NCBI RefSeq assembly: GCF_007655485.1
Contig: NZ_VJXQ01000001.1
Span: 786,817 to 850,816 of the forward strand
Length of the DNA: 64,000 bases
Source: Halobellus captivus
Lineage (GTDB): Archaea; Halobacteriota; Halobacteria; Halobacteriales; Haloferacaceae
Direction: 5' to 3'
The notes under the pieces were generated by a model, which saw only the letters and a program-made list of their open reading frames with translations, did no database searches and had not been told where the DNA came from. The translations under genes and the position numbers were made by a program. How positions within the stretch are numbered: position 1 is the stretch's first letter; the number at the start of each line of letters is the position of its first letter. This document shows, piece by piece, positions 1 to 64,000 of this stretch.

Positions 1-289
1 CTCCGTCGTCTGCCCCCTCCCCATCGTCTGCACCTTCTTCCCCCGGGTCGTCCGCGTCCTCTCCGGTGTTCGATCCGGGAGCCGCCGACTGCAACGCCCG
101 AACCTCGTCCGGAAAGACCGTCGCCGTGTGGGGTTCCGTTCCCTCGCCGTCCGCGCGCTCGTGGCCCTTGCAGCACGCGCCGCAGCGCGTGCACTCGAAG
201 CCGATGGACTCGATGGCGTCCGCCAGTTCCGACACCGACAGGTCGCGGGCGCGGTCGAGTTCGGTTTCGAGCGACGGTCCGTCGTTCAC
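1..289 (-). CDS. YkgJ-type CxxCxxCC metal-cluster protein, cut by window edge
   Basis: Reading leftwards from a GTG at 289, the frame stays open to base 1, so the C-terminus lies outside the window. About 32 residues in it has the signature FECTRCGACCKGH, a CxxCxxCC cluster typical of the YkgJ/UPF0153 family, whose members probably bind Zn or an Fe-S cluster; the function is not established. After this comes a Gly/Asp/Glu-rich linker with an imperfect 18-bp duplication (GEEGADDGEGADDG) that is probably disordered. The start is uncertain because the frame is open upstream of the GTG. Confidence 0.7.
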   Translation of the reverse strand, partial: MNDGPSLETELDRARDLSVSELADAIESIGFECTRCGACCKGHERADGEGTEPHTATVFPDEVRALQSAAPGSNTGEDADDPGEEGADDGEGADDG

Positions 290-405
290 AGCGTCTCTCG
301 AACCGACGCGGACAAAACGCTCCCGGTTGCGCGACTGAGGCGATGGACGACGCTGGGCGGCGCGGTCGGGAGGCCGCACGCAGCACAGCAGACAGGCATC
401 CGCGT

Positions 406-1206
406 TCAATACGGCGCGACGGTCTCGGTCTCGCGGTCGAACCGCACGCGACGCTCGGCGGCGAGTTTCTCCACGTGCGCCAGGATCGTCGCCCGCGCGA
501 ACCGGCGGATTCCCGTGAGGTCTCTGTCGTAGACGGCGTCGACAGCGGCGTCGATGTCGCGAGCGCCGGACTCGACGGCCGCGAGCACGTCGCGCTCGCG
601 GTCGAGTCGCCGTCGAAGCAATCGCTCACAGACCGCCCGCGGTTCCTCGATGGTCGGGCCGTGACCCGGAAAGAGCCGCGCGGGGTTTCGGGCGTAGAGC
701 CGCCGGAGCGCGACGAGGTACGCGCGGACGTCGCCATCGGGGGCCGCGACGGCGACGCTGCCCTCAGCGATGGCGACGTCGCCGCAGAGGGTTCCGACCG
801 CGGTCTCGAACGCGACGTGATCCGGCGCGTGGCCGGGGACGTCGAAGACGTCGACGCCGTCACCGATCGGGAGAGAGGTTCCCTCGATGAACGTTCGGTC
901 CGGTTCGATGCCGGTGGCCTCGGTGAAACGAGCGTCGCGACCGCGGCGACACCAGACGGTCGCACCCGTTTCATCCGCGTAGGCGGCGACGCCGCCGACG
1001 TGGTCGGGGTGCGCGTGGGTGAGGGCGATGTGCTCGACGTTCCTGTCGGCGATGGCGTCGTCGAGGGCCGACGTTCTGTCCGCGGGATCGACGAGCAGCG
1101 CCGGACCGGTGCCGACGACGTAGGCGTTGGTCGCACCGGTTGGAACCGAATCGTCGGGGACGGGAACGCGGCGGATCGAGACGAGATCGGCGGACGCGGT
1201 GGTCAC
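406..1206 (-). CDS. MBL-fold metallo-hydrolase with C-terminal winged-helix-like tail
   Basis: A 266-residue metallo-beta-lactamase fold protein. The metal-binding motif THAHPDHVGG is at residues 63-72, a further His is in VPGHAPDHV (about 126), an Asp in CGDVAI (143) and a last His in FPGHGP (182). These supply ligands for two metals. The layout resembles LACTB2-like hydrolases of the glyoxalase II group, which carry a helical C-terminal domain; here residues 190-266 look like a small winged helix. The substrate cannot be told from sequence. The start is GTG, with an AT-rich box (ttttct) about 25 bases upstream on the minus strand. Confidence 0.88.
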   Translation of the reverse strand: MTTASADLVSIRRVPVPDDSVPTGATNAYVVGTGPALLVDPADRTSALDDAIADRNVEHIALTHAHPDHVGGVAAYADETGATVWCRRGRDARFTEATGIEPDRTFIEGTSLPIGDGVDVFDVPGHAPDHVAFETAVGTLCGDVAIAEGSVAVAAPDGDVRAYLVALRRLYARNPARLFPGHGPTIEEPRAVCERLLRRRLDRERDVLAAVESGARDIDAAVDAVYDRDLTGIRRFARATILAHVEKLAAERRVRFDRETETVAPY

Positions 1207-1274
1207 GTTCTGAGTTCAGATCGACGATAGAAAACGTTGCCGCAGGCCCGACGAGGATCGGTGACAACGACAGT

Positions 1275-1340
1275 GTGTCGTTCCAGTCGATGGGTGGTGT
1301 CGTTCCAGTCGATGGGTGGTGTCGTTCCAGTCGAGGAGAG
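1275..1340. repeat. 22-bp tandem repeat, 3 copies
   Basis: Three head-to-tail 22-base units begin at 1275, 1297 and 1319, each starting gtgtcgttccagtcga. The first two are identical and the third diverges in its last 6 bases. The repeat lies between the 5' end of the MBL gene and the stop codon of the winged-helix gene at 1352. It has no spacers, so it is not a CRISPR. Confidence 0.9.
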
Positions 1341-1351
1341 GATGTGGGCGA

Positions 1352-1624
1352 CTACGCGTTGAGGTAGTAAACTTGCTTTCGGGCGTCTTTGAAACTGTAG
1401 CGCGAACCGACGAGGTCGGCGTCTTCGAGTCGGTTGAGCGCGTAGCGGACCGTCCGATCCGGCAGCAGCGATTCTTCGGCGAGTTGGCCCTGCGACAGCG
1501 GCGCGTCGCTTTCGAGGACTTTTGCGACGAGTTTGGCGCTCGGCGGTAGCTCTCGGAGGCGCTCGCGGTACTCCGACTCCGAGAAGAGGTTGTCACCGTT
1601 GAGCTCTGCGGTACTGGTGCTCAT
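1352..1624 (-). CDS. Small winged-helix (MarR/TrmB-like) DNA-binding protein
   Basis: A 90-residue protein made of little more than one winged helix-turn-helix. LPPSAKLVAKVLESDAPLSQ leads into an HTH (QGQLAEESLLPDRTVRYALN), followed by RLEDADLVGSRYSFKDARKQ, a typical wing. Haloarchaea carry many such one-domain regulators, usually annotated MarR- or TrmB-like; no ligand domain is visible. An AT-rich box near 1648-1656 on the minus strand fits its own leaderless promoter. The target is unknown. Confidence 0.82.
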   Translation of the reverse strand: MSTSTAELNGDNLFSESEYRERLRELPPSAKLVAKVLESDAPLSQGQLAEESLLPDRTVRYALNRLEDADLVGSRYSFKDARKQVYYLNA

Positions 1625-1713
1625 ACAGAACGCAAGAGAATCGCGCTTGGTAAAGGTTGCCTACAAGTGTGACAATACAATCCGTAGACCTTATACACAT
1701 ACAAGGACAGAAG

Positions 1714-1830
1714 ATGTCGGATATGTCGCATATCGCGCGCGAGAGCGGAAATAGCGGAGCCGTCCATCGATTGCGCGGTACGGCACGCATCCAGTACGGT
1801 TTTAGTCTGCGAGTGAGGACAGAGAGATAG
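1714..1830 (+). CDS. Possible 38-codon leader ORF ahead of the methyltransferase
   Basis: The ATG at 1714 lies about 25 bases after a TATA-like cttatac (1689-1695), and the frame closes with TAG at 1828-1830, one base before the GTG of the methyltransferase. The geometry matches the mini-ORFs seen elsewhere in the window. Against it, the methyltransferase may have its own box (gttttagt, 1797-1805) that would give a leaderless transcript starting at its GTG. The peptide has no recognisable domain. Confidence 0.2.
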   Translation: MSDMSHIARESGNSGAVHRLRGTARIQYGFSLRVRTER

Positions 1831-1831
1831 T

Positions 1832-2554
1832 GTGAAAGGAAAGGAGTGGTACCAAGCCGACGACGTCGCCGAGGAGTACGACTCGAAGCGATTCTCGCGC
1901 GGGGGGAAACTCATCGACGATCGCGAGAAGCGAGCCGTCATCGACGCCATCGGTCCCGTCGAGGACAAGGAGATCCTCGAAATCGCCTGCGGAACGGGAC
2001 GGTTCACGGCGATGCTGGCCGAACGCGGCGCGAACATCGTCGGACTAGACATCTCCAACGCGATGCTGGCGCAGGGCCGCGAGAAGGCCCGACGGGCCGG
2101 GGTCGCAGACCACATCGAGTTCCTCCGCGGTGACGCCGCGCGGCTTCCCTTCCCCGACGATCACTTCGATGCGGTCTTCGCGATGCGGTTTTTCCACCTC
2201 GCGGACACACCAGCGAAGTTTATGGCCGAGATGGCCCGCGTCTCGAAGGACGTCGTCTTCTTCGACACGTTCAACGGCGGCAGCGCTCGCATCGTCTACA
2301 ACTGGCTGCTTCCGATGGGGTCGCACCTCTACTCGGGCGCGCAGGTCGAACGGTTAGTGGAGGACGCCGGGCTTCGACTGGTGAACGGCGAACACGACTT
2401 CCGCCTCCCGTACGGGTTCTACCGGAAGATCCCGAACGGGATCGCCAGAGAGTTCCGCGACCTCGACACCTCGATCGGAGCGACGTCGATCGGAGACGCG
2501 CTCGCGTCGGTGTCGTACTGGACCGCACGCGTCGACGGCGACCCCACCGAGTGA
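1832..2554 (+). CDS. Class I SAM-dependent methyltransferase
   Basis: A 240-residue Rossmann-fold methyltransferase of the Methyltransf_11/UbiE type. Motif I is EILEIACGTGRFT (residues 48-60), the acidic end of strand 2 is NIVGLDISNAM, motif II is LRGDAARLPFPDDHFDAVFA, and ARVSKDVVFFDTF follows. The acceptor (quinone, lipid or other small molecule) cannot be read from the sequence. It starts with GTG and stands alone, facing away from the winged-helix gene. Confidence 0.88.
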   Translation: MKGKEWYQADDVAEEYDSKRFSRGGKLIDDREKRAVIDAIGPVEDKEILEIACGTGRFTAMLAERGANIVGLDISNAMLAQGREKARRAGVADHIEFLRGDAARLPFPDDHFDAVFAMRFFHLADTPAKFMAEMARVSKDVVFFDTFNGGSARIVYNWLLPMGSHLYSGAQVERLVEDAGLRLVNGEHDFRLPYGFYRKIPNGIAREFRDLDTSIGATSIGDALASVSYWTARVDGDPTE

Positions 2555-2652
2555 GTCTCGAACCGATACGTATGGGAAGTCGGTTAATCGCCGATTAGGT
2601 CGTTTACGCGTCGTATACGGCGCGTACCCGGCGACCGTCCCGAGGTGCGACA

Positions 2653-2658
2653 TTTAAG
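2653..2658 (+). promoter_or_regulatory. TATA box for the GT2 gene
   Basis: The hexamer tttaag is centred about 27 bases before the ATG at 2682, which fits a leaderless haloarchaeal transcript. It overlaps an upstream in-frame GTG at 2658, which argues that 2682 is the true start. Confidence 0.55.
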
Positions 2659-2681
2659 TGCTCGTATCGCAACCGACCGGT

Positions 2682-3584
2682 ATGGAGCTCTCGGTAGTGG
2701 TCCCGACGCTGAACGGGCGGGATCACCTCGCGGCCACGCTCGACGGATTGGCCGCATACGCGCCTGACGCCGAAGTCGTGGTCGTCAACGGCCCCTCGGC
2801 GGACGGGACGACGGGGATGGTCCGAGAGCGCGACGACGTCGACGTGTTAGTCGAGGTGTCGGATCGAACGCTGAACGTCTCGCGCAACGCCGGGATCCGC
2901 GCGGCCTCCGGCGACGTCGTCGCGTTCCTTCGACACGACCTCGCCGTCGAGGAGACCTGGCGAGAGGCGATCGAGGCGGGTATCGAGCGCGCGCCGGTCG
3001 TCACCGGACCCGTCCACGAGACGCTGCCCGCGGGAATGACGACGACGTCGCCCGAGACGCGCCGAATTCGGAACCGAACGGTGACGTACTTCAACGGCGG
3101 CAACGTCGCCTTTCGATCCGACGTATTAGACGATCTGGACGGATTCGACGAGTACCTCGAGACCGGCGGTGCCCGCGACGCCGCCCACCGGTTGGCCGCG
3201 ATCGGTCACGACGTCGGCTGGGAGTCCGAACTCTGCGTGCGGACGGAGTTCGAGGCCGACGGCGGCATCGAGGAGCGGAGCCAGGGCTGGAAGTACCGCG
3301 CGCTCTCCTATCGACTGGTCAAGAACTACGGCGTGCGCCCGACGATCCTGCGTCGAATCGTCTCGCACGCGGGAGCCGACGCGATTTCGGCCGCTCGCGA
3401 CGTGCTCAGCGGCGACGCCACGCCGACGGGATGGGTCGGCACCGGCCGAGACGTCGTCTCCGGCGTCGCGACCGGCTGGTCGGACGGACTCGTCGCGCGG
3501 GCGCGGGACAGATCCCCGACGCGAAACCCGCACGGCTGTTCGAAGCGCGCGGACCGGGCGGTCGCGAAATATGACTGGCGCTGA
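2682..3584 (+). CDS. Family 2 glycosyltransferase
   Basis: A 300-residue GT-A enzyme. The N-terminus MELSVVVPTLNGRDHLAATL is the standard GT2 opening. VVVNGPSADGT replaces the usual VVDDGSxD loop, LNVSRNAGIRAASGDVVAFL carries the nucleotide-site region, and FNGGNVAFRSDVLDDLDGFD is the acceptor-site segment. There is no clear membrane segment, so it probably works at the cytoplasmic face on a lipid-linked or soluble sugar acceptor. The acceptor is unknown. The start follows the TATA spacing. Confidence 0.85.
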   Translation: MELSVVVPTLNGRDHLAATLDGLAAYAPDAEVVVVNGPSADGTTGMVRERDDVDVLVEVSDRTLNVSRNAGIRAASGDVVAFLRHDLAVEETWREAIEAGIERAPVVTGPVHETLPAGMTTTSPETRRIRNRTVTYFNGGNVAFRSDVLDDLDGFDEYLETGGARDAAHRLAAIGHDVGWESELCVRTEFEADGGIEERSQGWKYRALSYRLVKNYGVRPTILRRIVSHAGADAISAARDVLSGDATPTGWVGTGRDVVSGVATGWSDGLVARARDRSPTRNPHGCSKRADRAVAKYDWR

Positions 3585-3607
3585 TCGCTCGTACGGTCAG
3601 GGCGTAC

Positions 3608-4435
3608 CTATTCCCCGGGTGCGAGAGCGGGAACGACCCGCGCCGGGTTCGTCGAGAACGCCCGGCGCATCGCGTCCTCGCTCACGTCGAGCGTCAGGAC
3701 TTCCATCACGCCGACGTTCGGATGCGTCTCGGGCGCACCGCTCCCGAACAGCACCCGATCGGGATGCTCAAGCAGCGCACGTTCGAGAACGCTTCTGAAG
3801 CGGACGTACCGCGTATCGAGGTACAGGTGGTCGTAGTCGCCGAGCAGATCGATTGACTGCGCCATCAGCTCGCGGTCGAGTGGATACCCGCCGAACCCCG
3901 CCAAGACGACCGGGAACTCGCGACCCAGGAGGGTATCGGCGACCGCAGCGGGCGGGAACGCGCGTCCGGCGCGGACGACGACCGGGAGCCCCACGTCGTC
4001 CAGTTGATCCAGCGTCTCCTCGTCCGGGAGGCCGTCCCGCTCGGGTGCGAGCGTGAACCCGTGGAACCGGTCGTCGTAGGCGTACTGTTCGATGTCCGCG
4101 GGGCTGGTGTGATGCGGCGCGCGCGCCGCGGTGAGGTTCCGGAGTCGCGCGGTCGCACGGGAACTCGGATCGCGCGGGCCGTCGATCCGGGCGAACGCGA
4201 GGAAGGGCCGGTCGACGCTCAGTCGGGCGACGGCGTTGTTGGCGCGGAGGTAGCCTTCGTCTCTGGGGCGCCCACCCGGCGAGACGACCGCCCTGACGAC
4301 GCCAGCTTGGTGCAGCTCGCGCTCGAGCGCCTCGGGCGTCGTCTCCCGACCCCGACTCGCGACCTCCGCCTGGTCGCTCGGGTCCAATCGCGCGTGGAAG
4401 TCGACGACCCGGAACCCGTGGTTCAACTCCAGCAT
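3608..4435 (-). CDS. Amidohydrolase (TIM-barrel, ACMSD-like) family protein
   Basis: A 275-residue protein of the amidohydrolase-2 type. VVDFHARLDP is at the N-terminus, LPVVVRAG is mid-barrel, and LFGSGAPETHP stands near the C-terminus where family members carry the late metal or base motif. The usual HxH pair at strand 1 is reduced to one His (H14; HAR), so metal binding may be weakened or lost. The start at 4435 is chosen because a box (4458-4466) lies 24-30 bases upstream; an open frame to 4525 is probably not translated. No substrate is proposed. Confidence 0.75.
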   Translation of the reverse strand: MLELNHGFRVVDFHARLDPSDQAEVASRGRETTPEALERELHQAGVVRAVVSPGGRPRDEGYLRANNAVARLSVDRPFLAFARIDGPRDPSSRATARLRNLTAARAPHHTSPADIEQYAYDDRFHGFTLAPERDGLPDEETLDQLDDVGLPVVVRAGRAFPPAAVADTLLGREFPVVLAGFGGYPLDRELMAQSIDLLGDYDHLYLDTRYVRFRSVLERALLEHPDRVLFGSGAPETHPNVGVMEVLTLDVSEDAMRRAFSTNPARVVPALAPGE

Positions 4436-4457
4436 CGTCGAACACTGTTGCGGCGAT

Positions 4458-4466
4458 CTAAATATA
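4458..4466 (-). promoter_or_regulatory. TATA box for the amidohydrolase gene
   Basis: On the minus strand the sequence reads tatatttag, 24-30 bases before the ATG at 4435. This is the spacing of a leaderless archaeal promoter and fixes the start. Confidence 0.6.
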
Positions 4467-4703
4467 CCTTGTCGACATCCCGTTGTCATCCTGAGCGGGT
4501 CACCGCCCGCTCTCGACACTCGCACCCTGATCTCGGTACGCGCCGACAGTGATCGGTACTCACCGCCCGGACGCTGTACTTGCCGCCTGGGACCGTACCG
4601 CCCGGAATCAGCACCCGCCGCGCCGGATCCCCAAAGTCTCCGGAATCGGACTGTCTGTTAGCGTCTCTCTAAGTGATTTTCTGACCGTTATTACCAAAAA
4701 CTA

Positions 4704-4709
4704 TTTATA
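4704..4709 (+). promoter_or_regulatory. TATA box of the thermosome gene
   Basis: The sequence tttata sits in an AT-rich stretch (ttaccaaaaactatttatag). A start site about 27 bases downstream would leave a short 5' leader of roughly 15 bases before ATG 4748. Haloarchaeal thermosome genes are known to be heat-inducible through their BRE/TATA region; regulation here is inferred. Confidence 0.6.
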
Positions 4710-4747
4710 GAACTGCTAACGTCATTTTCCGTGAGGTTTCCATAACA

Positions 4748-6316
4748 ATGTCGACACGTATGCAGCCACTGTACGTTCTTTCCGGGAGCAGCGAGCGGAC
4801 CAGCGGCGGCGACGCCCAGAGCTCGAACATCCGAGCGGGGAAGGCCGTCGCGAGCGCCGTGCGGACGACGCTCGGACCGCGCGGGATGGACAAAATGCTC
4901 GTCGATTCGGAGGGGAACGTCGTCGTCACGAACGACGGCGCGACGATCCTCGAGGAGATGGATATCGAGCACCCCGCCGCACAGATGATCGTCGAGGTCG
5001 CGCAGACGCAGGAGGACAGCGTCGGCGACGGCACCACCACCGCATCGGTCCTGACAGGCGAACTCCTCTCGCACGCCGAGGACCTCCTCGACGACGACCT
5101 CCATCCCACGGTAGTCGTTGAGGGGTACTACGAAGCGGCCCGACTGGCGCAGGAGGCGATAGACGAGCAGGTGCTCGACGTCGAACTCGACGACGACGTG
5201 CTGGCGTCGGTCGCCGAATCGTCGATGACCGGAAAAGGAACCGGCGACGTCACCGCCGACGTGCTGGCCCACCACGTCGTCGACGCCGTCCGTGCGGTCC
5301 ACGACGGCAGCGACCGCTTCGACCCCGACGACGTTCGCATCCTGACCCGCACGGGCGCGTCCTCCTCGGCGACCGAACTGGTCGAGGGCGTCGTCATCGA
5401 CAAAGAGCGCGTCCACGACGGGATGCCCCGCTCCGTCGAGGACGCGACGGTCGCCGTCCTGACGACGAAGCTCGACGTCCGCGAGGGCGAGGCCGACGCG
5501 GAGTACACCATCTCCTCGGTCGACCAGCTCGAAGCCGCCATCGAGGCCGAGGACGCCGAGCTCCGACGCTACGCCGACGCGCTCGCGGACGCGGGCGTCG
5601 ATGTGCTCTTCTGCACCAAGAAGATCGCAGACCGCGTGCAGAACCGCCTCGCGAAACACGGCATCGTCGCCTTCGAGAGCCTGAAGACCGCCGATGCGCG
5701 CGCTATCGCCCGCGCGACGGGAGCGAAACAGCTTGGCGACGTGAACGACCTCGAAGCGTCCGACTTCGGCCACGCCGAGCGGATCTCGATCCGGCGCTTC
5801 GGCGAGGACGAACTCACCTTCGTCGAGGGCGGCAAGGCCGCGGAGACCGTCACGCTCCTCCTCCGCGGCGGGACCGAGCACGTCATCGACGAACTCGAAC
5901 GGGCGATCAACGACGCGGTCGACGTGACCGTCGCCGCGATCGACTCCGGCGGCGTCGTCCCCGGCGCGGGCGCGACCGAGGTCGCGATCGCCGAGTACGT
6001 CCGCTCGAACGCGGGCGGCGTCGAGGGACGCAAGCAACTCGCCGTCGAGGCGTTCGCCGACGCCGTCGAGGCGATCCCGCGAACGCTCGCGACGAACACC
6101 GGGATGGACCCGATCGACGCGATCGTCGAACTCCGGTCGACGTTCGACCGCGAGGGGATCGCGGGCATCATCTCCGAGGGGAAACACGGCGAGATCGGCG
6201 ACCCGATCGAGGCGGGTGTCTTCGACCCCGCCGCCGTGAAGCGCGAAGCCGTCACCGCGGCGACCGAGGCGGCGACGATGATCGTCCGCATCGACGACGT
6301 CATCGCCGCGAAATGA
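4748..6316 (+). CDS. ths: Thermosome subunit (group II chaperonin), short-tailed
   Basis: A 522-residue ATP-dependent chaperonin subunit that forms double-ring folding cages. Hallmarks are [12 protein letters not shown] (42-53), NDGATIL (62-68), the ATPase motif GDGTTT (93-98), [17 protein letters not shown] and [12 protein letters not shown]. The protein ends at [12 protein letters not shown] and lacks the acidic Gly-Gly-Met-rich tail found on most thermosome subunits. Haloferax volcanii has one subunit of this short type (CCT3), and this is probably its counterpart. ATG 4748 is followed by an in-frame ATG at 4760. Confidence 0.96.
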
Positions 6317-6425
6317 AACGGTAGCGGACTGCGAAATCCGGTGCAGACTGCAGTTCGCTCTCGGCTGTCTGCTCCCCGGCGGTAATCTCTTCTGGTACTG
6401 GTACGGGTCCGTGATGGGAATGCCG

Positions 6426-7232
6426 TTATCCCGCGAGGACGACCTCGTCGCCGGGCACGAGCCCGAACGCCTCGTCGCCGCGGTCCCGGTTGACGTCGCA
6501 CTCGACGTAGCCGTGACTGCCGACAGTGACGAGTCGCTCGCCCGGTGCGACGTCCGCGAAGGCTGTCGCGACGGCCGCTGAGACGTCGTTCACGTTGACG
6601 GTCTCGCCCTCTCGGCCGCCGAGGAACGAACCCGGGACGTTCGTGATCGCGTTCCCGAAGTCGTCGACGACGAGCACCTCGCCGCGTGCCGTCGCAGTGT
6701 CGTGATCGACCGTCGCCTCGGGGAACCGACAGTCGACGACGGAGGTGGGTGAGGCCGACGGCGAAAACCGGTCGACGGGCGCGACGCCGTCGAGCGACTC
6801 GACGGCTCCGACGCCGACTTCGTGCACCGCGGCGGCCATCGGAGCGAACACGTCGCGACCGTGGAACGTCGTCGACACGGGGTCGTCGTACTCGTAAACG
6901 AAACACTCGATCGCTGGCTCGTCGTCGTCCCACTTGGCGATCCGGCGGGCCGCCGGGAGCAGCACGCCGTTGTCGGGGCCGACGAGGGCGTGATCGCCGA
7001 CGCGGACGACGAGCGCGTCCCGCTCGGTTCCAACGCCGGGGTCGACGACGACGAGGTGGACGGCTGGCGGAAAGTGCGGGAGCGTCTCGCGGCACCAGAA
7101 CGCCGCCGCGCGGACGTCTTGGCGGGGGAGGTCGTGTGCGATATCGACGAGGCGCGCGTCGGTCCGCTGAAGGAGAACCCCCTTCATCGCGGCCGGGTAG
7201 GCCGAGCCGAAGTCAGAGGCGAGCGTGATCAC
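6426..7232 (-). CDS. SAM hydrolase (SAM hydroxide adenosyltransferase, DUF62)
   Basis: A 268-residue member of the SAM-dependent chlorinase/fluorinase fold family. The archaeal enzymes split S-adenosylmethionine with water to adenosine and methionine. Visible motifs are LASDFGS at the N-terminus (Asp for the ribose), VVVDPGVGTERD, VGPDNGVLLP, STTFHGRDVFAPMAA (the Arg/His site of the hydroxide transferases) and VVDDFGNAITN. GTG start, 10 bases after the nadM stop, so the two are cotranscribed leftwards. Confidence 0.92.
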   Translation of the reverse strand: MITLASDFGSAYPAAMKGVLLQRTDARLVDIAHDLPRQDVRAAAFWCRETLPHFPPAVHLVVVDPGVGTERDALVVRVGDHALVGPDNGVLLPAARRIAKWDDDEPAIECFVYEYDDPVSTTFHGRDVFAPMAAAVHEVGVGAVESLDGVAPVDRFSPSASPTSVVDCRFPEATVDHDTATARGEVLVVDDFGNAITNVPGSFLGGREGETVNVNDVSAAVATAFADVAPGERLVTVGSHGYVECDVNRDRGDEAFGLVPGDEVVLAG

Positions 7233-7242
7233 GGTCTCTCCC

Positions 7243-7770
7243 TCACTCGTCGGCCGCGTCGCCGTTGGCGTCCGTCGCGCTGACGCGCTGGATGCGCTCG
7301 ATGCCGCCGATCTCCTCGACGACGTCGATGACGGCGTCCGGGAGGAGATGTCGCCAGTCGTCGTCTCGGATCATTCGCGCGCGCAGTTCCGTGCCCTCGA
7401 GAACGTCGCGGTTGAACATCGGAGACTGCCGAACCTCGACGCCCGCTTCCGAGAACAGTTGGATCACGAGGGGATTGTTCGAGTAGGCGACCTCGAAGGC
7501 GGGCGACATACTCTGGACGTGGCTCACCCACACGGAGTTTCGGTCGAGGTCCTCGATCGGGACGACGTAGGTGGTGAGATCGAGTTCGGCGACGGATTTC
7601 GTCACCATCATCACTCGCTCGCCCGCCGTGAACGGATTTCGGGGGCTGTGTGAATCGCCCGCCGATCCGATCCCGAGGACGAGTTCGTCGACTTCGTCTG
7701 CGATCTCCTCGACCATCCGGTGGTGCCCGTTGTGGTAGGGCTGGAACCGGCCGATGTAGAACCCCCGCAT
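7243..7770 (-). CDS. nadM: Archaeal nicotinamide-nucleotide adenylyltransferase
   Basis: A 175-residue enzyme joining NMN and ATP to make NAD. The nucleotidyltransferase signature GRFQPYHNGHH spans residues 7-17 and the late EGTELRARMI replaces the usual ISGTxIR motif. LGIGSAGDSHSPRNPFTAGE is typical of the archaeal form. The length is normal for archaeal NadM. It is the first gene of a two-gene leftward unit with the SAM hydrolase and has its own TATA box 27 bases upstream. Confidence 0.95.
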   Translation of the reverse strand: MRGFYIGRFQPYHNGHHRMVEEIADEVDELVLGIGSAGDSHSPRNPFTAGERVMMVTKSVAELDLTTYVVPIEDLDRNSVWVSHVQSMSPAFEVAYSNNPLVIQLFSEAGVEVRQSPMFNRDVLEGTELRARMIRDDDWRHLLPDAVIDVVEEIGGIERIQRVSATDANGDAADE

Positions 7771-7791
7771 ACCTCAGTTGTCGGTCGCACT

Positions 7792-7802
7792 GCTTATAAA
7801 TA
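7792..7802 (-). promoter_or_regulatory. TATA box of the nadM operon
   Basis: The minus strand reads tatttataagc, centred about 27 bases before the nadM ATG (7770), giving a leaderless transcript. Confidence 0.65.
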
Positions 7803-7891
7803 CCGCGAGATTCGATGATTCCGTGAAATAGCGTTTAGATAGCACGAGGCGCCCGATTTCGAGGATGCAGTGGGGGTGCACTGGAGGAGAA

Positions 7892-7899
7892 AGTATATC
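7892..7899 (+). promoter_or_regulatory. TATA box of lonB
   Basis: The sequence agtatatc lies about 40 bases before the chosen ATG at 7937, which predicts a start site near 7922 and a 5' leader of about 15 bases. This argues against the longer open frame that begins at 7865, upstream of the box. Confidence 0.5.
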
Positions 7900-7936
7900 A
7901 GTCGCGCGGCCTTCCGTAACGGTAGCGAAGAATTCT

Positions 7937-10132
7937 ATGAGTAACGACACGGAAGCCGACGAGAACGCCCCCGAATCGGGGGGCGGCGTCACCGACGAGG
8001 TGTCCGAGTCGCCGCCGTCAGACGGCGGTGAGGAGGCCCCTCGCGGCGTCGCCGACGAACCGTCCGACCCCTCCGTCGGACCTGACGAGCGCGGCGAGGT
8101 GCCCGGCGGTCAGAACGGGCAGGCCGACGAGCCGGGAAGCCAAAACGGGCAGTCCCAAGCGCCCGTCGAGCGGACGATCGACGATCTGGGGAGCGACGTC
8201 GAGGTCGACGCGGAAGTCGTAGACGACGTCGACGATGACGACCTCCTCGGCGGTCTGCGGATCGAGTCCACCGGGGAGATCGACGTCCCGGACCGACTCG
8301 TCGATCAGGTCATCGGACAGGAACACGCCCGCGACGTGGTGATGAAGGCGGCGAAGCAGCGACGGCACGTGATGATGATCGGCTCGCCCGGGACGGGCAA
8401 GTCGATGCTGGCGAAGGCGATGTCCGAACTTCTCCCGCCGGAGGAGCTACAGGACGTCCTCGTCTACCACAACCCCGACGACGGAAACAACCCGAAAGTC
8501 CGGACGGTTCCGGCCGGGAAAGGCGATCAGATCGTCGAGGCCCACAAAGAGGAAGCCAGAAAGCGCAACCAGATGCGCTCGTTCCTCATGTGGATCATCA
8601 TCGCGATCGTCATCGGCTATTCCTTTATTATCGCCGGGCAGGTCCTCTTGGGAATCCTCGCCGCCGGTGTGATCTACCTCGCGTTCCGCTACGGGTCACG
8701 CGGCGGCGACGCGATGGTGCCGAACCTCATCGTCAACAACGCGGACACGACGACCGCGCCGTTCGAGGACGCGACCGGCGCGCACGCGGGAGCGCTACTC
8801 GGCGACGTCCGCCACGACCCGTTCCAGTCAGGGGGAATGGAGACGCCGAGCCACGACCGCGTCGAACCCGGAGCGATCCACAAGGCGAACAAGGGCGTGC
8901 TGTTCGTCGACGAGATCAACACGCTCGACATCCGCAGCCAGCAGCACCTGATGACGGCGATCCAGGAGGGCGAGTTCTCGATCACCGGCCAGTCCGAGCG
9001 CTCCTCGGGCGCGATGGTCCAGACCGAGCCCGTCCCGACGGACTTCATCATGATCGCCGCGGGGAACCTCGACGCGATGGAGAACATGCACCCCGCCCTT
9101 CGCTCGCGGATCAAGGGCTACGGGTACGAGGTGTACATGGACGACACCATCGAGGACACCCCCGAGATGCGCCGGAAGTACGCCCGCTTCGTGGCCCAGG
9201 AGGTCGCGAAGGACGGACGGCTGCCGGAGTACTCTGCCGAGGCGATCGAGGAGGTCATCCTCGAAGCGCGGCGTCGCGCGGGCCGCAAAGGTCACCTAAC
9301 CCTCAAGCTTCGGAATCTCGGCGGGCTGGTCCGCGTCGCGGGCGACATCGCTCGCTCCGACGGCGACGCCGATGTCGTCACGCGCGATCACGTGCTGCGC
9401 GCGAAGAGCCGCAGCCGCTCGATCGAACAGCAGCTCGCGGACGACTACATCGAGCGCCGCAAGGACTACGAACTGCAGGTGTCCGACGGCTACCAGGTCG
9501 GCCGCGTCAACGGTCTCGCCGTGATGGGCGAGGACTCGGGAATTATGCTCCCCGTGATGGCCGAAGTAACGCCCTCGCAGGGCCCCGGTGAAGTCATCGC
9601 GACCGGTCAGTTGAAGGAGATGGCACAGGAGTCGGTGTCGAACGTCTCCGCGATCATCAAGAAGTTCTCCGACGAGAACATCTCGGAGATGGATATCCAT
9701 ATCCAGTTCGTTCAGGCGGGTCAGCAGGGCGTCGACGGCGACTCCGCGTCGATCACGGTCGCGACCGCGGTCATCTCCGCGCTCGAAGACGTGGGCGTCG
9801 ATCAGTCGCTGGCGATGACTGGTTCGCTCTCGGTCCGCGGCGACGTCCTCCCGGTCGGCGGCGTCACCCACAAGATCGAGGCGGCCGCGAAATCCGGCTG
9901 CACGCGGGTCATCATCCCCGCGGCGAATATGCAGGACGTGATGATCGAAGAGGAGTACGAGGAAATGGTCGAGATCATCCCGGTCAGCCACATCAGCGAG
10001 GTCCTCGACATCGCCTTGGAGGGCGAGCCCGAGAAGGACTCGCTGGTCGACCGCCTCAAGAGCATCACCGGTTCGGCGCTCTCGCAGGGCAACGAGAACG
10101 TCTCCGGGCCGTCCAGTCCGAGCCCGCAGTAA
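7937..10132 (+). CDS. lonB: Membrane-anchored archaeal Lon protease (LonB)
   Basis: A 731-residue ATP-dependent protease. An acidic N-terminal stretch (about 1-110) is followed by the AAA+ module with Walker A GSPGTGKS (149-156), then a two-helix membrane hairpin inserted in the AAA domain (about 214-254), Walker B GVLFVDEIN (about 319-327), and a C-terminal Lon protease domain with the catalytic dyad Ser603 (GVDGDSAS) and Lys646 (GVTHKIEAA). It faces the cytosol and degrades regulatory and damaged proteins; LonB is essential in Haloferax and controls carotenoid and lipid levels. The CPBP protease gene starts 6 bases after its stop. Confidence 0.97.
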   Translation: MSNDTEADENAPESGGGVTDEVSESPPSDGGEEAPRGVADEPSDPSVGPDERGEVPGGQNGQADEPGSQNGQSQAPVERTIDDLGSDVEVDAEVVDDVDDDDLLGGLRIESTGEIDVPDRLVDQVIGQEHARDVVMKAAKQRRHVMMIGSPGTGKSMLAKAMSELLPPEELQDVLVYHNPDDGNNPKVRTVPAGKGDQIVEAHKEEARKRNQMRSFLMWIIIAIVIGYSFIIAGQVLLGILAAGVIYLAFRYGSRGGDAMVPNLIVNNADTTTAPFEDATGAHAGALLGDVRHDPFQSGGMETPSHDRVEPGAIHKANKGVLFVDEINTLDIRSQQHLMTAIQEGEFSITGQSERSSGAMVQTEPVPTDFIMIAAGNLDAMENMHPALRSRIKGYGYEVYMDDTIEDTPEMRRKYARFVAQEVAKDGRLPEYSAEAIEEVILEARRRAGRKGHLTLKLRNLGGLVRVAGDIARSDGDADVVTRDHVLRAKSRSRSIEQQLADDYIERRKDYELQVSDGYQVGRVNGLAVMGEDSGIMLPVMAEVTPSQGPGEVIATGQLKEMAQESVSNVSAIIKKFSDENISEMDIHIQFVQAGQQGVDGDSASITVATAVISALEDVGVDQSLAMTGSLSVRGDVLPVGGVTHKIEAAAKSGCTRVIIPAANMQDVMIEEEYEEMVEIIPVSHISEVLDIALEGEPEKDSLVDRLKSITGSALSQGNENVSGPSSPSPQ

Positions 10133-10138
10133 GCGAAG

Positions 10139-11146
10139 ATGCCCCAGTGGGCGACGTTCGCGGGATTCGCGATCGTCGTCACCGCGGGCTTACTTCTTCT
10201 CTCGCACGCGTCGCGCGGCGTTATCGACGGAACGGATGCCGACGGCGCGGCGCGAAGTTCGAACGATAGCGAGCCACGACACGACGCCGAGGAGACGATC
10301 GTCCTTCCGAAATCGGGCGTCAGCGTTCGGGTACGCGACAGAAACCGCGCCGTCAACGATAGTTCACAGGTCGGCAACGATAGTTCACAGGTCGGCAACG
10401 ACGATTCACACGCCGTCCGCGACGACGCGCGTATCGATAACGACGAGCGAGGCACCGATACCGGCGGGTCGCGGACACCGACGGAACCGCAGAGACGCAC
10501 GGAACCGTCGGCGACGACACGGCACACGGATCAACCACCGGTTCCGGATCTCTCCACGGCGTCGCTGCTCGCGAACGTCGCCGTCTCGCAGGGGCTCTTC
10601 GGCGTCCTCCTGTTGGCGGGCGCGTGGTACGCGGAGATCCAGGCGTGGGCGTTCGGCGTCGCCACCGACGCGGTCTCGCTGCACGCAGCCGCGCTCGGCG
10701 TGGGACTCGGGGTCGCGCTCTACGTCGCGAACGAGGCGGGCGCGACCGTCGGGGCGCGGTTCGGCCTCGGCGAGGGAGAGCGGCTGCGACGCGCGCTCGC
10801 TCCCGACTCGCCGCTCGGTTGGGCGGCGCTCCTGTTCGTCGTCCTCCCCGTGATCGCCGCCTTCGAGGAACTCCTCTTTCGCGGTGCGCTCGTCGGCGTC
10901 CTCGCCGCGGGCTACGGGGTTTCGCCGTGGCTTCTCGCGCTCGGCTCCTCGGTCGCGTTCGGGGTCGGCCACGGCGCGCAGGGGCGGGTCGGTGTGCTGG
11001 TAACCGCGACGCTCGGCTTCGTCCTCGCGGCGGCGTTCATCCTGACCGAGAGCCTCGTCGTCGTCGTCATCGCGCACTATCTCGTGAACGCGTTGGAGTT
11101 CGTCGTCCACGAGGGCGCGGTCGTCGAGTGGGTCCGAAGCGGTTGA
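10139..11146 (+). CDS. CPBP-family intramembrane glutamic endopeptidase
   Basis: A 335-residue membrane protein. One N-terminal helix is followed by a hydrophilic Asn/Asp/Ser-rich linker (about 25-140) and a multi-helix CPBP (CAAX protease/bacteriocin-processing) domain. The catalytic motif EExxxR is seen as FEELLFRG (Glu243, Glu244, Arg248). Later His-containing motifs are FGVGHG and IAHYLVNALEF. The linker holds a 21-bp tandem repeat. It lies 6 bases behind lonB, so the two membrane proteases are probably made together. The substrate is unknown. Confidence 0.87.
   Translation: MPQWATFAGFAIVVTAGLLLLSHASRGVIDGTDADGAARSSNDSEPRHDAEETIVLPKSGVSVRVRDRNRAVNDSSQVGNDSSQVGNDDSHAVRDDARIDNDERGTDTGGSRTPTEPQRRTEPSATTRHTDQPPVPDLSTASLLANVAVSQGLFGVLLLAGAWYAEIQAWAFGVATDAVSLHAAALGVGLGVALYVANEAGATVGARFGLGEGERLRRALAPDSPLGWAALLFVVLPVIAAFEELLFRGALVGVLAAGYGVSPWLLALGSSVAFGVGHGAQGRVGVLVTATLGFVLAAAFILTESLVVVVIAHYLVNALEFVVHEGAVVEWVRSG
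10355..10417. repeat. 21-bp in-frame tandem repeat, 3 copies
   Basis: Units begin at 10355, 10376 and 10397. The first two are identical (aacgatagttcacaggtcgg...), and the third is degenerate. Each adds 7 residues (NDSSQVG) to the disordered linker of the CPBP protease. Confidence 0.9.
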
Positions 11147-11191
11147 CGCTCGACACCGATGCTTTTTGCGTCTCGGGCGATCTGAATCCGT

Positions 11192-11521
11192 ATGGAATAC
11201 CGGTCACGGACCATACTGCAGTCGATCCTCATCGGCTACCTCGCGCTACTCGTCGCGTCGATTCTCACCGGCAATCCGATCGTGGCGAGAGCCGCTGACT
11301 TCGGATTCGCGGTCTTATCGGGCGTCTTCGGCTATATCGTGTACACGACTCGCTCGACGTCGGACGACGAACGCGTGGTACTGATCACCGCCGCGGCGTT
11401 CGTCCTCGCCGGGATCGCCCAACTGCTCGGACTGCTTCCGGGCTTCGGCGTGGCCGCGGTGGCCGCGACGGTGCTGTTCGTCGTCGGCTTCATCGGATAC
11501 TTCTACCTGCGACGGCGCTGA
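11192..11521 (+). CDS. Small four-helix membrane protein, unknown function
   Basis: A 109-residue protein with about four hydrophobic segments (IGYLALLVASILTG, FGFAVLSGVFGYIVYT, ITAAAFVLAGIAQLLG, AAVAATVLFVVGFIGYFY) and a basic RRR C-terminus. No family is recognised. A T-run at 11163-11167 (gctttttgc) 25-30 bases upstream may serve as its TATA-like box and also end the preceding transcript. Confidence 0.72.
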   Translation: MEYRSRTILQSILIGYLALLVASILTGNPIVARAADFGFAVLSGVFGYIVYTTRSTSDDERVVLITAAAFVLAGIAQLLGLLPGFGVAAVAATVLFVVGFIGYFYLRRR

Positions 11522-11598
11522 TCGGGTGAGCCGCGGTGGCCGGATCCGACTGCTCCGTCGGCTGGGAGGATCCGTTCAGAGCGGTCAGAAGCGGCCGG

Positions 11599-12063
11599 TC
11601 AGGCCGATTCGATCGCTCGTAACCGTCTCGCTACCGAATCCGGCGTCGCACCCGTCACGTCGCGCACGCGGTGGTCGGGGATCAGAAGCGGCACCGGATT
11701 CTCGGCCAGTGCGCGCCGCGCCGTCTCGACGTCCGCTGAATCGTCCGGATCGAGGCCAGCCATCCGGATCACCCGCGCGAGCGCGACCGTCTCTCCGTGG
11801 GGGACGTTGCGGACGGCGTCCAGCACGCGACGGTGCTCGGTCGGGACCGTGAGCGCCACGTCGACGTCGTCGAAGTGGTCGTGCTCGCCGTCGAGATACG
11901 CGAATATCCGATCGAGAATCGGGTGGTCCGTCTCGGCGTCCTCGGCCGCCGTCGCCGGAAAGGACGCGCCGACGATGCGGCCGCTCACGACACCGATCTC
12001 GACTGCCCGATCCAACCGGTCCGACTCGCGGGCGAAGATTCCGACGTCCGTCCCGATGTCCAT
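11599..12063 (-). CDS. MGMT-family DNA-binding protein lacking the active Cys (alkyltransferase-like)
   Basis: A 154-residue protein with the fold of O6-alkylguanine-DNA alkyltransferases. The winged-helix portion reads VPHGETVALARVIRMAGL (88-105), then ARRALAENPVPLLIPDHRV. In true alkyltransferases the last motif is PCHRV; here residue 130 is Asp, so methyl transfer to Cys is not possible. Known alkyltransferase-like proteins replace this Cys and flag lesions for excision repair, which is the best analogy. The start at 12063 is preferred over the open frame into trpC, because that extension would be antisense to a conserved gene. Confidence 0.85.
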   Translation of the reverse strand: MDIGTDVGIFARESDRLDRAVEIGVVSGRIVGASFPATAAEDAETDHPILDRIFAYLDGEHDHFDDVDVALTVPTEHRRVLDAVRNVPHGETVALARVIRMAGLDPDDSADVETARRALAENPVPLLIPDHRVRDVTGATPDSVARRLRAIESA

Positions 12064-12128
12064 ACTTTCGGTATCCCGTCTTCGGACTTGAACCTTGACC
12101 GGGCACCCCATCGCCCCCGACGCGCAAG

Positions 12129-12135
12129 CCTTATG
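12129..12135 (+). promoter_or_regulatory. TATA-like box of the trp operon
   Basis: The sequence ccttatg is centred about 31 bases before the trpC ATG at 12163. Another ATG at 12153 opens a 6-codon frame that overlaps the trpC start, so the exact 5' end matters for initiation. Confidence 0.45.
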
Positions 12136-12162
12136 TGCAAAAGCGTCCGTTAATGAACATAG

Positions 12163-12999
12163 ATGAACGCTAATGAGGACAAACTCGCCCCCGCGGTGCG
12201 ATCGATCCTCGCGGCGGCCCGAGAGCGTCCCGGCGGCGAGACGCGACTCGACGTCGGCGCGAGACCGTTCCCAGAGGCGGTCGCGGAGACGGAGACCGCA
12301 GGTCGCGTCCCCGTCGTCGCGGAGGTCAAGCCGACGAGTCCGACGACCGAGGGAAAGCGAGCGGACGACCCCGTCGAGTTGGCGAGAGCGATGGTGGCGG
12401 GCGGCGCGACCGCGCTCTCCGTGCTCACCGAGCCGGAGCACTTCGGCGGGTCGACGGAGAACCTCCGACGCGTCCGCGACGCGGTGGACGTCCCCGTGCT
12501 CAGAAAGGACTTCGTCGTCCGCGAGGCGCAACTCGACGCGGTCGAGTCCGATCTGATCCTCTTGATCGCGCGCTTCCTCGACGAGGAGGGGACAGACTCG
12601 CTGAGAGAGCTGTACGACGCCGCGCGCGACCGCGGCTTTCAGCCGCTCGTCGAGGTCCATACCCGCGAGGAACTGGACCGCGCGCTCGATGTCGGCGCGG
12701 AGATCGTCGGCGTCAACAACCGCGATCTGGGGCGGTTGGAAGTCGACCTCGCGACCTTCGAGCGAATCGCGCCCCACGTCCCCGACGACGTGACGCTCTT
12801 GGCGGAAAGCGGCGTGAAAACCGTCGAAGACGTCCGCCGGATGCGCGCCGCGGGCGCGGACGCGCTCTTGATCGGGACCGCGATAATGGACGGCGACGTC
12901 GAATCGAACACCGAACGACTCACGGCCGGGGCGGAACACACTGAACGACAGGCGGAACACACCGGGCGACAGACGAAACACACCGACTCAACACGATGA
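12163..12999 (+). CDS. trpC: Indole-3-glycerol phosphate synthase
   Basis: A 278-residue TIM barrel that closes CdRP to indole-3-glycerol phosphate. Motifs include [16 protein letters not shown] (phosphate/substrate Lys), LRKDFVV (catalytic Lys), [27 protein letters not shown] and LAESGVKT. The last 22 residues are an odd low-complexity tail made of a 7-residue repeat ([21 protein letters not shown]) not expected in TrpC. The stop overlaps the trpB start (ATGA), so trpC-trpB-trpA are tightly coupled. Confidence 0.97.
12931..12993. repeat. 21-bp tandem repeat at the trpC 3' end, 3 copies
   Basis: Units start at 12931, 12952 and 12973 with the core gcggaacacac/acgaaacacac. They encode the repeated heptad at the C-terminus of TrpC and end three bases before the trpB ATG. 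Confidence 0.9.
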
Positions 13000-14243
13000 C
13001 ACAGCAATACGCGGACGGCAAGTTCGGCGAGTACGGCGGACAGTACGTACCGGAGGCGTTGATGCCAGCGATCGAAGAGCTGACGGACGCTTACGAGCGG
13101 TACGTGCTCGAAAACGAGGACGGCTTTATGGACGACTTTCGCGCGCGGCTACGGGATTTCGGCGGGCGGCCGACCCCGACGCAGTACGCCGAGCGACTCT
13201 CCGAGCGATACGGGCGCGAGGTCTACCTGAAGCGCGAGGACCTGGTCCACGGCGGCGCGCACAAGCTCAATAACGCCCTCGGACAGGTGCTCCTCGCGAA
13301 GTATATGGGCAAAGAGCGGATCGTCGCCGAGACCGGCGCGGGCCAGCACGGGACGGCGACGGCGATGGCGGCGGCGCACCTCGATATGCCCTGTGAGATA
13401 TATATGGGCGAGACCGACATCAACCGCCAGCGGCCGAACGTGTTCCGGATGCGGCTCAACGGCTCGGAAGTGAACCCGGTGACGACGGGGCGGGGAACCC
13501 TCAAAGAAGCGATCTCGGAGACGATGCGCGACTGGGCGACGAACGTCGAGGACACCCACTACGTCATCGGTTCCGTCGTCGGCCCGCACCCGTTCCCCGC
13601 GATGGTCAGAGACTTCCAGGCGGTCATCTCCGAGGAGGCGCGCGAGCAACTGCGCGAGAAGACCGGTGGTCTCCCGGACGCCGTGCTCGCGTGCGCCGGT
13701 GGCGGCTCGAACACGATGGGCGCGTTCGCGAACTTCGTCGACGACGAGAGTGTGAGTCTCTACGCCGTCGAGGCGGGCGGGTCCAGCCTCTCCGTCGACG
13801 AAGACGCGGGCGTCGCGCCGAACTCCGCGTCGCTGTCGACGGGCAACGAGGGCGTGCTGCACGGCGCGCGAACCAAAGTGCTCCAAGACACGGACGGCCA
13901 GATTATGGAGAGTCACAGCGTCTCCGCCGGACTCGACTACGCCGGTGTCGGACCGGAACTCGCCCGACTCGTCGACGACGGTCGAGTGAACGCGGTCAAC
14001 GTCGACGACGACGGGGCCTTGGAAGCGTTCCACCGGCTCTCGCAACTGGAGGGAATCATCCCCGCACTGGAGTCCGCACACGCGTTGGGCTTCCTCGAAT
14101 CGAACTACGAGGATCTGGGCGACGTCGTCCTCGTGAACGTCTCCGGCCGCGGCGACAAGGACCTCGAAACGGTGATCGAGGAGACCGAGAAGCGCGACAT
14201 CGAGGCCGCGCCGTCGCTGGCCGAGTTCTCGGGGGGGATCTGA
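12996..14243 (+). CDS. trpB: Tryptophan synthase beta chain
   Basis: A 415-residue PLP enzyme that joins indole and serine. The PLP Lys is K90 in [10 protein letters not shown]. The substrate loop is [12 protein letters not shown], the phosphate loop is [10 protein letters not shown], and NVSGRGDKD lies near the C-terminus. The length and the single copy with a linked trpA point to the normal TrpB1 type. It overlaps trpC by 4 bases and ends 1 base before trpA. Confidence 0.98.
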
Positions 14244-14244
14244 G

Positions 14245-15216
14245 ATGGGGGACGCGAACGAAACGGTGACAACCGAAACGGCGGCGAACCCGGAACTCGC
14301 GGCGGCCTTCGCTGACGGCCCGGCGTTCGTCCCGTATCTCGCCGCGGGCGATCCGGACTACGAGTCCTCGCTGAAATACGTCGAGGCGCTCGAACGCGGC
14401 GGCGCGGACGTCATCGAACTCGGACTTCCCTTCTCGGAGCCGATCGCGGAGGGGCCGACGATCCAGAGCGCCGTCGTGCGGGCGCTGGAAGGCGGGATGA
14501 CGCCCGAGCGGTTCTTCGAGTTCGTCGAGGAACTCGACGTCGACGTGCCGCTCGTGTGTATGACGTACTACAACCTGATCTATCAGTACGGGGATAGCGA
14601 GGCGCAGAGCGCCTCGAACGCGAGTAGCGCGGAGCGGAGCTCCGCAGACAGTCGAGCGGCGGAGCCGCGAGACGACGGGGGACCCGCGAGCAACGGCCCG
14701 CGTCCGTTCGTCGAGCGCGCCGCCGAGGCGGGTCTCTCGGGCTTCGTCGTGCCCGACCTTCCCGCCGAAGAGGCGGGGGCGCTCCGGGACGCCTGCGACG
14801 AGTTCGGGCTCGATCTCGTGTTCATCGTCGCGCCGACGACTCGGGGGGAGCGACTGGAGCGCATTATGTCGCAGGTCTCGGGGTACGTCTACGTGCAGGC
14901 GCGTCTCGGCGTCACGGGCGCGCAGGACGACGTCTCCGGTCAGACCGAGGGAAGCCTCGGACGCCTCGCCGACCACGACGTGCCGAAGGCGGTCGGATTC
15001 GGCATCAAGACCGGCGAGCATGCCGAGCGAATCGTGGCCGCGGGCGCGGACGGGATCATCGTCGGGAGCGCGCTCGTCGATATCGTGGCCGCGGGGAACG
15101 ACGCCGGAGAATCTGCCGACTCCGTCGCCTCACGTCTCGAAGAGAAGGCCCGGGAACTCAAGCAGGGAGCACTGCGCGGATACGAACAACGTGTGCCCCA
15201 AGCGGAACGCACATAA
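14245..15216 (+). CDS. trpA: Tryptophan synthase alpha chain with low-complexity insertion
   Basis: A 323-residue TIM barrel that cleaves indole-3-glycerol phosphate to indole. The catalytic acid is Glu58 in [10 protein letters not shown], and the second acid Asp171 is in [19 protein letters not shown] and [11 protein letters not shown] follow. Residues about 118-153, just after YYNLIYQYG, are a Ser/Ala/Glu/Asp-rich insert absent from ordinary TrpA (about 270 residues). It sits near the alpha-beta contact loop, so it is probably a surface excursion. The underlying DNA (ctcgaacgcgag..., gagcggagctccgc) is repetitive and partly palindromic. Confidence 0.96.
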
Positions 15217-15243
15217 CCGACGGTTGCCACAGGATAACACACG

Positions 15244-16038
15244 ATGAACGCAGGACTCTCCGCGCGGCTCGGCCGCATCTCGACAGGGGGGCGATACCTC
15301 GTCGTCCCGATGGACCACGGCATCACACTCGGGCCCGTAACGGGGCTCGTCGACCTCGAATCGACCGTCGACGCGATCACTCGCGGCGGGGCCGACGCCG
15401 TCCTCACGCAGAAGGGCGTCGCCCCTCGCGTCCACCCGAACAAGAACGGCAAGGGCTACATCGTCCACCTCAACGGTTCGACCTCGATCGGCCCCGACTC
15501 GAACGACAAGCGGCGCACCGGGTCGGTTGAAGAGGCGATCCGCGCGGGCGCGGACGCCGTTTCGTTCCACATCAACGTCGGTAGCGACCACGAACCCGGC
15601 CAGTTGACCGAACTCAGTGATCTGACCGAAACGGCTCACCAGTTCGGGATTCCGGTGCTCGCGATGAGCTACGCGCGCGGTCCGGGCGTCGACGAGCACG
15701 ACGCCGAGAGCCTCGCTCACGCCGTCCGAATCGCCGAGGAACTCGGTGCTGACGTCGTCAAAACTGCCTACTCCGGCGATGCCGACTCCTTCGAACGCGT
15801 GTGTGAAGCCACGCGGAAACCCGTCGTCATCGCCGGTGGGAGCCGCGGGACCGACTATGAGACCGCGGAGATGGTCCGCGGCGCGATGGATGCCGGTGCG
15901 TCCGGCGTCTCGATGGGGCGGTCGATCTTCCAGCACGAAGAGCCACAGGCCATCACGCGGGCTGTCAGCGCGATCGTCCACGACGACGAGAGCGTCGACG
16001 CCGCTATCGACGCCGCGGGCCTCGGAATCGAGGCGTAA
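15244..16038 (+). CDS. 2-amino-3,7-dideoxy-D-threo-hept-6-ulosonate (ADH) synthase
   Basis: A 264-residue class I aldolase of the DhnA/FbaB group. Archaea use this enzyme to begin the alternative route to 3-dehydroquinate that avoids [52 protein letters not shown] (likely Schiff-base Lys) and [10 protein letters not shown] are visible. Its position 27 bases after trpA supports the aromatic-pathway reading over glycolytic fructose-bisphosphate aldolase. Confidence 0.88.
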
Positions 16039-16057
16039 GCCGCCAATCTCGAAGCGT

Positions 16058-16145
16058 CGTCTGCAACGAGTCGAAATATCGTCTGCCGCGTATCGAGGCA
16101 TCGTCTGCCAGCACTCGAAACACCGTCTGCCAGCACTCGAAACGC
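16058..16145. repeat. 22-bp tandem repeat, 4 copies
   Basis: Units start at 16058, 16080, 16102 and 16124, each opening with cgtctgc. The last two are nearly identical (cgtctgccagcactcgaaac...), the first two more decayed. The array begins 20 bases after the ADH synthase stop. The period equals that of the array at 1275-1340, though the sequence differs. Confidence 0.9.
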
Positions 16146-16194
16146 GGACCGCTTTTGTCAACCCCACGAACCGCTCCCGCCCCGAGCCCGCGCG

Positions 16195-16200
16195 CTTATG
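16195..16200 (+). promoter_or_regulatory. TATA-like box for the small zinc protein/Hsp20 pair
   Basis: The sequence cttatg lies about 27 bases before ATG 16225. This supports 16225 rather than the upstream in-frame ATG at 16198, which overlaps the box. Confidence 0.5.
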
Positions 16201-16224
16201 AGCGTGGCGGGCCAACCCGCCCGT

Positions 16225-16383
16225 ATGCCCACGACGCTCGAAATTCGCTGCACCGATGACGAGTGCGAACTCGATATGTTCGAGTTACACTATACGTACG
16301 ATATGCCCGAGGAGGTCGGCATCGCCGACTTCGTCTGTCCGTACTGCCGCTCTTCGGAGCGTTTGGAGGCGATCGAGTTATGA
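16225..16383 (+). CDS. Small CxxC zinc-finger-like protein
   Basis: A 52-residue acidic protein with Cys in RCTDDECELD near the N-terminus and CPYCRSS near the C-terminus, a two-by-two Cys arrangement that can bind one zinc. Such mini zinc proteins are abundant and conserved in haloarchaea but largely uncharacterised. Its stop overlaps the start of the Hsp20-like gene (ATGA), so the two are translationally coupled. Confidence 0.75.
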   Translation: MPTTLEIRCTDDECELDMFELHYTYDMPEEVGIADFVCPYCRSSERLEAIEL

Positions 16384-16865
16384 GCGACTGCGGACGGATC
16401 GACCCCGCGGACGCGCCGCACCGACTCCGGGAGTTGGGCGAGTCGATCGCCGGAGACGCGCTCGAACGCGTCGGACGCGGCGTCGCGCGGTTCCAGGAGC
16501 GAGCGCCCCTCCCGTACGACCTCCTCGAAAGCGACGGCGCGTTCCTCGCCGTCTTCGACGCCCCCGGCGTGCGGCAGAAGGACGTCCAGGTCCGGTTCGT
16601 CGACAACGAGGTCCGCGTCAGAATCGACCGCTTCCGGAACTTCCACGAGGGGTTCGAGATGCGCTTCCCCGGCCGCGGGCTCTCGTTAGATGGTCGAGCG
16701 CCGCTCCCGGAGGGCGTCTCAGTCGATCCGGCAGAGGCGACGGCGACGGTCACCGAGGCGGGAACGCTGCAGGTAGAGATCCCCAAACGGGAGCGTGACT
16801 CTGCCGAGCGGGATTCCACCGAGCGTGGCTCCGCCGAACGAGAGACCGACGACGTCGAGCAGTAG
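16380..16865 (+). CDS. Hsp20/alpha-crystallin family small heat-shock protein
   Basis: A 161-residue protein with an alpha-crystallin-like beta domain: DLLESDGAFLAVFDAPGVRQ, KDVQVRFVDNEVRVRIDRF, then FPGRGLSLDGRAPLPEGV and ATATVTEAGTLQVEIPKRE. The canonical IxI tail is not seen; instead the C-terminus is a repeat of ERDSA-type pentads. It probably holds unfolding proteins in the cytosol. The start at 16380 overlaps the preceding stop. Confidence 0.82.
   Translation: MSDCGRIDPADAPHRLRELGESIAGDALERVGRGVARFQERAPLPYDLLESDGAFLAVFDAPGVRQKDVQVRFVDNEVRVRIDRFRNFHEGFEMRFPGRGLSLDGRAPLPEGVSVDPAEATATVTEAGTLQVEIPKRERDSAERDSTERGSAERETDDVEQ
16791..16850. repeat. 15-bp in-frame tandem repeat, 4 copies
   Basis: Units begin at 16791, 16806, 16821 and 16836 and encode ERDSA, ERDST, ERGSA and ERETD at the C-terminus of the Hsp20-like protein, ending 15 bases before its stop. 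Confidence 0.9.
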
Positions 16866-16907
16866 CGTCCCAGCGGGAGGAATTAGATTCTGACGGACGT
16901 TCGGATT

Positions 16908-17507
16908 TCAGACCGGAAGCTCGGCGTCGGGTCCGACGACCCGATCGGGGTCGTCGGGGACGCGCCAGTCGGTCGTGAGTTCGAGTAGCTGGAGCAGCAT
17001 CACGCCGGTCGCGCCCCAGACGGTGTAGTCGCCGACGTGGAAGAAGTGGACTCGCCGCGCGCCGTAGGTCGGGTGCTCGCGCCGTTCGGATTCGTAGTTG
17101 TCGAGGTCGGTGAGCTCCGCGACCGAGAGCGCGACGACCTCGGCGACCTCGCGCTCGTCCGGGTCGTACTCGCGGTCGGGGATCCGCGCGACGTACGGCC
17201 GCACGGCGTAGTCGGTGACTGTTCGAATGTCGTCGAGTCGACCGACGACGCTCGCCTCGTCGGGCCGAAGGCCGATCTCCTCGTCCGCTTCGCGGAGTGC
17301 CGTCGCACACAGGTCGGCGTCGACGGGTTCCCGCGACCCGCCCGGAAAGCTCATCTGGCCCGGGTGCTCGCCGAGGTGGTCCGCGCGTCGCGTAAAGAGG
17401 ACGTACGGCTCGCCGTCCCGTTCGAGGACGGGTGCGAGGACCGCCGCTTGCTGGCCCGCACCGTCGACCGCGGTCGGTGCGTGCGCCGCCACACGCGAGA
17501 GCTCCAT
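16908..17507 (-). CDS. NUDIX hydrolase, CoA pyrophosphatase-like
   Basis: A 199-residue NUDIX protein. LFTRRADHLGEHPGQMSFPG is the segment that marks CoA diphosphatases (UPF0035 signature), followed by the NUDIX helix ALREADEEIGL with its metal-binding Glu residues. It probably hydrolyses CoA or a CoA derivative to phosphopantetheine and 3',5'-ADP. The start at 17507 is supported by a TATA box about 30 bases upstream; the longer frame to 17633 is unlikely. Confidence 0.88.
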   Translation of the reverse strand: MELSRVAAHAPTAVDGAGQQAAVLAPVLERDGEPYVLFTRRADHLGEHPGQMSFPGGSREPVDADLCATALREADEEIGLRPDEASVVGRLDDIRTVTDYAVRPYVARIPDREYDPDEREVAEVVALSVAELTDLDNYESERREHPTYGARRVHFFHVGDYTVWGATGVMLLQLLELTTDWRVPDDPDRVVGPDAELPV

Positions 17508-17534
17508 CTTGAGAGGGACGTACGACCTCGGAGT

Positions 17535-17542
17535 GCTTATAC
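17535..17542 (-). promoter_or_regulatory. TATA box of the NUDIX gene
   Basis: The minus strand reads gtataagc about 30 bases before ATG 17507, so this gene is transcribed on its own even though it follows the gpgS-like pair in the same direction. Confidence 0.55.
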
Positions 17543-17701
17543 TGTCCGCTGAGGATTCGTGAAGGATTCGCGGTGAACCCCGAGAGAGCACGCCGTTCTC
17601 CTCGCTTCTCGGATCGCCCTCCTTCCATCTCACTCCTCAGACCGCTTCCGGCTCCCCTCACTCCTCAGACCGCTCCCCCTCCGCAAACACCGAATCGCTT
17701 C

Positions 17702-18178
17702 TCACTCATCGAGCGCGTCGGCCAAGCGGTCACGGAGGTCGTCGACGGCGACTCGATCGGACCACACGGCCACGTCGTACGTGACGTCGAGGACGTCTCG
17801 CATCGCCGCTTCGTCGCCCGCGTCGACGGCGCGAGCCGCTTCCGCGGTGAGCCGCGCTTCGACCGCGTCGCTCGCGGCGTCGCGGTCGACGTCGCGCTCA
17901 GGAATCTCGAGGATGTGCGGGAGGTCCTCGGCGTTCGCCGGGAGGGTGGGAAACGCGGCGGGGCCGGGAACGAGAAACGACTGACCGTCGCGCTCGTACC
18001 GGACGATTGCGTAGGCATCGACCGCGTCCTCGACGGCGTCCGAAGCCACCGGTTCGTCGACCGCGCCGCCTTGCTTGAACGCCAGTTCGTCGAGCGCCTG
18101 TCGCAGCTCTGCGGGGGTAAGCGCGCCGAAGAGGTCGACGACGCCCGCCAATTCGTCGGTCTGCAGTTCGGTCGTCAC
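17702..18178 (-). CDS. Conserved haloarchaeal protein, unknown function
   Basis: A 158-residue acidic protein with no motif I can assign. It opens LAGVVDLFGALTPAELRQAL, a helical segment, and continues with FLVPGPAAFPTLPANAEDLP and a helical C-terminus. The GTG start overlaps the stop of the GpgS-like gene (GTGA), so it is translationally coupled to it and may act in the same process. The open frame runs much further upstream, but that stretch is antisense or off-frame to the GpgS-like gene. Confidence 0.75.
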   Translation of the reverse strand: MTTELQTDELAGVVDLFGALTPAELRQALDELAFKQGGAVDEPVASDAVEDAVDAYAIVRYERDGQSFLVPGPAAFPTLPANAEDLPHILEIPERDVDRDAASDAVEARLTAEAARAVDAGDEAAMRDVLDVTYDVAVWSDRVAVDDLRDRLADALDE

Positions 18179-19320
18179 TCGCCGATCCCCCGGACGTCGG
18201 CGGCGGCGAGGTCGCTCTTCTCCGAATTCGCCGCACCTTTGAGGTCCGCTTCGGCCGCGGTGGCCACCGCGTCGGGGGAGAGCGAGACGTCCTCCCACGC
18301 GGGCAGTCTGTCGTCGGCCTCCGGGGGTTCGGTGATCGCCGCCGCGTACTGGGATACTTGCGAGCGCTCGTGGTTGCGGTCGAACCGCAACTCGTTGAAC
18401 GCCGCATCCAACGCATACTGATCGACGAGCGTCCGTGCAGTCTCGCGGTAGCGACCTCTGAGCGTCGAGAAATCGACCTCGACCCCGTGTTCGAGGACGC
18501 TCCGGAGGAGCGTTTCGCCGACCGACCGGCTCATATCCGAAAGCCCGGTCGACCCGCCGACCGCGCGGTGGTCGTGTTCGTACGTTCCGAGGTCGACCTG
18601 CGCGGTGCCGTCGAATCCGGCGACGTCGAAGGCGTCGCCGAGCGTTCCGACCTCGAGCCCCCATTTCCGCGGCGGGCGGAGTCGACGGGCGGTCTCGGCA
18701 GTCGTCGCGAACTCGCCCGCGAGGGCGTAGCGAAACGAATCGAGGTACCGAAGGTACGGAGCCGGGTTCGCCTCCACGAGCGTGCGGACGAGCGGAACGT
18801 AGAAGAGACGAAAGAGCCGTCCGTAGAGGCGGGAGTCCTCGACGCGGGCGTAGTAGCCCTTCGAGAAGTCGTAGCCGCGCGTGAGCGGGAACAGTAGCCG
18901 TCGGACGAACGACTCGTCGTACGTCGTCGTGTCGGCGTCGTGGACGACGACGAACGGTTCGGCGGTCGCGCAGCCGAGCCCGAGCCAGACGTCGCGGCCT
19001 TTCCCGCGCTCGCCGTCGAGTCCGGCTTCCGAGAGCAACGAGGCCACTCGCGGACCGTCGCACCACAGCAGATCGAGATCCAGATCGAATCCCGAGAGCC
19101 ACTCGCGCACAGGGGCGACGCGGTCGGCGGATGCGCGCAAGGGAACGACGACCCGGGCGGGATCGAGCCCTTCGAGCACGCCCAGCACCCGGTTCGCGGC
19201 GGGCGTCTCGTACTCGCGCTCCGCCATCGGCACGACGACCGCGGTCCGATCTGTCGGGGCGCTCGGGAACGGGTCCGCGAGGTCGTGGAGGGTCGCCACC
19301 CGCGATTGCACGTACTCCAT
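18175..19320 (-). CDS. GpgS-like glycosyltransferase (glucosyl-3-phosphoglycerate synthase family)
   Basis: A 381-residue GT-A enzyme of the GT81/GT55 type. TAVVVPMAEREYETPAA starts the nucleotide-binding fold, the metal-binding DxD is VVVHDADTTTY, and RRLRPPRKWGLEVGTLGDAF matches the acceptor side of glucosyl- and mannosyl-3-phosphoglycerate synthases. The expected product is glucosyl-3-phosphoglycerate, a precursor of the solute glucosylglycerate; I see no phosphatase gene beside it. ATG 19320 is preceded by a Shine-Dalgarno-like gaggag and by a TATA-like ttttta near 19376-19380. Confidence 0.8.
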   Translation of the reverse strand: MEYVQSRVATLHDLADPFPSAPTDRTAVVVPMAEREYETPAANRVLGVLEGLDPARVVVPLRASADRVAPVREWLSGFDLDLDLLWCDGPRVASLLSEAGLDGERGKGRDVWLGLGCATAEPFVVVHDADTTTYDESFVRRLLFPLTRGYDFSKGYYARVEDSRLYGRLFRLFYVPLVRTLVEANPAPYLRYLDSFRYALAGEFATTAETARRLRPPRKWGLEVGTLGDAFDVAGFDGTAQVDLGTYEHDHRAVGGSTGLSDMSRSVGETLLRSVLEHGVEVDFSTLRGRYRETARTLVDQYALDAAFNELRFDRNHERSQVSQYAAAITEPPEADDRLPAWEDVSLSPDAVATAAEADLKGAANSEKSDLAAADVRGIGE

Positions 19321-19645
19321 CGGAGTCTCCTCAGGACGGCACGAGCAAAAGCGCGGGGGTTCCGGCGGCGAGCATTTTTATGTCAACGCGCGGCCAGACG
19401 CGCCGTGATCTGAGAGCGACCTCGCGTCGGGCTGCGGTTGTTCGGCACGTCGACGCGGGGCGATCCTGGCGCGAGGAGGGCGCGCCACGGTCAATGCGGG
19501 TGCCGACTGCACGCCCAGACGTATTTGCGAGTCCCGGCAACACGTCTATGGACTACTTGGGAGTCCCGACAACACGTCCACGGATACGAGCGAGTCCCGA
19601 TCGCCATCTACGACCGATCGCGGCCGACGGATTAGCAGAGGACGC
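19321..19645. other. Intergenic region with promoter and degenerate repeats
   Basis: A 325-base spacer between the GpgS-like gene and the 3' end of the MFS gene. It holds the AT-rich box gcatttttatgtc (19372-19384), suited to leftward transcription of the GpgS-like gene, and a repeat at 19529-19600. A 14-codon frame on the minus strand (19375-19331) starts inside the TATA region and is probably not transcribed from its ATG. No convincing gene is present. Confidence 0.6.
19529..19600. repeat. About 31-bp tandem repeat, 2.3 copies
   Basis: Units begin at 19529, 19561 and 19592 with gagtcccg; the first two continue (g/a)caacacgtc. The array is about 45 bases downstream of the MFS stop codon. 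Confidence 0.75.
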
Positions 19646-20809
19646 TCACTGCGGGAGCCGGTTACTGCGCTGGAGCACGAGAAGCCCCACGGCGACGACC
19701 GTGAGCCCGAGCGACAGCTGCGTGAAGATGGCGTCGTACGCGAACCCCGCCTCGCGAAGCGCGCCGACCGCCGAGGAGCCCGTGGCTTGGACGACCATCA
19801 TCCCGCCGGAGTACCACGCGTACGCGCTCGCTCTCGACTCATCGGGGAGCGTATCGAGCAGATAGGTGTCGACAGCGGGAAACAGGCTGTGAAGGACGTA
19901 TCCGATCACCGCCGTGAGAACGACGATTGCGATGACTCCGGTGGTGACCGTCAGCACCAGCACGCAGATCGTGAACCCGCTGATGATCGCGAGGATATAC
20001 GGCACGCGCGGCAGTTCGTCCGCCAGTCTCCCGGAGACGAAAAACGCGGGCACGCCCGCCGCGAAGATCACTGTCAGGAGGTTCTTCGCCGTCGCGTCGG
20101 AGAGCCCCTTCGTGATCATGTACAGCTCGTAGAAGTTGAACAGGCCCTGCCAGACGAAGCCGGTCGCACCGACGACGACGACGCCGAGAAGGACGGCCCG
20201 CCACTCCGAGCGGATCGCGGCGACGATGTCGCGGTCCGCCGAGCCAGCGTCGGGAAGCGTCGTCGAGCGAGCCACGAAAAACAGAGTGATCGTGACGAGA
20301 GCGGCCGCGACCGCAATCGCTGCGAAGACGACCCGCCAGTCGAAAAACAGCGTGAGAAAGAGCGTGACGAGCGGCGCGGCCGCCGCCGCCGCGATCTGAC
20401 TCGTCATTCCGTGAACGCCGAGCGCCCAGCCGACGCTATCGGGATAGAGTTCGCTGACCAGCGGGTTTGCGGCGACGAAGTACGCGCCCGCCGCGAGGCC
20501 CATCAGGAACGCCCCGATGGCGACCATTGCCACCGACGTCGCGCTGGCGATGAACACTGACGCCCCCGTGAGGACGCCTCCGGCAGCCAGAATCACTCGG
20601 TGACGCGGAACACGCGTGAGCAACCATCCCGTCGGAACGCGCGGGAACGCGCTACCGAGCCACGCGAGCGTCGCGATCAGTCCGGCCGTCCCCTCGCCGA
20701 TCTGAAACACGGCGATGAACTCACCGAGCAGCGGCGCGAAGATGACTCGCCCCAAATTGACGAGGAAGATCAGCGAACAGAGCGTACCGAAGAGACGTCG
20801 CCGGGACAC
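19646..20809 (-). CDS. Major facilitator superfamily transporter
   Basis: A 387-residue protein with about 12 membrane helices. The loop between helices 2 and 3 carries RVPTGWLLTRVPRHRVILAA, a variant of the MFS motif A, and FLMGLAAGAYFVAANPLVSE is helix 4-5-like. A charged loop (about 185-205) splits the two halves. Substrate is unknown; the layout resembles drug/metabolite and nitrate-type carriers. GTG start, divergent from the small zinc protein. Confidence 0.87.
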   Translation of the reverse strand: MSRRRLFGTLCSLIFLVNLGRVIFAPLLGEFIAVFQIGEGTAGLIATLAWLGSAFPRVPTGWLLTRVPRHRVILAAGGVLTGASVFIASATSVAMVAIGAFLMGLAAGAYFVAANPLVSELYPDSVGWALGVHGMTSQIAAAAAAPLVTLFLTLFFDWRVVFAAIAVAAALVTITLFFVARSTTLPDAGSADRDIVAAIRSEWRAVLLGVVVVGATGFVWQGLFNFYELYMITKGLSDATAKNLLTVIFAAGVPAFFVSGRLADELPRVPYILAIISGFTICVLVLTVTTGVIAIVVLTAVIGYVLHSLFPAVDTYLLDTLPDESRASAYAWYSGGMMVVQATGSSAVGALREAGFAYDAIFTQLSLGLTVVAVGLLVLQRSNRLPQ

Positions 20810-20874
20810 GGAGGCGTTTCGCCGCCGGAGAACTTCAACTGTTGCGGTCGGACACCGGGGATTCGAGACTGGGT

Positions 20875-20881
20875 CTTTTTA
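20875..20881 (+). promoter_or_regulatory. TATA box of the small zinc finger gene
   Basis: The sequence cttttta is about 29 bases before ATG 20908, fitting a leaderless transcript and ruling out the longer frame from 20842. Confidence 0.55.
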
Positions 20882-20907
20882 CCGTACGGGCGCGTACCCG
20901 AGTGAGT

Positions 20908-21078
20908 ATGAAGACGACTCGGAAGGGGCTTCGAGAGGGGGAGCTCGAGAAAGACACGTACGGGCGGCTGAACTGCCAGGAATGCGGCGAGTCGTTGAAG
21001 ACGAAGAACGATCCGGACGAGGTGTTCACGGTGCGTCGGTGCCAAAGCTGCGAACGCGAGTGGAAAGAACTCCGATAG
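20908..21078 (+). CDS. HVO_0758-like small zinc finger protein
   Basis: A 56-residue protein with two CxxC knuckles, CQECGESL and CQSCEREW, forming one zinc site. The N-terminus MKTTRKGLREGELEKDTYGR and the whole layout closely match what I remember of HVO_0758 from Haloferax volcanii, a single-zinc microprotein. The role is unknown; DNA, RNA or protein binding are all possible. Confidence 0.85.
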   Translation: MKTTRKGLREGELEKDTYGRLNCQECGESLKTKNDPDEVFTVRRCQSCEREWKELR

Positions 21079-21181
21079 AGCCGCTATCGACTCGCGACGC
21101 GACGGCCGTCTGGCTGTACGGGATTCGGCAACTCAGTGCACCGAAGCAGGCTCGAAACGAACTCGATTTTCGACCGGGACG

Positions 21182-22276
21182 CTACTCGAATACGGCGTCG
21201 AACGCGCGCGCCCCGAGCGGCTCGAACGTCCCCGCGGCGACGTTCTCGGGGACGTGTTCGGGAGAGCTCGTGCCGACGAGCGCGGTCGTGACGCCCGGTG
21301 CGCTCCGCGCGAAATTGATCGCTCGCTGAGCGTTCGTGTCGCCTCGTAACTCCGCGTCGACGGCGTCGGGAATCGATGACGCGAGCTGCCCCTGCGCGAG
21401 CGTCGCGCTCGCGACGACGTCGATTCCGGCCGCTTGCGCGTATTCAAGCGCGCTGACGTCTCTGTTTTCCGTCGGGTGTCGGTGCGCGGATACGGTGAAC
21501 GCGTCCGCCATCGCGACGTTGAACGGGAGTTGTACCGCAATCAGACCGGCGTCGTCGACGCCGACGGTTTCGGCCGCGGCCTCCGCGCGGGCAACGACCT
21601 CGGGGAGCGACAGGTACGAGTCGTGATCGCGCGGCACCCGAAACGCCTCCCACGTCGCGACGCCGTAGCCGCCGATATCGTCCGCGGCGCGCCGTCGTTC
21701 CAAGCGCTCGAACGCGGCTTCTAGCGCGTCGTACACTTCGTCCCGAGGCCTGGCGTGAAGCTGCGTTTCGGGGTTGTGGACGTAGTAGCAGTCGACGGAG
21801 TCGACGGCGAGGTTCGAGAGCGAGCGGTCGAGCATCGCGTCCAGGAACTCCGGCGCGATCGCGTGGCTCCCGCGGGCGAGGTCGTCGGTGTCGAGGAGAC
21901 CGGTCTCGAGGAATTCCCGGCGCACGTACGCGCTCGGGTCATCCGAGCGCACTCCATCGAACGGGATGAACCCGCCTTTCGTCCCGATGACGACTTCCTC
22001 GCGGTCGACGTCGGCTCGGCGGAGCGCCTCGCCGACGACGCGTTCGCTGCGCTGATGACGATAGTTGATCGCCGTGTCGACCACGTTGATCCCGGAGGAG
22101 AGCGCTTCTGCGATCGATTCGCGGTATCGCTCGTCCCGCGCGTCTGTCGGCTCGCCGAGGTACGTCCCGAGGCCGATGCTCGAAGCGACGCCCGGACCGA
22201 ACCGCCGGAAGTACGTCCTCGCGAACGCGTCGCCGAACCGATCGCGATAGCCCCAGGTCCCCTGACTCGTCGCCAT
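21182..22276 (-). CDS. Aldo/keto reductase
   Basis: A 364-residue (beta/alpha)8 NAD(P)H-dependent oxidoreductase. The Asp and Tyr of the catalytic tetrad are in VVDTAINYRHQRSE, the Lys in EEVVIGTKGGF, the His in CYYVHNPETQ, and the cofactor site is in TTALVGTSSPEHV. It is longer than typical AKRs (about 320) through a loop around 110-130. It begins about 110 bases downstream of the DHH gene in the same direction. The substrate is not evident. Confidence 0.9.
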   Translation of the reverse strand: MATSQGTWGYRDRFGDAFARTYFRRFGPGVASSIGLGTYLGEPTDARDERYRESIAEALSSGINVVDTAINYRHQRSERVVGEALRRADVDREEVVIGTKGGFIPFDGVRSDDPSAYVRREFLETGLLDTDDLARGSHAIAPEFLDAMLDRSLSNLAVDSVDCYYVHNPETQLHARPRDEVYDALEAAFERLERRRAADDIGGYGVATWEAFRVPRDHDSYLSLPEVVARAEAAAETVGVDDAGLIAVQLPFNVAMADAFTVSAHRHPTENRDVSALEYAQAAGIDVVASATLAQGQLASSIPDAVDAELRGDTNAQRAINFARSAPGVTTALVGTSSPEHVPENVAAGTFEPLGARAFDAVFE

Positions 22277-22385
22277 AGCGGTGCGTACGGGGTAGGTAGG
22301 TAAACGAGCGTCGGATCGGTAGTGCGTCGTGGGATCGGATCGACAGCGATCAGGAGGTCGGATCGCTAGCAGTCGGGGGGCCGGG

Positions 22386-23579
22386 TTAAACGTCCCCAGA
22401 TAACGAGTCGAAGAGCCGTTCGCGGAGGGCCTCACGCGAGATCTCGCCGCCGAATTCGGTTTTGATCGTCCCGTTCGACAGCGAGAGTTGGCCGCCGCCC
22501 ATCCGAGCGTGGCCGCCCGCGGAGCCGTCGCGGAGGTCCTCCAGGGCGGCTTCGAGAGTGTGGCCCATATGAACTCGGTCGTCGCGGGAGCGCCCCGAGA
22601 GGTGCACGACGCCGTTTCGCTCGCCGAGTACGACGACCGCGGTGACGCCCTCTAATTGCACGAGTTCGTCGGCCGCTTGCGGGATGGCATCGGCGTTCGA
22701 GACGCGGCCGACGTCGCTGACGGCGAACGGACCCCTGACGTCGCGACCCGCGATCGCTCGGGCTTTGAGTTCTAAGACTTCGGTCGAGACCTCCGGGTTG
22801 GCGATCCGATCCAGCTGGTCCTCGTCGACGCCGGAGTACAGAAAGCCCGCGGCGGCGAAGTCCGCGGCCGAACAGCCCGAAGTGAGCCGCTTCGTGTCGG
22901 TCAGGATACCGTAGAGCAGCCCGGTCGCGACTGTCGAGGGGATGGTGTAGGCGGCGTTGACCTCGCTCGCGTGCTTGGCTGGCGGGACCGGTTTGCCGTT
23001 GACATCGTCGAAGTACTCGGCGACGATACTCGCCGACGCCCCGTAGTCGGTTCTGACGTCGGTGAACGCCTCGCCCGTCCCGTCGCCCGGGTGGTGATCC
23101 ACGACAGCGAAGGGCAGCACGCTGTCGGATCCGGCGAACCCGCGCGGTTGGTTGTGATCGACGAGGACGACGTGTTCGGCCGCGACGTCGCTGACGTGGT
23201 GGATCTGTTCGACGTCGAGGTCGAGAACCGTCTGAAAGGCACGGTTTTCTTGGTGGCGGATCTGTCCCGGGTACTGGACCGAAGCGGACGCCCCGGCCTG
23301 TTCTGCGAGGGCCGCGACGGCGACCCCCGTCGCCATCGCGTCCGGGTCCGGGTTCGGATGGAGGAGCACCGCGACCTCGTCGAGACCGGCGACCGCCTCG
23401 AGAAACCGCGCGCCCATCGGCCGATTGTACCGCTGGAACGCGTACAGTCCGACGAGGATCGCGAACAGTCCCACGAGGGTCGCGAGAGTGAGTGCCGGGT
23501 ACGCCCGAATGAGGGAGAAGACCGAATCGAAAAGCTCCTGGCCGGAGACTTGCCCGAAGCCGGAGCGAGACAGACCCAT
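22386..23579 (-). CDS. Membrane-anchored DHH-family phosphoesterase
   Basis: A 397-residue protein. One membrane helix near the N-terminus (LIRAYPALTLATLVGLFAIL) precedes a DHH domain with LLHPNPDPDAMATG, VLVDHNQPRG and the name-giving VVDHHPGDG, and a DHHA1 domain ending GGHARMGGGQLSL. DHH/DHHA1 proteins with a membrane anchor recall GdpP-like or nanoRNase enzymes that cleave cyclic dinucleotides or short oligonucleotides with Mn2+. The start at 23579 sets the helix close to the N-terminus. Confidence 0.88.
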   Translation of the reverse strand: MGLSRSGFGQVSGQELFDSVFSLIRAYPALTLATLVGLFAILVGLYAFQRYNRPMGARFLEAVAGLDEVAVLLHPNPDPDAMATGVAVAALAEQAGASASVQYPGQIRHQENRAFQTVLDLDVEQIHHVSDVAAEHVVLVDHNQPRGFAGSDSVLPFAVVDHHPGDGTGEAFTDVRTDYGASASIVAEYFDDVNGKPVPPAKHASEVNAAYTIPSTVATGLLYGILTDTKRLTSGCSAADFAAAGFLYSGVDEDQLDRIANPEVSTEVLELKARAIAGRDVRGPFAVSDVGRVSNADAIPQAADELVQLEGVTAVVVLGERNGVVHLSGRSRDDRVHMGHTLEAALEDLRDGSAGGHARMGGGQLSLSNGTIKTEFGGEISREALRERLFDSLSGDV

Positions 23580-23687
23580 ACGTGCCGAGTGAGAGTGCAC
23601 CCCTAAGAAGATTCCCACGAAGTGTGGCCGACACTGGACAACTGACGAGCTGATCTGGTCCAATCACGTCGAGGACGCCTTCGACAG

Positions 23688-24599
23688 TCAGATGTCGTCG
23701 GGGTTCGTCCCTGCTCGAAACGACTCGATCGCGTCGCGGTACCCCTCGCGGTACGTCGGGTACCGGAGTTCGTAGCCCAGTTCGCGGAGTCGGTCGTTCG
23801 AACAGCGCTTGCTGGTCTGAAGACGCCGCTTGGCGGCCGTCGAGAGGTCCGGATCGTCGAGACGCTCCTCGATCGTGCGTTTCGGCGGCGAGGGAACACC
23901 GCACTCCGCGGCCAGCCAGTCCGCGAACGTCCACTTGTCGACGGGTTCGTCGTCGGCCACCAGGACCACCTCTCCGCGCGCTGCGTCGGCGTCGAGGAGG
24001 AAGGCGACCCCGCCCGCGGCGTCGTCGCGGTGGACCATATTCAGGTACCCCTCCGTCACCGGCCCGTCGAGATATCGCGCGAGCCGATAGCGGCGCGGAC
24101 CGTACAGCCCGGCGAAGCGCGCGACCGTCCCGTCGATTCCCGCGGCGGCGGCCTCCTCGCGTGCGACGCGCTCGGCTTCGGCGAGGACGCGCGTCTTTTC
24201 GGTCGTGGGGTCGATCGGCGTCTCCTCGTCGACGAAGTCGCCGCCGTGGTCGCCGTAGACGCCGGTCGAGGAGGTGTAGACGAGTCGGTCCGGCGGCGAC
24301 GCGCGGGCGGCGTACTCGTCGATTACGTTGCGCAGGCCGTCGACGTAGACCCGCTGGGCGTCCTCAGCACCACGGCCGCCGGAACTCGCCGCGAAGATCA
24401 CCCACTCCGCGTCGGGGAGCGATGCGAGCGAACTGGGAGCGGTCGCGTCCGCTCGACAGGGATCGAGTCCGGTTGCTTCGACGACGTCGAGCCCGTCGTC
24501 AGACCGACGGACGCCGGTCACCTCGTGGTCGGCCTCGCGGAGCTGTCGGCCGAGTTCGAGACCGACGTAACCGCAGCCGACGATGACGGCGCGGACCAT
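23688..24599 (-). CDS. NAD(P)-dependent sugar-epimerase-like (atypical SDR) protein
   Basis: A 303-residue Rossmann protein with VIVGCGYVGLELG at the N-terminus and LVYTSSTGVYGDHGGDFVDE mid-protein, as in YeeZ-type extended SDRs. The catalytic YxxxK is not clearly conserved (TEKTRVLAEAE stands there), so it may be an atypical SDR. Its ATG overlaps the stop of the upstream gene (TGATG). The substrate is unknown. Confidence 0.85.
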   Translation of the reverse strand: MVRAVIVGCGYVGLELGRQLREADHEVTGVRRSDDGLDVVEATGLDPCRADATAPSSLASLPDAEWVIFAASSGGRGAEDAQRVYVDGLRNVIDEYAARASPPDRLVYTSSTGVYGDHGGDFVDEETPIDPTTEKTRVLAEAERVAREEAAAAGIDGTVARFAGLYGPRRYRLARYLDGPVTEGYLNMVHRDDAAGGVAFLLDADAARGEVVLVADDEPVDKWTFADWLAAECGVPSPPKRTIEERLDDPDLSTAAKRRLQTSKRCSNDRLRELGYELRYPTYREGYRDAIESFRAGTNPDDI

Positions 24600-25030
24600 C
24601 AGCGATCGTTCCGGACGGCGAGATACCGTTGGACCGCCGCGAGCTGTTCGAGCGTCATCGCGGTTCGCCCTTCGAGCGCCTGCTGGACCTCCTGTCCGGT
24701 GAGATCGAGGTCCACGTTCGAGGCGATGGCGTCGACGTCGACGACGCCGGTTGTCATCGCCATCAGGAGGTGATCGCGGAGTTCGAGAACGATCGAGTCC
24801 GCGTCCGGGCGGGCGTCGTCGAGTGCGAGGATCGACGCGGCGTCGGCGACTCGCAGGTGCGGAACGGGGCCGTCGGCGAGCGCGGCGACCGTATCGAGAT
24901 CGACGTCGGCGTCGGCGGCGACGGTTTCGACGCCGAGGTCCGTCACGACGGCTCGGAGTTGTGCTTCGTACGCCTCGCGTACCTCCGCGGGCGTCAGCGA
25001 TGCGGGTTCCTCGGCCGCGTCGTACAGCAT
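24599..25030 (-). CDS. Conserved haloarchaeal protein (DUF5791-like)
   Basis: A 143-residue acidic, mostly helical protein with no catalytic motif. It opens SLTPAEVREAYEAQLRAVV and ends EGRTAMTLEQLAAVQRYLAV, the pattern I associate with the haloarchaeal family DUF5791. It is the first gene of a leftward pair with the epimerase-like protein and diverges from the ferritin-like operon. Confidence 0.75.
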   Translation of the reverse strand: MLYDAAEEPASLTPAEVREAYEAQLRAVVTDLGVETVAADADVDLDTVAALADGPVPHLRVADAASILALDDARPDADSIVLELRDHLLMAMTTGVVDVDAIASNVDLDLTGQEVQQALEGRTAMTLEQLAAVQRYLAVRNDR

Positions 25031-25104
25031 ACCCGCACTCGCCGCTCCGGCGGCAAAACGGTTTCCGAACGGATCAGTGAGCGACGCCGGTTGCGAGGGA
25101 ACCG

Positions 25105-25110
25105 CTTAAG
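25105..25110 (+). promoter_or_regulatory. TATA-like box of the ferritin-like/DtxR operon
   Basis: The sequence cttaag is about 27 bases before ATG 25135. That places the transcript start at the leader mini-ORF and not at the ferritin-like GTG at 25173. Confidence 0.5.
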
Positions 25111-25134
25111 TCGGTCACTACCCACCCAACGAGT

Positions 25135-25176
25135 ATGAACCGTGTGTCGCCCGCTACCGGGGAGGTGCACCCGTGA
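25135..25176 (+). CDS. 13-codon leader mini-ORF coupled to the ferritin-like gene
   Basis: Reads MNRVSPATGEVHP then TGA. The ATG is at leaderless distance from the TATA box, the frame contains a full Shine-Dalgarno ggaggtg (25161-25167), and its stop overlaps the downstream GTG start (GTGA). Termination-reinitiation is the natural reading. Whether the peptide itself matters is unknown. Confidence 0.5.
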   Translation: MNRVSPATGEVHP

Positions 25177-25664
25177 GCGTCGGCCACCGCGTCACTTCCG
25201 ACCACCAGCTCGCGCGACTCCTCCAGATCGGGATCGTCCTCGAGGAGGTCGTCGAGGCTCGGTCGTATCACCACTACCAGTCGCTGGAGGACGCGCCGAC
25301 GTTGGATCCCGACATCGAGACGCTCTTGGAACACGCCGCGGAGGAGTCGGCCGAGCACCGCAAGCGACTCGAAGGGCTGATCGAAGGACTCGACGCCGAA
25401 AGCATTCCGTTCGAGGAGATCAAAACGCTCGTCGAAGCGCGCTACGGCGGAACCGAGCCCGAGGACTTCGACGACATCCTCTACGATCAGCTGTGCAACG
25501 AGGAGACCGCGTACAAGTTCTACGACGACCTCATCGGGGCGCTGCGCGCGTCGGATGCAACGTTCGGGATCGACCGCGGCCACCTCATCGACACGCTCGT
25601 GGAGATCCGCGAGGAGGAAGCCGAAGGTGTCGAAGAAGTCACGAAGCTGATGAACACCCGCTAA
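25173..25664 (+). CDS. Ferritin-like (rubrerythrin-type) protein
   Basis: A 163-residue four-helix protein. Helix 1 has LQIGIVLEEVVEARSYHHY, helix 2 LEHAAEESAEHRKRLEGLIE, helix 4 LIDTLVEIREEEAEGVEEVT; the repeated Glu and ExxH patterns fit a carboxylate-bridged di-iron or di-manganese site. No rubredoxin domain is attached. It probably stores iron or removes peroxide. GTG start at 25173 with a strong Shine-Dalgarno 5 bases upstream. Its stop codon overlaps a second mini-ORF leading into a metal-dependent repressor gene, consistent with a metal-homeostasis unit. Confidence 0.82.
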   Translation: MSVGHRVTSDHQLARLLQIGIVLEEVVEARSYHHYQSLEDAPTLDPDIETLLEHAAEESAEHRKRLEGLIEGLDAESIPFEEIKTLVEARYGGTEPEDFDDILYDQLCNEETAYKFYDDLIGALRASDATFGIDRGHLIDTLVEIREEEAEGVEEVTKLMNTR

Positions 25665-25702
25665 TGAGACGAGACACGACGCAACACGGAGGACGGAGAT
25701 GA
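25664..25702 (+). CDS. 12-codon mini-ORF bridging the ferritin-like and DtxR genes
   Basis: Reads MRRDTTQHGGRR then TGA. Its ATG overlaps the stop of the ferritin-like gene (TAATG) and its TGA overlaps the next gene's ATG (ATGA). A Shine-Dalgarno-like ggagga lies at 25688-25693, 5 bases before ATG 25699. The frame therefore closes the 34-base gap with translation at both ends. Confidence 0.45.
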   Translation: MRRDTTQHGGRR

Positions 25703-26148
25703 ACACGGCCGACCAGTACGTCAAGGCGATCTACCTCCTCCAGCAGATGGAGAACGGGCCCGCATCGACCGGCGCGCTCGCGGACCGTCTGGACGTGAGC
25801 CCCGCGAGCGCAAACGAGATGATCGGAAAGCTCGAATCCAGAGGGCTCGCCGAACACGAGAAGTACAAGGGAGTCACGCTCACCGACGAGGGAATCGTCA
25901 GGGCACGCGACGCGCTCCAGACCTACTGTATCATCGAGCGCTTCCTCGCGAACGTCCTGTCCGTCTCGGAGTTCCGCACGGAAGCGCGCGAACTCGAACC
26001 GGTTATCGACGATCTCGTCGCGGAGCGACTCGACACGATCATCGACCGAAACGACGACTGTCCAGACTGTTTCGATCCCGAGACCGACGCCTGCTGTCAC
26101 CTCGAAATCAGCACCGAGAGCGCTGAAACCGAACAGAGCGCGGATTGA
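25699..26148 (+). CDS. DtxR/SirR-family metal-dependent transcriptional regulator
   Basis: A 149-residue protein. An N-terminal winged helix (TGALADRLDVSPASANEMIG, HEKYKGVTLTDEG) is followed by the dimer/metal domain (ALQTYCIIERFLANVL) and a Cys-rich tail, CPDCFDPETDACCHLEI. Family members sense Fe2+ or Mn2+ and repress uptake or control storage genes. It lacks the SH3-like third domain, as is usual for archaeal members. It probably controls the upstream ferritin-like gene and itself. Confidence 0.9.
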   Translation: MNTADQYVKAIYLLQQMENGPASTGALADRLDVSPASANEMIGKLESRGLAEHEKYKGVTLTDEGIVRARDALQTYCIIERFLANVLSVSEFRTEARELEPVIDDLVAERLDTIIDRNDDCPDCFDPETDACCHLEISTESAETEQSAD

Positions 26149-26216
26149 GCGATTTCCGATTCCAGTAGGGCAGCGGAAGCCCCTATCTTCAAGACCCCTG
26201 CGAAACAGGAGCGGGT

Positions 26217-26453
26217 ATGGATGGGACAGCGGCGATCAGCCGTCTCCTCGAACTCGCGGGAGTGGGACCCCGCGAGTCGACCAACGACGCGGAGCGATCG
26301 GTCCAGTACAGATGCCAGGGATGTGACTCGGCGTACGACGTGCAGTATCACGTCTGCCCGGAATGCGGCGGGTTCTCCGTCGAGTTGCAAGTGCAAGACG
26401 ACTGCCCCTCGGCATCCGAGACGACCGATCGAGATGATTCCACGACCGAGTGA
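26217..26453 (+). CDS. Small zinc-ribbon protein
   Basis: A 78-residue protein with YRCQGCDSAYDVQYHVCPEC, a CxxC-x11-CxxC zinc ribbon, between a short helical N-terminus (AAISRLLELAGVG) and an acidic Ser/Thr tail. It could bind nucleic acid or protein. The ATG is about 30 bases after a weak TATA-like ctatctt. No named family is claimed. Confidence 0.75.
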   Translation: MDGTAAISRLLELAGVGPRESTNDAERSVQYRCQGCDSAYDVQYHVCPECGGFSVELQVQDDCPSASETTDRDDSTTE

Positions 26454-26525
26454 GGTCGTCGGGAGCGGCATCGCGTCGTCGTAACCCGATGGGTTTTCAA
26501 ACACTGCGACGAGAGTAACGAGTAC

Positions 26526-26598
26526 AGTCCCGTGGTGTAGTGGCCAATCATATGGGCCTTTGGAGCCTATGACGGCGGTTCGAATCCGCCCGGGACTA
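26526..26598 (+). tRNA. tRNA-Gln (anticodon UUG)
   Basis: A 73-base cloverleaf. The acceptor stem AGTCCCG (26526-26532) pairs with CGGGACT (26591-26597), with A as discriminator. The T arm is GGCGG-TTCGAAT-CCGCC. The anticodon stem is TGGGC/GCCTA around the loop CTTTGGA, which sets the anticodon TTG. CCA is not encoded. Confidence 0.93.
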
Positions 26599-26627
26599 CT
26601 CAAAATTCTTCAGCGGTTGTGCGGGCG

Positions 26628-27029
26628 TCAGTTCGTAGACGACAGCCGCCGCTCGGTTTCGAGTCGCTGGTACCCGGAAACGAGAGAGTCGGGAAGTTCG
26701 CCCGCCGAGCGATGAACCGCTTCGACGACGACGCCAACCTCCTCGAAACGCGGCCCGCGAGTCGCCCTCAACGGTTCGGTATCCCACTCGATAAACCCCA
26801 TTTCCGCAAGTTTCGGGAGGTGCTGGTGACAGAGTTCGATCCGCAGCGATTCGGGATCGGTGGGGACATTCGGATTGATTGCGGCCTCGGGGAGCTCCAC
26901 AGAAACGCCCGGAGAGGCATCCAACAATGCCACGATCAGTTGACGACGGGGCTCCGCAGTCATACTCTCTACAACGCGGTCCCACCGATTGACGACCTTT
27001 TGTGCACGTTCTCCCCGGCGGTGAGCCAT
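26628..27029 (-). CDS. Winged-helix (DUF7344-like) haloarchaeal protein
   Basis: A 133-residue protein. The segment VVESMTAEPRRQLIVALLDA is the opening helix of the haloarchaeal winged-helix family often labelled DUF7344, followed by LRIELCHQHLPKLAEMGFIE, where a recognition helix and wing would lie. Such proteins occur in many copies near surface and mobile regions and are presumed regulators. It lies just past tRNA-Gln and diverges from the surface-protein gene. Confidence 0.75.
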   Translation of the reverse strand: MAHRRGERAQKVVNRWDRVVESMTAEPRRQLIVALLDASPGVSVELPEAAINPNVPTDPESLRIELCHQHLPKLAEMGFIEWDTEPLRATRGPRFEEVGVVVEAVHRSAGELPDSLVSGYQRLETERRLSSTN

Positions 27030-27529
27030 AGTCGAGTTAATGATTCTGAGAATACATAACTATTGGCCTCGTTCTTTCGGTTACAGTAATTTTGTTGTCG
27101 ATAGTTGGGTGCCCCACCAAATACGGCGTCAAACTACGGTACCGTTTGTGCGTCCTCACCCGCGAGCGTGGTTGGGTGATCGGTTGCGAGCGCTACTAAA
27201 GTACAGTCATTCAGAGAGATAATTTCAATGAAATAATAGTAAAAACACGAGTAGTAGTCGATAAAGTATCTAATTTGAGAATTGAAAACAAGGATACTTA
27301 TAGCAAATATCGGACGTCTCACGTAGGTTGAAAATCGACAGACAGATGCGGACGTATCGGAGCGTCATCCCCTACTCGACTCACAGCAAGATCTGCACAC
27401 CTCTGCGGAAGCAGCGACGGGGTGCAGTTGGACAGACGGTCGATTGCGGTCGATTCCAGTTCTCACTACCGGTCGGTACTGCGAGCGACGATCCACTCCG
27501 CCACCTGCTGATTTTCCGCCAGCTATGCT
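27030..27529. other. AT-rich intergenic region upstream of the surface-protein gene
   Basis: A 500-base spacer. Its first 300 bases are clearly AT-rich for this genome (for example 27220-27310, with aatttcaatgaaataatag and a run of A/T-rich words). A good TATA-like cttatagc is at 27296-27303. A start near 27328 would give a leader of about 200 bases before ATG 27530. A 102-codon frame from 27328 has no domain and is probably untranslated leader. Long leaders are known for haloarchaeal S-layer genes. Confidence 0.55.
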
Positions 27530-30500
27530 ATGTCAGACTACACGAACTCCGTTCGAGCAGTCTTTCTGGTATCGATCCTCTCAATCAGCCTCCTCGCGGG
27601 TGTTGGGGTTCACCCGACCGCGGCTGCACAAGGTAGTATCGCGTTCGATGACGCTACGTATCAGGATGGAGAGACAATTACCGTCACCGTTGACGACGAT
27701 GATCTAGCGGCTAGTGAGGACTATGTCGTGAATATTGAGTCAGATACAGAGTCGCAAGAAAGTATTCTATCGGAAGATGTCGAAGATGGCGTTAAGCGAG
27801 TAACAACTAATCACCCCGCTGCAGATGTAAATGGAGATAATAAAATAACATATTTGGACTTTGTATACGACAATAATGGGGATGGGTCGGGGGTTATTAA
27901 TAGTATATCCAGAAATAGCGATGGAACAGTTGATATCGAATTAGTATCACAGTCAGATTCTGATGACACAATAGGATATACTAGTGGTGAATCAGTGAAG
28001 TTGGCTCACCGTGATGGAAGTGAATTTTCTGGATCTATTGAAATTAACTTCTCAGATAGTCAAGGTATTCTCCAAGTTTCAGATGAAGATACGGTTTCAG
28101 CAATATATTCTGATGAGAGCGAAGGAGAGGACCGATCAGCTACGGCAACAATAAAGGAAAAGCAAACAGACCAAGACCCAGAACAGCTCACGCTCGGACC
28201 GCTCACGGAATTCGAGATCGACGCACTCGATGGATCGACACTGACCCACACCGAGAGCGTGATCGAAATCCCGTTCAGTGAAGACGTCTCGAAGGCGGGC
28301 GGAGAGTCGGGCGCGCTGACGCTCTCGGAGAACATCACAGTGCTCGTCGACGGCGCTGACGTGACCAGCCGCTACGTTCTCGACGCCGACGGCGCCGACG
28401 ACGGACAGGTGGTTTTGAGTTCGTCGACCGCGATCGACCCGCGATCGGCGGTGCACGTCGAAATCGACGCCGTGAACGATTCACTTGACACCGAGACCAT
28501 CGAACCGGGCGCAGTTGAAGTGATAAACGCGGGCGCGACCGTCTCTGAGGACGAAGGGTCCGCGAACGTCTACGAGGGCGAAGTGATCGCGTTCGTCGCG
28601 AACGACGGCTCCGCAGACCGCCAGCAGTCCTTCGAGGTGGAGGAGGAATCCGGCGCGTTCGTCTTCGCCGGAGACACCGGTGCCGGGAGCCAAGTGTTCA
28701 CCTTCGACACCGACGCGCGAAACTGGAGCGAGGGCTACGTGTTCACGACGCTTCTCGATGACGGGACAGCGGACGAAACGGTCGACACCACGCTTCGAGC
28801 GCTGGATTTGACCGTGAATACCGACGATCGGACCGTCACGACCGCCGACTCGATCGAGGTATCGATCAGCGCGAACTCCGGCGGCCGAGTCGTCGAAGCG
28901 ACCCTGTTGGACGCACGTACTGCGGTCCTCACCCGGCAGAACATCACCCTCGACGGGAACGGGGCGACGCCGTTCGCGTTCGACGAGTCGACACTGGCAG
29001 CGGCCGGTCCCGGAAACTACACGGTCGCGGTCACGGACGCCGGAACGGGCGAGACGAACGAATCGATCCCGGTCCACGTCGTCGATGCCGACGAGACGGC
29101 CGCGTCGCTTCGGACAGCGACCGTCGAGGAACACGCTGGCGACGTCGTCGAATTCGGCGTCGACCTCAGGTACACAGACACCGCGACGGTGACCGTCGGC
29201 TCCCCCGATTCGGGATTCCGCGCCAACGTGACTGTCGCCGACGAGAACCGCGACGGGACTGTCGACGTGTGGTTCAACACCGCCGCGGCGGTCGGTGCCG
29301 AGACCCTCCCCGATGACGGCGGGGACGTCTTCGGCGTGGGGACACCCAGCGAGGGCGGCGACGACGCGGTCCTCGCAGCCGACGTGGATGGTGGAGGACT
29401 CGCGGCGTCGATCGAACCGGACGAGTACGCGCTCGCCGTTCGCCCCGGTGACGATCCGGCGGTCCCGGCCCAGCACACGGGTGTGGTCGCCATCGAGCGG
29501 GCCACGCCGTCGGAGGTGCGCAACTGGGTCGCACCGATGGGTACTGACGTGTCGACACGCGGCGACCTCGCCGCGGCTGTCGACTCCGGTCAGTTGACGA
29601 CTGCGACCGAAATCGCTGTCGGCGACGTCGTCGTCCATCGGATCGTCCTCCCGGGGATCGCGGGGGCGTTCACCGGCCAGGAAGGGACTCCGACAGAGGC
29701 GTTCTTCGCACTCGCTGGCAGCGACGCCGACGCGCGGTTCGCGCTCACCCTCACGCGACGAGCGTCGACGGCGAATCAGGAAGCGCGTCAGCACGCACTG
29801 ACTGAAGAGAACGCGACCGTCGTCGCTGATCCCGCGAACGACACCTACGTCGTCGCCTACGAGGGTGGCAGCGTGGCGGGGTTCGACGCTGGAGAGTCGG
29901 TGAATGCGTCAATCGAGGTTAACGAAACCGGCGCGTACGGCGGCCTCGATGCCGAAGATCGAACGCTCACGACCGAGTACGCCCTCGTCGATGCGGCAAT
30001 CGACGCAGTCGGTCCGATTCGCGTCGCGAACACGACCAATCAGTCGATCACGGGGACGACGACTGCGGCACCCGGAACCGAGCTCGAACTTCGAATCCGT
30101 TCTGCGAACGGAACAGAACCCAAGTTCCTGAAAACGGCCAACGCGGTCGTCGACTCCGACGGGCGCTGGGTTGCCGAGGTCGATTTCGGCGCACAGCGCG
30201 TCGGCGACGAGTTCATCGTGACTTCGGCCGTCGACGTGATCCCGGCCGTCGACGAACTCCTCGTCGACGGTGTCGTCCGCGCAGTCGCCCCGTCGGTATC
30301 GGTCGAATCGGTGGCGAGGACCACCGACGCAGGGGGCGGTGATGAAGGCGGACAAGGCGGTCCGAGCGGCAGTGCTGACGCCGGGGGCGCCTCAGACCGG
30401 GATACCGGTGAACCATCGACCACTCCCGGGAAGACCGCCGATTCCGACGAGTCAGTCATCGATTCGACGAAGCGGTTCGTCGGCGGCGTGCTCGGAACGT

Positions 30501-30616
30501 TCGTCGACGAGTCCGGCGACGAATCGCTTCGGAGTCGACTACTCGGGTTCGACGTGCTGGTCTCTCTCGGCGCGCTGACGGCGGTGACGCTCTTCGTCGC
30601 CCGTCGAGCGGGATAG
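27530..30616 (+). CDS. Large secreted surface (S-layer/adhesin-like) protein
   Basis: A 1028-residue exported acidic protein. A Sec signal peptide (VFLVSILSISLLAGVG, cleavage near AAAQG, residue 34) begins it. Residues about 37-217 come from an AT-rich stretch (27640-28180) and include an EF-hand/dockerin-like loop DVNGDNKITYLDF (about 99-111). The rest is GC-rich and beta-sandwich-like, with many NxT/S glycosylation sites. A Gly/Ser/Asp-rich linker precedes one C-terminal helix (LVSLGALTAVTLFVARRAG), a membrane or archaeosortase-type anchor with no clear PGF motif. It probably sits on the cell wall; the ligand is unknown. Confidence 0.85.
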   Translation: MSDYTNSVRAVFLVSILSISLLAGVGVHPTAAAQGSIAFDDATYQDGETITVTVDDDDLAASEDYVVNIESDTESQESILSEDVEDGVKRVTTNHPAADVNGDNKITYLDFVYDNNGDGSGVINSISRNSDGTVDIELVSQSDSDDTIGYTSGESVKLAHRDGSEFSGSIEINFSDSQGILQVSDEDTVSAIYSDESEGEDRSATATIKEKQTDQDPEQLTLGPLTEFEIDALDGSTLTHTESVIEIPFSEDVSKAGGESGALTLSENITVLVDGADVTSRYVLDADGADDGQVVLSSSTAIDPRSAVHVEIDAVNDSLDTETIEPGAVEVINAGATVSEDEGSANVYEGEVIAFVANDGSADRQQSFEVEEESGAFVFAGDTGAGSQVFTFDTDARNWSEGYVFTTLLDDGTADETVDTTLRALDLTVNTDDRTVTTADSIEVSISANSGGRVVEATLLDARTAVLTRQNITLDGNGATPFAFDESTLAAAGPGNYTVAVTDAGTGETNESIPVHVVDADETAASLRTATVEEHAGDVVEFGVDLRYTDTATVTVGSPDSGFRANVTVADENRDGTVDVWFNTAAAVGAETLPDDGGDVFGVGTPSEGGDDAVLAADVDGGGLAASIEPDEYALAVRPGDDPAVPAQHTGVVAIERATPSEVRNWVAPMGTDVSTRGDLAAAVDSGQLTTATEIAVGDVVVHRIVLPGIAGAFTGQEGTPTEAFFALAGSDADARFALTLTRRASTANQEARQHALTEENATVVADPANDTYVVAYEGGSVAGFDAGESVNASIEVNETGAYGGLDAEDRTLTTEYALVDAAIDAVGPIRVANTTNQSITGTTTAAPGTELELRIRSANGTEPKFLKTANAVVDSDGRWVAEVDFGAQRVGDEFIVTSAVDVIPAVDELLVDGVVRAVAPSVSVESVARTTDAGGGDEGGQGGPSGSADAGGASDRDTGEPSTTPGKTADSDESVIDSTKRFVGGVLGTFVDESGDESLRSRLLGFDVLVSLGALTAVTLFVARRAG

Positions 30617-30706
30617 GCGGTCGCATATCGACGCGGTGTTTCGATTCAGCGGATCTACGCACCGAGTGAGGGGCCGTCAGTCCAGGATTACTCAGTTCGT
30701 CGAGCC

Positions 30707-30753
30707 GTATCGGTTCCGGGTCGTATCGGTTCCGGGCTGTAACGGTTCGGTCG
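30707..30753. repeat. 16-bp tandem repeat, about 3 copies
   Basis: Units begin at 30707, 30723 and 30739; the first two read gtatcggttccggg plus two bases, the third gtaacggttcgg. The array lies about 90 bases after the surface-protein stop. Confidence 0.85.
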
Positions 30754-30815
30754 TCGCTCGAAAAACGCCTCTCTCGTCGTAACGCCTAAGAACCGGAGAA
30801 CCATTCTATCTGATA

Positions 30816-30890
30816 ATGAATTCGAAGTCGAAAGCGAACGTCGTTGGCCCCCCCACCGACACGAACGAGGGGTGGTTCCGTGGGCGTTGA
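30816..30890 (+). CDS. 24-codon leader mini-ORF overlapping the HD-protein start
   Basis: The ATG at 30816 is about 27 bases after a weak TATA-like gcctaag (30784-30790). The frame runs MNSKSKANVVGPPTDTNEG and ends TGA at 30888-30890, eight bases inside the HD gene that starts GTG at 30880. A Shine-Dalgarno-like gaggggtgg (30867-30875) lies in it. The coupling geometry matches the mini-ORFs at 25135 and 61049. Confidence 0.4.
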   Translation: MNSKSKANVVGPPTDTNEGWFRGR

Positions 30891-31599
30891 GATCAAGGAA
30901 TCGACGGTCGACGAGGCGGAGTTCGAGGAGATGAAGCGGTTCGTCCGCGACTACCTCGCCGCGAGCGTCGAGAGCGAAGAAGACGGCGGCCGGATGCGGT
31001 GGTACCCGTGGCACAGCGCCGAGTACCGCTTCAACCACATCCTCAACGTCGTCGACATCGCGACGGAGATCGCAGAGCGCGAGGGCGCAGACACCGACGT
31101 CGTCCGGGTCGCCGCGCTCTTCCACGACATCTCGAAACTCGAAGCCGACCAGGAGATTCACGCCGAGGAGGGTGCACGCGTCGCGCGTGAGTACCTGACC
31201 GCACACGGCGACTTCCCGCAGTCGTTCGTCGAGCAGGTGTGTCAGGTCGTCGCCGATCACTCCTATCAGGGCCCGCTCTCGGACGTCTCCCTCGAGACGC
31301 AGAGCCTCATCGAGGCCGATATTCTCGATAAGGTCGGGGCGAACGGCACGGCGCTGATGCTGCTCCGGATGGGCTATGAGGCCCGGACGCACATGGACGC
31401 AGCCGAGATGGTCGAGCGGGTGCTGGAACGCGGCCGCGACGCCGCAGTCCGGGTCAACTCCGACACCGCAGAGAGCATCGCGCACAAGCGGATCACGCGC
31501 GTGAAGTGGTTCCGCGAGTGGCTCGAAGGCGAGGTCCCGGAGATGGACCACGCGACCGCGGAAGCGCTCGAAGAATCGGGAGAGCCGAAACCGGAGTGA
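30880..31599 (+). CDS. HD-domain metal-dependent phosphohydrolase
   Basis: A 239-residue protein of the HDc superfamily. The metal ligands are in YRFNHILNVV (His), AALFHDISKLEAD (the HD pair) and VVADHSYQGP, with a late Asp in IEADILDKVGANG. This order is that of YedJ/HDIG-like hydrolases acting on nucleotides or phosphoesters. The substrate is unknown. GTG 30880 is chosen because of the Shine-Dalgarno 5 bases before it and because the upstream 12 codons carry Pro/Arg/Gly filler. Confidence 0.82.
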   Translation: MGVEIKESTVDEAEFEEMKRFVRDYLAASVESEEDGGRMRWYPWHSAEYRFNHILNVVDIATEIAEREGADTDVVRVAALFHDISKLEADQEIHAEEGARVAREYLTAHGDFPQSFVEQVCQVVADHSYQGPLSDVSLETQSLIEADILDKVGANGTALMLLRMGYEARTHMDAAEMVERVLERGRDAAVRVNSDTAESIAHKRITRVKWFREWLEGEVPEMDHATAEALEESGEPKPE

Positions 31600-31749
31600 G
31601 CGACCGCCGAAAGAGGACCGTGCGATTTCGCGTGTGACCGAGACGATCCGGATCGGAGATCCGTCGAAACGGAGATCACTCACTCGGCTTCGCGCATCGA
31701 GAGCCGCGATCGTCGGAAGAGTTACAATCACTGCTCGGGAGCATCGAAT

Positions 31750-32022
31750 GTGTCCGCCGAGTTCCCTCCAACTCCATCGCGTCGCACGAAAATCGCCGTC
31801 GTCATCGCCGTACTCGCGACGTTCGCCTACAGCGTCGTCATCGCCGGGCAGATCCTCCTCTGGTTCGTGCTCGTCGGGATCGTCGTGGGGGCGTACATCG
31901 CGTGGCTGCTCGTCATCGCCGTGTTTCGGCTGGTCGAAGCGGTCGAACGTCTCGCCGCGGCGAAAGAGGCGGAGGTCGGCTCCGACAACCGAACGAGTGA
32001 CGCCGTTGACGACGACACCTGA
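31750..32022 (+). CDS. Small two-helix membrane protein with LonB-like hairpin sequence
   Basis: A 90-residue protein with two membrane helices (IAVVIAVLATFAYSVVIAG and QILLWFVLVGIVVGAYIAWL), then an amphipathic helix (LVEAVERLAAAKEAEV) and an acidic tail. The hairpin segment YSVVIAGQILL resembles YSFIIAGQVLL in the LonB membrane insert of this same window. GTG start with a weak AT-rich box (gttacaat, about 31719-31726). No function is assigned. Confidence 0.68.
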   Translation: MSAEFPPTPSRRTKIAVVIAVLATFAYSVVIAGQILLWFVLVGIVVGAYIAWLLVIAVFRLVEAVERLAAAKEAEVGSDNRTSDAVDDDT

Positions 32023-32083
32023 CCCGGTGTCCGCTTGTATGACGACGCCTGAACCGGTGTCCGTTTGTACGACGACGCCGTAG
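32011..32083. repeat. 30-bp tandem repeat across a stop codon, about 2.4 copies
   Basis: Units begin at 32011, 32041 and 32071 with gacgac(a/g)cc. The first unit contains the TGA stop of the small membrane protein (32020-32022), and the second carries the same in-frame TGA nine bases in. The array ends just before the Dph6 gene. Confidence 0.9.
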
Positions 32084-32091
32084 CGCTGCCA

Positions 32092-32826
32092 ATGACCGAC
32101 TCCGGCTCGTGGGTGAGCCTCTTCTCCGGCGGCAAAGACTCCTCGTGGGCGCTCTATCGCGCGCTGGAGGAGGGACTCGACGTGTCGCACCTCCTGACCG
32201 TTCACCCCGGCGACGACTCGTATATGTACCACGTTCCCGAGACGCAGTTGGCCGGGCTCGCGGCCGAGAGCGTCGGGATCGAACTCATCGATATCGAGCC
32301 CGGCGACCTCGGTGCCGACGACGTCGACGACGCGGGCGAGCAGGGCGATCGGGAGTTGGAACCGCTGGAAGCCGTGCTCGGGGAGCTACAGTCCGAGATC
32401 GACGGTGAGATCGCGGGCGTGACCGCGGGAGCCGTCGAGAGCGAGTTCCAGACCTCGCGCATCCGAGGGATGTGCGATCGGCTGGGGATCGAGCTCTTCG
32501 CGCCGCTATGGCAGCGCGATCCGCGCGAGTTAGCGAGAGAGATGCTCGACGCCGGATTCGAGATCCGAATCGTCCAAGTCGCCGCCTACGGGCTCGACGA
32601 GTCGTGGCTGGGGCGCACCCTCGACGCCGACGCGCTTTCGGAACTGGTCGACCTCAACGAGGAGTACGGCGTCCACGTCCTCGGCGAGGGCGGCGAGTTC
32701 GAGACGCTCGTCACCGACGGGCCGCACATGCACCGGCCCATCGAACTGGAGTACGAGACCGTCTGGGACGGGACCCGGGGACACATCCGCGTGACCGACG
32801 CGTGGCTCGGGGATACGTCCGCGTGA
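32092..32826 (+). CDS. dph6: Diphthine--ammonia ligase (Dph6/ATP-PP domain)
   Basis: A 244-residue ATP-pyrophosphatase of the MJ0570 family. The PP-loop is LFSGGKDSSWALYRALEEG at the N-terminus. Other family marks are GVTAGAVESEFQTSRIRGMC, the LFAPLWQRDPRELAREML stretch, and HVLGEGGEFETLVTDGP near the C-terminus. Family members amidate diphthine to diphthamide on elongation factor 2. The ATG at 32092 is preferred because it is 11 residues before the PP-loop; nine further in-frame codons upstream are less likely. Confidence 0.88.
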   Translation: MTDSGSWVSLFSGGKDSSWALYRALEEGLDVSHLLTVHPGDDSYMYHVPETQLAGLAAESVGIELIDIEPGDLGADDVDDAGEQGDRELEPLEAVLGELQSEIDGEIAGVTAGAVESEFQTSRIRGMCDRLGIELFAPLWQRDPRELAREMLDAGFEIRIVQVAAYGLDESWLGRTLDADALSELVDLNEEYGVHVLGEGGEFETLVTDGPHMHRPIELEYETVWDGTRGHIRVTDAWLGDTSA

Positions 32827-32904
32827 TCGACAGTTACCGTGTCGACAGTTAGCTTCGATCGCGACGGGGCAGAAATCAACGTGTTGCGATCTCAACCCGG
32901 TCGA

Positions 32905-32910
32905 CTATAC
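32905..32910 (+). promoter_or_regulatory. TATA box of the cupin gene
   Basis: The sequence ctatac lies about 25 bases before ATG 32933, the spacing of a leaderless transcript. Confidence 0.6.
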
Positions 32911-32932
32911 CGACCTCGACCGAGGTAGTGCT

Positions 32933-33325
32933 ATGACCAGTGAGTTCAGCGTCGTCAATCCCGAGACCGTCGAGCAGGAGCGCTTCCCGGAATCCGGAAA
33001 CCTCCATCGAAAGCTCACCGAGGCGCTGGGGTGTACGGAGATGCGCGTGAACTCAGTGACGCTCCGACCGGGAGAGCAGACGGCGTCCCACACCCACACA
33101 CGGCAAGAAGAGGTCTACGTGGCGCTCGACGGAGGTTGCGTCGAAATCGACGGCAACATCTACGACGTCGAATCGGGCGGCGTCGTCCGCGTCGGTCCGG
33201 ATTCGACGCGAAGCGTTCACAACGTGACCGACGACACCACGCAGACGTGGATTATGTTCGGTGCGCCGCCGGTGGGAACGGTCGACGACTTCGGCGAGTA
33301 CACGATGCCCGACGGCGAATCCTGA
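32933..33325 (+). CDS. Cupin-domain protein
   Basis: A 130-residue single cupin barrel. Motif 1 is SVTLRPGEQTASHTHTRQEE (metal-binding His-x-His and Glu), followed by VYVALDGGCVEIDG, and motif 2 ends with SVHNVTDDTTQTWI (His). Single-cupin proteins of this kind act as small metal-dependent isomerases, dioxygenases or sugar-binding proteins; nothing here decides which. The neighbour on the opposite strand is a sugar nucleotidyltransferase. Confidence 0.85.
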   Translation: MTSEFSVVNPETVEQERFPESGNLHRKLTEALGCTEMRVNSVTLRPGEQTASHTHTRQEEVYVALDGGCVEIDGNIYDVESGGVVRVGPDSTRSVHNVTDDTTQTWIMFGAPPVGTVDDFGEYTMPDGES

Positions 33326-33406
33326 CGTCGCTGGCAGGGTGACAGAGCCTTCGAGAGCAGATCCGATGCGAAGAGTCAGCCGGTTGCAATTCCCGAGAAC
33401 CGAACC

Positions 33407-34366
33407 TCACTCCAGATGCGAGTGCGCGCCGATCAGCGCGTTCGAGAGATCGAGATTTTCGATGTGGGTGTCCTCGTCGACGATCGTATCGCGGATGTGG
33501 GCGTCGCGAATGACCGCCTCCGAAAAGACGACCGATCGTTCCAGTCGGGAGTTCGTGACCGAGGCGTCGGCCATCACGTGGACGTTCGCGCCGAGGTCCG
33601 AGCCCTCGACCGTCGCGTCCTCGTGGACGAACGTCTCGCCGTCGAGATACCACGAGACCGCGTCGAGGTAGCTCTCCGGCGTGCCGATGTCGAACCACGC
33701 CCCGTCGAAGGTGAACGCGTGGACGGTGCCGCGCGCCTGGAGCCACTGCATAAACCACCCCGGCTCGTCGGGGTTGTTCCCGTCGGAGAGGTACGTCTCG
33801 AAGTCGGGCAGCGTCTCCCTGGGGAAGGCGTAGCAGGCGATCGAGACGAGCGTGCTCTGGGGGTCGTCAGGTTTCTCCTGGAAGTCGATCACGCGGTCGC
33901 CGTCCAGTTGGACGAGGCCGTAGGACTTCGCGCGCTCCCTCGATCCGACGTCGTACGCGGCGAGACACGGCGTCCCCTTCGATTTGAAGAAGTCAACGAA
34001 CTCGGCGACGTCGAACGAGAGCAGGTTGTCACCGGCGATGACGACGAGGTCGTCGTCGACGCCCTCTCGGTCGATGAGTTGGGCGAGCGCGCCGACGACT
34101 CCGAATTTCTCGTCCTCCTCGACGGTCTCTTCGACCGAGAGCGTCGGCTTCTCGTACGGCGCGTCGGCGATGAACGTCTCGAACGTCTCCGCGAACCGCT
34201 CGTTGGTGCTCACGAACACCTCGTCGATCCGCTCGTCCGCTTCGAGGTCTTCGAAAATGACGTCGATGACCGTCCCATCCCCGACGGGAAGAAACATCTT
34301 GGGCCGGTGTTTAGTGATCGGCCACATCCGAGTCGCGTACCCGCCTGCGAGGACGACTGCCTTCAT
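33407..34366 (-). CDS. NDP-sugar pyrophosphorylase with left-handed beta-helix tail
   Basis: A 319-residue nucleotidyltransferase. The N-terminal signature LAGGYATRMWPITKHRPK binds the nucleotide and metal, VIAGDNLLSFD holds the catalytic Asp, VIDFQEKPDDP and WFDIGTPESYLDAV complete the sugar site. The last 65 residues carry hexapeptide-like rungs (ANVHVMADASVTNSRLERSV), a LbetaH fold used for oligomers or acetyl transfer. It is probably a glucose-1-phosphate or GlcNAc-1-phosphate uridylyl- or thymidylyltransferase for glycan synthesis. The start at 34366 places the signature at residue 6. Confidence 0.9.
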   Translation of the reverse strand: MKAVVLAGGYATRMWPITKHRPKMFLPVGDGTVIDVIFEDLEADERIDEVFVSTNERFAETFETFIADAPYEKPTLSVEETVEEDEKFGVVGALAQLIDREGVDDDLVVIAGDNLLSFDVAEFVDFFKSKGTPCLAAYDVGSRERAKSYGLVQLDGDRVIDFQEKPDDPQSTLVSIACYAFPRETLPDFETYLSDGNNPDEPGWFMQWLQARGTVHAFTFDGAWFDIGTPESYLDAVSWYLDGETFVHEDATVEGSDLGANVHVMADASVTNSRLERSVVFSEAVIRDAHIRDTIVDEDTHIENLDLSNALIGAHSHLE

Positions 34367-34538
34367 ACCAATCCAGTTTGTCCGGACTCCCAAGTGTGTT
34401 TCCCAACACAGAGTATTTGGCCGCATACGGAAATACCGCGATTGCAAGCGGATCGAAGTGCGTTCGTTGGCCGCGTCTGGGTTTCGCCGATGGCAGCGCA
34501 TCGGTTGTGAAAATGAACCACAGGACACCGGAGCGGGC

Positions 34539-34546
34539 AATATAAA
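34539..34546 (+). promoter_or_regulatory. TATA box of the HTH/zinc regulator gene
   Basis: The sequence aatataaa lies about 27 bases before ATG 34570 and excludes the in-frame ATG at 34555, which would be only 12 bases away. Confidence 0.65.
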
Positions 34547-34569
34547 CACAATCAGTGCGTGTACCGAGT

Positions 34570-34872
34570 ATGGTCGAACCGGGCGAAGAGCCGACGACGC
34601 GGGAGCGAATCACGGATGCGCTCCGGACGGAGGACTACGATGCCGCGGAACTTTCGACGGAGGTCGGAGTCCCGCGCTCGGCGGTGTACCGACACCTCGA
34701 TCACGTGGCGCGGACGATCGAAAGCGACGCCGCAGACGAGCGGTTTCTCGTCGCGCCGCCGGAGTGTCGCGCGTGCGGCTTCGACGATTTCGACGATCCG
34801 CTGAACGACCCCTCCCGGTGTCCGGAGTGTCGCTCCGAGCGGATCGCGGAGCCCCGGTTCCTGATCGAGTGA
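34570..34872 (+). CDS. Transcriptional regulator: HTH plus zinc ribbon
   Basis: A 100-residue protein with an N-terminal winged helix (ITDALRTEDYDAAELSTEVG, VPRSAVYRHLDHVARTIES) and a C-terminal CxxC pair (CRACGFDD, CPECRSER) forming a zinc ribbon. This ArsR/HTH-plus-ribbon design is a conserved archaeal regulator type with unknown targets. It is a single gene with its own promoter. Confidence 0.85.
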   Translation: MVEPGEEPTTRERITDALRTEDYDAAELSTEVGVPRSAVYRHLDHVARTIESDAADERFLVAPPECRACGFDDFDDPLNDPSRCPECRSERIAEPRFLIE

Positions 34873-34967
34873 GAGGGTCGTCGGCGTGGCTTAGCTGCGG
34901 TCGCGATCGCCAAAGTCGCGAGAGAGTTCGCCGATCCGAGAGAACTCGTTATCCGAACGGTCACTCA

Positions 34968-35021
34968 CTGGTGTAGGGTCATTCCCCGGTGTAGGGCCAT
35001 TCCCCGGTGTAGACGCGCTCG
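34968..35021. repeat. 18-bp tandem repeat across a stop codon, 3 copies
   Basis: Units begin at 34968, 34986 and 35004, each starting c(t/c)ggtgtag; the first two continue gg(t/c)cattcc. On the minus strand the array encodes the C-terminal YTGEWPYTGE of the alpha/beta hydrolase and contains its stop (34979-34981). Confidence 0.9.
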
Positions 35022-35824
35022 GAGAGAAATCGACGGAGCGCAGCCGTGACGAATTCGGGTTCGTCGAGGTTTGACGCGTGCGCGCCGCCGGGGACTTCCA
35101 CGACGTCCGCGTCGTCGATCTCGGCGGCCAGTTTCGCTGCGTGGCGCTTGACGAACCCCATCTCGTGCTCTCCGTAGATGAGCAACGCGGGCACTGACAG
35201 GTCGGAGAAATCGAACGAGGCTCGCGGGACGCTGCGAAGTGCTCGGATCACCTTTGCGAACTCCTCTGTCGTCATCGTCGGCCCCGATTTTCGGAGTTCC
35301 TCGATCCTGTCGTAGTCGCCGCTCGCCTCCTCCCCTCGGACTCGTTCCTGGAGCCACACCATCGCCCGTTCGACCCGCTGGTAGCCGACGAGCCGAGCGA
35401 TCGGTATCGCCGCTCCCAGCAGTCCCCACTGAAGCCGTTCGGGCCAACGCCAGTCGCCGGACGTGAAGGTGTCCGCGAGGACGAGTCCCGAGATCCGGTC
35501 GGGATGCTTCGTCGCGTACGCCTGCGCGATGCAGCCGCCCAACGAGAGCCCACAGAGGACGGGGTGGTCGAGATCCAGCTCCGCGATGAGCGCGTCGAGA
35601 TCGTCAGCGAGCAGTTCGAGCGTGTACCGATCGACGGTCGAGCCCCCGGTCCGACCGTGGCCGCGGACGTCGTAGACGACTGTCGTGTGCGAATCGCTCA
35701 GCGCCTCCGCCTGCGGCAGCCACTGGCCGTGGTCGACGACCGCGCCGTGGACGAAGACGATCGGCGGCCCGTCGCCGCGGCGCTCGTAGTACGTCTCCAC
35801 GCCGTTAGTCTGAACGGTCGGCAT
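34979..35824 (-). CDS. Alpha/beta-fold hydrolase
   Basis: A 281-residue protein. The oxyanion region is IVFVHGAVVDHGQW, the nucleophile elbow is LCGLSLGGCIAQAYA (Ser in GLSLGG), the acid is in LLIYGEHEMG and the catalytic His in VEVPGGAHASNLDE. The order Ser-Asp/Glu-His is intact. It resembles haloalkane/ester hydrolases of the 3-oxoadipate enol-lactonase group; the substrate is open. The C-terminal 10 residues come from a tandem duplication. Confidence 0.9.
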   Translation of the reverse strand: MPTVQTNGVETYYERRGDGPPIVFVHGAVVDHGQWLPQAEALSDSHTTVVYDVRGHGRTGGSTVDRYTLELLADDLDALIAELDLDHPVLCGLSLGGCIAQAYATKHPDRISGLVLADTFTSGDWRWPERLQWGLLGAAIPIARLVGYQRVERAMVWLQERVRGEEASGDYDRIEELRKSGPTMTTEEFAKVIRALRSVPRASFDFSDLSVPALLIYGEHEMGFVKRHAAKLAAEIDDADVVEVPGGAHASNLDEPEFVTAALRRFLSERVYTGEWPYTGE

Positions 35825-35885
35825 ATGATGTCCTACGCCCGCCACGGAGATGAAGCCAGTCGTGCGTTTCATCTCGAACTCCCAC

Positions 35886-35959
35886 GATCTGATTCGCCTC
35901 GTACACCGAGATCCGATTCGCCCTCCTACATCGAGATCCGACTCGCCCCCGTACACCGA
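35886..35959. repeat. 24/25-bp tandem repeat, 3 copies
   Basis: Units begin at 35886, 35910 and 35935 with gatc(t/c)ga(t/c)tcgcc and end tacac/tcga; a decayed fourth copy follows. A second pair of 17-bp units (gcgtctctc...) at about 35985-36018 runs over the stop codon of the ABC ATPase gene (36015-36017). Confidence 0.85.
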
Positions 35960-36014
35960 GAATCCAATCCCACGGGTATCTCAATTCGGCGCGTCTCTCG
36001 ATTCGACGCGTCTC

Positions 36015-37322
36015 TCAATGTACCTCGTACTCGTCGGGCTTCGCTTCGTACTCGTCACGCAAGCGGTGGCACGACGCCTCGCGGTCCGGAGCGTCCGAAC
36101 GGCTCGGTGGCGATTCGCGCTCGCAAACCGTCTGAAACTCGGTTTCGAGCAGTTCGGACGCCGCCTCGCGTTCGCCCGCCGCGAGCGACTCCAACGCCTC
36201 GTCGAGGATCCGATTAGCCCCGTCGTCCGAGAGTCGCATCGGGAGGTCGAACTCGCTCCTGAGGGTCGCAGAGGGGGTGTCGTGATCGCCGCCGTCGCCG
36301 TCGATTCCGTCGGTGAACTCTGTTGCGGTGGCGGTGTCGACGTCGGACGACTGTCCCGAGAGACGCAGTCGAAATCGGAGCAGCCGTCGCCAGCCGTCAG
36401 CTTCGAGGTCGTAGTCAGCGGGCGGGATCACCTCCGGGCATCGGGTGTGGAAGCGACAGCCGGACGGCGGCGCGGCGGCGTCGGGGACGTCGCCGACCAG
36501 GTCGGCTGCGGGACGGGGTGCTCTGGGATCGGGAACGGGGACCGAGGCCGAGAGCGCGCGGGTGTACGGGTGTCGCGGGTCGTCGAAGACGGCTTCGGCA
36601 GGCCCCGATTCGACAATTTCGCCGAGATACATCACGCAGACGCGGTCGCAGAACGCGCGGACGATCGACAGGTCGTGCGTGACGAGGAGGACGCCGAGTC
36701 CGAGTTCGTCGCGGAGGCGGGTCAGGAGGTCCAGAACGTCAGCCTGCACCGACATATCGAGCGCGGAGACGGGCTCGTCGGCGATGAGGAGATCGGGGTC
36801 GGTGACGAGCGCGCGGGCCAGGGCAGCGCGCTGTTTCTCCCCGCCGGAGAGTTCGTGCGGGTATCGGTCGGCGTCGCTCGCGGCGAGTCCGACGCGTTCG
36901 AGCGTCCCCTCGACGAGTCGGCGGCGACGCGCTCTGTCGGCCATTCCGTGCACGGTGAGCGGCTCAGCGACCGATTGGCCGATCGACAGCCGCGGGTCGA
37001 AGCTCGAATCGGGGTCCTGAAAGACGAGCTGCGCCCGTCTCCGGAACCGCTTCAACTGTCGTCGATCGTACGCCGTGACGTCGTCGCCGTCGAATCGGAC
37101 GGTCCCCGCCGTCGGCTCGTCAATCCGCAACGTCGCCCGGGCGGCGGTCGACTTCCCGCAGCCGGATTCGCCGACGAGCGCGACGATTTCCCCGCGCTCG
37201 ACGGAAAGATCGATCCCGTCGACCGCCCGCACGCGACCCGCCTCGCGGTTCCAAAATCCCTCGGTGATCGGGTAGTGTTTCACCAGCCCGCGGACGTCCA
37301 ACAGCGGCGCTTCGTCGGTCAT
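36015..37322 (-). CDS. Peptide-type ABC transporter ATP-binding protein (DppF/OppF-like), extended C-terminus
   Basis: A 435-residue ABC ATPase. Walker A GESGCGKST, Q-loop LVFQDPDSSFDPR, signature LSGGEKQR, Walker B LLIADEPVSALD and H-loop VTHDLS are intact. The oligopeptide-transporter C-domain with GCRFHTRCPEV (Fe-S-like Cys pattern) follows. The last 105 or so residues (after LRLSGQSSD) are an acidic helical extension beyond the usual 330. Its ATG overlaps the stop of the partner ATPase. It powers import through the two upstream permeases. Confidence 0.93.
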   Translation of the reverse strand: MTDEAPLLDVRGLVKHYPITEGFWNREAGRVRAVDGIDLSVERGEIVALVGESGCGKSTAARATLRIDEPTAGTVRFDGDDVTAYDRRQLKRFRRRAQLVFQDPDSSFDPRLSIGQSVAEPLTVHGMADRARRRRLVEGTLERVGLAASDADRYPHELSGGEKQRAALARALVTDPDLLIADEPVSALDMSVQADVLDLLTRLRDELGLGVLLVTHDLSIVRAFCDRVCVMYLGEIVESGPAEAVFDDPRHPYTRALSASVPVPDPRAPRPAADLVGDVPDAAAPPSGCRFHTRCPEVIPPADYDLEADGWRRLLRFRLRLSGQSSDVDTATATEFTDGIDGDGGDHDTPSATLRSEFDLPMRLSDDGANRILDEALESLAAGEREAASELLETEFQTVCERESPPSRSDAPDREASCHRLRDEYEAKPDEYEVH

Positions 37323-38191
37323 TCCGCGTCACCTCTCTCAGCGAAATCGAGGTGCGCTCGACGCCCCGGAATCGAGTCCAACAGCTCCTGGGTGTACGGG
37401 TGCGACGGGTTCTCGAAGATCTCGTAGACGTCGCCGCGCTCGACCACGCGACCCCCACGAAGGACGACGACGCGGTCGGCGACGGACGCGACGACTCCCA
37501 GATCGTGCGTGACCAAGAGCAGCCCCATCCCGAACGCGGACTGGACGTCGTCGAGGACGCTCAACACCTGCGCCTGGATCGTGACGTCGAGGGCCGTCGT
37601 GGGCTCGTCGGCGATCAACAGGTCCGGCTCGCCCGCGAGCGCCGTCGCGATCGCGATGCGCTGTTTTTGCCCGCCGGAGAGCTCGTGCGGGTAATCGTCG
37701 ATCCGCCCGTCCGGGTTCGGAATACCGACGCGGTCGAGAAGCTCGATCGCACGCGTTCTCGCTTCGCGCTTCGAGCACTCGGAGTGGATCCGAATCGCCT
37801 CGATCAACTGCCAGCCGATCGTGTAGACGGGGTTGAACGCGCTCTGGGGGTTCTGAAACACGTGTGCGATCCGATCGCCGCGAAGCGCTCGAAGCGCCGA
37901 ATCCGAGAGCGATAGCACGTCTCGCCCGTCGAACCGGACCGCGCCCCCAGCGATCTCTCCCGACGGTTCCCGGATCAGCCGCGTGATCGACTCGCAGACG
38001 GCGGTCTTTCCGCTTCCCGACTTGCCGACGAGACAGACCGTCTCGCCGCGTTCGACGCCGAAGGAGACGTCCTCGACCGCGCGAACCGTCCTCCCGTCGG
38101 TGTGGAACTTCGTTTGGAGGTTCTCGACGCGAAGCAGCGGCTCCGTCCGTTTCGTTCTCGTCTCGCGTCGGTCGCCATCTCGATCTCGCAT
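37319..38191 (-). CDS. Peptide-type ABC transporter ATP-binding protein (DppD/OppD-like)
   Basis: A 290-residue ABC ATPase with Walker A GKSGSGKTA, Q-loop HVFQNPQSAFNP, signature LSGGQKQR, Walker B LLIADEPTTALD and H-loop VTHDLG. It is shorter than most DppD (about 330) and lacks the Cys-bearing oligopeptide C-domain found in its partner. It follows the second permease after 3 bases and overlaps the next ATPase by 4, so the pair is made in step. Confidence 0.93.
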   Translation of the reverse strand: MRDRDGDRRETRTKRTEPLLRVENLQTKFHTDGRTVRAVEDVSFGVERGETVCLVGKSGSGKTAVCESITRLIREPSGEIAGGAVRFDGRDVLSLSDSALRALRGDRIAHVFQNPQSAFNPVYTIGWQLIEAIRIHSECSKREARTRAIELLDRVGIPNPDGRIDDYPHELSGGQKQRIAIATALAGEPDLLIADEPTTALDVTIQAQVLSVLDDVQSAFGMGLLLVTHDLGVVASVADRVVVLRGGRVVERGDVYEIFENPSHPYTQELLDSIPGRRAHLDFAERGDAE

Positions 38192-38194
38192 CGG

Positions 38195-39514
38195 TTACAC
38201 CTCCTGCCGCGGGTCGAGCGCGTCTCTGAGCGCGTCGCCCAGGAAGTTGAACGCGAGGATGGTCGCGAAGAGGAACAGCCCGGGGACCGTCGAAATCCAC
38301 CACGCCGTGCCGAGGTCTCCGCGCCCCGTCGCGATCGTTTGTCCCCACGAGGGGAGCGTCACGTCGCCGAGACCGATGAACGACAGCGCCGCTTCCGAGA
38401 GGACGAGAAACGGGACGTTCAGCGTCGCCGCCGTGACGATCGAGTTCGAGACGTTCGGGACGACGTGCCGACGGACGACCGACAGCGTCGACGCACCGGA
38501 TGCCCGCGCGGCCGCGATGTACTGCTCCTGTCTGCGCTGGATCGCCTCGCTGCGCACGATCCGGGCGATGCCGCCCCACCCGGTCACGCCGAAGATGACG
38601 ATCAGGACGAACAGGCTGCCGCCGTAGAGATACGCGAGGAAGAGAAACAGGAAGAACGTCGGAAACGTCTGTTGGATGTCGACGTAGCGCATCAGCGCCT
38701 CGTCGATCCAACCGCCCGCGTAGGCGGCCGTCGTCCCGACGAGCGTCGCGATCGCGACCGAGATCAGCGTCGCGATCAGGCCGACCTGCATACTGACGCG
38801 CATCCCGAAGACCGCGAGCGCTGCGAGTCCCTTCCCCTCGCCCGTCGTCCCGAGCGGATACTCCCACGTGCCGCGACACCGTCCGTCGACGACGGGGCCG
38901 ACGCACTCGGTCGGGATCGACGCCTCGACGCTCAGGAAGACCGGCGGCTGGTACGCGGCCGCGACGTCCAGACTCGGCGGTTCGATGAACAGCGTGCCGA
39001 CCGTGCCGAGGAGGAAGATACAGAGGAGATACCACGCGCTGATCACGGCAGGTCGGTGGCGTCGGAACCGACGCCAGTAGTACGCCCGAAGCCGACGGTT
39101 CCGCGCCACCGGGACGAGCGCGAAGCCGACCACCAACAGCGACGCGACGAACAGCCAGTCGACGGCGGTCACGTCCCAGACGTACGCCGACTCGGTAGTC
39201 GACCACGGGAGGCCGACGCTGATCTCGAACGTCGCATCGTCGCCCGCGACGAGGACGTCGTAGGCGAGCGTCAGAACGTAGAGACCGCACGCGACGAAGG
39301 CGGCGAGGCGGGTCTTCGTCAGTCGTCGACCCTCGGCGTCGATCGCGTCCCAGTCGACGTCCTCGAACCGCTCCGGGCCGTTCCGGTCCACGTTATCGCG
39401 GACCCGATCCATCGTCGAGTCGCTGGCTTGGTCCGTCGTCGAGTCGCTGGCTTGGTCCGTCGATGTGCCGCTGACTTGGTCTCTCATCGAGTCGTTGCCG
39501 TCGTCTCCGTTCAT
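38195..39514 (-). CDS. ABC transporter permease (DppC/OppC-like)
   Basis: A 439-residue membrane protein. A charged N-terminal 65 residues (with an 8-residue repeat, TDQASDST) precede the first helix; a second helix pair and a 70-residue exposed loop lie before the transport domain. The conserved EAA loop is EAIQRRQEQYIAAARASGAS, followed by VPNVSNSIV and LSEAALSFIGLGDV. It forms the channel with the other permease. The start is ATG 39514 or the adjacent GTG 39517; both overlap the upstream stop. Confidence 0.9.
   Translation of the reverse strand: MNGDDGNDSMRDQVSGTSTDQASDSTTDQASDSTMDRVRDNVDRNGPERFEDVDWDAIDAEGRRLTKTRLAAFVACGLYVLTLAYDVLVAGDDATFEISVGLPWSTTESAYVWDVTAVDWLFVASLLVVGFALVPVARNRRLRAYYWRRFRRHRPAVISAWYLLCIFLLGTVGTLFIEPPSLDVAAAYQPPVFLSVEASIPTECVGPVVDGRCRGTWEYPLGTTGEGKGLAALAVFGMRVSMQVGLIATLISVAIATLVGTTAAYAGGWIDEALMRYVDIQQTFPTFFLFLFLAYLYGGSLFVLIVIFGVTGWGGIARIVRSEAIQRRQEQYIAAARASGASTLSVVRRHVVPNVSNSIVTAATLNVPFLVLSEAALSFIGLGDVTLPSWGQTIATGRGDLGTAWWISTVPGLFLFATILAFNFLGDALRDALDPRQEV
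39413..39484. repeat. 24-bp in-frame tandem repeat, 3 copies
   Basis: Units begin at 39413, 39437 and 39461. The first two are identical (cgtcgagtcgctggcttggt...), the third degenerate. They encode the repeated octad near the N-terminus of the DppC-like permease. Confidence 0.88.
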
Positions 39515-40497
39515 CACCGATCACCGTAGTCGATCCGCGGATCGAGGACCGCGTACGCGAGGTCCTGCAGGAGGTTTCCGACCACGGCGACGAACACCGG
39601 TACGAGCGTCGTACCGAGCACTAACGCCGTGTCCTGCCGCCGGATGGCTTCGAGGCTGAGGCGTCCGAGTCCGGGGATCCCGAAAACGACCTCCACGAGA
39701 TACGACGCCGAGAGGACGACGCCGAGGAGGTCGCCGACGAGGATCGTCGACAGCGGGACGAGCGTCGGGCGGAGGACGTGTCGCGTGAGGATGCGCCGCT
39801 CGCTCACGCCTTTCGCGCGGGCGGCCTTGACGAACGTCGCGCGGACGTATTCGAGCGCCTCAGCCCGAGTGTAGCGCATCGTGCCCGCGACCGCGCTGGT
39901 TCCGAGAACGAACACCGGAAGCGCGAGTTGCCGGGCGTTCGCCAGCGAGAACGTGTGCGTTCGCGCCAACTCCGCGTCGAACAGGACCGGCACCCACCCA
40001 AGGTGAACCGCGAAGACCAACAGGAGGAGGATTCCGAACCAGAAGTTCGGGACGCTGATCCCGAAGAACGCGACGAACGTCGCTGCGTAGTCGGTCTTGG
40101 TGTACTGGTTGAACGCCGAGTACAGGCCGATCGAGATGCCGAGCGCGGTCGAGGCGATCACGGCCGGGACGGTGTACATCAGCGAGTACGGCAGCGCGGT
40201 CAGAATTGCCTCTCCGACGGGCTGGGAGCGCGTGTCCGACCAACCCCAATCGCCCGTCGCGAGGTTCGCGAGGTAGTCGACGTAGCGTTCCCAGAGCGGG
40301 CCGTCGAGTCCGCGGCGGCGGGCGTACGCCTCGGCGGCGGCGTCGGCGCTCCCGCCGCGGGCGGCCGCCTGGAACTGCACGCTGGCCAATTGCGAGTCGG
40401 GAGCGAGTTCGAGGAGGACGAAGGTGACCGTCAGAATCACCCCGGCGACGACGCCAGCCCACGCGACCCGGCGCGCAGTGTACCATTTCAGTCCCAT
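39514..40497 (-). CDS. ABC transporter permease (DppB/OppB-like)
   Basis: A 327-residue membrane protein with about six helices. N-terminal helix WYTARRVAWAGVVAGVILTV, a periplasm-facing loop with YARRRGLDGPLWERYVDYLA, and the EAA motif region EALEYVRATFVKAARAKGVS then LVEVVFGIPGLGRLS. It pairs with the DppC-like permease. A 148-base gap separates it from the binding-protein gene, perhaps to lower expression of the membrane parts. Confidence 0.92.
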   Translation of the reverse strand: MGLKWYTARRVAWAGVVAGVILTVTFVLLELAPDSQLASVQFQAAARGGSADAAAEAYARRRGLDGPLWERYVDYLANLATGDWGWSDTRSQPVGEAILTALPYSLMYTVPAVIASTALGISIGLYSAFNQYTKTDYAATFVAFFGISVPNFWFGILLLLVFAVHLGWVPVLFDAELARTHTFSLANARQLALPVFVLGTSAVAGTMRYTRAEALEYVRATFVKAARAKGVSERRILTRHVLRPTLVPLSTILVGDLLGVVLSASYLVEVVFGIPGLGRLSLEAIRRQDTALVLGTTLVPVFVAVVGNLLQDLAYAVLDPRIDYGDR

Positions 40498-40645
40498 CTG
40501 AGATCCTCGATTAGTTTTCGTTTCGCCCCTTCGATCGGGTCGTTCTTCGTCTCGGTCGTTCGTTTCGGTCAGGTCGGTCTTCGTCTTTGCCGTCCGCCTC
40601 AGTCGTGCATTCGCACCGGTCGGTCCGCCCCCTCGACCGCGACGA

Positions 40646-42472
40646 TCAGGCCGAATCGAGCCGCCAGGTGTTTCGGTTCCACGTGTAGCCGAACACTTCC
40701 TCGGGGCCGCGGACGGCGCTGTCGTAGCCGACGATTTTGACGCCCATATTCAGGAAGTTGAACGGCTGCTCCGCGGAGAGCGCACCGAATATTTCGGCGA
40801 GCGTCTCTCCGCGCTCCGTCTCGTCGACGGTGCCGGTGGCCGTCTCGAACAGCGATCCGAAATCCGTCTCCGGCACGTAGCCGTAGAAGTTGATACCGCC
40901 GCGCTCGATCGTGAACCCGCGCGTCGCCGAGGGCGTCCGCGGGTAGGTGTTGAACGTGACGCCGAGGATCAAGTCCCACGGGTCTTGGCTCACGGATCCG
41001 TCTCGCGGACCGCCGTTGTACGGTCCGGCGTTCCACGGCGGGTCACCGTCGCCCTGCCAACTGTTGAACACGTGCTGCTCGACGAGCGTGCCGTACTCCT
41101 TTCCAGTGATTTCGACGTCGAGACCGACCGCGTCGTACTCCTGAGCGACGAGTTGCGCCGTCGTCTGCACCGCTTGAGAACCCTGTACGAACACGAGATC
41201 CAGCGTGACCTGTTCGTCGTCTTCGTCGACGACGCGGTCACCGTCGTAGCGGTACGGTGTCGGGTCGAGGGCCGATTCGAGCAGCTCTCGCGCCCGTTCG
41301 TGGCCGTACGTGTCGCCGACGCCGTACTCGGTCACTTCGTCGTCAGCGTACCACTGCGAGAACGTCGGTTGAAACGTGTGCGCGACGTTCCCGTATCCCC
41401 GCAGGACGTCGTCGACGATGTGCTCCTTGTCGACGGCGTGCGCCAGCGCTCGCCTGACTGCGGGCTCCCGAAGCGCCTCGTAGAACGACCCGTTCGAGCG
41501 CTGGTTGTAGATGAGCGAGGTCATAAACGCCTGCGGGAACACCTTCACGTCGATGCCGTCGACCCCCTCCAACTGCTCGACTCTCGTCTCCGGCACGTCG
41601 GTGGCAGTGAGCTCTCCGGATCGAAGCGCGGACAACCGACTGCTCCCCTCGGGGACGACCTGGTAGGTGTAGGAATCGAAGTACGGCGCGTCTCGCCACT
41701 CGTCGGGAACGCCGTCGACCTCGCGAAGATAGTACTCGTCGTTCCTGACGGCGACGAACTCGGACTCGCGCTCCCACCGCTCGAACCGATACGGTCCGAG
41801 GTTCCCGGCGTACGTGAGCGTCTGGACCTCCTCGTCCTGTTGCAGCCCCGCCTGATCCCCGCCGGGGCGGTACTGTTCGATGAGCGCCTTCGGCATACAG
41901 AACGCGCCCCACATAACCGGTCGGAGCGGGAACGCGGGGTCGACCGACTGCAGTTGTATCTCGAAGGAGCGCCTGCCGGTCTTCTCGACGGGGATGGGCT
42001 CGCCGTTCTGCCGCCAATCGCCCGTGTTGGGGAACCCCGCCCAGTTGGGATCGGCCTGGAAAACCTCCGTGATCGTATAGATCCAGTCCTCGGCGGTCAT
42101 CTGGCCGTACTCCGCGCCCCATTCGAGGTTGTCCCTGAGTTCGACCGTGTAAACGCGGCCCTCGTCGGTTGAGATGTCCGCCCACAGCGGGAAGATCTCC
42201 TGTTCCGGCGTGACCGCATACGCGCCGTCCAGCGCCAACTGGACGCGGTTCACAGCGGGGTTGTCGTCGACGCTGAGGAAGTTCAACGTTCGCGTCCCCG
42301 TCGCCGTTCCCTCGACGTATTCGACGGGTTCTGCGACTGTCCCGTCGCTTTCGGGTGCACTGCATCCCGCGAGCGCCGCCGCCCCACCGAGGCCTAAAAG
42401 CGAGAGAAACGACCGTCGGGACCGACCGCGGAGAGTCGGTCGACAGTCGTCAAGACTGGTACCGGATGGCAT
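40646..42472 (-). CDS. ABC transporter substrate-binding lipoprotein (SBP family 5)
   Basis: A 608-residue extracytoplasmic solute receptor for the downstream importer. The N-terminus has a twin-arginine motif (RSRRSFLSLLG) and a lipobox (LAGC), so it is exported folded and lipid-anchored. SBP_bac_5 features include EDWIYTITEVFQADPN, LTYAGNLGPYRFERWERE and ALAHAVDKEHIVDDVLRGYG. Family members bind peptides, nickel or oligosaccharides; Trp/Tyr-rich pockets are present but the ligand is not readable. It is the first gene of the operon, with an AT-rich box (aaatact) near 42500. Confidence 0.93.
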   Translation of the reverse strand: MPSGTSLDDCRPTLRGRSRRSFLSLLGLGGAAALAGCSAPESDGTVAEPVEYVEGTATGTRTLNFLSVDDNPAVNRVQLALDGAYAVTPEQEIFPLWADISTDEGRVYTVELRDNLEWGAEYGQMTAEDWIYTITEVFQADPNWAGFPNTGDWRQNGEPIPVEKTGRRSFEIQLQSVDPAFPLRPVMWGAFCMPKALIEQYRPGGDQAGLQQDEEVQTLTYAGNLGPYRFERWERESEFVAVRNDEYYLREVDGVPDEWRDAPYFDSYTYQVVPEGSSRLSALRSGELTATDVPETRVEQLEGVDGIDVKVFPQAFMTSLIYNQRSNGSFYEALREPAVRRALAHAVDKEHIVDDVLRGYGNVAHTFQPTFSQWYADDEVTEYGVGDTYGHERARELLESALDPTPYRYDGDRVVDEDDEQVTLDLVFVQGSQAVQTTAQLVAQEYDAVGLDVEITGKEYGTLVEQHVFNSWQGDGDPPWNAGPYNGGPRDGSVSQDPWDLILGVTFNTYPRTPSATRGFTIERGGINFYGYVPETDFGSLFETATGTVDETERGETLAEIFGALSAEQPFNFLNMGVKIVGYDSAVRGPEEVFGYTWNRNTWRLDSA

Positions 42473-42673
42473 AGCGTCTACGTGCGACTATCCGCTGAAA
42501 TACTCTTCGATCACTCAGCGAAAATTTCGGGTTCTGTCGGCCGTATTATCCGAATGTGGGGAGTCCGGTCAGACGGGGCGCACTCGCAGATTTGATAGTG
42601 GTCTTGACTCGAGTCAGCCGTTCCAGCCGTATCCCGGCAATCGTCCTATGGAGGTCGTTGCCAGTCGTGGCGG

Positions 42674-43240
42674 TCAGTCATCGCCGTGCTCGTCGACGAT
42701 GACGACCTCGCCGTCCTCGACGCGGACGTTGATCAGCGTCTTGACGTGGTGGCCGCTGTCGTCGAGTTCGTTGGGACCGGCCTTCTTGATCACGGCGACA
42801 GTGTCGACGATGTCCGCGCCGATGTGAGTGAGCGCGTCGAGGACCGCGCGCATCGTTCCGCCCGTCGAGAGCACGTCGTCCAGGACCAGCACGCGGTCTC
42901 CCTCCTCGACGTCGTTGATGTACATCTCGTTCTCGGAGTAGCCGGTCTCCTGGCTCAGCGGCTGCTCGCCTTCGAGGCCGTACTGTCGCTTGCGGATGAC
43001 GACCAACGGGATGTCGGTCATCAGCGAGACCGCCGTAGAGATGTGAATTCCCATCGCAGCGGGCGTGACGATCTTGTCGACGTCGTCGATCTCGGCCTTG
43101 CGGATGATCTTGATAACGATCTCGCGGAGGAGTTCCGGGCGGAGCATCGGCACCCCGTCGCTGATCGGGTGCACGAAGTACTCGTACTTGCCCTTCTCGA
43201 TAATTGGCGCGTCGAGGAGCGACTGCCGCAGTTGATCCAT
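42674..43240 (-). CDS. hpt: Hypoxanthine/guanine phosphoribosyltransferase
   Basis: A 188-residue PRTase of the archaeal HGPRT type. The PRPP motif is [14 protein letters not shown], the pyrophosphate loop is [10 protein letters not shown], and [20 protein letters not shown] contains the flexible loop. It salvages hypoxanthine and guanine (or acts as an APRT-like enzyme) to nucleotides. Single gene with a strong TATA about 25 bases upstream. Confidence 0.93.
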
Positions 43241-43260
43241 GCCGACGATTCCTCGGGTCC

Positions 43261-43270
43261 AAAATAAAAA
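43261..43270 (-). promoter_or_regulatory. TATA box of hpt
   Basis: The minus strand reads tttttatttt, 21-30 bases before the hpt ATG at 43240. Confidence 0.6.
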
Positions 43271-43376
43271 CTGGCGGTTCGGTCCGCGCTGGTACAGGAC
43301 GGGACACGGTGTGCGTCAACGGGGAGCACAAACAAATAGTGTCAACCAAAAAGACAGAAACAGCGTTTTACGACGA

Positions 43377-43808
43377 TCAGTTGATCGTCGGAGCCGTCGA
43401 TCGGCTCAGCGTCGCGGAAGAGGATCCGTCAGTGGATTCCCAGACGACGCGGACGGTTTCACCGCTCCAGTCCGCAGTGTTGTTGAATTCCGCGGAGGTC
43501 CCGGCTGACACCGTACCCGTCAGCCCGTTGTGCCCGTCCCACTCGACAGAATCCGCCGCGAGGCCGCTCGTACTGAGCTGCGCCGTATCGATCGAATCGC
43601 CGCTCTCGTGAGTGATTGTGACATTGGTGGCACTGTTGTAATCGAAGCCGAAGCTCGCTTGCGGGGCCGTCTGCTGGAGTCCCTGACCGAGGTTGAGCAC
43701 GAACGCGCCGATGACGGCGGCGAGGATGACCGTGATCGCGACCATCAGGATGACCCCAATCACCGGGGACACCGCCTTCTCATCGTTGAATAATTGTATT
43801 ATGTTCAT
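43377..43808 (-). CDS. Type IV pilin (PilA-like, archaeal)
   Basis: A 143-residue preprotein. The class III signal peptide MNIIQLFNDEKAVSPVIGVI is cleaved by the prepilin peptidase just before AVSPVIG, the H-domain shared by haloarchaeal pilins; the hydrophobic helix (about residues 12-37) forms the filament core. The rest is a Ser/Thr-rich beta domain with NxT/S sites. It is a solitary pilin gene with no assembly ATPase nearby. Such pilins serve in adhesion and biofilm. Confidence 0.93.
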   Translation of the reverse strand: MNIIQLFNDEKAVSPVIGVILMVAITVILAAVIGAFVLNLGQGLQQTAPQASFGFDYNSATNVTITHESGDSIDTAQLSTSGLAADSVEWDGHNGLTGTVSAGTSAEFNNTADWSGETVRVVWESTDGSSSATLSRSTAPTIN

Positions 43809-44002
43809 AGTAAGTTATAGGAAGTATGAGCATATAATAGTAATGGGATGTAGCGTAGCACGCCCCACGCGTTGTCGACTGAACACCGCCGAAATACGGA
43901 CAGATCAGCATATTGTATAAAAAGAACAGTATCGATTCGAGAGCGTGTGAACGAAAGAGCGGAAGACGTATTTGACCCCCTTAGTAAACGGTACAGTAAC
44001 GT

Positions 44003-44059
44003 ATGAGTCGTGAGTCCGACGGGTATCGGTCGGTGTCTACCCTGGTGGGTGGTGGCTAG
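44003..44059 (+). CDS. 18-codon leader mini-ORF ahead of the Mnh operon
   Basis: Reads MSRESDGYRSVSTLVGGG then TAG. Its stop shares the G with the GTG start of mnhE (taGTG), and its last codons (ggtgggtggtgg) form a purine/GGTGG-rich Shine-Dalgarno-like stretch. An AT-rich box tatttga is at 43969-43975. This would make the whole antiporter operon depend on reinitiation. Confidence 0.4.
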   Translation: MSRESDGYRSVSTLVGGG

Positions 44060-45150
44060 TGGCGGCCGACAGCGCTCGCATCCTGGTTCCGGTGGGCGAA
44101 TCCTCCACGTTCCGCAACACGGTGGCGTACGCGCTCCGAGAGGCGCAAGCCGCTGCGGAGGGCGAAGAAACGGGGGCCGTTCACTTCGTGTTCCCCGCGC
44201 GCTGGCGCGCCGTCGACGGCAACGCGCTCGACGATTCGGCCGCCGCCGACCTGCTCGAACGCGTGACCGTGTGGGCGGACGAAGATCTCGACGTCGACGA
44301 CGGCGACGAACCCGATATCGAGATAGAGACGGCGGTCGTCGGCATCGATCGCTATCTGTTCAGCCCCGGCGATTTCGCCGCGGTGCTCGTCGAGTACGCC
44401 CGGGAGTTCGATCTCGACCGCGTCGTCGTCGATCCGGAGTTCCGACCCGGCGGCAACGCCCCGATGCTGCGACCGTTCGAGGTCGAGCTGGCGCGCACCG
44501 ACCTCTCCGTCGAGGAGGCACCGGTCGAGCGGCAGACGACGCGGACGCGGCTCGTCTCAGCCGCGACGCTCTCGAAGGGGATCCTCACGTTCGGAGCCAC
44601 CTATGTGTTTTATCTGGCGGTGGCGGGCTCGCTGTCACCGTTCGACCTCGCGACCGGCGGGGTGACCGCACTGCTCGCGGCAGTCGCGTTCTCGAACGTC
44701 TCCTTCGTCACGTCGCCCTCGTTGCGGCGGACCGGTCGCAGGCTCGTCCGGCTGGCGCTGTTCGTTCCGTACCTGGTCTGGGAGATCACGAAAGCCAACA
44801 TCTCGATCGCGTACATCATCCTCCATCCCGACCTCCCGATCGACCCCGAGATGCGGCGGTTCCGCGGGGCGGTCTGGGGGAGTCTCCCGGTCACGACGCT
44901 CGGAAACAGCATCACGCTCACGCCCGGCACGCTGACCGTCGACGTCGGACGCGACGGCCTCGTCATCCACACGCTGACGGCCGACGCCCGCGACGACCTC
45001 GCCGCTGGCGGGTTAGAGCGCGCCGTTCGCTTCGTCTTCTACGGGCGGAAGGGAGCGCGCATCCCGACGCCGAAAGAACGCGAGAGCATCTCGCTTCTCG
45101 GCGACGACGATGTCGAAACGCCGCCGGAGATACGGGAGGACGATAGCTGA
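44059..45150 (+). CDS. mnhE: Mnh/Mrp antiporter subunit E with N-terminal USP-like domain
   Basis: A 363-residue fusion. Residues about 1-155 form a universal stress protein-like alpha/beta domain (ARILVPVGESSTFRNTVAYA, YAREFDLDRVVVDPEF). Residues 180-340 are the MnhE membrane domain (LVWEITKANISIAYIILHPD, TLGNSITLTPGTLTVDVG). MnhE is a small subunit of the Mrp-type Na+/H+ antiporter; the USP part may bind a nucleotide and tune it. GTG start. The stop overlaps mnhF by one base. Confidence 0.92.
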   Translation: MAADSARILVPVGESSTFRNTVAYALREAQAAAEGEETGAVHFVFPARWRAVDGNALDDSAAADLLERVTVWADEDLDVDDGDEPDIEIETAVVGIDRYLFSPGDFAAVLVEYAREFDLDRVVVDPEFRPGGNAPMLRPFEVELARTDLSVEEAPVERQTTRTRLVSAATLSKGILTFGATYVFYLAVAGSLSPFDLATGGVTALLAAVAFSNVSFVTSPSLRRTGRRLVRLALFVPYLVWEITKANISIAYIILHPDLPIDPEMRRFRGAVWGSLPVTTLGNSITLTPGTLTVDVGRDGLVIHTLTADARDDLAAGGLERAVRFVFYGRKGARIPTPKERESISLLGDDDVETPPEIREDDS

Positions 45151-45434
45151 TGGCCGTCTCCGGAATCATCGATACGGTGCTCCTCGCGGCGGCTGGCGCG
45201 TTCGTCCTGTTCGCCATCGTGTTGGTATACCGGATCGTCGCGGGACCGACAATGCAGGACCGCGTCATCGCCGTCAACGGCATCGGGACGAACGCGGTCG
45301 TCGTCCTCGCGCTCCTGGCCGCGGCCCTCGATCAACCGGGATTCCTCGACGTAGCGCTCGTCTACGGGATGTTGAACTTCCTGATGAGCATCGCCATCTC
45401 GAAGTTCACCGTCGAGCGCGGGGGTGTGATCTAG
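45150..45434 (+). CDS. mnhF: Mnh/Mrp antiporter subunit F
   Basis: A 94-residue protein with three membrane helices and the MrpF signature VYRIVAGPTMQDRVIAVNGI. It is a small structural subunit of the Mrp complex. It is joined to mnhE by TGATG and runs directly into mnhG. Confidence 0.94.
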   Translation: MAVSGIIDTVLLAAAGAFVLFAIVLVYRIVAGPTMQDRVIAVNGIGTNAVVVLALLAAALDQPGFLDVALVYGMLNFLMSIAISKFTVERGGVI

Positions 45435-45869
45435 ATGACCCCCGTCGAACTGGTGGCGATACTCCTCGTCGTCGCGGGGACGTTCTTCGGGCTCGTGGCC
45501 GTCGTCGGCATCGTCCGCCTACCGGACCTGTACACGCGGGCGCACGCGACATCCAAGAGTGATACGCTCGGCATCATCCTGACGCTCGGCGGCGTCGCAC
45601 TGGTGCTGGGAGCGGACGTCTCCGTCGCGAAAACGGTCATCCTCGGGATATTCCTGTTCGTGACGAACCCGACGGCCGCGCACGCGATCACGCGCGCTGC
45701 CTACGATCAGGACATCACGCCGTGGATGAGAGGTGACGGACGCCACGCAATCGACGAGTCGGCGGGACCGGTAGCGGGGAACGACACCGGGCAGCCGACA
45801 ACGGGGAATGACGCGCCGCAGTCACCAGCAGGAAACGACGCGGCACAGTCGGCGGAGGGAGACCAATGA
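45435..45869 (+). CDS. mnhG: Mnh/Mrp antiporter subunit G with repetitive tail
   Basis: A 144-residue protein. The MnhG domain (residues 1-100) has FFGLVAVVGIVRLPDLYTRA and HATSKSDTLGIILTLGGVAL. The last 30 residues are a hydrophilic tail of three 9-residue repeats (GNDTGQPTT, GNDAPQSPA, GNDAAQSAE), which MnhG normally lacks. The ATG follows the mnhF stop with no gap, and the stop overlaps the next gene (ATGA). Confidence 0.93.
   Translation: MTPVELVAILLVVAGTFFGLVAVVGIVRLPDLYTRAHATSKSDTLGIILTLGGVALVLGADVSVAKTVILGIFLFVTNPTAAHAITRAAYDQDITPWMRGDGRHAIDESAGPVAGNDTGQPTTGNDAPQSPAGNDAAQSAEGDQ
45777..45857. repeat. 27-bp in-frame tandem repeat, 3 copies
   Basis: Three degenerate 27-base units beginning gg(g/a)aa(c/t)gac encode the nonapeptide repeats of the MnhG tail and end nine bases before its stop codon. 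Confidence 0.85.
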
Positions 45870-46408
45870 CGACCGTGTCGACCACGCTCGCCATCGTGCT
45901 CACGTTCTCCGTCCTCGCGGCGCTCGCCGCGATCTTCCTGAGAGACGTCCTCAACGCGATCATCGCCTTCGCCGCGTTCAGTTTCGGCATCGCCGTGGCG
46001 TGGATCCTCCTCGCCGCGCCCGACGTCGCGCTGACGGAAGCCGCCGTGGGGGCGGGAATCACGACGGTCCTGTTTCTCGTGACGATCGCCAAGACAGTCC
46101 GACCGAGCGGCGAACGGCTTCTCGAAGCCGTCGAATGGCGGTCGGTCGCGATCGTCGTGCTGTTGGTCGGAACGCTTCTGACCACCGTGCGGTCGCTGCC
46201 CGCCGTCGGATCGGCCGACGCGCCGGTGGCGACCTCGCGGGTCACGGAGTACTACTTGCAGAACGCCTATCCCGAGACCGGCGTCGAGAACGCCGTCACC
46301 GCCGTGTTAGCCGCCTACCGTGGCTTCGACACACTCGGGGAGGCGACGGTGGTCATCGCCGCCGGTGTCGCGGTGCTTCTCGTTCTCAGACAGGAGGCCT
46401 ACGTATGA
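45866..46408 (+). CDS. DUF4040/MbhD-like antiporter subunit (MnhB N-part equivalent)
   Basis: A 180-residue membrane protein. The N-terminal half (FLRDVLNAIIAFAAFSFGIA, APDVALTEAAVGAGI) is the DUF4040/MbhD-type domain that in bacterial Mrp is the C-terminal part of MrpA. The C-terminal half (FDTLGEATVVIAAGVAVLLV) resembles the MbhE/MnhB N-terminal part. So the MrpA tail is here a separate gene. It overlaps both neighbours by 4 bases. Confidence 0.9.
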   Translation: MTTVSTTLAIVLTFSVLAALAAIFLRDVLNAIIAFAAFSFGIAVAWILLAAPDVALTEAAVGAGITTVLFLVTIAKTVRPSGERLLEAVEWRSVAIVVLLVGTLLTTVRSLPAVGSADAPVATSRVTEYYLQNAYPETGVENAVTAVLAAYRGFDTLGEATVVIAAGVAVLLVLRQEAYV

Positions 46409-46989
46409 GTCACGCCGATTCCGACCAAACCTACGTCGAGAGTACGATCATTATGACGACCGTCCGGGTGGTGGTCCCGTTCGTCTTCACCTTCGGCCTG
46501 TTCGTGATGTTCCACGGCGCGGAGTCCGCTGGCGGCGGCTTCCAGGGCGGCGTCATCGTCGCCTCGGCCGTCCTGCTGCTGGCGTTCGCGTTCGGGATCG
46601 AACCGACGCGCGAGTGGCTCGAAGGCCCGCTGGTGAAGACGACAATCGCGGTCGGCGGCGCGACGTTCGCGTTCGTCGGCCTCGGCGCGCTGGCTATGAA
46701 CGGCGCGTTCCTCGAGTACGAGGCCTACGGGTTCGGAAGTGACGGCGTGAAATACGGCATCGAACTCGTCGAACTCGCGATCGGCGCGATCGTCTCCGGC
46801 GTCCTCATCAGCCTGTTCTTCAGCCTCGCGAGCGGCGATTTCCTCGTCGTTTCCGCGAATAACGGCATCGAGGCGGAGCCGTCCGAGAACGCCGCGAACG
46901 GCAGCGACGATGCCGCCAGCGACTCCGACAACGGGAGCGATGACGGCGTCGACGCCTCGGTCGGGGCGACGGGAGGTGAACTCGCGTGA
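46405..46989 (+). CDS. mnhB: Mnh/Mrp antiporter subunit B
   Basis: A 194-residue protein with four helices and the MnhB signature FGLFVMFHGAESAGGGFQGG. The last 45 residues are an acidic Ser/Asn/Asp tail (GSDDAASDSDNGSDDG). The ATG overlaps the previous stop, with a Shine-Dalgarno aggagg at 46392-46397. Confidence 0.94.
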   Translation: MSHADSDQTYVESTIIMTTVRVVVPFVFTFGLFVMFHGAESAGGGFQGGVIVASAVLLLAFAFGIEPTREWLEGPLVKTTIAVGGATFAFVGLGALAMNGAFLEYEAYGFGSDGVKYGIELVELAIGAIVSGVLISLFFSLASGDFLVVSANNGIEAEPSENAANGSDDAASDSDNGSDDGVDASVGATGGELA

Positions 46990-47345
46990 TCGACCTCCTC
47001 GGGACGCACTACAACTACCTAGTGTTCGTCGCGCTCGTCGCTATCGGGCTGTACGGCGTGACGGCGAGCACGAACCTCGTGAAGAAGATCATCGGGCTGA
47101 ACATCTTCCAGGTGGGGATCTTCCTGTTTTTCGTCACCAGCGGGTACGTCGACGGCGCGGCCCCGCCCCTGGTCGGCCACGGATCGGGCCCCTACGCGAG
47201 CCCGCTGCCGCACGTGCTGATCCTGACGGCCATCGTCGTCGGCGTCAGCCTGACGGCCGTCGCGCTCGCGCTCATCGTCCGCATCTACGAGGCGTACGGG
47301 ACGCTCGACGAGGACGCGATCCGGGAGGTGCAGCTGAATGACTGA
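46986..47345 (+). CDS. mnhC: Mnh/Mrp antiporter subunit C (NuoK-like)
   Basis: A 119-residue, three-helix protein homologous to NuoK/MrpC, with LFGVTA-like N-terminus and NLVKKIIGLNIFQVGIFLFF, then PLPHVLILTAIVVGVSLTAV. GTG start overlapping mnhB. It reads 8 bases into mnhD. Confidence 0.94.
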   Translation: MIDLLGTHYNYLVFVALVAIGLYGVTASTNLVKKIIGLNIFQVGIFLFFVTSGYVDGAAPPLVGHGSGPYASPLPHVLILTAIVVGVSLTAVALALIVRIYEAYGTLDEDAIREVQLND

Positions 47346-48882
47346 CGCGATCGCGCTGCTCGTCGTGGTCCCGATCGTGCTGGCGCTCGCACCGATCGCG
47401 TTCGGCCGCCTGTGGAACCGCACCGGCTGGCTCGCGGCCGTCGTGGCCGCGCTCGCACACCTGGGTCTCGCGCTGGTCGTCGCCAGTCAGGTCGCGGCGA
47501 CCGGCCGGTTCACCTACGCCGTCGGCGACTACGCGCCGCCGTTCGGCATCGAACTCGTCGCCGACGGCGTGAGCGCGACGCTCGCGCTGCTCGTCTCGGT
47601 CGTGACGCTCGCGGTCGTGATCTACGCCCGACGGGCAGGTCCCGATTCCAACGGGTTCTACAGCGGGCTACTGCTGCTGACGGCCGGGATTTCGGGCGTG
47701 TTCGTCACCGGCGACCTGTTCAATCTGTACGTGTTCATCGAGATCACCGGGCTCGCCACGTACGCGCTGGTCGCGACGGGTCGCTCGCCCGACGCGGCGC
47801 TGTCGAGCCTGAAATACCTCCTTGTCGGAACGATCGGCGCATCGCTGTACCTGCTGGGCGTCGGGTACCTGTACATCTCGACGGGGACGCTGAATATGGC
47901 CGATCTGGCGGCGACGATCCCCGAAGTCGGCTACGACTCGCCGCTGGTGCTGACCGGCTTCGGCCTCATCGTCGTCGGCCTCGCAGTTAAGGCCGCGCTG
48001 TTCCCGCTGCACACGTGGCAGCCGGACGCGTACGCGGACTCGCCTGACAGCGTCACCGCGTACATCTCGGCGCTTGTTTCGACGGCCGCGGCGTACGCGC
48101 TGTTCCGCATCATCTACGCGGTGTTCACGCCCGCGTTCGACGCCGCGGCCCCGTTCGCGCTCGACGCGCTCGTGATCCTTGCCGCGGTCAGCGTCGTCGT
48201 CGGCTCCGTGCTCGCGGTGCTGCAGTCGGATCTCAAACGGATGCTGGCGTACTCCTCGGTGGCGCAGTTCGGGCTGATCGTCGCCGGGTTCGCCGTCGCG
48301 AACGCGACGGCCGTGACCGGCGGGCTGATCCACCTGGTCGGCCACGCGATTATGAAAGCCGGTCTCTTCGTCGGTGTCGGCGCGCTCGCTGGCGTTGCGG
48401 GCGGTCGCACCGTCGACGACTTCGCGGGGATCGCGGACCGCGCGCCGGTCACGAGCGCCGCCTTCGCCGTGCTCGCGTTCGCGCTCGTCGGCGTCCCGCC
48501 CGCCGTCGGGTTCGCCGGGAAGTGGCACATCGTCCTCGGTGCGGTCGAGGGCGGTCGCTGGGGCGTCGCAGTCGTCGCGGTCGTGAGCACGCTCCTGACG
48601 CTCGCGTACTTCGCCCGCGTCGTCGAGCGGATGTACTTCCGCGAGGCACCGATCGACGCGTCGGCCGATGCCGACGACTCGACCGTGGGCGACAACGGTG
48701 CGACCGACGGCACCTTGGCTTCCGACGGCGGTTCGGAGCCGTCTTCGGACGATGCGGCGGGGATCTCGACGGAGGCGAAGGTCGTGGTCGTTGTCGCCGC
48801 GGTCGGTGCGGTCGTTCTCGGACTGTTCGCGACTGATCTCGTGGCCGTCTTCGAGCCGGTTCTGGAGGTGTACTTCGAATGA
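47338..48882 (+). CDS. mnhD: Mnh/Mrp antiporter subunit D, copy 1 (NuoN/M-like)
   Basis: A 514-residue proton/cation channel subunit with about 14 helices. FIEITGLATYALVATGRS carries the conserved TM5 Glu, KAALFPLHTWQPDAYADSPD the TM7 Lys region, and LVGHAIMKAGLFVGVGALAG the later His/Lys helix. A hydrophilic acidic loop (SADADDSTVGDNGATDGTLA) precedes the last helix. It belongs to the proton-conducting membrane transporter family. Confidence 0.94.
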   Translation: MTDAIALLVVVPIVLALAPIAFGRLWNRTGWLAAVVAALAHLGLALVVASQVAATGRFTYAVGDYAPPFGIELVADGVSATLALLVSVVTLAVVIYARRAGPDSNGFYSGLLLLTAGISGVFVTGDLFNLYVFIEITGLATYALVATGRSPDAALSSLKYLLVGTIGASLYLLGVGYLYISTGTLNMADLAATIPEVGYDSPLVLTGFGLIVVGLAVKAALFPLHTWQPDAYADSPDSVTAYISALVSTAAAYALFRIIYAVFTPAFDAAAPFALDALVILAAVSVVVGSVLAVLQSDLKRMLAYSSVAQFGLIVAGFAVANATAVTGGLIHLVGHAIMKAGLFVGVGALAGVAGGRTVDDFAGIADRAPVTSAAFAVLAFALVGVPPAVGFAGKWHIVLGAVEGGRWGVAVVAVVSTLLTLAYFARVVERMYFREAPIDASADADDSTVGDNGATDGTLASDGGSEPSSDDAAGISTEAKVVVVVAAVGAVVLGLFATDLVAVFEPVLEVYFE

Positions 48883-50807
48883 GCGAAATCGACTCTCTCA
48901 GACCGCTGGTGGCGGTGCTGCTCCCCGCCCTCGGCATTCTCACGATCGTGGCATCGCACCGGAGACCCAATGTGAGGGAAGGGTTCACGATCCTCACCGC
49001 GCTCGCGACGTTCGGCGTCGTCGCCAGCCTCGTCCCCGCCGCACTCTCGGGGTCGCCCCACGTCTCGCGGCTTGGCACGTTCGTCCCCGGCGTGGAGCTG
49101 ACGCTGCGGGCGGACCCGCTCGGGATGATCTTCGCGCTCCTGGCGAGCACGCTCTGGCTCGTCACGAGCTTCTACAGCATCGGCTATATGCGCGGGCTCG
49201 ACGAGCACTCCCAGACCCGCTACTTCGCGGCGTTCGCGGGCAGCGTCGGCGCGGCGCTCGGCGTCGCGTTCGCGTCGAACCTCGTCGCGCTGTACGTCTT
49301 CTACGAACTCCTGACGGTCGCGACGTACCCGCTCGTCGCCCACGACGAGAGCGACGAGGCGCGCGCGGCCGGACGGAAGTATCTGACCTACACGTTCGGC
49401 GGCGGCGTCGCGGTGCTGGCTGGGACCGTCCTCGTCTTCTGGACGACCGGCACCGTCGCGTTCACGCCCGGCGGCATCGCCGAGTTGGCGACGGCCGATC
49501 CGCTCGTGGCCCGCGCGGCGTTCGCGCTGCTCGCGGGCGGCTTCGGCGTGAAGGCCGCGCTCATCCCCGTCCACTCGTGGCTACCGGACGCGATGGTCGC
49601 GCCGACGCCCGTCTCGGGACTGCTTCACGCCGTCGCCGTCGTCAAGAGCGGCGTCTTCGGCATCGCGCGCGTCGTCCTCGACGTGTTCGGCCCCGAAACG
49701 GTCCAGCAGTTGGGGATGGGACTGCCGCTGGCGGCGGTCGCCGCGGTGACGATCGTCGTGTCGAGTATCATCGCCCTCCGGCAGGACAACCTGAAACGAC
49801 GGCTCGCGTACTCGACGATCAGTCAGCTCTCCTACATCGTCCTCGGCTTGGGACTGCTCTCGCCCGCCGCGCTGATCGGCGGCCTCCTTCACATCCCGGC
49901 GCACGCGTTTATGAAGCTCACGCTGTTCTTCTGCGCGGGCGCGATCCACGTCGAGACCCACACCGACGACATCAGCGATATGGCCGGAATCGGTCGACGG
50001 ATGCCGCTCACGATGGTCGCCTTCGCCGTCGCGAGCCTCGGGATGGCCGGGCTGCCGCTTCTGGCCGGGTTCGTGAGCAAGTGGTACCTCCTGATCGGGA
50101 GCATCAACGGAGGAAACGCGATCTTCGCGGTCGTGCTGCTCGTGTCGGGCCTGCTGAACATCGGCTACTTCTGGCCGATCGTCTATCAGGCGTTCTTCCA
50201 GACGCCAGAGGACTCCGACGCCAAACCGCTCATCGAGTTCCCGATCGGCGGCACGCGCCTGGCGGCCGACGGCGGCGAACGGGTCGACGAAGCCGAAGAG
50301 GGGGGAGGCGACACCACAGAGAGCGACGCACCCGACTCATCCCGCGGCGAGACCGACGCCGACGTCCCGATCGACACCGCCAGCCGGGTCGAGCCCGACG
50401 TCGAACCGTCCGAGAGCGAGGGCCGAGTCGAGATCGAGGCCCGCGTCGAGGGCGAGTACGCGGTCGACCGAAATCCGAGTGATCACCTCGGTGCGGACGC
50501 GAAGGGTTCGGACGCGAACGAGGATGACGACGATCACGCCGAAGCGGCCCACGATGCTGATGATCACTACGCTGAAGCGGCCCACGACGCTGATGATCAC
50601 CACGACGACCACGGCCACCACCACGGCGGCCCGCCGCCGTCCGGGTGGGAGCGCCGCGGGTTCGGCGAGGAGAGCACGTGGTTTATGCTCGGCCCGATCA
50701 CGGCCGCTGTCGCCGGGGCCGTCGCGCTCGGAATCGCGCCGCGGGGAATGGTGTTCCTCGCGCTCGTCCAGCGCGTCGTCGCCGACGCGACGGGGGTGGT
50801 GTTCTGA
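48879..50807 (+). CDS. Mnh antiporter MnhD-like subunit 2 with long acidic, His-rich insert
   Basis: A 642-residue transporter of the same family as copy 1. FYELLTVATYPLVAHDE holds the TM5 Glu, KAALIPVHSWLPDAM the TM7 Lys, and HIPAHAFMKLTLFFCAGA the later helix. Between the penultimate and last helices (about residues 448-590) it has a very acidic soluble insert ending in His-rich repeats (DDHYAEAAHDADDHHDDHGH). MnhD proteins are normally about 500 residues. The insert could bind metal or sense salt. Confidence 0.92.
   Translation: MSEIDSLRPLVAVLLPALGILTIVASHRRPNVREGFTILTALATFGVVASLVPAALSGSPHVSRLGTFVPGVELTLRADPLGMIFALLASTLWLVTSFYSIGYMRGLDEHSQTRYFAAFAGSVGAALGVAFASNLVALYVFYELLTVATYPLVAHDESDEARAAGRKYLTYTFGGGVAVLAGTVLVFWTTGTVAFTPGGIAELATADPLVARAAFALLAGGFGVKAALIPVHSWLPDAMVAPTPVSGLLHAVAVVKSGVFGIARVVLDVFGPETVQQLGMGLPLAAVAAVTIVVSSIIALRQDNLKRRLAYSTISQLSYIVLGLGLLSPAALIGGLLHIPAHAFMKLTLFFCAGAIHVETHTDDISDMAGIGRRMPLTMVAFAVASLGMAGLPLLAGFVSKWYLLIGSINGGNAIFAVVLLVSGLLNIGYFWPIVYQAFFQTPEDSDAKPLIEFPIGGTRLAADGGERVDEAEEGGGDTTESDAPDSSRGETDADVPIDTASRVEPDVEPSESEGRVEIEARVEGEYAVDRNPSDHLGADAKGSDANEDDDDHAEAAHDADDHYAEAAHDADDHHDDHGHHHGGPPPSGWERRGFGEESTWFMLGPITAAVAGAVALGIAPRGMVFLALVQRVVADATGVVF
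50523..50612. repeat. 30/33-bp in-frame repeat, about 2.8 copies, His/Asp-rich
   Basis: Units begin at 50523, 50553 and 50586; the shared core encodes DxDDHxAEAAH. The third copy is cut short and passes into a HHDDHGHHHGG run. Confidence 0.85.
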
Positions 50808-52621
50808 TGAGCGGCGCGTTCTCCGCCGCGGCCGCGACAGCGACGATCCTCGCCAGCGAGCCGTCGGTGTCGATACCGACCGCCGACGTGCCGACAGCGA
50901 TTCCGCCCGCGTTCGTCGTGCTCGCCGTCGCGCTAGTGATGCCGTTCCTCTCGCGGAAACTCGGGCACGCGCTGGGCGTGCTCGCCACCGGCGGGGTCGC
51001 CGTCTGGTCGCTCCTCGCGCCCGCGGGGACGTACCTCTCCGTCACCTTCCTCGGCTTCGACGCCGTGCTGTTCAACGTCGACGCCTTCTCGAAGCTGATG
51101 GGCGTCATCTTCGGCTTTATCGGCGCGGCCGCCGTGCTGTATTCGTACTCTTCGGAGGCGCGAAACCGGCAGACCGCGTTCGCGCTCGGCTACGTCGGCA
51201 CCAGCATCGGGACCGTTTTCGCCGGTGACTGGCTGACGATGGTGTTCTTCTGGGAGCTGATGGCCGTCACCTCCACCCTACTGGTGTGGGACTACGGCGG
51301 AGAGGCCGTCCGCGCGGGCTTCCGGTACGCCATCTATCACGGCCTCGGCGGGAGTCTGCTGATGGTCGCGGTCGTCTGGCACTACGCGAGCGTGGGCTCG
51401 TTCCTCTTCAGCGCGAGCGACGGCATCGTCGTGGGGATCCCGGCCGCGCTCGCCGCCGTCGGGATCGGGGTCAACGTCGGCTTCGTCGGCCTGCACACCT
51501 GGCTGCCCGACACCTACCCGCGCCCGCACGTCGCCGCGAGCGTTTTCCTCTCCGTGTACACCACGAAGACGGGCGTCTACGGCCTCGCGCGCGCCTTCCC
51601 CGACGGCAACCTCGCGATCGCCTACATGGGCGCGGCGATGGCGCTCGTCGGCGTCTGTTACGCGCTCCTGCAGGATGATATGCGACGGCTGCTCTCCTAC
51701 CACATCCAGTCGCAGGTCGGCTACATGGTCGCGGGCGTCGGCATCGGTACGGCGCTCGCGACAGCCGGTGCGTTCGCGCACGTGTTCAACCACATCCTGT
51801 ACAAGGCGCTCCTGTTCATGACCGCGGGCGTCGTGATCGCGCGGGCGGGCGAGCAGCGCTTGAAGTATCTCGGCGGCCTCGGTCGCGCGCTCCCGGTGAC
51901 CGCGCTGGCGTTCACCGTCGCGGCCCTGTCGATCAGCGGCTTCCCGGGCTTCAACGGCTTCGTGAGCAAGGGCATGATCACCGCGGCCGCGCACAACGAG
52001 CATCTGGACGGCATCTTCTACATCCTGCTCGCCGCGGGCGTCGGGACGTTTATGTCGTTCATCAAGTTCGGCTACTACGCGTTCCTCAAGGAGAGCAAAG
52101 GGACGTGGAACCTGAAGCGCTCTGTCACCGGCCAACGGGTCGCGATGCTCAGCGTCGCGTCACTGTGCGTCGCGCTCGGGCTCTACCCCGACGCGCTGTT
52201 CGCACTCCTGCCCGGCAGCACCGCCGACGCCCACCCCTTCACCCTGGGGCACCTCGGCGAGGGATTCGTGCTGGCGGCGCTCGGCGTCGTCGGCTTCGCG
52301 ATCCTCAAAAAGCCGCTGTCGAAGGTCGGTCCCGGCGTCGACGTCGACGCCGTGATCGAACCCGCGACGTTCTACGGGATGCGCGGACTCGTCCGAGGCG
52401 TCACCGGCCTGTTCGCGGTCGTCGACCACATCGTGGTCGATCTCACGACGCGGTCGCTCCGAGCCGCGGCCGATCCCTACGGCGCTGTTCGCGGGCCACT
52501 CGGTGCGCTCGTCGGCGGAGACGGCGAAAACCTCCGCGACGGCAGCCTCCGGGCGAGCATCGCAACGAGCGTCCTCTTGGTACTCGTCGTGTTGGGTGCG
52601 ACGCTCGTCGGTCTGCTGTAA
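50807..52621 (+). CDS. Mnh antiporter MnhD-like subunit 3 (MbhH/MrpA-like)
   Basis: A 604-residue transporter subunit. FFWELMAVTSTLLVWDYGG has the TM5 Glu, FVGLHTWLPDTYPRPHVAAS the TM7 region, HVFNHILYKALLFMTAGVV the later Lys helix. A long C-terminal segment (KKPLSKVGPGVDVDAVIEPA) before a last helix recalls the end of MrpA/NuoL without the DUF4040 part. The start ATG overlaps the stop of the previous gene (TGATG). It ends the antiporter operon. Confidence 0.92.
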   Translation: MSGAFSAAAATATILASEPSVSIPTADVPTAIPPAFVVLAVALVMPFLSRKLGHALGVLATGGVAVWSLLAPAGTYLSVTFLGFDAVLFNVDAFSKLMGVIFGFIGAAAVLYSYSSEARNRQTAFALGYVGTSIGTVFAGDWLTMVFFWELMAVTSTLLVWDYGGEAVRAGFRYAIYHGLGGSLLMVAVVWHYASVGSFLFSASDGIVVGIPAALAAVGIGVNVGFVGLHTWLPDTYPRPHVAASVFLSVYTTKTGVYGLARAFPDGNLAIAYMGAAMALVGVCYALLQDDMRRLLSYHIQSQVGYMVAGVGIGTALATAGAFAHVFNHILYKALLFMTAGVVIARAGEQRLKYLGGLGRALPVTALAFTVAALSISGFPGFNGFVSKGMITAAAHNEHLDGIFYILLAAGVGTFMSFIKFGYYAFLKESKGTWNLKRSVTGQRVAMLSVASLCVALGLYPDALFALLPGSTADAHPFTLGHLGEGFVLAALGVVGFAILKKPLSKVGPGVDVDAVIEPATFYGMRGLVRGVTGLFAVVDHIVVDLTTRSLRAAADPYGAVRGPLGALVGGDGENLRDGSLRASIATSVLLVLVVLGATLVGLL

Positions 52622-53051
52622 CCTCCCGAATCTCTGTTTCGCGGTTCAATATCGTAAGCGGTGCCCGCCAGGAACCAGTCAGCGGAAGGTAGTTGTTATC
52701 ACTCCATCAAAATAGACGTTTTGGTAGCATATACTAGTTTGAAGGACAGATCAGTATCTGTTCGAAGTTCTTATTCCGTTCTGTCCGATACAGTCGAACA
52801 CGTGACTGCCACGCGCGCCGTCCCGCGATACGACACGATGACAGGACAAAGCGCCATCTACCGCGTCCGAAACGATCCGCAGGTCGTCGGGCCCACGTCT
52901 GGAGGGGAATCGATCACAGGCCATCGACCAGAGAGCGTCGGGACCGTTCGAACGTCCGGAACCCGCCTGTGGCGGCGCCGCGACGAAAATTTGGGGGGTT
53001 GGCCCGACGGAAAGGCCCCGGAGTCGACGCGCTCACGGGCGGTGAACTGAC
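52622..53051. other. Intergenic region before the APC permease
   Basis: A 430-base spacer. It begins moderately AT-rich (52690-52790) with inverted words ggacaga (52744-52750) and tctgtcc (about 52780-52787), and a TATA-like cttatt at 52770-52775. From 52802 an 82-codon frame runs to 53050 (listed separately). No RNA gene was recognised, though 52990-53030 is GC-rich and could fold. Confidence 0.5.
52802..53050 (+). CDS. Possible 82-codon leader ORF ahead of the APC permease
   Basis: A frame opening at GTG 52802, about 29 bases after a TATA-like cttatt, and closing with TGA at 53048-53050, one base before the permease GTG. It contains ggtga (53041-53045), a Shine-Dalgarno-like site 6 bases before that GTG. 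The predicted peptide has no known domain and is rich in Arg, Thr and Ser, unlike the acidic proteins around it. It may be a decayed gene or a true leader ORF. Confidence 0.25.
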   Translation: MTATRAVPRYDTMTGQSAIYRVRNDPQVVGPTSGGESITGHRPESVGTVRTSGTRLWRRRDENLGGWPDGKAPESTRSRAVN

Positions 53052-55262
53052 GTGCCGAAGGAGCTCGAACGCGACCTCGGCCTCTACGCGGTGCTCGCAA
53101 TCAGCATCGGCGCGATGGTCGGCAGTGGGATCTTCATCCTTCCGGCCCTCGCGGTCGACATCGCCGGACCGGCCGTCATTCTCGCGTACGTCGTCGCCGG
53201 CGTTCTCGTGCTTCCCGCGGCGCTCTCGAAATCCGAGATGGCGACGGCGATGCCCGAAGCGGGCGGGACCTATCTGTTCATCGAGCGGGGGATGGGACCG
53301 CTCCTCGGAACCGTCGCCGGGATCGGCACGTGGTTCGCGCTCTCGTTCAAGGGCGCGCTCGCGCTCGTCGGCGGCGTTCCCTACCTGCTTTTAGTCTTCG
53401 ACGTCCCGCCGAGCGTTACGACGCCGGTCGCGCTGGGTCTAGCGACCCTGCTCGTCGTCGTGAACCTGCTCGGCGCGAAACAGACCGGACGGCTCCAGGT
53501 CGGGATCGTGGTGGTGATGCTCGCCGCGCTCGTCTGGTTCGTCATCGGCGGAGTACCCTCGCTGCGGGGAGCGAACTACACGCCGTTTTTCCGCGGCGGC
53601 GCGGGGGGACTGCTCGAAGCGACCGGCCTCGTGTTCGTCTCCTACGCCGGGGTGACGAAAGTCGCCAGCGTCGCCGAGGAAGTCTCTGACCCGGACCGGA
53701 ACATCCCGATCGGCATCTTGGGCTCGCTCGCGTTCACCACGGTTCTCTACGCGCTCATCGTGACGGTGATGATCGGCGTCACCGACCCCGCGAGTATCGC
53801 CGACAGCGAGACGCCGATGGCCGTCGCCGCCGACGCGACGCTGGGAACCGCTGGCGTCGCAGCGGTCGTACTGGCCGCGATCCTCGCGCTCGTGAGCACG
53901 GCGAACGCGGGGATTCTCTCCTCGTCGCGGTACCCCTTCGCGATGGCGCGCGACGACCTCGTTCCGGATCTGATGGCCTCGGTCCACGAGCGGTTCGGAA
54001 CGCCGTCTAACTCGATCACGCTCACCGGCGTGGTGTTGCTCCTACTGATCGCGTTCGTGCCGCTGCTCGAAATCGCGAAGCTCGCGAGCGCCTTCCAGAT
54101 CCTCGTCTTCGTGTTGATCAACCTCGCCGTCATCGCGTTCCGCGAGGGGAGCGCCGAGTACGAGCCGTCGTTCTCGTCGCCGCTGTACCCGTGGATACAG
54201 ATCTTCGGAGCCATTGGCGGGGTAGTCTTACTGACGCAGATGGGAACCGTTCCGCTCGTCGGCGCGGTGGTGATGACCGCCGCGGGCGTGGGCTGGTTCC
54301 TCGCCTACGGACGGAGACGCGTCGACCGCGAGGGTGCCGCAGTCGATGCGGTCCGTCGACAGGTCGGTCGCAACGCCGTCGACCGAACGCGAGAGACGAT
54401 CGACGAGACCGAACGCGACCATCGCGTGCTCGTCGCGCTCGATCACGAGCTCTCGAAGGACGAGGAGCGCTGGTTCCTTCGCATCGCCGCCGCCGTCGCC
54501 CGCGCGAACGACGGCGAGGTCGTCGTCGCGCGGTTCGAGCAGGTCCCCGATCAGATCTCGCTCACGTACGCCTCCGAGACGGAATCGCCAGCGGACGTCC
54601 AGTTCGAGACCCAGACGGGCGAACTCGACGCCGAGTTCGACGTGCCCATCAGCAGCGGAAGCATCGTCTGCCACGACGTCCGCCACGCCGTCGTCAACTA
54701 CGCCGAGCACGAGGACGCGGATATGCTCCTGATGGAGGACGCCTCGCCCGCTGGCCTCCGGGGCCTCCTGTTCGGCTCCGACGTGGAGTGGGTCCTCCGA
54801 CACGCCCCCTGCGACGTCGGTCTCTTGAACCCGGGTGCGAACGGATTGGGCGACTGCGACGTCGTCGGGGTCCTCTCCGACGAGGGACCGTACGATCCGG
54901 TGAAGATCGCCGTCGCCGATGCGATCGCCGCGGCCGCGGGCGGGTCGATCACGCTGGCCTACGCGGGCCGCTCGGACGCCTCCGACATCCAGGGGCGAAC
55001 CCTCCAGGACTACCACGCATCGGTCGCCGCGCTCTGTTCGGTTCCGGTTCAGAGCTGCGTCTCGTTCGGCGACCCGCACCAGATGAGGTCCGACGAGGAT
55101 CTCTCGGACGCGGATTTACTCGTCGTCAGCGCGACCGAACGGACGAACGACGCGATCGCCGCGTACCTCACCGGGACTGACAGGCCCGTCCTCATCGTCC
55201 ACCAGCAGGAGACCGAACTGCGAGGGCGGATCGGGCGCGCGCTCGAACGACGGTTGTTCTGA
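53052..55262 (+). CDS. APC-family amino acid permease with two C-terminal USP domains
   Basis: A 736-residue protein. Residues 1-430 form a 12-helix APC transporter (LAISIGAMVGSGIFILPALA is the substrate-binding helix 1; SYAGVTKVASVAEEVSDPDR follows helix 6). Residues about 455-595 and 600-736 are two universal stress protein-like domains (HRVLVALDHELSKDEERW; VVGVLSDEGPYDPVKIAVAD). Haloarchaea often fuse USP domains to carriers, perhaps to sense ATP or energy state. The amino acid transported is unknown. Confidence 0.93.
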   Translation: MPKELERDLGLYAVLAISIGAMVGSGIFILPALAVDIAGPAVILAYVVAGVLVLPAALSKSEMATAMPEAGGTYLFIERGMGPLLGTVAGIGTWFALSFKGALALVGGVPYLLLVFDVPPSVTTPVALGLATLLVVVNLLGAKQTGRLQVGIVVVMLAALVWFVIGGVPSLRGANYTPFFRGGAGGLLEATGLVFVSYAGVTKVASVAEEVSDPDRNIPIGILGSLAFTTVLYALIVTVMIGVTDPASIADSETPMAVAADATLGTAGVAAVVLAAILALVSTANAGILSSSRYPFAMARDDLVPDLMASVHERFGTPSNSITLTGVVLLLLIAFVPLLEIAKLASAFQILVFVLINLAVIAFREGSAEYEPSFSSPLYPWIQIFGAIGGVVLLTQMGTVPLVGAVVMTAAGVGWFLAYGRRRVDREGAAVDAVRRQVGRNAVDRTRETIDETERDHRVLVALDHELSKDEERWFLRIAAAVARANDGEVVVARFEQVPDQISLTYASETESPADVQFETQTGELDAEFDVPISSGSIVCHDVRHAVVNYAEHEDADMLLMEDASPAGLRGLLFGSDVEWVLRHAPCDVGLLNPGANGLGDCDVVGVLSDEGPYDPVKIAVADAIAAAAGGSITLAYAGRSDASDIQGRTLQDYHASVAALCSVPVQSCVSFGDPHQMRSDEDLSDADLLVVSATERTNDAIAAYLTGTDRPVLIVHQQETELRGRIGRALERRLF

Positions 55263-55393
55263 GTCGCGACGGAACAATCGCTGTTCTGAGTAGAAACCGA
55301 AACGATCGCTGCCCGGCTTCGACAACGGAGCTTTCCTGTGGATTTTTCGGGATCCCAGTGACGACGGGAGCGGTCACCGCCGAGCACAACACC

Positions 55394-55400
55394 TATTTAG
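55394..55400 (+). promoter_or_regulatory. TATA box of the Lrp-type regulator
   Basis: The sequence tatttag is about 25 bases before ATG 55422, giving a leaderless transcript. Confidence 0.65.
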
Positions 55401-55421
55401 TATTCGATTTGCACACAGTGT

Positions 55422-55916
55422 ATGGCCGCAGTCGATCTCGACGATCTCGACCGCTACATCGTCTACGCGCTCCAGAAGGACGCCAGACACACCTCCAGCA
55501 GCGACATCGCGGAGGCGAAAGGCGTCTCAGCCAGCACCGTCAGAAACCGAATCTCGAAGCTCGAATCGGCGGGCATCATCCGGGGGACCCACGTCGACGT
55601 CGACTACGAGAAGATGGGCTTTCAGCTCTACACGATCATCTTCTGCACGGCACCGATCCCGAAGCGCGAGCGGCTGGCCGAGCGCGCGCTCGAAGTCGAC
55701 GGCGTGATCTTCGTCAGAGAGATTATGACCGGCGAGGAGAACGTCCACATCACGGCCGTCGGTCGCGACAGCGACGACCTGAGCCGAATCGGCAGAGAGC
55801 TCAGTTCGCTCGGGTTCGAGATCGTCGAAGAGGAGATTATCCGGAACGAGTACTCGAACCCCTACAGCGAGTTCGGAACGTGTCTCTCCGACGACGACGA
55901 AACGCCGGAACGCTGA
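55422..55916 (+). CDS. Lrp/AsnC-family transcriptional regulator
   Basis: A 164-residue protein. The HTH is DLDRYIVYALQKDARHTSSS, IAEAKGVSASTVRNRISKLE, AGIIRGTHVDVDYEKMGF, as in AsnC-type repressors. The C-terminal RAM-like domain (FVREIMTGEENVHITAVGRD) binds an amino acid or similar ligand. It lies just after the APC permease gene but has its own promoter, and is a likely regulator of that gene. Confidence 0.9.
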   Translation: MAAVDLDDLDRYIVYALQKDARHTSSSDIAEAKGVSASTVRNRISKLESAGIIRGTHVDVDYEKMGFQLYTIIFCTAPIPKRERLAERALEVDGVIFVREIMTGEENVHITAVGRDSDDLSRIGRELSSLGFEIVEEEIIRNEYSNPYSEFGTCLSDDDETPER

Positions 55917-55984
55917 GCCGACGCGCCCGGTGATGAGGGGCTGTGGGACCGTTCGTCCGATACATTCACGGAGACGTCGCCGGT

Positions 55985-55999
55985 ATGGGTGAGGAATGA
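55985..55999 (+). CDS. 4-codon mini-ORF (MGEE) overlapping the next start
   Basis: The ATG at 55985 is followed by GGT GAG GAA TGA; the stop overlaps ATG 55996 (ATGA). A weak TATA-like gatacatt is at 55959-55966. gggtgagg within it could serve as a Shine-Dalgarno site but lies only two bases from the downstream ATG. The shortest member of the mini-ORF set and the weakest. Confidence 0.2.
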   Translation: MGEE

Positions 56000-56265
56000 C
56001 AGCGATTACCGCGAAGCAAGCGCTCGCGTACGCGCTCGGGCGGGAGATGATTCTGCTGTACGCAGTCGTACTGGTCGGCTACGTGGCGACGCTTCTCGGC
56101 GGCTGGTTCGCGTCGGGGTGGGCGCTCCGCGGCGGCGGAGGCGGCACCGTCGGACAACTGCTGGCGGCGGTCTTCCTCCTGGCCGGGATCGTCGCGGCCC
56201 TGGGTGGATTAGTCGGCGTCGTGTACAAGGTCATCGCCGACGCCAACGAGGTCGCACAGCGTTGA
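55996..56265 (+). CDS. Small two-helix membrane protein, unknown function
   Basis: An 89-residue protein with two membrane helices (MILLYAVVLVGYVATLLGGW and LLAAVFLLAGIVAALGGLVG) split by a Gly-rich turn (LRGGGGGTVG), and a short polar tail. No family is recognised. Start at 55996 is the only ATG before the first helix in this frame. Confidence 0.7.
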   Translation: MTAITAKQALAYALGREMILLYAVVLVGYVATLLGGWFASGWALRGGGGGTVGQLLAAVFLLAGIVAALGGLVGVVYKVIADANEVAQR

Positions 56266-56372
56266 TCAAGTCGAGTGCCACCGTCGATGAGTAGTCGACA
56301 GCCACGCAGCGATACGCAAGCGGATTTCGACGTCGAGCGGGCGAACTCCGAATTCGATCCGCCTGATCAGGC

Positions 56373-57551
56373 TCAAAGCCTCGACGCGAGGCGCGCGGCG
56401 ATCTCCGCGCCGAGCGCGGTCTTCGTTCCCCTGAACTCCGAGACGTCGTCGGCGTCGACGAACAGCGTCCGCGTCTCGTCGTCGCCCATCACCGAGGCGT
56501 CGTTGGCGACGACGAACGCCAGATCGGACCGCTCAAGAATGCCGCGCGCGGCCTCGATCATCTTCTCGTCGTCCCCGGACGTCTCGGCTTTGAATCCCAC
56601 GATCGGGAGCGTCGAACGCGCGTCTCGGACGTCGTCGATGAGCTTCGGGGTCGGTTCGAGATCGAGGGTCCGCGGCTCGCCGGATCGAAGCTTCTCGTCG
56701 GCGGTCGAGACGGTGTAATCGGAGATGGCGGCCGCGGAAACGAGTGCGTCGGCCGCTGCCGACTCCGCGTCGCTGTCATCAGTCCCAATAGCATCCAGCA
56801 CCGCTTTTCGCATCTCGGCCGCGGATTCGACCGTCACCGTGTCCGCGTAGTGGACGTCGGCGCCGTCGTGGACGAGCGTGACGTCGGCTCCGCGGACGTG
56901 ACACGCGCGAGCGACCGCGCGTCCTGTCTTCCCGGAGGCGCGGTTCGTGAGGATCCGGACGGGGTCGATAGCTTCGGCCGTCGCCCCCGCGGTGACGACG
57001 ATGTGTCGCCCGGCGAGCGTCTGTTCGGTCGTCGCGCGCGAAACGGCGGTCACGATCGCCTCCTCGGTCGCGATCTTCGCTTTCCCCTCCTCGATCCGTG
57101 GGTCGACGAAGTCGACGCCCCACGACTCGACGCGCTCGATGGCGTCGAGGACGCCGGGGTGGTCGTACATCGGCTCGTGCATCGCGGGCGCGACGACGAC
57201 CGGGACGTCAGCGCCGAGCGCGGTCGTCGCACACGTCGTGACGGGCGTGTCGTCGACGGCGCTCGCGATCTTGCCGACGGTGTTGGCCGTCGCGGGCGCG
57301 AGCAGTAGCACGTCGGCCCAGCCCTCGCGTCCGCAGAGTTCGACGTGTTCGACGCGCCCCGTGAGTTCGGTCACGACGTCGGTTCCCGTCGCGAACTCGA
57401 CGGCCCACGGGTGGATAATCCCCCGTGCGCTCTCGGTCATCACCCCGCGGACCGCCGCTCCCTGTCGCCGCAACTCGTGGGCGAGCTCGACGACCTTCAC
57501 GGCCGCGATGCTCCCCGAAACGCCGAGTGCGACGTTGACCCCGTCTAACAT
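56373..57551 (-). CDS. coaBC: Bifunctional phosphopantothenoylcysteine synthetase/decarboxylase
   Basis: A 392-residue two-domain enzyme of CoA synthesis. The N-terminal flavoprotein (CoaC) half carries ALGVSGSIAAVKVVELAHEL, LLLAPATANTVGKIAS and VVVAPAMHEPMYDHP (PxMNxxMW-like motif). The C-terminal CoaB half begins IVVTAGATAEAIDPVRILTN and has AAAISDYTV and GFKAET. CTP or ATP with phosphopantothenate and Cys give 4'-phosphopantetheine. The start at 57551 matches a TATA box about 29 bases upstream. Confidence 0.95.
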   Translation of the reverse strand: MLDGVNVALGVSGSIAAVKVVELAHELRRQGAAVRGVMTESARGIIHPWAVEFATGTDVVTELTGRVEHVELCGREGWADVLLLAPATANTVGKIASAVDDTPVTTCATTALGADVPVVVAPAMHEPMYDHPGVLDAIERVESWGVDFVDPRIEEGKAKIATEEAIVTAVSRATTEQTLAGRHIVVTAGATAEAIDPVRILTNRASGKTGRAVARACHVRGADVTLVHDGADVHYADTVTVESAAEMRKAVLDAIGTDDSDAESAAADALVSAAAISDYTVSTADEKLRSGEPRTLDLEPTPKLIDDVRDARSTLPIVGFKAETSGDDEKMIEAARGILERSDLAFVVANDASVMGDDETRTLFVDADDVSEFRGTKTALGAEIAARLASRL

Positions 57552-57576
57552 CGCTCGACGATTCGACGGCACGAGT

Positions 57577-57584
57577 GTAAAAGC
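57577..57584 (-). promoter_or_regulatory. TATA box of coaBC
   Basis: The minus strand reads gcttttac about 29 bases before the coaBC ATG (57551). Confidence 0.55.
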
Positions 57585-57677
57585 CCCTGTTCTGTCGGAC
57601 GCGGCCTTGCGCTGGTGTTCGCTCCCGGCCGCGTCGCCTCACAGCCCAACAGATCAGTCACCGGATTGATGCTCGAT

Positions 57678-57737
57678 CATCGCGTCGGTGCATCACTCAT
57701 CGCGTCACGGCGTCACTCACCGCGTCGGGGCGTCGCT
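57678..57737. repeat. 20-bp tandem repeat across a stop codon, 3 copies
   Basis: Units begin at 57678, 57698 and 57718, each ca(t/c)cgcgtc(g/a)(g/c)(g/t). The stop codon of the HalOD1 protein (57717-57719) falls at the junction of units 2 and 3. The array thus forms the end of the gene and its 3' flank. Confidence 0.9.
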
Positions 57738-57968
57738 CTCACTAAGAGTGACGCTTCCGTCATCGTCGATTCGAACGCTGTATCCTTCGTACTCGAATCG
57801 AAGCGTGACTGTGGTCGCCGTGGCCGGAGAATACAGCGAATCGAGCGCATCCGGGTCGATAACGTCCGCGAGCGGCGTCAGTTCCATCGGAGAGACGCCC
57901 TTCGCCGCAGCAACAGTGTCAATGATTTGGAGAGAGATCGGGTGATATTCAGAGTTAGGACTCATCAT
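57717..57968 (-). CDS. Solo HalOD1 output-domain protein
   Basis: An 83-residue protein consisting of one HalOD1 domain: ISLQIIDTVAAAKGVSPMEL, then TPLADVIDPDALDSLYSP (the conserved PLxxVIDPDALD), then VTLRFEYEGYSVRIDDDGSV. HalOD1 is a haloarchaeal domain usually found after response-regulator receivers, as well as alone. The role is unknown. It begins MM, with ATG at 57968 or 57965; a TATA-like box is about 26 bases upstream. Confidence 0.88.
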   Translation of the reverse strand: MMSPNSEYHPISLQIIDTVAAAKGVSPMELTPLADVIDPDALDSLYSPATATTVTLRFEYEGYSVRIDDDGSVTLSESDAPTR

Positions 57969-57986
57969 AGACTCGGAGGGGTGACT

Positions 57987-57996
57987 GAAATAAAAG
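57987..57996 (-). promoter_or_regulatory. TATA box of the HalOD1 gene
   Basis: The minus strand reads cttttatttc, 20-30 bases before ATG 57968/57965. Confidence 0.6.
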
Positions 57997-58069
57997 AATT
58001 ACTCGTAGACTTCTTTCTGAGAATTATTTTCATAACTAACCGACGGCAAGTGGTCACTGAATGTCACAA

Positions 58070-58092
58070 TTGATCACTTCAGCAGTGGTCAA
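58070..58092. other. Hairpin-forming inverted repeat
   Basis: ttgatcact (58070-58078) and agtggtcaa (58084-58092) pair with one G-T mismatch around a 5-base loop. A further agtggtcact lies at 58050-58059. No T-run follows closely on either strand, so an operator or a 3' processing structure is as likely as a terminator. It lies upstream of the HalOD1 promoter and downstream of the flavoprotein gene. Confidence 0.5.
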
Positions 58093-58193
58093 TTCAATCC
58101 TTCAGGCGTTTCGAGCGAAGAAACGACCCCGTCGAGGGTGGCAATCGTCTCACTGATACGGCAGTCGTCTCGCTGGGTGCTCACCCGACCACG

Positions 58194-59123
58194 CTATTCG
58201 TTGAGTCGACCCAGTTCGTCGTCGACGAGGCTGGGGTGAGTCCGCTGCGGCTCCGGATGCGGGTCGGCGAGCGCCTCGCGCATCCGCTCTCGGCCAGCGG
58301 CGTGTCGGCGCGCGCGTTCGTCGGCGTCGATCTCCTCGCAGCCGGGCGGGACCTCGCGTCCGCGGTCGGTGAAGTACCCTTCCGGCGTGACCCAGTCGTG
58401 GTAGTACGGGACGTCGGAGTCGTGGACGACCGTCAGGCCGACCTCCGCGCCGTGGCCCGCGGCGACGATCGCCTGGTGGTACTTCTCGGCGATGCGCCCG
58501 GCCGCGTAGACGCCGTCGACGTTCGTTCGACCCACCTCGTCGACGACGACGTACTCTTTCGAACCCGCCTCGCGCGTTTCGACGCCGAGACCGTGCAAGT
58601 AGGACGCGTCCGACCACGACGCGGCGACGACGGCGTCGGCCCGGAACCGGCGCGTGTCGTCGTCCCGTGCGACCGCGCGAACCTCGAATCCGTTATTCCC
58701 CCGTACAATATCGGCGACGCGTCCGGTCCGCCGACGGGCGCCGTTTTCCTCGGCCTGCTCGGCGAGGAGGTCCAGGAACTGCCGAGCGTTGATGCCGCCG
58801 GGGAATCCGGGGACGTTCTCCAAGTGGGCGTTCCGCGCGAGGATGCTCTCGTCAAGGTCGCCGGACGCCCTCCGATCGCCCGAGGGATCGGCGTCGCCTG
58901 ATTCCGTCCGCCCGCCTGCGGGGCTTCCTCCCACGGTGTCGACGACGAGGGTGTCGAGTCCGGCGCGCGCGGTGAACGTCGCCGCCGTCAACCCCGCGAC
59001 GCCGCCACCGACGATGACGACGCGTGCCGCGTCCGCGTCGCTCGCGCTATCCGTGTCGCTCGCGCTATCCGCGTCAGTGTCGCAGTCACCCACAGTACTG
59101 GTGTCGGTCTGTTGCTCCGTCAT
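58194..59123 (-). CDS. FAD-dependent oxidoreductase, thioredoxin-reductase fold without CxxC
   Basis: A 309-residue two-dinucleotide-domain flavoprotein. After an Asp/Ser-rich N-terminus (with an 18-bp duplication), the FAD motif VVIVGGGVAGLTAATF is at residues 35-50 and the second FAD motif GVYAAGRIAEKYHQAIVAAG near 210-230. FPGGINARQFLDLL is TrxR-like. The redox CxxC of thioredoxin reductase is absent; SWSDAS is seen in the middle. It may reduce something other than thioredoxin. A 90-residue hydrophilic C-terminal part follows. The start at 59123 is chosen because codons upstream have no support. Confidence 0.83.
   Translation of the reverse strand: MTEQQTDTSTVGDCDTDADSASDTDSASDADAARVVIVGGGVAGLTAATFTARAGLDTLVVDTVGGSPAGGRTESGDADPSGDRRASGDLDESILARNAHLENVPGFPGGINARQFLDLLAEQAEENGARRRTGRVADIVRGNNGFEVRAVARDDDTRRFRADAVVAASWSDASYLHGLGVETREAGSKEYVVVDEVGRTNVDGVYAAGRIAEKYHQAIVAAGHGAEVGLTVVHDSDVPYYHDWVTPEGYFTDRGREVPPGCEEIDADERARRHAAGRERMREALADPHPEPQRTHPSLVDDELGRLNE
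59038..59073. repeat. 18-bp in-frame duplication
   Basis: Two units (59038-59055 and 59056-59073) sharing tcgctcgcgctatcc, encoding the Ser-Asp repeat (ASDTDS/ASDADA) at the N-terminus of the flavoprotein. Confidence 0.85.
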
Positions 59124-59198
59124 ACGCGCCGGAAGGCGACCGTTGCCGATGAGTCTCACGGTCGATGCCAACGAGCGCGAGACAGTGGAGAGTACGCC

Positions 59199-59234
59199 GA
59201 GTTGTGGGAGTTCGCCGAGTTGTGGGAGTTCGCC
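59199..59234. repeat. 18-bp perfect duplication, intergenic
   Basis: gagttgtgggagttcgcc occurs twice in a row (59199-59216, 59217-59234) between the flavoprotein start and the stop of the next minus-strand gene. Confidence 0.9.
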
Positions 59235-59330
59235 GAAGCGAATCAGTGAGGGCGTCGGACCGGATCAGTGGCGTCGAAGCGGTCCCAGCCAGTGTGTCGA
59301 GTCAAATCAGGAGGACTTCGAACGGGTCAC

Positions 59331-60215
59331 TCAGTAGGTCGAGTCAGTCTCGTACAGTCGCGCGTCGTCGGTCGCGTCGACGGAAACGAGTCCGTCAGGC
59401 GTCTCGTCGAGTTCGACGGCGAGTTGCCAGCGCCCCTCGCCGACCGGCGTCGCCGCCGTGAAGCTAAAGTTCGTCTGCGGGAGCCGCTTCGCGAGCGCGA
59501 CCGAGAGCGGGAGCGTCGGCAGTCGACCGGTCCGCTCGGCGAGGGCGTAGTCGCCGAACGTCACGCGCCAGCGATCCGATCCGGCGCCGACGGCAACGGA
59601 GTTCGCGTCGACGAACCCGACGCGTTCGAGCGTCTCGATCGTCGCGCGCAGCGCCTCGTCGGGACCGACCGTCGACGGCGCGTTCGGCCCGCGGAGCGCC
59701 GCAGCGGCCGCGTCGACGACGTGGGCCCGTTGGTTCCGGTCCGCGCGGAGCGCGAGTTCGCTCGTGACGCTCCACAGCATCGTGAGACAGAAGTCATCGC
59801 GGTCCTCGACGACCTCCGCGAGCGTCAGGTACGTCTCCATCGCCGCGGTCTCGACCTCGCGCAACGATGCGTCCGAGAGCGCCTCGAAGGTCGCTCCTGC
59901 GACGTTGTGACAGAACTCGAGGTACCGAAACCGCGGATCCGCATCCCCGGTCGTCGCGACGCCGGGCGGCGTGTCCTCAACGTCGTGAACGAGCGGCTCG
60001 TAGAACGGGACCTGTGGGTCGTACTGGCGAAGCGTCGCGCGGTACTCCGCGGCGGCCTCCGCGGCCTCCGCGGCGGTGTCTCTGTCATCGAAGCGGCGAC
60101 CCGATACCGGATGTGGTTCACAGCCGGTGCGCCCGCAGACGACCGCGTACGGGCCGCCCGGGGCCGAAAGGCAATCGACGTGTCGGCTGATATCTCGGAG
60201 GGTCGCCCCGACCAT
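59331..60215 (-). CDS. Conserved haloarchaeal protein, unknown function
   Basis: A 294-residue protein opening MVGATLRDISRHVDCLSAPG, then VVCGRTGCEPHPVSGRRFDD and RATLRQYDPQVPFYEP, a pattern I recognise from haloarchaeal proteins of unknown function. The middle is helical (LREVETAAMETYLTLAEVVE, TLWSVTSELALRADR-like), the C-terminus beta-rich. No catalytic motif is clear. The start at 60215 is the first sensible ATG; the longer frame to 60362 overlaps the SRPBCC gene's 5' region. Confidence 0.78.
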   Translation of the reverse strand: MVGATLRDISRHVDCLSAPGGPYAVVCGRTGCEPHPVSGRRFDDRDTAAEAAEAAAEYRATLRQYDPQVPFYEPLVHDVEDTPPGVATTGDADPRFRYLEFCHNVAGATFEALSDASLREVETAAMETYLTLAEVVEDRDDFCLTMLWSVTSELALRADRNQRAHVVDAAAAALRGPNAPSTVGPDEALRATIETLERVGFVDANSVAVGAGSDRWRVTFGDYALAERTGRLPTLPLSVALAKRLPQTNFSFTAATPVGEGRWQLAVELDETPDGLVSVDATDDARLYETDSTY

Positions 60216-60339
60216 CGTGTCAAATATGACCGTTCGACAACAAGTGCGTTCCGATCCAGCGATGGGCGTGCGAACGAGGGACACCGGTCCGGCTCTCGCC
60301 GCCCACAACGCTTTCTGTCTCTCCCGCCAACCGACCGGC

Positions 60340-60873
60340 GTGGACGAACTCGTCGTCAGCACCGTGGTCTACGCTCCGCCCGAAGAGGCGTACGATCTCC
60401 TCGTCGACTTCCCCCGATACGAGGCGTACGCCGACCACCTCCGCGACGTCGTCAGGCGACGCGGCGACGGCGGCCCGGGAACCCGCTACGCGCTGCGGTT
60501 CGCCTGGTGGAAACTCACCTACACCGTCGAGTCGGAGGTCACGGAAGTCGATCCGCCGGAGCGCATCGAGTGGCGAGTCGTACGGAACCTCAACGCAAGC
60601 GGCCGCTGGCGCATCGAGGAACTCGACGAACTCCCCGATGGTGCCCCCGACTGGGCGAACACCGCCTCTCGCGTCTCCTTCGAGGTGTCGTACGACCCCA
60701 CCTCGGCGAACGAGGGCGGCATCGACCTGCCGCGGTTCGTTTCGCTGGGTTGGGTGGTCGATCGACTCAAGCCCGCGATCGCGAGTGAGGCCCAGCGGAT
60801 CGTCGAACGAATCGTCGCCGACCTCGAAGGCGAACCGCGTCCGGTCGATCTCACCGTCGAGCGGCGAACCTGA
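60340..60873 (+). CDS. SRPBCC (START/Bet v1-like) protein
   Basis: A 177-residue protein of the polyketide cyclase/COQ10 type. STVVYAPPEEAYDLLVDFPR is the typical opening of this fold, followed by KLTYTVESEVTEVDPPERIE and, near the end, a helix that caps the cavity (KPAIASEAQRIVERIVADLE). It may bind a hydrophobic ligand, for example a quinone or lipid. GTG at 60340 is preferred as the start; an upstream in-frame ATG at 60262 is possible. It diverges from the preceding gene. Confidence 0.82.
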   Translation: MDELVVSTVVYAPPEEAYDLLVDFPRYEAYADHLRDVVRRRGDGGPGTRYALRFAWWKLTYTVESEVTEVDPPERIEWRVVRNLNASGRWRIEELDELPDGAPDWANTASRVSFEVSYDPTSANEGGIDLPRFVSLGWVVDRLKPAIASEAQRIVERIVADLEGEPRPVDLTVERRT

Positions 60874-61048
60874 TCGAAAGAAACCGAATCCGAATCGGAA
60901 GGGAATGGAAAGACACTCGAAAGCAGATCAGTATTGAATCGGAAGGGAATCGAAGTAAGCGGGCGCGTCGGCGTCGAATACGGCGTTCTAGTCGATTCAG
61001 ACCGATGCCGAAAGAGAAATACGTCCTCGTCGGACACTCTCTGAGAGA

Positions 61049-61081
61049 ATGAATCCGGGTGACTCCCCGTGCGCGTCGTGA
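61049..61081 (+). CDS. 10-codon leader mini-ORF overlapping trkA
   Basis: Reads MNPGDSPCAS then TGA. The ATG is about 28 bases after the AT-rich gaaatacg (61016-61022), the TGA (61079-61081) lies within trkA, which starts GTG at 61069, and gggtga (61057-61062) can act as a Shine-Dalgarno site 6 bases before that GTG. Confidence 0.42.
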   Translation: MNPGDSPCAS

Positions 61082-62406
61082 TCGTCGGAGCGGGGCAGGT
61101 CGGATCGAGCATCGCGGCCGACCTCGCGGGCACGCACGAGGTGATCGTCGTCGACTGCGACGCAGATCGCGTTGAGGAGTTGAACTACTCGCTCGACGTC
61201 CTCGGCGTGACCGGCGACGGGACCTCCGTGTCCACACTCGAAGAGGCCGGAATCGAGGACGTCGATATGGTGATCGCCTCGACCGACGACGACGAGACCA
61301 ATATCGTCGTCTGCTCGACGGTGAAAGCGGTTTCCGATGCGTTCACCATCGCCCGAGTGAAGAACACGGAGTATCTCCGGACGTGGGAGCGTTCGAAACG
61401 CGCCTTCGGCGTCGACTTTATGGTCTGTACGAACCTCCTGGCCGCGGAGTCGATCGTCCGGATGATCGGCCTCCCCGCCGCGCGCGACGTCGACCCGTTC
61501 GCGGGCGGGCAGGTACAGATGGCCGAGTTCGAGGTCGACGCCGACAGTCCGGTCGCGAACCAGACCGTCGCCGAGGCCGACCGCTTCGACTCGCTGACGT
61601 TCGTCGCGATCCTCCGAAACGGCTGCGTCGAGATCGTCCGCGGGGAGACGGTGATCGAGCCCGACGACCGCGTCGTGGTGATCGGATCTCCCGAGAGCGT
61701 CCAGGAGTTCGCCCGATCGGTCGCTCCCAACGAATCGCCCGGCACCGCAGAGGAGGTCGTCATCGTCGGCGGTTCCGAGATCGGCTATCACGTCGCACGG
61801 CTGCTCGAAGAGCGCGACTTCACCCCCCGTCTCATCGAGCGCGACGGCGAGCGCGCTCGCGAGCTCGCAGAGCGGCTCCCGAAAACGGTCGTGATGGAAT
61901 CGGACGCGACAGACATCGAGTTCCTCGAACGCGAGCACATCGGCGACGCCGACGCCGTCGTGTCCGCGCTCGACTCCGACGAGAAGAACCTCCTCGTCTC
62001 ACTACTCGCCGCGCGGATGGGCGTCGAGCGGACGATCGCGATCATCGACGCGGCCGAGTACGTAGACCTCTTCGAGACCGTCGGCGTCGACGTCGGCGTC
62101 AGCCCGCGGGGCGTCGTCGCCGAGGAGATCTCCCGATTTACGCTCGACGGCGACGCCGAAAACGTCGCGCTCATCGAGTCCGACAAGGCCGAGGTCCTCG
62201 AAATCGAGATCGACGCCGAGAGCGTGCTCGCGGGGCGACCGATCCAGGAGTCCGCTCGGGACCTCCCCCCGGGCGTCGTCATCGGCGCAATCACGCGCGA
62301 GCGCGAGTTCATCACCCCTCGCGGAGACACCGTCATCAAGGTCGGCGATCACGTCGTCGTCTTCGCCGATATCGACGTCGTGGATGACGTGACCGCCCAG
62401 TTATGA
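61069..62406 (+). CDS. trkA: Trk potassium uptake regulatory subunit
   Basis: A 445-residue cytoplasmic protein with two RCK units. Each has a Rossmann NAD-binding motif, RVVIVGAGQVGSSIAADLAG (residues 1-20) and EVVIVGGSEIGYHVARLLEE (about 228-247), followed by a TrkA_C domain (TLRNGCVEIVRGETVIEPDD region and RPIQESARDLPPGVVIGAIT region). It binds NAD(H) or ATP and gates the TrkH channel. The stop overlaps trkH by 4 bases (ATGA). Confidence 0.96.
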   Translation: MRVVIVGAGQVGSSIAADLAGTHEVIVVDCDADRVEELNYSLDVLGVTGDGTSVSTLEEAGIEDVDMVIASTDDDETNIVVCSTVKAVSDAFTIARVKNTEYLRTWERSKRAFGVDFMVCTNLLAAESIVRMIGLPAARDVDPFAGGQVQMAEFEVDADSPVANQTVAEADRFDSLTFVAILRNGCVEIVRGETVIEPDDRVVVIGSPESVQEFARSVAPNESPGTAEEVVIVGGSEIGYHVARLLEERDFTPRLIERDGERARELAERLPKTVVMESDATDIEFLEREHIGDADAVVSALDSDEKNLLVSLLAARMGVERTIAIIDAAEYVDLFETVGVDVGVSPRGVVAEEISRFTLDGDAENVALIESDKAEVLEIEIDAESVLAGRPIQESARDLPPGVVIGAITREREFITPRGDTVIKVGDHVVVFADIDVVDDVTAQL

Positions 62407-64000
62407 GCGTCCAGCTTCGCGTCGACGTGCGGGCCAGCCTGAGCCTCGTCGGTTCCGTCCTGAAATATCTCGCCGTTCCGCTGTGTCTCCCGTTGGTCGT
62501 GGCGCTGTACTACGGTGAGACCGTCGTCCCGTTCGTCGCGACCATCGCGCTCACCGTCGCCGTCGGCGTCGGACTCGAACGCCTCCATCGCGACCCGGAC
62601 CTGCGCGCCCGCGAGGGGTTCCTGATGGTGGCACTCACCTGGCTCACCGTCGCTCTCATCGGCGCGGTCCCGTACCTGATCGAGGCGCACGGCCTGCCGC
62701 CGCTGATCGCTGCGACCCATCCGGGGTCGACGCTTGCGAACCCCGAGAACGCGCTGTTCGAGGCGATGAGCGGATTCACCACGACGGGGGCGACCGTCCT
62801 CGGCGACATCTCCTTCGAGTCGCACACGCGCTCGGTTATGCTCTGGCGACAGCTCACGCAGTGGCTCGGCGGAATGGGGATCGTCGTCCTCGCGGTCGCG
62901 ATCCTGCCGGAGCTCTCCGTCGGCGGCGCGCAGCTGATGGACGCGGAAGCGCCCGGCCCGGGAATCGAGAAGCTCACGCCCCGGATCGCCGAAACGGCGC
63001 GAGCGCTGTGGGGGGCGTACCTCGGATTGACCCTCCTCGAAATTCTCCTCCTGTACTCGCTGTCGGTCGCCGGGATCGACGACGGGATGACGCTGTACAA
63101 CGCGGTCGCCCACGGGCTGACGACGATGCCGACCGGCGGGTTCTCACCCGAGGCACGGAGCATCGAGGCGTTCAGCGCTGCGGCACAGTGGATCATCATT
63201 CCGTTCATGATCGCCGCCGGGACGAACTTCGCGCTGTTCTGGCACGTGCTGTCCGGCGACTCGACGCGGCTGTTCCGTGACGCGGAGTTCAAGTTTTACC
63301 TCGGCGTGCTGGGGACGTTCACCGCGCTCTTGGCCGGGGTGCTCTTCACCGGCGGCTTCGCCGCGACAGCACCCGCGGGCGGGACGTACGACGCCGTGTA
63401 TCTCGACGGCGTGAGCGCGGCAATCGCCGGGCAGGCCGAACCCGCGATCCGACACGCGCTGTTCCAGGCGGCAGCGATCGTGACGACCACCGGGTACGCG
63501 AGTATGGACTTCAACGCGTGGGGCCCCGCCGGGAAGGGGATCCTCCTCTTCGGGATCTTCGTCGGCGGTTCGGCGGGATCGACCGGCGGTGCGGTGAAGA
63601 TCGTCCGGTGGTACGTGATTCTCAAGGCCGTTCGCCGAGAGCTATTTACGACCGCCCACCCGGAAGCCGTCCGGCCGGTTCGACTCGGCGGCAACCCGAT
63701 CGACGAGCGCGCGCTTCGCGGGATTTACGCCTTCACGTCCCTCTATCTCGCACTCTTCGTACTGGCGGCAGTGCTGTTCTTCCTCGACGCCCACCGTGTC
63801 GGACTCAGCGTCACCGTGTTGGAAGTCGTCTCTGTGTCCGCGACCGCCATCGGCAACGTCGGCCCGGCGTTCGGACAGTTCGGACCGATGGGCGGGTACC
63901 TATCGCTCTCGGAGCCGAGTAAACTGCTCTTCGTCTTCCTGATGTGGATCGGTCGGCTGGAGATCCTCCCGGTGCTCGTGCTCTTGATGCCGGAGTACTG
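62403..64000 (+). CDS. trkH: Trk potassium uptake channel subunit, cut by window edge
   Basis: 532 residues of the K+-translocating protein are in the window; the end is very close (PVLVLLMPEY at the last codons, where TrkH normally stops). P-loop/filter segments AMSGFTTTGATVLGD, GLTTMPTGGFSPEARS, AAIVTTTGYASMDF and SATAIGNVGPAFG are in order. It is translated with trkA, giving the full Trk uptake system used in osmotic balance. Confidence 0.95.
   Translation, partial: MSVQLRVDVRASLSLVGSVLKYLAVPLCLPLVVALYYGETVVPFVATIALTVAVGVGLERLHRDPDLRAREGFLMVALTWLTVALIGAVPYLIEAHGLPPLIAATHPGSTLANPENALFEAMSGFTTTGATVLGDISFESHTRSVMLWRQLTQWLGGMGIVVLAVAILPELSVGGAQLMDAEAPGPGIEKLTPRIAETARALWGAYLGLTLLEILLLYSLSVAGIDDGMTLYNAVAHGLTTMPTGGFSPEARSIEAFSAAAQWIIIPFMIAAGTNFALFWHVLSGDSTRLFRDAEFKFYLGVLGTFTALLAGVLFTGGFAATAPAGGTYDAVYLDGVSAAIAGQAEPAIRHALFQAAAIVTTTGYASMDFNAWGPAGKGILLFGIFVGGSAGSTGGAVKIVRWYVILKAVRRELFTTAHPEAVRPVRLGGNPIDERALRGIYAFTSLYLALFVLAAVLFFLDAHRVGLSVTVLEVVSVSATAIGNVGPAFGQFGPMGGYLSLSEPSKLLFVFLMWIGRLEILPVLVLLMPEY

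Follow-up and report, generated by a model that had tools for sequence, protein, structure and literature searches.

A chain of stop/start contacts runs through the ferritin-like/DtxR operon of Halobellus captivus, and its new element is a frame-conserved internal reading frame that fills the gap between the two genes. Across nine families of Halobacteria the two genes are linked by such contacts, directly or through a linker of this kind, and the peptide sequence of the linker is free. The arrangement very probably represents a termination-reinitiation relay in which mini-ORFs act as conduits for ribosomes. For archaea, the locus is a clear evolutionary case in which selection on a reading frame would have favoured translational coupling itself and not a peptide: through 47 or more inferred changes of length the frame has stayed open, with its sequence free.

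Organization of the locus

The window, that is, the whole stretch of 64,000 nucleotides that was analysed, carries a promoter-like box, two mini-ORFs and two full-length genes on the forward strand (Table 1). Direct reading reproduced exactly what the original prediction had described, namely the two mini-ORFs with their coordinates, the GTGA, TAATG and ATGA overlaps and the internal Shine-Dalgarno (SD) motifs. ORFs of such length are usually omitted from genome annotation. The closest relatives place the genome with Halobellus (Haloferacaceae).

Table 1. Features of the ferritin-like/DtxR operon, in window coordinates
Feature	Position	Strand	Remarks
TATA-like box TTAAG, operon promoter	25106..25110	+	29 nt 5' of leader ATG
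Leader mini-ORF, 13 codons	25135..25176	+	putative leaderless position; ATG at 25135; peptide MNRVSPATGEVHP by direct reading; TGA (25174-25176) overlaps ferritin-like GTG (25173-25175) as GTGA
SD motif GGAGG within leader	25161..25165	+	7 nt 5' of ferritin-like GTG
Ferritin-like protein gene, 163 aa, GTG start	25173..25664	+	weak profiles and predicted fold
TAATG contact, ferritin-like stop/linker ATG	25662..25666	+	stop is TAA, 25662-25664
Linker mini-ORF, 12 codons	25664..25702	+	peptide MRRDTTQHGGRR; TGA (25700-25702) overlaps DtxR ATG (25699) as ATGA
SD motif GGAGG within linker	25688..25692	+	6 nt 5' of DtxR ATG
DtxR/SirR/MntR-type metal-dependent regulator gene, 149 aa	25699..26148	+	PF01325 and PF02742 above curated cut-offs

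Conservation of the linker

The ferritin-like and DtxR gene pair is present in nearly all genomes examined, and its junction was compared in a first set of 164 distinct loci from Haloferacaceae, Natrialbaceae, Haloarculaceae and others, and in a second set of 51 loci from four further families (215 loci and nine families of Halobacteria in total). An unbroken stop/start relay connects the end of the ferritin-like gene with the beginning of DtxR in 213 loci (162/164 and 51/51), although the distance between the two varies from 4 to 217 nt. The relay is built without a linker (direct ATGA or TAATG), with one linker of 3-74 codons, or with two linkers in series. In about 205 of the 215 loci every stop in the chain overlaps the next start, and in eight more the two lie 2-4 nt apart. 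The two incomplete relays, both from Halegenticoccus, have CTGA or TTGA in place of ATGA or GTGA at the linker start and still keep the frame. In a few loci (Haloferax, gap of 4 nt) direct coupling would be possible and no linker would be needed.

The reading frame is maintained with great consistency. Among the gaps longer than 6 nt in the first set, 122 of 124 are 1 mod 3. The remaining two, from Halalkalicoccus-like loci, are 0 mod 3 and coincide with the only double linkers of this set, which are joined by GTGA; the second set holds two further double linkers, likewise at gaps of 0 mod 3. Parsimony on a tree built from the two proteins gave 47 length changes between linker-bearing states, of which 45 were multiples of three and the other two create double linkers; the number of independent events is approximate, as the tree comprises two genes and direct overlaps are reconstructed at most of its deep nodes. 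The chance of at least 45 in-frame changes out of 47 in a free frame is about 1e-19 (binomial, p = 1/3, changes treated as independent). Furthermore, the 1952 interior linker codons contain a single stop in the linker frame, compared with 16 and 21 in the other two frames, and an SD-like motif is found in 117 of 121 linkers. Neither conservation nor common residues were found among the linker peptides across these loci.

The original prediction had proposed that conservation of ATG, stop and overlap together with a free peptide sequence would speak for a coupling role, and this is the pattern found across the nine families; the loss of the frames in close relatives, which would have argued against such a role, did not occur.

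The second linker of the double cases (L057/L177, L175, L238 and L273) often begins with ATGAAC or GTGAA, as DtxR does, and so resembles a duplicate of the region around the DtxR start. A separate DtxR promoter inside the linker was also considered and was rejected, as no TATA-like box was present 5' of DtxR in any of the 87 linkers of at least 37 nt.

Chance and control junctions

The overlaps at the starts of the two main genes come at almost no cost in themselves: residue 2 is a conserved Ser (AGY) or Asn (AAY), from which RTGA or ATGA follows. As a control, the distance between DtxR and the gene after it was taken in these loci, and it is spread evenly over the residue classes (9/8/8). In about 851 kb of the window's genome, a scan of same-strand gaps of 10-250 nt detected a chain in 10 of 268 gaps, compared with 4.2 expected from shuffled gaps; chains are thus not generally abundant, and the ferritin-DtxR junction is unusual. 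Enrichment in a single genome is weak by itself, but conservation of the sequence pattern across nine families makes chance untenable as an explanation.

A general abundance of linkers in this genome was not supported. The purK-purE gap, used as a second control, holds a similar linker in the window's genome, but the residue classes of this gap are mixed among relatives, and since the frame is not kept there, this linker probably arose by chance. As regards the shortest gaps of the same genome (10-49 nt), 20 of 38 are 1 mod 3, with 10 and 8 in the other classes. This excess hints that a few more frame-kept linkers may exist, although errors in start-codon prediction could also cause it. A gap of 1 mod 3, or of 0 mod 3 with two linkers, provides a signature by which other loci of this type can be searched for.

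The leader mini-ORF and the promoter

Leader candidates were defined as any ATG located 25-33 nt 3' of a TATA-like box, without requiring a frame. The distance from box to ATG is 28-31 nt in 113 relatives, and exactly 29 nt in 78 of them. In 108 of these 113 loci the candidate leader ORF ends precisely on the ferritin-like RTGA, with offsets ranging from 17 to 53 nt, and 27 of 30 leader length changes are multiples of three. An SD-like motif is present in 118 of 119 leaders. In four Halocatena-type loci the leader ORF continues for 29 nt within the ferritin-like gene, in a different frame. In the Natrialbaceae and some members of other families the leader is absent and the ATG found 29 nt downstream of the box is that of the ferritin-like gene, which suggests that the transcript begins on an AUG with or without a leader.

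The spacing of the TATA-like box points to transcription starting at or beside the ATG at 25135. The first mini-ORF had been called leaderless, and the TTAAG box 29 nt upstream fits this description, the start position being deduced from TATA spacing. The alternative start at the ferritin-like GTG, which had been named as the outcome that would contradict the idea, is not where this promoter geometry would place it.

As in the linker, the linkage of the leader is conserved and its peptide is free, with one partial exception in the Haloferacaceae. Most leaders of this family contain an in-frame G(T/C)N-TCG, encoding Val/Ala-Ser and mostly reading GTATCG, at codons 4-5 or 5-6 (25144-25149 in the window); the TCG is nearly fixed, while the third base of the preceding codon is variable, and the constraint may lie in the peptide, the RNA or an operator. 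This motif favours the possibility that peptides made from the mini-ORFs sense metal or stress by stalling the ribosome, in the manner of attenuation. Such sensing peptides are nonetheless unlikely. Attenuators and stalling peptides are recognized by conserved sensing codons, a conserved peptide or an RNA switch, and here the motif is confined to one family, being missing in Haloarculaceae and others. In addition, the linkers span 3-74 codons without residues in common, and the leader is lost entirely where the ferritin-like gene is leaderless. An Rfam search matched no RNA element, and nothing was found in support of the earlier suggestion that metal levels set the ratio of store to regulator.

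Other explanations of the mini-ORFs

An ordinary SD-leadered operon, with a short 5' UTR, intergenic SD sites and independent initiation at each gene, would render the mini-ORFs incidental. The GGAGG motifs stand at good spacing in both regions, and RTGA at the gene starts is a by-product of the conserved second residue. This explanation is also improbable, in that it accounts neither for a frame that survived 47 changes of linker length and 30 of leader length, nor for the scarcity of in-frame stops and the existence of double linkers in series. Moreover, the SD motif of Haloferax volcanii is reported not to be functional for de novo initiation, and to be used for reinitiation instead (PMC6728339).

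Programmed -1 frameshifting, in which slippage at each junction would yield fusion proteins without any reinitiation, agrees with the fact that every step of the chain is a -1 frame change. It is very improbable, however, because nearly every stop is overlapped by a start codon, usually ATG and less often GTG, and because relatives exist with direct ATGA and TAATG junctions. Where the window has TAATG, its nearest relatives read CAATGA, in which the linker ATG is unchanged and the contact is -4; this single base difference shifts the stop, leaving the ferritin-like protein one codon shorter, and preserves the contact with the linker ATG. No slippery sequence was noticed by eye. Finally, the idea that the linkers are real, fast-evolving small proteins, suggested by frames that are open in nearly all loci, was rejected as highly unlikely on the grounds of their length range (3-74 codons) and their Thr/Arg/Gly-rich composition with few acidic residues, which sets them apart from the ferritin-like protein encoded beside them, and also because a GC3 of 72% versus 66-69% in the other frames indicates no clear codon bias and some relatives lack any linker.

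A probable termination-reinitiation relay

The architecture and its conservation are shown by the sequences, and from them we infer where transcription starts, that the mini-ORFs are translated, and that ribosomes reinitiate at their ends and do so efficiently. In the relay, ribosomes would enter on the leaderless AUG at 25135 and translate the 13-codon leader, terminate on its TGA and reinitiate on the overlapping ferritin-like GTG with the aid of the leader SD. At the ferritin-like stop they would reinitiate on the linker ATG through TAATG, translate the 12 linker codons and, on terminating at the DtxR start, begin again on it with the help of the linker SD. Selection would act on the start, frame, openness, stop position and SD of each mini-ORF and mostly not on the peptide, and nearly all DtxR would come from ribosomes that had completed the ferritin-like protein immediately before.

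Published work on H. volcanii is consistent with such a relay. Leaderless transcripts make up 72% in this species (PMC4983044), and coupling between genes falls steeply once they are 13-14 nt apart and has disappeared at 22-23 nt (PMC10666635); if the linker were missing, the resulting gap of about 34 nt would therefore be expected to uncouple DtxR. For coupling in E. coli, the final 15 nt of the upstream gene are enough (PMC10666635). The conserved relay supports the view that downstream genes of haloarchaea cannot start translation by themselves and need ribosomes to be handed on. It also opens the dosage of DtxR, relative to the ferritin-like protein, to direct testing in Haloferax.

The archaeal recycling factor ABCE1 is an iron-sulfur protein. 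A bolder and unlikely extension of the relay is that it acts as a tunable divider of stoichiometry that reads the state of ribosome recycling, and thus receives an iron or redox input without a sensor in the leader peptide. Each additional junction would shed a fraction of the ribosomes, so that the number of linkers and the strength of their SD motifs would set the DtxR-to-ferritin ratio. Given the nature of ABCE1, iron shortage or oxidative damage would alter recycling and hence reinitiation on the mRNA.

Relation to known systems

Termination-reinitiation (TeRe) as described in H. volcanii and E. coli (PMC6728339, PMC10666635) relies on the same ATGA, GTGA and TAATG contacts, requires an overlap or a very short gap, and has the SD inside the upstream frame. 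The window and its relatives show such contacts, the overlap of stop and start being 4 or 1 nt or the two being a few nt apart, and have an SD in the upstream frame of both window mini-ORFs, which is usual in haloarchaea and not obligatory. In the described systems two full genes overlap, whereas here one or two non-conserved mini-ORFs fill a gap of 4-217 nt and so re-establish the contact.

The original prediction had regarded both leader and linker mini-ORFs as new, and this holds for the linker. Leaderless coupled small ORFs are already known in mycobacteria (PMC4633059), where a short ORF begins at a leaderless start and, as in the putatively leaderless loci described here, ends with RTGA on the main start, with its linkage conserved and its peptide not. 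The present type differs from these in that it is haloarchaeal, is kept in most of the families studied and includes an internal linker. Mycobacterial MIRU repeats also place a short ORF at a gene start with a -4 contact and retained coupling, and the idea of a short ORF that merely delivers ribosomes is reviewed in the same paper (PMC12548453); MIRUs are related mobile repeats, whereas the haloarchaeal linkers have no evident common repeat and persist across a whole archaeal class. Mini-ORFs that affect the next gene of an operon are found as well in the Salmonella Mg2+ transporter operon (PMC8092293) and in the axe-txe minigene (PMC8708949), but the mechanisms reported for them are abortive translation and a minigene, and not a frame-kept overlap on both sides. 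In the part of the literature that was covered, no account was found of archaeal operons with internal linker ORFs whose frame is conserved.

Additional candidate leaders of the first kind occur outside the window in the same genome. The gene of an Elp3-type radical-SAM acetyltransferase (G000:C1, near 119483, reverse strand) has a leaderless coupled leader ORF, MNRRSSRPREVISR, which also tells against the novelty of the leader, and similar leaders recur in several Haloferacaceae. A further gene, whose product was judged by eye to be ACT-domain-like (G000:C1, near 579295, reverse strand), has a putative 10-codon leaderless coupled leader, MHERRREIGR.

The two encoded proteins

The ferritin-like protein gives weak matches to the Rubrerythrin and Ferritin_2 profiles, with Rubrerythrin found in 17 of 44 members, and a PDB sequence search with it returned nothing useful. 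Its structural model, predicted with confidence (pLDDT 84.7), is a four-helix bundle that resembles the folds of Dps, bacterioferritin and YciF with TM scores of about 0.6-0.7, no Foldseek E-value being below 0.001; this predicted fold places the protein in the ferritin-like superfamily. The conserved residues are E24/E25/E28, E58, H62 (at a spacing of ExxxH), E110/E111 and E149, while the reference di-iron set consists of E, ExxH, E and ExxH, and a second ExxH was not seen in this protein. Since this set of metal ligands is non-canonical, iron storage is only a putative function.

The downstream protein is firmly assigned by its sequence profiles as a DtxR/MntR regulator with an N-terminal HTH domain and a metal-binding/dimerisation domain (PF01325, 63 bits against a cut-off of 26; PF02742, 35.5 bits against a cut-off of 27). 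Towards its C terminus (26060-26110) it bears a Cys-rich tail, DDCPDCFDPETDACCH, which could be an extra metal site.
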